Under the pieces are notes generated by a model. That model was not told where the DNA came from, searched no databases, and was given only the letters and a program-made list of their open reading frames with translations. A program made the translations under genes and the position numbers. Of a stretch of DNA of 19,039 bases, positions 1 to 19,039 are shown in pieces. The stretch's first letter is position 1. The number at the start of each line of letters is the position of its first letter. Origin of the DNA: Chitinispirillaceae bacterium (GTDB lineage: Bacteria > Fibrobacterota > Chitinivibrionia > Chitinivibrionales > Chitinispirillaceae); NCBI GenBank assembly GCA_016926315.1, contig JAFGOU010000219.1, forward strand, positions 1-19,039, in the 5' to 3' direction.

Positions 1-4
1 CACT

Positions 5-79
5 GCCTGCCTGCCGAAGTCTCGGCGCCTAAAGGCCTTATTTGGAAAAAAGATTTTTTACAAAGAACGGCAGGCAGGC
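5..79. repeat. 12-bp perfect inverted repeat with 51-bp spacer
   Basis: GCCTGCCTGCCG (5-16) is exactly complementary to CGGCAGGCAGGC (68-79). The arms contain tandem tetranucleotide units. The spacer holds smaller symmetric pieces (GGCGCC near 24-29, and an A6-GA-T6 stretch near 47-60). No ORF crosses it. It could be the edge of a dispersed palindromic element or a structured intergenic RNA; the repeat is visible but its function is unknown. From 80 to about 149 I see nothing recognisable. Confidence 0.5.
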
Positions 80-149
80 GCTCTTGCACACCCTCTGTCC
101 ACCCTAACGCGAAAACAAAAAATATCATGCCGGTAATTATCTTTTCATA

Positions 150-184
150 AAATGTAGGGACGCGGTTATCGCGTTCCTACATTT
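150..184 (-). terminator. 15-bp hairpin at the 3' end of folE (terminator or dispersed palindrome)
   Basis: The arms at 150-164 and 170-184 pair over 15 positions with a single G:T-type mismatch around a 5-nt loop (GTTAT). The outer arm runs into the folE stop codon (183-185). Read on the minus strand the stem ends in a short T run (TTTTA), so it can act as the folE terminator. The GTAGGGACGCG-type arm resembles dispersed palindromes found in many bacterial genomes; that is recollection, and no second copy is seen in this window. Confidence 0.5.
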
Positions 185-740
185 ACAATAACGTGTGACC
201 CATGCCTATCAGGTTTAAGAATTCCATTCGTGTGGACTGTTCTTTCCGAAAGCTGCCGAGCATGGCGGAGGTGATCATTTTGGAGTTCTGCTTCTGCACG
301 CCCCGCATCATCATGCAGAGGTGCTGCGCTTCAATGACCACGCCCACGCCTTCGGCCTGTATGGGTTTGACAAGCGAGGCCGCGATCTGCTGGGTAAGCC
401 GCTCCTGCACCTGGAGCCGCCGCGCAAAGCAGTCCACGAGTCTCGAAAGCTTGCTCACGCCGTAGACCTTGTTGCTGGCAATATAGCCGATATGGCATTT
501 GCCGAAAAAGGGGAGCAGGTGGTGTTCGCACGTGCTGTACACCTCGATGTCCCGCACAATGATCATGTGGTTGCACTCTTCCTTGAAAATCGCGGTTTTC
601 AGGATGTCGGCAGGGTCCTGCTTGTATCCCTGCATGAGGAATTCATACGCGCGCTTCACGCGAAGCGGTGTCTTCACCAGACCCGGTCGCTTCGGGTTTT
701 CGCCGATGGCGGCAAGTATCTGGCGGATTGCCTGTTCCAT
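183..740 (-). CDS. folE: GTP cyclohydrolase I
   Basis: Converts GTP to 7,8-dihydroneopterin triphosphate and formate, the first step of folate and pterin synthesis; cytosolic, normally a decamer. The 185-residue protein matches the usual catalytic-core length. The signature [12 protein letters not shown] starts at residue 69. It supplies the zinc ligands Cys71 and His74 and the catalytic His73; the third zinc ligand is Cys142 in the [11 protein letters not shown] segment, where His140 is also conserved. The C-terminal SAMLGSFR segment is typical. This is therefore the zinc-dependent FolE1 type, not FolE2. The ATG at 740-738 is preceded by AGGAG at good spacing. It is transcribed alone, divergently from the 927 gene, and ends in the 150-184 hairpin. 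About 12 residues beyond the conserved LIG end are a short variable tail. The identification is secure. Confidence 0.97.
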
Positions 741-799
741 GGGACATGCTCCTGGGCGAGGTTACCGGTGACGCAAAGTAGTTAAAATACTCAAAACTG

Positions 800-809
800 A
801 CTGTACAGT
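800..809. promoter_or_regulatory. Perfect 10-bp palindrome between divergent genes
   Basis: ACTGTACAGT lies in the 186-bp gap between folE (minus) and the 927 gene (plus), about 60 bp upstream of the folE start. Its position would suit an operator acting on either promoter. There is only one copy and no known consensus is assigned, so regulatory use is inferred from position. No convincing -35/-10 pair was found for either gene here. Confidence 0.2.
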
Positions 810-926
810 GGAAGTGCGCCGTATAAAAAGTCTATTTTCAGGGATGACCGGCAGGACGCTGAAACCCCGGGTTCAACTGCTGCCGCCTTTTCCCTTCCGG
901 TCGGCACGTTATCCAAGGAGCATACT

Positions 927-1916
927 ATGCGGATCTCATCCAGCCGCCGTCCATCAGGAAACCGGCCACTCCTTATTCTCATAGCATTGTCAGCCGTGTT
1001 CCTTTTTCTGTTCTGGCAGATGATCCATAAAATGCCCGGTTTTTCCGCATTAGCGACCTTGCAGGGCGGAATACGGAACGAGGCGTCGGCAAACCGTTTC
1101 GACGATGCACAGAGAGAGGCTATTAACAGGGCGTTTGCCGGCTACTGGGTGTATGAAGGCGATACGCTTTCCGCAGAGAACCGGATCCATAAGAAAGACC
1201 GCGTGGAGTACCTTGATAATGGGATAATATGGCAGCTTGCAACCTGGGACGTCACCATGCCGTCCGGCACGGTACGACGGTTCAATCATATCCGCACCGC
1301 TTTTTGCAAGCCGTTCGGTCTTAGCGAGACGGGTGATACGATTGCCGAGGTGTTTATCCTGAAGCAGGCGTTTTTCACGGACGGCGATACCTGTGTGGAT
1401 AATGAGGCAATTGCCGAGACATGGGACATGGCCCGTGAGGGAACAAGCGTGAATTTGTATAACCGAAGCTATATTCCCTATACGGGAAAAGTCCGCGAGT
1501 TTTTCCCCACCGGCGTGATTTTTCTGGTTGATTCGATCATGCGCCGCGATTGCAACGGCAGGAGGATGATTTCCGAATACGTGCGGACTGCGGTTGCTGC
1601 CGAGTTCGCTGCTGTTGCTTCGAAGGGCGATCGCACCCGGGAAATACGGTCGGTGCTGGACCGTTATTATATTCCTGCCGTGATCAACGAGAACTGGCGC
1701 GGTTTTTCAAAGCGTATTGAGAAAAAGCTCGGTATTGAATTCGAAGTCGGTGACAGCGGCGAGATCATTGACGTTGCCCTGACCGCAAAGAAAAAGGACA
1801 ACAAGATGTATTTCCAAGGGCTCAGCTATGAGATGAAACTGTGGCGTTTTCCCGTGGCCGGCAAGGGGCAGGGGAATACCACCGTCAAACAGGTTTTTGA
1901 TCTGAACGGCCCCTGA
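927..1916 (+). CDS. Membrane-anchored protein with TonB-C/AgmX-like C-terminal domain
   Basis: A 329-residue protein. A basic N-terminus (residues 1-13) is followed by one hydrophobic segment (about 14-33), predicting an inner-membrane anchor with the rest periplasmic. Residues 60-240 are an unrecognised domain rich in aromatic residues. The last 85 residues follow the pattern of TonB C-terminal and AgmX/PglI-type domains: a leading helix, a strand pair around VGDSGEIIDVAL, a second helix, then LWRFPV and a final strand. In TonB that fold contacts partners across the periplasm. No ExbB/ExbD genes or Pro-rich spanner are present, so classical energy transduction is not supported. The ATG is preceded by AAGGAG (915-920). 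A hairpin follows 20 bp after the stop. The gene is real; the domain call is moderate and the function unknown. Confidence 0.75.
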   Translation: MRISSSRRPSGNRPLLILIALSAVFLFLFWQMIHKMPGFSALATLQGGIRNEASANRFDDAQREAINRAFAGYWVYEGDTLSAENRIHKKDRVEYLDNGIIWQLATWDVTMPSGTVRRFNHIRTAFCKPFGLSETGDTIAEVFILKQAFFTDGDTCVDNEAIAETWDMAREGTSVNLYNRSYIPYTGKVREFFPTGVIFLVDSIMRRDCNGRRMISEYVRTAVAAEFAAVASKGDRTREIRSVLDRYYIPAVINENWRGFSKRIEKKLGIEFEVGDSGEIIDVALTAKKKDNKMYFQGLSYEMKLWRFPVAGKGQGNTTVKQVFDLNGP

Positions 1917-1935
1917 CCTGCCTGCAGTTCCGATG

Positions 1936-1964
1936 TTTTGCCTTGGGAGGATCCCCGGGCAAAA
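1936..1964 (+). terminator. Two-tier hairpin after the 927 gene, probable terminator
   Basis: TTTTGCC (1936-1942) pairs with GGCAAAA (1958-1964), and inside it GGGA (1945-1948) pairs with TCCC (1952-1955) over a 3-nt loop, separated by a 2x2 internal loop. It lies 20 bp after the stop of the 927 gene and before the next promoter. There is no U run directly behind the stem, so it may need a factor or may only stabilise the mRNA 3' end. Confidence 0.4.
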
Positions 1965-1983
1965 GCAATCTGAATTTTTATAT

Positions 1984-2012
1984 TTGATAACGGTTTATAC
2001 GCATAGTATATT
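1984..2012 (+). promoter_or_regulatory. Sigma70-like promoter for the Cache receptor gene
   Basis: TTGATA (1984-1989), a 17-bp spacer, then TATATT (2007-2012). This predicts a transcript start near 2019, followed by AAAGGGAGG (2031-2039) and an ATG at 2050. The arrangement supports 2050 as the translation start of the next gene and argues against the upstream in-frame ATG at 1933, which lies before this promoter and beside the hairpin. Confidence 0.55.
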
Positions 2013-2049
2013 CCTGTGGCTTCTCAAAAAAAAGGGAGGCACGGGCCGC

Positions 2050-4137
2050 ATGCGGCACGGATATCCTGGCGTATGGCGGATGAATACACCTTACGTCAGA
2101 GAGCAGGGTGGGGGAGACACGTACTTCGGTTTTCCAAAGCCAAGGTACCACGACGGTTGTGTACCGGTTATGGGGGATTGGATGCAGCGCACTGTGCACA
2201 TGTACCGCCATTCTATGCTGTGCCTGTCAACCATGGCCTTTCTGGTTCACGTTCCCGCGTTTGCCGCAGAGACCCCTGCCGATCTACTGGTAAACCAATT
2301 TTTCAGGATGGATTCCATTTTCGCCGCATCGGTCCGCGCCGTCGAGCCGATGGAAAAAGGGGACAGTACCTGGATCCAGAGGTATTTCCGTGAACTCTTG
2401 CAGCGGTATCCGGAATTTTACGCGGTCATTGTCGCGGACGAAAGCGGAAAGGTCTTTTCCACGATCAGCTACGAGACCCTGGACAGCAACTATTCCGGCA
2501 TCGTTGCGGAGAGGGAGTGGTTTCACTCTGCCCGTGCCATGGAATCGCCGTACTATGGCGGTCTTTCGTGGATCAACGGCCGGTATTGCCTTGTGTGGAG
2601 CAAGCCCTGCATAGGACGCACCGCCCTGGGTATCAAGAAGTGCGGCGGGGTGGTGACGGCGCTTATCAACGTTGCGCAGTGCCTGCAGACTTTTACCGAC
2701 GATTACGGCCAGCCGTTCGAACTTCTTCAGGACAACGCCACGTTCTACCACAGTGATGACTGGCGCGCTGATCTGGCCTCGCACGAACAGGCGATCGAGC
2801 TGCTCGGCGACCTGACCTTTGTGCTGCGGTACGGGCAAAACAGGCCGGCGCGGCAGGATGCGGCTGCTTCCCGCCTCGCGGGCAAAGGAGCGCCAGGGGA
2901 GGATCCTGAATCGTCAATCGTTCAGGCGCAGCATCGAAGGGGCAGCGCACGCGGCATGCGTGACTCCGGCGCCATGGCGTTTTTATGCGGAGCAGCCGTT
3001 GTTGGGGCGTTTGCCGTGTTCATTGTTCTGCTTTTCAGGCGGCGGTATACAGCCGTTCCCGGTGCTGGCCTGAGAGCGCGGCAGGCGCAGGAACCCGTGG
3101 AGGACCGGGAAAGCGTCAAGCGTCAGGTGTTTGCTGACTTGTATGCGGAGATCAAAGACCGCATCGAACGGTACGAAATCGCAAAGATTGAAAACGACGT
3201 GCGTGAGCGGCTGCAGCGTGAAATGCGGGCACGGGCGTTACGCGGCGTTACCGAAGAAAAACGTGCGGCAATGCTGGTGGAGATCGAGGAGGAGGAACGC
3301 CGGAACCTGCGTGAGAAGCTTTATCGCAAACTGGTCGCATCGAAGCAGGATGATCTGTACCGTGAGGCCTGTGCGCTCGCGCGCGCGGACGTCCTGTCGC
3401 GCCTGACAAAAAAGGAGCGGCAGCGTCTGAAAGAGGAGGCGGTGCAGGAGTTGGCCGCGACGGTGGAACAGGAAGCAAGGAGCGAGCATGAAACCGCCCT
3501 GCGCGAAAAGGCGCTTCGCGATCTTGATGAGCGCGTGCGAAAGGATGTCGAGGTAAAGGAACGGACGCGGTTGACGCTCAGGATCCGCGAAGAGCTCAGG
3601 GCGCGGCTTGAAAAGGAAGTGGAGCACGAAGAGGCTGCTCAGTTTCGACGGGAGCTCCGGAAAAAAATCCGCAGATCGGTCGCGGAGCCCGTTGATGCGG
3701 TTGCCGTTGTTTCCGATAGGGAACCCCACGACCCGGCGGACGGGCTGATGCGGGCTCCTGGCAACAAGGGAACAGCGGCGAATCGTCTGAAAGAGAGCGA
3801 GTCTGAAGTGCTGGTATCGCTTGCTAAAACCGTTTCCATGCTCAGGAAACAGTACCACGACTCGCCCCTGTTCAAGCTGAATGAGGCACAGACAGCGGCA
3901 ATGATAGATTATTTGGAAAAGATATCAAACCGGCTTAACGGATACTTCACCGAAATAAATGACGGGATCGAGCAGGCGGTATTTGGCAGCGAGCAGGACG
4001 GTCTTGGAACCTATGCGGGCAAGCGCGGTGATGTGCAGCATAATGAAGGCGCGGGAGGACCGGAAAGGCCGGGCAACAGAATCACGTTTGATTCTCCCCC
4101 TGATTCCCGTGAGTTGAGAACCGGCACTGACGAGTGA
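2050..4137 (+). CDS. Cache-like sensor protein with long cytoplasmic coiled coil, no known output domain
   Basis: A 695-residue protein from the ATG at 2050. A first hydrophobic segment (about residues 55-72, ending PAFAAE) acts as signal sequence or anchor. A periplasmic region (about 75-265) reads like a Cache/PDC ligand-binding domain: YPEFYAVIVADESGKV, then EREWFHSA, then a Tyr/Gly-rich strand and a GVVTALINV strand. A second membrane segment lies at about 309-329, followed by RRR. Then come about 200 very charged residues rich in Arg, Glu and Lys predicting one long coiled coil, and a helical tail (about 580-665). No HAMP, kinase, chemoreceptor hairpin, GGDEF or phosphatase motif is visible. 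The start rests on the promoter and Shine-Dalgarno; an alternative ATG at 2182 would give a standard cleavable signal peptide. The 12-bp gap to the next gene implies an operon. Confidence 0.75.
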   Translation: MRHGYPGVWRMNTPYVREQGGGDTYFGFPKPRYHDGCVPVMGDWMQRTVHMYRHSMLCLSTMAFLVHVPAFAAETPADLLVNQFFRMDSIFAASVRAVEPMEKGDSTWIQRYFRELLQRYPEFYAVIVADESGKVFSTISYETLDSNYSGIVAEREWFHSARAMESPYYGGLSWINGRYCLVWSKPCIGRTALGIKKCGGVVTALINVAQCLQTFTDDYGQPFELLQDNATFYHSDDWRADLASHEQAIELLGDLTFVLRYGQNRPARQDAAASRLAGKGAPGEDPESSIVQAQHRRGSARGMRDSGAMAFLCGAAVVGAFAVFIVLLFRRRYTAVPGAGLRARQAQEPVEDRESVKRQVFADLYAEIKDRIERYEIAKIENDVRERLQREMRARALRGVTEEKRAAMLVEIEEEERRNLREKLYRKLVASKQDDLYREACALARADVLSRLTKKERQRLKEEAVQELAATVEQEARSEHETALREKALRDLDERVRKDVEVKERTRLTLRIREELRARLEKEVEHEEAAQFRRELRKKIRRSVAEPVDAVAVVSDREPHDPADGLMRAPGNKGTAANRLKESESEVLVSLAKTVSMLRKQYHDSPLFKLNEAQTAAMIDYLEKISNRLNGYFTEINDGIEQAVFGSEQDGLGTYAGKRGDVQHNEGAGGPERPGNRITFDSPPDSRELRTGTDE

Positions 4138-4149
4138 TACGGGTGATCC

Positions 4150-4629
4150 ATGTACATTTCCGCAATCGGTCAGGACTCCCACCGTTTTGAGCCTGAAAGC
4201 TCGGACAAGCCGCTGGTGCTTGGCGGCATGGTCATTCCGGGCTGCGTCGGGCTTAAGGGGAACAGCGACGGTGATGTCGTGCTCCACGCCGTTACCAACG
4301 CGGTCTCGGGTCTTCACGGCGTTCCGGTGCTCGGAAAGATCGCAGACGACCTCTGCCTCAAGCGCGGGATCACCGACAGCAAACAATACCTTGCCGCGGC
4401 ACTCGGCATGCTCACGAAATTCGCCATCATTCACGTTTCAATTTCAATTGAGGCGCACCGGCCCCGTCTCGCCCCCCATCTGTCCGCAATGCAATTATCA
4501 ATCGGCAATCTGCTGTCGCTGCCGGTCGAACATATTGCCTTGACCGCAACGTCCGGAGAAGACCTTACATCATTCGGCAAGGGCGAGGGTATACATGCGT
4601 TCGCGGTCGTATCTGCCAGGAGCAAATAG
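4150..4629 (+). CDS. Divergent IspF-fold protein with altered active-site residues
   Basis: A 159-residue protein, the same length as canonical 2-C-methyl-D-erythritol 2,4-cyclodiphosphate synthase. Fold markers kept: DSH near the N-terminus (Asp9, His11) and His46, equivalent to the metal ligands Asp8, His10 and His42 of E. coli IspF; the SDGDV turn; the EAHRPRLAPH nucleotide-site segment; and the GKGEG end with Glu137. Positions normally near invariant differ: the HSDGD histidine is Asn38, the following TDA aspartate is Asn50, the GDIGK aspartate is Val60, and the second Asp of FPDTD is Cys69. The alignment was made by eye from memory of E. coli IspF. Housekeeping activity is therefore doubtful; a paralog with a new ligand or reaction is plausible. 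No ispD or other MEP gene is adjacent. It is co-directional with the Cache receptor gene 12 bp upstream. The gene symbol is withheld because the canonical function is uncertain. Confidence 0.85.
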   Translation: MYISAIGQDSHRFEPESSDKPLVLGGMVIPGCVGLKGNSDGDVVLHAVTNAVSGLHGVPVLGKIADDLCLKRGITDSKQYLAAALGMLTKFAIIHVSISIEAHRPRLAPHLSAMQLSIGNLLSLPVEHIALTATSGEDLTSFGKGEGIHAFAVVSARSK

Positions 4630-4637
4630 GAGCGATG

Positions 4638-4664
4638 CCGGCCTCCTTTGCGCCGCGGGGCCGG
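4638..4664. terminator. GC-rich inverted repeat between convergent genes
   Basis: CCGGCC (4638-4643) pairs with GGCCGG (4659-4664) across a 15-nt loop in the 36-bp gap between the convergent ispF-like and FKBP genes. It has no T run on either strand, so it would be a weak or factor-assisted bidirectional terminator. Confidence 0.25.
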
Positions 4665-4665
4665 G

Positions 4666-5379
4666 CTACTGTTTCTTTACAATATCGAGAAGCTCCACTT
4701 CGAATACCAGCACCGCATTCGGACCGATATCGGGCGGCGCTCCGCGGTCGCCATACGCGAGCGAGGGCGGGATGACGAGCTTGTATTTGGATCCGACCTT
4801 CATGAGTTGGAGCGCTTCGGTCCAGCCGGGAATAACGCCGTTTACCGGGAATTCGACCGGTTCGCCCCGCTTGATCGAGCTGTCAAACTCCTTGCCGTCG
4901 ATGAGTGTGCCGCGATAGTGGACCTTGACGACGTCGGTCGCTTTTGGCGTCGGGCCGTTCCCTTCCTTGATCACCGAATATTGCAGGCCGCTTGCGGTCG
5001 TTTTCATATCCTTTTTCTTCTTATTCGCGGCGAGGAATGTCTCGCCGTTCTTGGTGTTTTTTTCCCCGTCTTCCTTCATTTTTGTCATGTACTTCGATTG
5101 CATCTCAAGATTGAACTCCTGCTTGAGCTGCGAAAGCGACGAGTCGCTCATCAGGTGCTCGCGCTCCTTGATGACGTCCTGGATTCCCCAGAGCAGCGCG
5201 TTGTAATCAAGGTCGGTATACAGGGACCGGAGCGATCCGCCGATATCAAGACCGATCATGTAGCTGTATTTCTCCTTGTCTGTTTTCAGGTCCGGCTTGG
5301 CGGCAAGGTCCTGGTTGGACACACATAAGAGCTGCGTGAGAGCGATGACCCCTGCGGAAAAGAAGAGTAGCTTTTTCAT
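4666..5379 (-). CDS. Periplasmic FKBP-type peptidyl-prolyl isomerase (FkpA/Mip-like)
   Basis: Catalyses cis-trans isomerisation of X-Pro bonds and acts as a folding chaperone for exported proteins. The 237-residue protein has an N-terminal signal sequence (about 1-27). A Cys sits in TQLLC, so a lipoprotein is conceivable, though Leu before Cys is unusual for a lipobox and cleavage after LAA is the alternative. Residues 33-130 are the helical dimerisation domain (YSYMIGLDIGGSL). Residues 135-237 are a complete FKBP domain: VKVHYRGTLIDGKEFDSS, GVIPGWTEAL, KLVIPPSLAYG and VFEVELLDI. The start was chosen at 5379 because AAGGA lies just upstream and a signal peptide begins there; the open frame continuing to 5889 overlaps the neighbouring gene. 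It follows the STAS gene by 230 bp and probably has its own promoter. Confidence 0.95.
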   Translation of the reverse strand: MKKLLFFSAGVIALTQLLCVSNQDLAAKPDLKTDKEKYSYMIGLDIGGSLRSLYTDLDYNALLWGIQDVIKEREHLMSDSSLSQLKQEFNLEMQSKYMTKMKEDGEKNTKNGETFLAANKKKKDMKTTASGLQYSVIKEGNGPTPKATDVVKVHYRGTLIDGKEFDSSIKRGEPVEFPVNGVIPGWTEALQLMKVGSKYKLVIPPSLAYGDRGAPPDIGPNAVLVFEVELLDIVKKQ

Positions 5380-5434
5380 GGTGTGTTCCTTCCGGCAACT
5401 GGTGAGACCCGCGCAGAGCGGCAGGTGTTTGATT

Positions 5435-5538
5435 GTTCCGGAACGGAAGTGTATTCGAAAGAAGAGTATTGAAATCGCTGCAACCGCTGGAGGATGTCTG
5501 ATTTCGAATTTCAGGTTTCGAAACGTCTGTCCGGACAG
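5435..5538. promoter_or_regulatory. Cluster of perfect palindromes upstream of the FKBP gene
   Basis: The 230-bp gap upstream of the FKBP gene contains GTTCCGGAAC (5435-5444), GTTTCGAAAC (5515-5524) and CTGTCCGGACAG (5527-5538), all perfect palindromes of 10-12 bp. TTCGAA also occurs at 5454-5459 and 5503-5508 as well as inside the second palindrome. Repeated related dyads upstream of an envelope-folding gene suggest operator sites. No regulator can be named, and the -10/-35 of the gene is not clear to me. Confidence 0.35.
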
Positions 5539-5609
5539 GATGCAGGGGTGAATATATATGGTTCCCTGCATAAAAGGCGGATATTGTTGGAGAGAGGCCG
5601 GCGCTGGAA

Positions 5610-6791
5610 CTACGGGGTGTAGTGCCGGGAAAAGGAGGTGGATTTTTTCGCTATTTCCTTTTGCCATAATACTTTCATCTGATGGTACCAGAAGAGCGGC
5701 GAGGAGATCGAATGTTCTGCCGTTTTTGAATATGAAATCGTCTCCATCATTGACGAGAACTCCTGCATCAGCGTGTTGGCTTCCTTGATTTTCTGCAGGG
5801 AGAGCGCGGCTGCAAAGAGAATAAAAAGCGCCTGGGCCTCTTCGCCATGCGAACGGATCTTTTTTTCGTTGCGCGCCTGGGTAAGCCACGTCCTGCAGTT
5901 GTCGATCAGTTCCTCCTTGTATTCGTGGTCGGCATACCGTATGGCCAGGTAGTTCATGAGGCCCACGAGAAACGGATCCGCCTCTTTTTTGTTCAGCGCC
6001 AGGGTGCGGATGCTGGAGTCGGCAAGAAGATACAGATAGTATGCCGCGTTCCGGCTTCGGGGATAGAGGAATAAGTCACCGTTCGCTTCGGCGCACCCGT
6101 CAATTATTTTCTTGCGTTTTTTAATGTTTTTGGTAAGATGCAGTTTCGCGCTCTCAGAGAGCGTTGAATGGAGCATGACCGTGCCGTTTTTGTCGGTGAG
6201 ATTGAAATGGCGAAGATCGGTCGATACGGTGTGGCAATCGAGACAGATGACCGGCAGGGTGGCGAAGAAGTCGAATTCCTCTCCTGATACGGTGGTGCAT
6301 ACGGGGAAAAGCTCGTCTTCAACCCATGACCATGTAAAGTTGTTCGGATTGAGAAGGTAGCCTGTCACATTGTTGGTCCCGCACACCACGCAGCTGCATT
6401 GCAGCCGCTGCACATCGTGCTCCTGGTACGAATAGAGCGAATAGGTTTTGAAGAGTTCTTCGTTCAAATCACATTCGAGTGTGTAAATATCCTCGATCGC
6501 ATCGGAAATGCCCGCGGTATTGAGCATGGCCGCAATCCGGGGTGTTGCATGGAGCATAGAGAGTTTTTTTCCGCCCGCATGAAGCCGTTTCTGTATATTT
6601 GACAGGAGAATGCATATGCTCCGGTCGATGGCGGTCACCTCCGCGAGGTCAAGGACGATATGCTGGTTCGGATTTTTTGCCGTGTGTTCGTTCAATGCCG
6701 GGGACAGGGCGGGAAGCTCGGCAATTTTTATATCGCCGCGCAATTTGAGTACCGTGAACTCCTTATGTGCGGTAAAACTGTAGATTTCCAT
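5610..6791 (-). CDS. STAS-domain protein with two CxxC pairs and helical C-terminus
   Basis: A 393-residue cytosolic protein with no signal or membrane segment. Residues 1-105 form a STAS (anti-sigma antagonist-like) domain: MEIYSF start, LKLRGDI strand, HIVLDLAEVTAIDRS, then helices around NIQKRL. Ser58 of AIDRS sits where SpoIIAA-type proteins carry the phosphorylated Ser, although the usual DSSG is DRSI. Next come Cys134/Cys137 (CVVC, with Cys132 adjacent) and Cys183/Cys186 (CLDC), spaced like a four-cysteine metal site. The remaining 190 residues are helical and TPR-like in texture but unassigned. The ATG at 6791 opens the STAS domain and has GGGAA upstream; a GTG at 6812 in the same frame is an alternative. 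A role in partner switching is inferred from the domain only. Confidence 0.8.
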   Translation of the reverse strand: MEIYSFTAHKEFTVLKLRGDIKIAELPALSPALNEHTAKNPNQHIVLDLAEVTAIDRSICILLSNIQKRLHAGGKKLSMLHATPRIAAMLNTAGISDAIEDIYTLECDLNEELFKTYSLYSYQEHDVQRLQCSCVVCGTNNVTGYLLNPNNFTWSWVEDELFPVCTTVSGEEFDFFATLPVICLDCHTVSTDLRHFNLTDKNGTVMLHSTLSESAKLHLTKNIKKRKKIIDGCAEANGDLFLYPRSRNAAYYLYLLADSSIRTLALNKKEADPFLVGLMNYLAIRYADHEYKEELIDNCRTWLTQARNEKKIRSHGEEAQALFILFAAALSLQKIKEANTLMQEFSSMMETISYSKTAEHSISSPLFWYHQMKVLWQKEIAKKSTSFSRHYTP

Positions 6792-6827
6792 GGCGTTCCC
6801 GCATTTCTTCACGCATAGTACAGCGAG

Positions 6828-6836
6828 ATTTTACCA
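6828..6836 (-). promoter_or_regulatory. Extended -10 promoter for the STAS gene
   Basis: Read on the minus strand this is TGG-TAAAAT, an extended -10 element. It is about 36 bp upstream of the ATG at 6791 and predicts a leader of about 30 nt. There is no good -35, as is usual for the extended -10 class. Confidence 0.4.
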
Positions 6837-6908
6837 TGATGCAAGGCCCGGCGTCCATCAAAAAACGCGGGAAGCCATCTGTCGATGCGAAGGCCGGATG
6901 CCCTGTCG

Positions 6909-7463
6909 TCATTTTTTTTCCCGGTAAAACGGGTAGACGATCTGACGGTACGGGATAGAGTTGCTGAGGTCGACGAGCAGCAGGCCACAGTAATGAAACA
7001 GGTCGCCCTCCCGTCGGGAGGGCGGAGCGGTGCCGCGAACCTTGTAGGAAAAGTCCCAGGTTTTCCGGTCGGCCAGTGAAACGACCTTGATCGATACCGG
7101 CATATGGATGGTGTCCTGCACGAGTGTGGAGCGCTCAAGCGTGGCCATGACCCGTATCGAGGACTGAAGGCTGTCGTTCACCATCGTGAAATGGCCGTAT
7201 TTCTCGCACCGGTAAAATTCAGAGAGCAGCTTGTCGCGTATCCGTTCAATATGGCCCGATAACACGTTCTGCTGCATGGTATCTGCGGGCCAGATATGCA
7301 TGCCGCGAATGCCGCTCTTGTCTATCAGCGGGGCCAGCCATACGTTCTCGTTGAACGCCGGGATCCGCTGGATCTCCTCTTTTTCCGTTTTCTTGAACGG
7401 CGGGAAACAGCAGAGCAGGGACATGCCTGCAACAGCCAGAACGATGCGAAGCGCTGTGTTCAT
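6909..7463 (-). CDS. Small lipoprotein of unknown function
   Basis: A 184-residue protein. The N-terminus has the form of a type II signal peptide: Arg6, a hydrophobic stretch, and SLLCC ending at Cys18/Cys19, so the mature protein is probably lipid-anchored. The mature part contains WLAPLIDKSGIRG near residue 42 and a Thr/Val-rich strand region, reminiscent of GNA1162/DUF799-like or other outer-membrane-associated lipoproteins, but I cannot assign a family. Its ATG overlaps the stop of the upstream metalloprotease gene as ATGA, which implies translational coupling; the Shine-Dalgarno is weak, consistent with that. An upstream in-frame start at 7574 would lie inside the protease gene and lose the signal peptide, so 7463 is preferred. 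Confidence 0.75.
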   Translation of the reverse strand: MNTALRIVLAVAGMSLLCCFPPFKKTEKEEIQRIPAFNENVWLAPLIDKSGIRGMHIWPADTMQQNVLSGHIERIRDKLLSEFYRCEKYGHFTMVNDSLQSSIRVMATLERSTLVQDTIHMPVSIKVVSLADRKTWDFSYKVRGTAPPSRREGDLFHYCGLLLVDLSNSIPYRQIVYPFYREKK

Positions 7464-9823
7464 GGAAACACCATTATTTTTCTCAGGGTGGATTGTGTCG
7501 TGTTGCGGCGCGTGATAAGCGCCGTGTAAAAACCCGGGACAACGTTCCTGCCGTGGTTGTTGGCGAGGCGCCACCGGTAGCCCCCCGCATATTTCTGAAA
7601 CGCGAGTGAACCGGTGCCTGTGGCGCAGACCAGCGTGCCGTCGCCGCCGTAGATGCGGATGCCGGTTATATCGCGCGCCTGAAATTCTACATATTTATTC
7701 GCCGACAAGCGGCCGAGGTTTGAAATGGCAAGTGCTGCGGTCGTATCAGGCGATGATGGCAGGGAGGCGAACACGCCGTAGATTCTCGATTGAACATTTT
7801 CCGTTGAGCATACGAAGGCCCCGGCAGTCACGGTCAGTTGGGACCGCTGTTGCTCCCAGAGCGCGGAGGAGGTGTTCCATGCGTAAGCGGCTATCGAATC
7901 GTCGCGTATGAGCCAACTGTTTTTCAGCGAATCAATGCGCCGGGACAGGACCGAAATCGTGCCGGAAAGCGATGCGCCGCTGCCCCAGAACGCGGGATAG
8001 CTCACGCTCCAGAGCGACGAGAGCCGCAGGAGCGTGGAAGGGATGGCCGGCGGCGGCTCAGCGATCGACCGCACTTCAAGCGAACAGCGGAGGTCTTCCG
8101 TTGTCGAAAGGGTGATGGACAAAGAACTGCCGCCGTCAGGCGCATCGCTCGATACGGTCGCGGTTTTTCCGGCCGGATACGTGACCGGGCAGGGAAGAAG
8201 CGAAAGCGTTGCCGAGCGCGTCTGGGAAGGGTGGCCGTTCGTGACCAGGACGAGGAGTTCGCGCCACGATCTCCACCTGTCAATACGGCACCAGCCGCGG
8301 TTGGTCTGGTCAATGGGAATGGGCACCATCGAGTCGGGCCGGCTTGGCGAGGTAAGAATGCAGGAAACGGCCCAGGAGGGCGGCGGCAGGGCACTGCCGG
8401 TTCCCGCAGCGCCTTCGAAACCGGCATGGAGCGTGTCGCCGTCAAGTGAATCAACGGTAAAGGCCATGGTCTGCATCGCATAGGGCCCCACGGTTTTCGA
8501 CACGCTGCGCGATGCGGGAAGCGTGTCGGCCGGATAGCTCCATTGACTGAAAAGAGACGCGTCGGCAAGGAACCGGGCCGTGTCCGCGCGCACTCCCGTA
8601 TAGTAACTGCCGGTATGGAACCGGTTGAGCATCAGGGTCCAGGGCATGCCCGATGTAAGCGCCGCCGCGCGCAGGTTTTCGTCAAAGGGGGTGACCGCGG
8701 CATAGTTGGTGACCATCATCTGTTTGAACAAGCCGATTCCGGGCGGCTGTGATAATTTTTCGTACAGGTATTTGGTCAAAAGAGAGTTCGAGTACGCGCG
8801 CAGGCCGCCCGATGCGTCGAAAAACGACATGCGGGGATCGGAGAAAAAGGCCGTCGCGTACTGCAGATAGTCATTAACATAGTCGAACGCTATCTCCTCC
8901 ATGAGTACCGCGGTCCCCTCGATAAAGCCGAGGGGAAAATCGTCAAGATCGTCGCCGAACAGGGTGTTCCATGTCATGGCATACTGGACCGCATGGAACA
9001 ACTCGTGCGCGCAGGTGACCCGAATGCCGTCCTGGGGGCGTTTGTCGTACCCAAAGCTTTCCCATAGGTCTCCGTTCCAGTGGTTGCGGAGCTGAAAAAT
9101 ACTGGCATATCCCTTGGATGCATCGATTCCCCGTCCCACGGCAAAGGTATAGCCGTAGTCCCGCGCGCCCAGAAGCGTGACCACCACCTTGTACCGGTCC
9201 GAGGGGTGACCCGGAGGTTTGTACGGGATCGGCGGGTTTAATCCGGATCTTTCGACGTGGAGCGACCAGGAGCTGTCGCACGCCCAGGCCACCTCGTCGA
9301 TGTAATCGGGTATGCCGTTCGAACCGCTGGTCCTGGTGCGCCACCCCTGTCCATTACCGTAGCCTATGGTATCGGTCGTATCGACCCCTTCAGACGGATC
9401 AGTGGTGGTGTAGTAGAGTTCAAAATGGCCGCCGGGCGAAATATGCATGACATACTTGTCAGGGATGTCCACCGCCTGTGCGTAGAGCGCCTTGAACGAG
9501 GGTGAGAGACGGTTCCAGAGCCGCGGGATCATGAGCAGGTCGGACTCCCGTATGGACCCGGTTGCGCGCGATGGCGCGGAAATCCCCTCTTCTCGCGCGC
9601 GGGCCTCAAAAAACGGCCGTGTACGGGATTCAAACTCCCGCACGTATCCGGCGGTGACCGCGGTTCGTTTCGTTTGCAAAGGAATCCCGTCGGAACCGGG
9701 AATCACTTTGGCGGCGGAATCCTGCGGCAGGAGCGTCGCCAGGGCGATCCCCAGGGCGCAGGGAACGGAAAGGCGTCGTGAGATCGCGAAAAGAACCACA
9801 GGTCGCTTCCGGAACAGGTCCAT
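7460..9823 (-). CDS. Secreted MXAN_6640-type putative metalloprotease with C-terminal sorting-like domain
   Basis: A 787-residue exported protein. The signal peptide (about residues 1-38) ends DSAAK. The catalytic region contains AHELFHAVQYAM, giving HELFH at 273-277, and FIEGTAVLMEE with Glu302, the gluzincin-like HExxH plus downstream Glu arrangement of the MXAN_6640 family. YIDEVAWACDSSW lies before it, also typical. Residues 420-700 are beta-rich and lack recognisable motifs. The last 85 residues resemble FlgD-like or type IX sorting domains (IRIYGGDGTLV, a Trp, NNHGRNVVPGFYTALI, a final RKIMVFP strand), implying outer-membrane export or surface attachment if the organism has such a system; none is in this window. 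The start at 9823 is chosen for the signal peptide and promoter; no clear Shine-Dalgarno precedes it. It overlaps the lipoprotein gene by 4 bp. Confidence 0.85.
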   Translation of the reverse strand: MDLFRKRPVVLFAISRRLSVPCALGIALATLLPQDSAAKVIPGSDGIPLQTKRTAVTAGYVREFESRTRPFFEARAREEGISAPSRATGSIRESDLLMIPRLWNRLSPSFKALYAQAVDIPDKYVMHISPGGHFELYYTTTDPSEGVDTTDTIGYGNGQGWRTRTSGSNGIPDYIDEVAWACDSSWSLHVERSGLNPPIPYKPPGHPSDRYKVVVTLLGARDYGYTFAVGRGIDASKGYASIFQLRNHWNGDLWESFGYDKRPQDGIRVTCAHELFHAVQYAMTWNTLFGDDLDDFPLGFIEGTAVLMEEIAFDYVNDYLQYATAFFSDPRMSFFDASGGLRAYSNSLLTKYLYEKLSQPPGIGLFKQMMVTNYAAVTPFDENLRAAALTSGMPWTLMLNRFHTGSYYTGVRADTARFLADASLFSQWSYPADTLPASRSVSKTVGPYAMQTMAFTVDSLDGDTLHAGFEGAAGTGSALPPPSWAVSCILTSPSRPDSMVPIPIDQTNRGWCRIDRWRSWRELLVLVTNGHPSQTRSATLSLLPCPVTYPAGKTATVSSDAPDGGSSLSITLSTTEDLRCSLEVRSIAEPPPAIPSTLLRLSSLWSVSYPAFWGSGASLSGTISVLSRRIDSLKNSWLIRDDSIAAYAWNTSSALWEQQRSQLTVTAGAFVCSTENVQSRIYGVFASLPSSPDTTAALAISNLGRLSANKYVEFQARDITGIRIYGGDGTLVCATGTGSLAFQKYAGGYRWRLANNHGRNVVPGFYTALITRRNTTQSTLRKIMVFP

Positions 9824-9880
9824 TGAAACAGGCGATAAATGCGTTGCGGTGCACGCGGGTACAACGCACGTTCGGTTAAA

Positions 9881-9909
9881 GATATACAATATACAATGCA
9901 ATCGCGCAA
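9881..9909 (-). promoter_or_regulatory. Promoter of the metalloprotease gene
   Basis: On the minus strand: TTGCGC (9909-9904), a 17-bp spacer, then TATATC (9886-9881). This predicts a start near 9874 and a leader of about 50 nt before the ATG at 9823. Confidence 0.45.
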
Positions 9910-9937
9910 CAGCTTTGATGTTCCACGATCTTGCGTA

Positions 9938-9966
9938 TTGATGCTCTCAGAAACCATTTTTAGCAT
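9938..9966 (+). promoter_or_regulatory. Promoter of the YchF-like gene
   Basis: TTGATG (9938-9943), a 17-bp spacer and TAGCAT (9961-9966), followed by AAAGGA 9-14 bp before the ATG at 10000. It is back-to-back with the protease promoter in the 176-bp divergent gap. Confidence 0.4.
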
Positions 9967-9999
9967 TTTTTTAAACGGCAATGACAAAGGAAAAGAGAA

Positions 10000-10689
10000 A
10001 TGAAAATAGGGTATCATGGGGTCGCTGTTCCGGAGGGCAAGGTCAAATACGGCGATCCGCGCATGAGACTTCTAGTGGAAAAATGCAAGCCGAAAAAAAC
10101 GTCGCCGCACTATGTGGAGTTCATCAAAGACGAGTATGTCCAGTGCGATGTAATACTCATCGCCAAGGAGCTGATCCTCGACCTCCTGATCCATGACATG
10201 GAGAAAACGGAGGGCCGGTTTGAACGGTCGCACGATCCGGAAGAGAAGACGCTGCTGCGGAAATGCCTGCATGCGCTGGAAGCGGAACAGCCGCTGTGCG
10301 ATTGCGCCTGGTCGGATGGAGAGCGCGCGATGCTCGCGCCCATGAACATGCTGAGCGTCAAGCCCGTGATCATGGACCATGGCGGGAACAGTGTCGACCA
10401 CATGATCGAGGCGTGCCTTGAAAAGGCGGCTATCGTATTCTTCTATACCGCGGGACCCAAAGAGGTTCATGCATGGCCGGTCGCAAAGGACGCCGATATC
10501 GTGACCTGCGCCGGGAAGATCCATACCGACCTCGCCCGCGGATTCATCAAGGGGGACGTGGCGCGCTTCGACGATTTCATGAGCTGCCACAACTGGAACG
10601 ACTGCCAGAAAAAGGGGCTGGTCAAGGTGGTGGAACGCGATTACGCCATCCGGCCGGGCGACGTGATCGAAATACGGTTCGCCGTTTGA
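10000..10689 (+). CDS. YchF/Obg-family protein lacking the GTPase core (TGS-like C-terminus)
   Basis: A 229-residue protein, against about 363 for YchF (OLA1 family). Aligned by eye, the pieces are collinear with YchF. DPRMRLLVEKCKPKK (19-33) corresponds to the conserved DPRL...KP segment, and VEFI follows. CDVILIAKELILDLL matches the start of the coiled-coil helical domain. MLSVKPVI matches the TLKP strand. Residues 147-229 match the C-terminal TGS/DUF933 domain: FFYTAGPKEVHAW, AGKIHTDLARGFIK, the DDF segment and a GDVIEIRF end. Missing are the P-loop (G1), the DIAG/G3 and switch regions and the NxxE G4 motif, so nucleotide hydrolysis is not expected. Ribosome or RNA association through the helical and TGS parts is inferred. 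No frameshift scars are visible and the promoter and Shine-Dalgarno are intact, so it looks like a stable short paralog rather than decay. Confidence 0.85.
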   Translation: MKIGYHGVAVPEGKVKYGDPRMRLLVEKCKPKKTSPHYVEFIKDEYVQCDVILIAKELILDLLIHDMEKTEGRFERSHDPEEKTLLRKCLHALEAEQPLCDCAWSDGERAMLAPMNMLSVKPVIMDHGGNSVDHMIEACLEKAAIVFFYTAGPKEVHAWPVAKDADIVTCAGKIHTDLARGFIKGDVARFDDFMSCHNWNDCQKKGLVKVVERDYAIRPGDVIEIRFAV

Positions 10690-10716
10690 CGGAACGCCTT
10701 GCACATTAAAAGCAGT

Positions 10717-10757
10717 AAAAAAAAGAGACAGATGTTGGTGGTGTGTCATCTGTCTCT
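10717..10757 (-). terminator. Intrinsic terminator, minus strand
   Basis: A perfect 11-bp stem (AGAGACAGATG at 10724-10734 with CATCTGTCTCT at 10747-10757) and a 12-nt loop. On the minus strand it is followed directly by a run of eight T (10724-10717). On the plus strand there is no T run, so it is not a standard terminator for the YchF-like gene that ends at 10689. Confidence 0.75.
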
Positions 10758-10862
10758 CGAAGATAATCTGAAGGTCCCACGCACTCCGCCGCCGCTTGTA
10801 TCTTTTGGGGAAGCTCAAGCTGACTGGCCGCACACAAGGGAGGTGCTGTAGAGCAATCGGGG
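10717..10862 (-). ncRNA. Candidate small RNA on the minus strand
   Basis: A 239-bp gap between two plus-strand genes contains a strong intrinsic terminator pointing the other way (10757 to 10717) with no minus-strand gene feeding it. Upstream on the minus strand is a possible promoter: TTGAAA (10898-10893) and an AT-rich -10 (TAATAA/AATAAT, 10874-10868) at 18-19 bp spacing. The implied RNA is about 145 nt. Internally, GCAC-TCC at 10781-10787 pairs with 10839-10846 (one bulge), and 10795-10799 pairs with 10834-10838, giving a closed stem around a 34-nt loop. It matches no RNA family I can recognise. A leader RNA of the next plus-strand gene is an alternative reading of the stem. Confidence 0.4.
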
Positions 10863-10928
10863 TCTTCATTATTAGTTATCGGAATTGCCGAATTTCAACT
10901 TTAGTTTTTTTTTAAGGAATGAAAACGA

Positions 10929-11207
10929 ATGAAATGCCGGCCTGGATGTGCTGCCTGCTGCATCGCCCCCTCAATTTCCTCACCCATACCCGGAATGTCC
11001 CTGGGCAAGCCTGCGGGCGTGCCGTGCGTACAGCTTACCCCGGACCTGAAATGCGCGCTTTTCGGCACAAAGGAGCGGCCGGCAGTGTGCGTCCGTTTTG
11101 AACCTTCGCCGGAGATGTGCGGGGCCACCAGAGAAGATGCCTTTCGGTATCTTTCGCAACTTGAAAGACTTACTGCGCCGCAACATCCAAGGGAGGCACG
11201 CATATGA
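10929..11207 (+). CDS. YkgJ-family cysteine-cluster protein
   Basis: A 92-residue protein of the YkgJ/UPF0153 (CxxCxxCC) type. The N-terminus carries CRPGCAACC (Cys3, Cys7, Cys10, Cys11). Further cysteines follow at PCVQL, LKCALFG, AVCVRF and MCGATR, the usual eight-cysteine layout of a putative zinc- or iron-sulfur-binding protein. The biochemical role of the family is unknown. It begins at the ATG at 10929, with AAGGAA ending 10 nt upstream; a nearby ATG at 10919 is out of frame and gives no cysteine motif. Its TGA overlaps the start of the next gene (ATGA), so the two are translationally coupled. Confidence 0.85.
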   Translation: MKCRPGCAACCIAPSISSPIPGMSLGKPAGVPCVQLTPDLKCALFGTKERPAVCVRFEPSPEMCGATREDAFRYLSQLERLTAPQHPREARI

Positions 11208-11647
11208 ACTGCGCTCAGGCAACAATGGGACGCATATTCATCGTCCGTCTGACACACGGTGAAATACTCCACGAGTGCATCGAACGGTTCGCGCTGGAAA
11301 AGGCCATCAGGCTCGCCACCGTGATCGCGCTCGGCGGGGCGGACAAGGGCAGCAGGGTGGTCGCGGGCCCGCGCGACGGCGCGGCGCGGCCCATTGAACC
11401 CATGGAGCACCTGCTCGACAACGTCCACGAAATCGCGGGCGTCGGCACCATCGCGCCAAACGCTTCGGGCAGCCCGGTGCTGCACCTGCACGCGGCCGTG
11501 GGCAGGGGAGACACCGCGATCTGCGGCTGCGTTCGCGGGGGTGTGATCACGTGGCACGTGCTCGAAATTGTGATATTCGAACTTGTCAATACGACGACGA
11601 AACGGACGTTTGAAAGCGAAAGCGGGTTCGAGCTGCTGCAGCCGTGA
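11204..11647 (+). CDS. PPC/DUF296-domain protein
   Basis: A 147-residue single-domain protein. Family features: an early strand MGRIFIVRLTHGEILHE, a central ALGGADKGS turn, VGTIAPNASGSPVLHLHAAVGR carrying the His-x-His pair expected in these trimeric proteins, and the closing HVLEIVIFEL strand. Plant relatives carry AT-hook DNA-binding regions; here there is no AT hook, only the core domain, whose bacterial role is not settled. The position normally occupied by the Gly-His of the GHL motif reads ICGCVRGG, a minor deviation. It overlaps the YkgJ-like gene by 4 bp and uses GGGAGG about 9 nt upstream. Confidence 0.85.
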   Translation: MNCAQATMGRIFIVRLTHGEILHECIERFALEKAIRLATVIALGGADKGSRVVAGPRDGAARPIEPMEHLLDNVHEIAGVGTIAPNASGSPVLHLHAAVGRGDTAICGCVRGGVITWHVLEIVIFELVNTTTKRTFESESGFELLQP

Positions 11648-11687
11648 GGGACTCATTCGTTTGCATGACCTTCGGTGGTGAGCAGTT

Positions 11688-11709
11688 GATTTGTTTTGTA
11701 TTACAAATC
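11688..11709. repeat. Short inverted repeat upstream of the nucleotidyltransferase gene
   Basis: GATTTGT (11688-11694) and ACAAATC (11703-11709) form a perfect 7-bp dyad with an 8-nt AT-rich spacer, 40 bp before the next ATG. It is a possible operator or small hairpin; function is inferred from position only. Confidence 0.25.
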
Positions 11710-11749
11710 GCAGGGATGGTTATGCTATGGACTATCTAATGGAGCAGCC

Positions 11750-12298
11750 ATGACCCCCAGGCATTTTTACGACTGGCAGACAAACGGCGGCGTCAATGAT
11801 GTGATGCGCATGGTGGAGTGCCTTGAACGCGCCGGCATACCCTGGTGTGCCATCGGTGGCATTGCGGTCAACCACTGGGCGCAGGAACCGATGGTGACAA
11901 GGGACGTCGATATCGTGATGGCAACAGGTTCCCTGGAAAAAGCTGTTTCGCTTCTGGAAAAAAACGGATTCACGGCGGAGCGCTTCAAAAGGTCGATCAA
12001 CCTTAAAGGCGGTGCAGAGATCAGTATCCAGATCAGAACCGAAGAGTTTTATAAAGATTTCCCTGCCCGCTCCGTCCCGGCCGACATTCACGGCATCCTC
12101 ATGAGGGTGGCATCCCTTGAAGACACCCTAGAAGGAAAAATCCGGGCGTGGAACGATGAGCAGCGGCGCCAAAGCAAGAGAATAAAAGACCTTGCCGACA
12201 TTTCCCGGCTGGTGGAGGCCCATCCTGATGTCTGGGACCGATTGACGAGCGAGCTCAAAAAAACGGTTCAGAAGCCTGAGCAGGGAAATGATGCGTAG
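11750..12298 (+). CDS. AbiEii-like nucleotidyltransferase-fold protein
   Basis: A 182-residue protein with a nucleotidyltransferase signature: CAIGGIAV (Gly36-Gly37), then TRDVDIVM with Asp52 and Asp54, the GG...DxD layout of the AbiEii/MenT-like polymerase-beta superfamily. The C-terminal part (IRAWNDEQRRQSKRIKDLADI) is the helical segment typical of such proteins, with the conserved Lys/Asp pattern. AbiEii-type toxins normally sit behind an AbiEi antitoxin; none is present, so this may be a solitary or non-toxin member. The start was set at the ATG 11750, which has TGGAG upstream; the upstream in-frame ATG at 11696 lies inside the inverted repeat. Substrate unknown. Confidence 0.8.
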   Translation: MTPRHFYDWQTNGGVNDVMRMVECLERAGIPWCAIGGIAVNHWAQEPMVTRDVDIVMATGSLEKAVSLLEKNGFTAERFKRSINLKGGAEISIQIRTEEFYKDFPARSVPADIHGILMRVASLEDTLEGKIRAWNDEQRRQSKRIKDLADISRLVEAHPDVWDRLTSELKKTVQKPEQGNDA

Positions 12299-12347
12299 AA
12301 GCCTTCGTGAAAAAAATGCTGCTTGAAATGAACAAACCTGATCTGCC

Positions 12348-13112
12348 CTATCCCTCAAAATCCTTCCGTATACTTTCCAGCGCCGGATACTCCTTGACGC
12401 ACAGGTCATAGATCTGTTTTGCCTCGGCGGTCTTGCCGCACATTTTGGCCGAGTCGAGCAGGTTGAGCAGGATGTCCTGTTTCGAGGGGTTCAGCTTGAT
12501 TGCTTCGACAAAGAGCCTGAACGCGTCGTCGTACCGCTGCTGATAATAGGAGATCACGCCGAGACCTGAATACGCTTCCGCGCTTGGCCCCTCTTCGTCA
12601 TTTGATTTAAGGTAAAGCTGCATTGCTGCGTTCAGGTTGCTTTGATCAAGCTCCTTGTCGGCCTCGTCGATAACGGGGCTGTAGTGGCCGAGTTCGAGCG
12701 CGCGGTTGGTGGAGTAGATGTCGTTGCCGAGTCGCTTCGCCGTATCGGCGATCATCGTGATCTCTTCATTTTCAGGGTCGAGCGCAACCGCTTTTTCAAG
12801 GCACGGAAGCACCTCGTGCGCTTTTTTCAGCTTGAGCGAGGCGTCGAACAGGTTCATGAGCGCGTCGGTAAACTTCGCCTCGAGCTCGACCGCCTTCCGG
12901 AACATCACATAGGCGTCCTGCCATTTTTCACGCGCCCAGGAGAGAACGCCCAGGTTGTTATAGGCGGGGGCGTTGGAAGGGTCTTTTTGCACGATATCGA
13001 TCAGGATTTCCGCTGCCAGCGGATAGTCACCCTTCTGGATCAGCTCTTCGGCACGGCTGTTCTGGTTTTGATAAGGATCAACAGCGGAAACGGCAGGGCG
13101 CTCGTCGGTCAT
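12348..13112 (-). CDS. TPR-repeat protein
   Basis: A 254-residue cytosolic protein without a signal peptide. It has tetratricopeptide repeats around residues 18-50, 51-84, 85-118 and 180-215, seen as the NxLG...A...F.KA.EL.P pattern (APAYNNLGVL, YVMFRKAVEL, AEAYSGLGVI, FRLFVEAIKLNP). Such proteins are protein-interaction scaffolds; the partner is unknown. The ATG is preceded by a consensus AAAGGAGG, the best ribosome site in the window, suggesting high translation. It is convergent with the nucleotidyltransferase gene (49-bp gap) and divergent from dsbD. Confidence 0.85.
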   Translation of the reverse strand: MTDERPAVSAVDPYQNQNSRAEELIQKGDYPLAAEILIDIVQKDPSNAPAYNNLGVLSWAREKWQDAYVMFRKAVELEAKFTDALMNLFDASLKLKKAHEVLPCLEKAVALDPENEEITMIADTAKRLGNDIYSTNRALELGHYSPVIDEADKELDQSNLNAAMQLYLKSNDEEGPSAEAYSGLGVISYYQQRYDDAFRLFVEAIKLNPSKQDILLNLLDSAKMCGKTAEAKQIYDLCVKEYPALESIRKDFEG

Positions 13113-13478
13113 AAGCCTCCTTTAAACAGCTGAGCAAGCAAGCTGTAATTTGCTTCCATAATGCATGTGCCGGTGCATCAATAATTTATATTTCCGAAAA
13201 GACCTGACAGCATTCGTCCGATGAAACGCTGTCTATGGAACCAATATACAATTATTAACCAGGCAAGGAAAGCGTCTTTTGGAATTTGTCGCAGGTCATC
13301 ATTCAAACAGGAAAGAGCACGAACAATTTCCTGTTTTTTGACGCTGCTCTTGAAAACTGTTTCAATGGGGCTCTTTTCGCCCGTGAAAAGCCGGGTCCGG
13401 ATGGATGAGCAATAGACGGACCTTCTTCCAATCAGAAAAAACAGCATCCTTCACTCGCATGATGGAGATCGTCAGGAG
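13113..13478. other. 366-bp intergenic region, TPR gene / dsbD
   Basis: A divergent gap with visibly lower G+C than its flanks. It contains a dyad GACAGC (13206-13211) / GCTGTC (13228-13233) with a 16-nt spacer. An 89-codon minus-strand frame (13178-13447) crosses it but has no family match and only a GAAGG directly against its start, so it is not called. No clear -35/-10 pair was found for dsbD. Confidence 0.4.
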
Positions 13479-15224
13479 ATGAACAAAAGAAACCCCGCTC
13501 TTTTTTTCCTGTGCTTGCTGGCAGGCCTGGGTGCAAAAGATGTGCACAGTTCCGATCTCGCTGTTCGCGTGCATACCGACCGTCCCGCATATATGTCCGG
13601 CGACACGGCTATTGTCATGCTTAAGGTGGATATACCGGAAAAGCACCATCTCTATGGTAATCCTCTTGGGCCGGGTATCGGCAAGCCGTTGCAATTAGGG
13701 ATCAGGGACGCGGGTCCGCTTCGGTTGCTTCGCATCTATAAAAGTCCGCCGCGCAAGTATAAACCGCTCGCCGGTGATTGGGTTTGGGCCTATGAAAAAA
13801 ACGCGTGGTTTTTTCTGGCGTGCGTCCTGCCGCACGAAGCGCCGGACAGCTTGACGGGGATCATAGAGTTGGACGCGCTCATCTGCCATACTGCCTGTAT
13901 GCCTGTCTTCAAGGAAATTCCGTTTTTATTAAAGATCGACACGAACGCCCGATTCGCCCCGTTTGCTTCCCTGCCCAAGGGTAAGGATCTTTTTGGGGAT
14001 GCAGAGATCATGCCGGGAAAGGACGCGGGGACGGGGGAAGGTGAAGGGTTGTTGACTGAAGGAGAAGAGCTGGATTGGCGTGAGGCCGCCGATCATTTTA
14101 CCGTTGCGGGAAAGCTCAGCGGATACGCGGGGGAGGAGGGTTTCCTCGCTTTCCTTGCCGACCCCGCTGCCGCATCGGGCGCGACAAATGCGTTCGCCGG
14201 CAAGAGCATCTGGCTTGTTATTCTGCTCGTGTTCATCGGGGGCGTGGCGCTCAATCTGACCCCCTGCGTAATGCCGATGATTCCCATCACCATTGCCATC
14301 ATCGGGGCCGGGGCTCAGGCGTCATCGCGGGTAAAAGGTTTTCTGATAGGCGGGATTTACGGATTCGGCATGTGTATCGCGTATGGCCTTCTTGGAGTTG
14401 CGGTGGTGCTGACCGGAAGCCAGTTCGGAGCGATCAATGCTTCGCCCGTTTTCAACCTCATGGTGGCGGTGCTGTTTGCGGTGCTGTCGCTGGCGATGTT
14501 TGACATTATCCACATTGATTTCACTCGATTTCGAGGCAGGATGCGGCCCGGCGAGCGCGGGCCCGCACGGGTGGTTGTCGTTTTTCTCATGGGCGTGCTG
14601 GTGGCCGTCCTTGCCGGCGCCTGCGTGGCGCCGGTCCTCATTTCAGTCATCCTTTATGCCACGTCGCTCTATTCCGAAGGCCGGCCGGCAGCCCTTCTTT
14701 TGCCTTTTCTTCTGGGCGCGGGAATGGCAGCGCCATGGCCTGTTGCCGGAGCAGGACTGTCGTTTCTGCCCAAACCGGGAAAATGGATGGTGTGGGTGCG
14801 CAATGGCTTCGGGGTCATCATTCTGGCAATTGCACTCTACTATGCGGTGACCGGTGTGCGGCTCATCGTGCAGAGCCACCGTGTCGCGTCAGAAGCTATA
14901 GCCGTGGAGCCTTCTTCTGATCTGCAGTGGCATCATTCGCTTGCCGAGGGCCTGGTTTCGGCGAAAGAAAAGGGGCAACCCGTGTTTATTGACTTCTGGG
15001 CCACCTGGTGCAAGAACTGCCATGCAATGGAGGCGACGACCTTCCAGAAGCCGCACGTGCAAGAGGCGTTCAAGAACTATACGCTTATCAAGTTCCAGGC
15101 TGAACGTCCGGACGAGCCTCGCACCAAGGAGATCTTGAAGCATTTCGGCGTGATCGGGTTGCCCACCTATGTGGTGCTTGAACCGGCCGGCAAACAGGCC
15201 GCGCCGGATGAAAACGCTCCTTGA
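13479..15224 (+). CDS. dsbD: Thiol:disulfide interchange protein DsbD
   Basis: Moves reducing equivalents from cytosolic thioredoxin across the inner membrane to periplasmic thiol proteins. The 581-residue protein has all three parts. A signal peptide (1-24) leads a periplasmic beta domain with Cys136 and Cys140 (CHTAC). From about residue 246 a membrane domain of about eight segments holds NLTPCVMPMIP (Cys263) and GACVAPVL (Cys382), the membrane cysteine pair. A C-terminal periplasmic thioredoxin domain has FWATWCKNC (Cys511/Cys514) and a VIGLPTYVV cis-Pro loop. The N-domain pair is CxxxC, closer than the wider spacing in E. coli. GGAG elements sit just upstream of the ATG. No cytochrome c maturation genes are nearby, so the client proteins are unknown. 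Confidence 0.95.
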   Translation: MNKRNPALFFLCLLAGLGAKDVHSSDLAVRVHTDRPAYMSGDTAIVMLKVDIPEKHHLYGNPLGPGIGKPLQLGIRDAGPLRLLRIYKSPPRKYKPLAGDWVWAYEKNAWFFLACVLPHEAPDSLTGIIELDALICHTACMPVFKEIPFLLKIDTNARFAPFASLPKGKDLFGDAEIMPGKDAGTGEGEGLLTEGEELDWREAADHFTVAGKLSGYAGEEGFLAFLADPAAASGATNAFAGKSIWLVILLVFIGGVALNLTPCVMPMIPITIAIIGAGAQASSRVKGFLIGGIYGFGMCIAYGLLGVAVVLTGSQFGAINASPVFNLMVAVLFAVLSLAMFDIIHIDFTRFRGRMRPGERGPARVVVVFLMGVLVAVLAGACVAPVLISVILYATSLYSEGRPAALLLPFLLGAGMAAPWPVAGAGLSFLPKPGKWMVWVRNGFGVIILAIALYYAVTGVRLIVQSHRVASEAIAVEPSSDLQWHHSLAEGLVSAKEKGQPVFIDFWATWCKNCHAMEATTFQKPHVQEAFKNYTLIKFQAERPDEPRTKEILKHFGVIGLPTYVVLEPAGKQAAPDENAP

Positions 15225-15478
15225 TTGTCAACAGGAAAGGCGTTATGAAGTACGGGATTGCCGCGATATCCGCCCGACTGTTCACTGGCGTTCTTGCATA
15301 AAAGGGCGGTAGAATAAGAATCGTTTGTACAACCGCATTTTATCATAGTAATTTTGAAAAATACCTGCCGTCGGCCTGCTGTAAGCTGGACAGCGGGTGC
15401 TCAAGCATGACATACTAGTACCTAAACGTTTGGTGACCTTTCATCGCGTGCAATTCACGTAAGATAAAGGAACAGCAC
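15225..15478. other. 254-bp intergenic region with an 18-codon ORF
   Basis: Between dsbD and the phosphatase gene. ATG at 15245 opens an 18-codon frame ending at 15301 (a short MKYGIAAIS... peptide), preceded by GGAAAGG. It could be a leader peptide or chance. CGTG-N5-CACG near 15448 is a small dyad. No convincing promoter was assigned, though the length of the gap suggests the phosphatase gene is separately transcribed. Confidence 0.3.
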
Positions 15479-17263
15479 ATGCAGGGTGAAAGCCGCAGGA
15501 CCGGCCGTAATTCAAACAAACCCTCTGTGCCGGCCGAAAGCGAGCTGCTCATCGCGCTTCTTGACAACATACCTGATTCCATCTATTTCAAGGACCGCAG
15601 CAGCAGATTTCTCAGGGTCAATAAAGGGTGGTGCGCGAAGCACGGCGTAAGGACACCGGACGAGGTGGCGGGGAAGACCGATTTCGATTTTTTCAGCAAC
15701 ATACACGCTCGCCAGGCGTTCGCGGACGAACAGAAGGTGGTCCGGACCGGCGAGCCCATCGTGGGCATTGAAGAAAAGGAGACCTGGCAGGACCGTCCCG
15801 ATACCTGGGTTTCCACGACAAAAATGCCGCTTCATGATAAGCAGGGGACCATTATCGGCACGTTTGGTCTCTCTCGCGATATTACGGAGGTGAAAGGATA
15901 CCGGGACGCGCTTCAAGCAGCCAAAGATGAACTGGAAGTACGGGTAGAGCAGCGCACGGCTGAGTTGCGCGATGCGAAGCGGCGGCTCGAGCAGAATGTT
16001 GAGCAGCTCACGTCGTTAAACAGTATTGCCTACGAACTGGCGGGAATTCTTGACGTTGACACGATGCTGCAGGCTCTCGGCAGGGCGTTTCTGTCCCGTT
16101 TTCCTTCCGCGCATGTCGCGGTATGCCAGAAAACGAACAGGGGATACTCTTGCGCCTACGCCACGGGATTGCTTGACGAGCCGGATGCCCGCCGCTTCGC
16201 CGAACAGGCGCTGGCGTCACTGGTGCCGCGTATTTCCGGATCGCCGCAGTGCAACGCGGATTGGCTCGCCGATAAGCGGTACACCGGAGGAATGCCGGGG
16301 GCGCTGGCCGGATGCCCGTGCTGGATCGTGATTCCGCTCCGGTCGGATACCACCCTTCTCGCCACGGTCCAGTTGTTCGGCCCGCCGGAACTGCAGATCA
16401 TTTTCAAACAGGAAAAAGCATTTATAGCGACGCTGGCGGCGCATGGCGGGATCTGCTTGAACAATACGCTCAATTACAGCTATCTCAAGGTAAAGGCGCG
16501 GCTTGAAGGTGAGTTTAAAGCAGCGAGCAACATTCAGAGGAGTTTCGCGCCGGACTTCAAATGCGGGATTCCCCGTGTCGATATGGCGGGCCTGTACCGG
16601 CCGGCGCATGAGGTCGGCGGTGATTACCTCGATTGCTTTAAAAACAGTGACGGCAGTACCGTGGTCATGATTGCGGATGTATGCGGCAAGGGGGTGCCGG
16701 CCGCGCTTCTCATGACCGTGCTGCGCAGTATTGCCCGCGCCGAGTCGCGCACCCATTTCAGCGCGCAATCGCTGTTGGCCGCAGTGAACGCGACCATCAG
16801 CAGCAGTATCAACGAGCGTTCATTCATTACGGCGCTCTGCCTTGTCATCGCGCACGACGGATCATCAATGACCTGTGCCCGCGCGGGTCATACGAAACTT
16901 TTGAAAATAGACGCCGGCCGGGAAGACGTTGCGGTCGTTGAAAGCCGCGGTTTGGCGTTGGGATTGATCCCTGACGAGAAGCGATTTGCTGAAAACCTCG
17001 AAGAGGTAACGCTGCCGCTGGCGGCCGGTGATTTGTTTTTTACTTACACTGACGGGCTGACCGAAGCGGTGGATGCCGCGGAAACGCCCTACGGCATTGC
17101 GCGGCTGAAGCGGGTGATGCAGCGGTCAAAACACGAAACATCCGAAGGCTTTCTGGAGATAATCATCACCGATGTGCGAAAGTTTGTCGGCCGGGCGCCG
17201 GCCCACGACGATTGCGCCATGTTTGTGATGAAGGTTAGGGGACAAAGCAGCACAGGCATATAA
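15479..17263 (+). CDS. PAS-GAF-SpoIIE (RsbU-type) serine phosphatase
   Basis: A 594-residue cytosolic signalling protein with no membrane segment. Residues 22-140 form a PAS domain (LLDNIPDSIYFKDRSSRFLRVN ... GLSRDITE). A coiled coil spans about 143-180. Residues 180-335 form a GAF-like domain. Residues 350-594 form a PP2C/SpoIIE phosphatase domain with all metal ligands: EVGGDYLD (Asp382), ADVCGKGVPAALLM (Asp400), FTYTDGLTEA (Asp525) and HDDCAMFV (Asp577/578). RsbU and SpoIIE enzymes dephosphorylate a STAS-domain antagonist and so free sigma factors or other targets. The GAF region has a Cys pair (GCPC) that might bind a ligand or metal; this is speculative. AAAGGA lies 8 nt before the ATG. 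No RsbW-type kinase or sigma factor is adjacent. Confidence 0.93.
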   Translation: MQGESRRTGRNSNKPSVPAESELLIALLDNIPDSIYFKDRSSRFLRVNKGWCAKHGVRTPDEVAGKTDFDFFSNIHARQAFADEQKVVRTGEPIVGIEEKETWQDRPDTWVSTTKMPLHDKQGTIIGTFGLSRDITEVKGYRDALQAAKDELEVRVEQRTAELRDAKRRLEQNVEQLTSLNSIAYELAGILDVDTMLQALGRAFLSRFPSAHVAVCQKTNRGYSCAYATGLLDEPDARRFAEQALASLVPRISGSPQCNADWLADKRYTGGMPGALAGCPCWIVIPLRSDTTLLATVQLFGPPELQIIFKQEKAFIATLAAHGGICLNNTLNYSYLKVKARLEGEFKAASNIQRSFAPDFKCGIPRVDMAGLYRPAHEVGGDYLDCFKNSDGSTVVMIADVCGKGVPAALLMTVLRSIARAESRTHFSAQSLLAAVNATISSSINERSFITALCLVIAHDGSSMTCARAGHTKLLKIDAGREDVAVVESRGLALGLIPDEKRFAENLEEVTLPLAAGDLFFTYTDGLTEAVDAAETPYGIARLKRVMQRSKHETSEGFLEIIITDVRKFVGRAPAHDDCAMFVMKVRGQSSTGI

Positions 17264-17352
17264 GCCATCTTCGTAAGCGGGGTTACAGCGACCGTAGTGG
17301 GAATTTAAATGGGAATTCTCTATGTTTTCTTGCGGTATGCTGAGTTATATTA

Positions 17353-17361
17353 TGGTATATT
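17353..17361 (+). promoter_or_regulatory. Extended -10 promoter for the MntA-HepT pair
   Basis: TGG-TATATT, an extended -10 element, about 50 bp before the MntA ATG, in an AT-rich stretch that also contains a second TATATT (17346-17351). No -35 is needed in this class. Confidence 0.4.
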
Positions 17362-17411
17362 GGAACTAAGGTCAAATAAGCCAGATGCAGAGGGTACAAT
17401 ACGAAGATACT

Positions 17412-17711
17412 ATGGATACGCGTGAAGAAATTCTTGAATTTCTAAAGGCCAACCGTGAGTTTCTGAAAGAGCAGTTTCATGTCATAAAAATCGGCCTGTT
17501 TGGCTCGTTTGCGCGAAGCGAGCAGACGCCGCATAGTGATATCGATCTCATCATTGAGATGGATGCCGATGTAAATGAGGTCTTCCAATTAAAAAACAGA
17601 ATGCGGGAATTTTTCTCTGACCGCTGCAAACGTACCGTTGATCTGGCAAGGGAAAAATACCTGCGACCTTACGCCCGCAAGCAGATTCTCAAGGAAGCGA
17701 TATTTGTCTAA
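17412..17711 (+). CDS. mntA: MntA-type minimal nucleotidyltransferase antitoxin
   Basis: A 99-residue protein. GLFGSFARSEQTPHSDIDLI gives the GSX10DXD motif (Gly31-Ser32, Asp43, Asp45), and Asp77 in RTVDLARE is the third catalytic carboxylate. In characterised MntA-HepT systems this enzyme AMPylates a tyrosine of the HEPN toxin and so blocks it. The ATG at 17412 starts where family members usually do; an in-frame ATG at 17385 adds nine residues. The gene overlaps the HEPN gene by 8 bp. The DNA is AT-richer than that of the neighbours, consistent with recent acquisition. The family call is strong; antitoxin activity is inferred from the pairing. Confidence 0.9.
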   Translation: MDTREEILEFLKANREFLKEQFHVIKIGLFGSFARSEQTPHSDIDLIIEMDADVNEVFQLKNRMREFFSDRCKRTVDLAREKYLRPYARKQILKEAIFV

Positions 17712-18042
17712 TACGAAAGATATTCTTTGCCTAAAAGGCATTCTTGATTCAGCTGAAAAAATAATCAGTTTTTCCTCATCCTTTTCAACTCCAGATGAAC
17801 TGTTTGCAGACCAGAAGAGTTTTGACGCTGTATGTATGAATTTCATTGTTATTGGAGAAATGTCTGACCGGATTACTGACGAATTCAAGCGTACGCACAC
17901 GGAGATCAACTGGAAAGAAATTAAGGGGCTACGGAATATTATCGCACATGACTACTTTGGTGTCGATGCAGAGGAACTGTGGGGCATAATCCAAGCGCAC
18001 ATTCCCGGAGTAATCGAATCAATTCGGAAAATTTTCAACTAA
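17704..18042 (+). CDS. hepT: HepT-type HEPN ribonuclease toxin
   Basis: A 112-residue all-helical protein. RNIIAHDYFGVD carries the RX4HXY motif of HepT (Arg77, His82, Tyr84): Arg and His are the RNase residues and Tyr the site AMPylated by MntA in characterised systems. FIVIGEMSDRIT is the usual central helix. The start is a TTG at 17704, chosen because AAGGAAG (17691-17697) lies 6 nt upstream and the protein then begins MSNTKDIL; the open frame reaching back to an ATG at 17638 sits deep inside the antitoxin gene. The 8-bp overlap gives coupled translation, with antitoxin first. Confidence 0.9.
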   Translation: MSNTKDILCLKGILDSAEKIISFSSSFSTPDELFADQKSFDAVCMNFIVIGEMSDRITDEFKRTHTEINWKEIKGLRNIIAHDYFGVDAEELWGIIQAHIPGVIESIRKIFN

Positions 18043-18079
18043 TCGATTGTTTTTATTCGTGACCGAGCGGAGTATACGG

Positions 18080-19039
18080 TCAATGAATGCTATGCGTTGA
18101 CGGAGAATAATTATTAAACCGCGGCCCTCTGCCTCCCGTATTCCGGGCATCCCGTTGCTTCCGTTGATGCCCCCGCCGCCTGTGGGAACGATGCTGCGGC
18201 GTGGCATGCGCTCCCCCCTGTTCAAAACCGGGAAAATCCCTCAAGGTATATTGTTTGCCGATGGTCTGCTCGATGGACTGAAAGTATTTGTTTTCATCCG
18301 GAGAAACGAAGGTAATGGCTTTCCCGCTCGCCTCGGCGCGGCCGGTCCTGCCGATCCGGTGTATGTAGTCTTCCGGCGTCACCGGCGTGTCGAAGTTGAT
18401 CACAAAGGATATGCCGTCAACGTCGATCCCGCGCGAGGCGATGTCGGTCGCGACCAGCACGTTGAAATCGCGGCGCCGGAAACCCGCCATGACCTGTTCC
18501 CGCTGCGATTGCTGGCGGTCGGAGTGAATGGCTTCGGCAACAATGCCCCGCCGGTGAAGTTGACGGGCGATGTCGTCGGCGCCATGTTTGGTGCGTGAAA
18601 AAACGAGAATGGTTTCGGCGGGAAGCTGCTTGAGGATGACCGCCAGGACATCGATTTTCCGGTGGCGGTTCATACGGTAAAAATACTGCGTAACCGTTTC
18701 CACCGGCGTGTTGGTCCGTCCCACGGTGATGGAGACCGGATTGCGCTGTATCGATGCGGCCAGCGACCGGACCGCGCCGGACATGGTGGCTGAAAAAAGC
18801 AGGGTCTGGCGGTCGCGGCCGATGCGGCCGATGATGTTCTGCACGTCTTCGGCGAATCCCATGTCGAACATCCGGTCCGCTTCATCAACGACAAGATATT
18901 CCACCGAGGACAGGTTGGCGGTATTGCCCCGCAAATGGTCGAGCAGGCGTCCCGGGGTCGCGATGATCACGTCGGCATTTTTCATGCCATGGATCTGCGG
19001 TGACTGAAACACGCCGCCGTAAACGGCGACGGATTGGAC
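18080..19039 (-). CDS. DEAD-box RNA helicase, N-terminus outside the window (RhlE-like)
   Basis: The last 319 residues of an ATP-dependent RNA helicase; the gene continues past the right edge. Visible motifs in order: VAVYGG, ATPGRLLDH (Ib), VDEADRMFDMGF (II), FSATM (III), ILVFSRTK (IV), VLVATDIASRGIDV (V) and YIHRIGRTGRA (VI). The Q motif, Walker A and Ia lie outside the window. The tail of about 45 residues is basic and rich in His, Arg, Gly and Asn, as in RNA-binding extensions of RhlE-type proteins. It is convergent with the HepT gene across 37 bp that hold no clear terminator. Roles in ribosome assembly or RNA decay are typical of the family and not specific to this copy. Confidence 0.93.
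   Translation of the reverse strand, partial: VQSVAVYGGVFQSPQIHGMKNADVIIATPGRLLDHLRGNTANLSSVEYLVVDEADRMFDMGFAEDVQNIIGRIGRDRQTLLFSATMSGAVRSLAASIQRNPVSITVGRTNTPVETVTQYFYRMNRHRKIDVLAVILKQLPAETILVFSRTKHGADDIARQLHRRGIVAEAIHSDRQQSQREQVMAGFRRRDFNVLVATDIASRGIDVDGISFVINFDTPVTPEDYIHRIGRTGRAEASGKAITFVSPDENKYFQSIEQTIGKQYTLRDFPGFEQGGAHATPQHRSHRRRGHQRKQRDARNTGGRGPRFNNYSPSTHSIH

Follow-up and report, generated by a model that had tools for sequence, protein, structure and literature searches.

What can a relative of YchF, a universal protein that binds ribosomes, do once the segments that hold ATP or GTP are gone? This question is raised by a gene near the middle of the window, which is the whole stretch of 19,039 nucleotides analysed here. 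The gene encodes a 229-residue YchF/OLA1-type protein, called the short form below. The original prediction described this protein as a functional, nucleotide-independent paralogue that perhaps competes with YchF for ribosomes, and it proposed profile search, structure prediction, a search of related genomes and dN/dS across homologues as checks. As judged from sequence comparison, the short form is a genuine protein, conserved in many bacterial groups, and for that reason probably does a YchF-like job without a nucleotide switch. With moderate confidence, we regard it as a conserved YchF/OLA1 paralogue whose nucleotide site is gone and which would work without nucleotide, combining a scaffold with constitutive binding of RNA or ribosomes. 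The features of the gene are as follows.

10000..10689, plus strand: gene for the 229-aa YchF paralogue stripped of its G domain (ORF with ATG start; domain, homology and structure comparison)
9987..9991, plus strand: Shine-Dalgarno-like AAGGA, 8 nt 5' of the ATG (sequence inspection)
10003..10017, plus strand: strand 1, residues 2-6, counterpart of YchF strand 1 (predicted structure, alignment)
10009..10041, plus strand: first junction region, residues 4-14 with conserved G13-K14; P-loop, helix 1 and switch I gone (alignments)
10054..10098, plus strand: DPR...KPKK segment, residues 19-33, kept (alignment)
10123..10143, plus strand: second junction region, residues 42-48; DIAG/switch II and helix 2 gone (alignments)
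10165..10344, plus strand: helical domain, residues 56-115; most members share its C89 and C100 (predicted structure, alignments)
10366..10377, plus strand: strand of residues 123-126 after a conserved KP, counterpart of the YchF TLKP strand (predicted structure, alignment)
10375..10386, plus strand: last junction region, residues 126-129; NxxE and the remaining nucleotide site gone (alignments)
10429..10686, plus strand: TGS/DUF933 domain, residues 144-229; its C170 is highly conserved (Pfam, structure comparison, alignment)

The Shine-Dalgarno sequence had been predicted correctly, whereas an intact promoter had also been claimed and a scan confined to the sigma-70-like type found no such site on the plus strand in 9600-10950.

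Relationship to YchF and the missing segments

In the Pfam profile search, the protein matched the YchF C-terminal domain (PF06071, DUF933) over residues 147-227 with 90.2 bits, against a cut-off of 27. The YchF model TIGR00092 was matched with 99.8 bits and a best stretch of 131-229, short of the full-length cut-off of 279.2, and PF02824 (TGS) scored 16.3 bits, below the Pfam cut-off of 22.2, though the fold still matches TGS structures. Sequence comparison with solved structures gave nine matches, seven of which are YchF/OLA1 chains; the remaining pair (E 0.4 and 0.7) look like chance. The PHROG family matched is 364 positions long, and the match falls in its C-terminal part.

When aligned with full-length YchFs by MAFFT, the window protein shows in-frame gaps at five places, whose sizes are given here as the median (range) of residues across 37 full-length YchFs: P-loop/helix 1/switch I, 27 (23-27); DIAG/switch II/helix 2, 15 (11-19) plus 4; after strand 4, 22 (14-22); the hairpin tip, 9 (5-15); and NxxE to the last G-domain strand, 50 (35-54) plus 4. 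The position of the first junction is alignment-dependent (residues 12/13 in one alignment, 4/5 in another). None of the 238 aligned short forms (window and 237 relatives) has the P-loop pattern G-x4-GK[ST], and the segment with the NxxE G4 motif is missing from the window protein; the loose pattern D[IVFL][AVP]G, at any position, is found in 25/238 and the loose pattern N..[DE] near strand 5 in 11/238. The pair G13-K14, present in 238/238, was considered as a remnant P-loop and rejected because AlphaFold predicts a strand, not a helix, in this region.

The AlphaFold model of the window protein has a mean pLDDT of 96.9 and superposes on YchF along its full length (28% identity, rmsd 2.5 A), the overall fold of the helical and TGS domains matching that of YchF. 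Compared with YchF/OLA1 (TIGR00092; PDB 1jal, 8kie, 2ohf), the protein is collinear over all 229 residues and keeps the helical domain, strands 1-5 and the TGS/DUF933 domain, whereas the P-loop, switch I, switch II, NxxE and the last G-domain strand are lacking. The original description of a collinear protein without these motifs is thus borne out by alignment and superposition. Its term "deleted" holds as history; the loss looks old rather than recent, because the same form is found in entries labelled with many different phyla. Lacking the nucleotide segments, the short form should be unable to run YchF's ATP cycle, and "nucleotide-independent" is inferred from the missing motifs. The automatic name "ribosome-binding ATPase YchF", carried by a share of short forms, is misleading as to the ATPase part.

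The TGS domains of RelA/SpoT and ThrRS have the fold in common with the short form (about 64-68 residues aligned, 14-23% identity), and beyond TGS no common domain was seen. Rbg1/DRG (4a9a) differ in being GTPases with other extra domains. Eukaryotic pseudoGTPases, as described for septins and p190RhoGAP, resemble the short form in that a GTPase-like fold outlives the activity; they belong to different families, and the short form lacks whole segments of the nucleotide site.

Distribution of the short form

A protein search with the window protein yielded 949 matches with an E of 0.001 or lower, a total that can include full-length YchF because candidates ran to 1.75 times the query length, and a second search with a distant short form from genome G043 gave 887; the best 120 of each were listed. 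The pooled lists hold 240 distinct ids, one being the window's own, and 221/240 of these listed matches are 229-231 aa long. Names among the matches listed, where given, are mostly "DUF933 domain-containing protein", "hypothetical protein" or "ribosome-binding ATPase (YchF)". For alignment, the window and 237 others of at least 222 aa were used, two shorter sequences and the window's own entry being left out; 225 of these 238 are 225-234 aa long, and two subgroups, A (229-aa) and B (230-aa), can be distinguished. Source labels among the matches listed, which cover a minority of entries and are mostly metagenome-bin labels that can err, are Chitinispirillaceae, Chitinivibrionales, Elusimicrobia, Latescibacterota, Victivallales, Fermentibacteria, Parcubacteria, Zixiibacteriota, Desulfobacterales, Nitrospiraceae, Bacteroidota, Ignavibacteria, Gemmatimonadota, Pseudomonadota and one Hodarchaeales archaeon.

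Related genomes were searched with a profile model. In the phylum of G001 (Fibrobacteres bin), whole-model matches of at least 276 bits were found in 4/167 genomes, and the other matches listed scored at most 88.1 bits, none of them starting before model position 82. For G004 (Endomicrobiia bin), 6/294 genomes of its phylum have a whole-model match, the next score is 94 bits, and among the matches listed no other starts before position 78. In six of the ten genomes carrying the short form, a full-length YchF exceeds the TIGR00092 cut-off; in G004 and G205 the full-length match falls in two pieces within a single open frame (357 and 360 aa) with a P-loop, so that full-length ychF accompanies the short form in 8/10 genomes. 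No full-length ychF was found in the remaining two, G172 and G188, which may be incomplete assemblies; in the G004 phylum, 31/294 genomes have no match at E 1e-5.

None of the 42 matching plasmid records covers 80% of the short-form query, and viral carriage of the short form was rejected, since the two viral-contig matches are full-length YchF. These two (L100, L101) stand on contigs of a viral collection and may come either from phages or from contaminating host DNA. Another set of full-length YchFs (L023, L024, L026, L029, L041, L042, L043) is divergent and has SGKTT or CGKTT in the P-loop; its members come from seven G001-phylum genomes with two YchF-type matches each and form one tree group. 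Three full-length YchF-like proteins of the G004 phylum (L062, L063, L067) have GKK in the P-loop in place of GKS/GKT and may be a second type of YchF that uses nucleotide differently.

Origin and selection

In a tree built from 229 shared columns by a quick method without bootstrap and unrooted (rooted for drawing only), a single branch with an SH-aLRT of 100 divides 47 short forms (the window, 37 listed proteins and 9 loci) from 37 full-length YchFs, and no short forms are interspersed among the full-length sequences, which come from few phyla: two phyla, four Dependentiae or unnamed-bin loci and the two viral contigs, after 12 look-alikes among 49 had been dropped. This tree fits one old origin and a patchy spread of the short form. 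By Nei-Gojobori counts, dN/dS between short genes was 0.18, 0.11, 0.11, 0.18 and 0.13 in the 5/8 pairs with finite dS (3/8 being saturated, and dS exceeding 1 in four of the five finite pairs), which indicates purifying selection. For G001-G002, the value was 0.09 for full-length ychF and 0.11 for the short genes.

The missing G motifs could also mark a pseudogene or an assembly deletion of ychF. This is very hard to credit for a gene whose length recurs in more than two hundred separate entries, which is under purifying selection, which forms a separate tree group and beside which full-length ychF is found elsewhere in 8/10 related genomes. The same-length family, the single tree group, the selection, the confident predicted fold and the coexisting ychF together uphold the earlier claim of a functional paralogue.

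Conserved residues

Conserved residues are present in all retained parts of the short form. Six are invariant in the 238 sequences (G13, K14, D66, W159, C170, H175), and C89 (233/238), C100 (230/238), H157 (236/238) and H197 (230/238) are nearly so. At each of the C89, C100 and C170 columns, at most 1/37 full-length YchFs has Cys, the count for C89 being 1/37, and the short form has a conserved Cys/His set of its own. By alignment and counting, C89 of the window corresponds to C168 of E. coli YchF, one of two cysteines described as placed for a disulphide in a thioredoxin 1-binding domain (PMC8779481). The column of its partner C140 has Cys in 47/78 A-type and 0/62 B-type rows, with Thr in the window, and therefore a switch of the C140-C168 type cannot be general in the family.

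A family-wide metal site or disulphide was considered and rejected. The G004 member (L054) lacks C89 and C170, the G205 member (L075) lacks C89, and 23/238 short forms lack one of C89, C100, H157 and H197, none lacking two; therefore no such site can be obligate throughout the family. These exceptions also make it improbable that the short form is primarily a thiol redox or metal sensor with C89, C100, C170 and the conserved histidines as its active part and RNA binding as a secondary property, an idea for which the high Cys and His conservation and the near absence of these cysteines from full-length YchFs do speak.

Possible function

In PMC8779481 the precise role in YchF of the helical and TGS domains with their intervening cleft is described as unknown, and the cleft is said to carry positive charge. 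The RelA TGS domain is reported to contact the CCA end of tRNA as well as helix 5 of the 16S rRNA (PMC4974054). According to passages of a review (PMC10144078), the TGS domain of rice YchF1 binds 26S RNA and that of E. coli YchF binds the tRNA CCA end, the latter on the authority of a university thesis. Because TGS contacts RNA in RelA and YchF TGS is reported on rRNA and tRNA, constitutive RNA or ribosome binding without ATP would by analogy be the likeliest role, and RNA binding via the TGS/helical cleft of the short form is plausible. In such a mechanism, the remaining G-domain strands would be a mere scaffold keeping the helical hairpin and the TGS domain placed as they are in YchF, and RNA (tRNA 3' end and/or rRNA) or ribosomes would be bound constitutively through the hairpin/TGS cleft, as a basal version of YchF's ATP-dependent interaction. 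More speculatively, C89, C100 and C170 might substitute a redox input for the nucleotide in many members.

The part preceding TGS is acidic (median pI 4.7 in 140 rows, 5.8 in the window), which does not favour RNA binding. Counting against RNA or ribosome binding also is the 30S contact of E. coli YchF, which lies mainly in the ATPase domain: in-vivo cross-links to 30S proteins are reported from N20 of this domain, and for two helical-domain positions PMC8138138 reports no cross-links to uS5 or uS8 (PMC8138138). The review PMC8779481 states that the data do not support a single binding site for YchF, and the title of PDB entry 8kie places YchF with the 50S subunit.

The earlier idea of competition with YchF for ribosomes is weakened, because the N20 region lies in the part absent from the short form, though the review's statement and the 50S entry leave some room for it. 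A dominant-negative antagonist, which would limit YchF by holding its site on ribosome or RNA with no turnover of ATP, would suit a protein with YchF architecture minus the motor that coexists with ychF in most genomes; we consider it unlikely, as the main mapped E. coli 30S contact is within the deleted part and no ychF was found in G172 and G188.

Alternatively, the ubiquitin-like TGS domain and the hairpin might hold a protein partner off the ribosome. The OLA1 TGS domain is reported to be needed for the BRCA1/BARD1 interaction, and TGS residues of rice YchF1 for GAP1 binding (PMC10144078). Such an adaptor is rather unlikely, as no partner gene is linked to the short gene: an ORF comparison of 11 loci, in which a longer antisense ORF displaced the short gene itself in the window and L076, found no neighbour conserved across them. 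Neighbours were common to pairs only (window and L002; L071 and L072; L075 and L076), with two exceptions, namely a gene cluster in L073, L075 and L076, whose member in L073 is about 6 kb away from the short gene, and a DEAD-box helicase in the window, L071 and L072, about 7.4 kb from the short gene in the window.

A bolder form of the preferred RNA-binding reading, possible but doubtful, is that a universal P-loop NTPase gave rise a single time, through loss of every nucleotide-contacting segment, to the short form as a widespread, as yet undescribed factor linked to translation, which would act as a nucleotide-free TGS/helical RNA clamp that is thiol-gated in many members. Our literature search, with most subscription papers outside its scope, found no description of a short YchF form. 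A natural protein with helical and TGS parts only is a direct tool for asking what these parts do, and it suggests that part of YchF's role can persist without the nucleotide cycle.

Other features of the locus

Just 3' of the short gene, two 10-base arms (10725-10734 and 10747-10756) with a 12-base loop between them form a perfect inverted repeat, which could be a minus-strand terminator because an A run precedes it; the loop limit of our terminator scan was below 12 bases. An antisense ORF of 265 aa (10072-10869, minus strand) overlies the short gene, as do antisense ORFs in L001 (203 aa) and L002 (217 aa), and these are probably a codon-bias shadow. Elsewhere in the window, an AbiEii/NTP_transf_5-like nucleotidyltransferase gene is found at 11696-12298, and an MNT-type nucleotidyltransferase adjoining a HepT-like gene at 17385-18042 resembles a HepT/MNT toxin-antitoxin pair.
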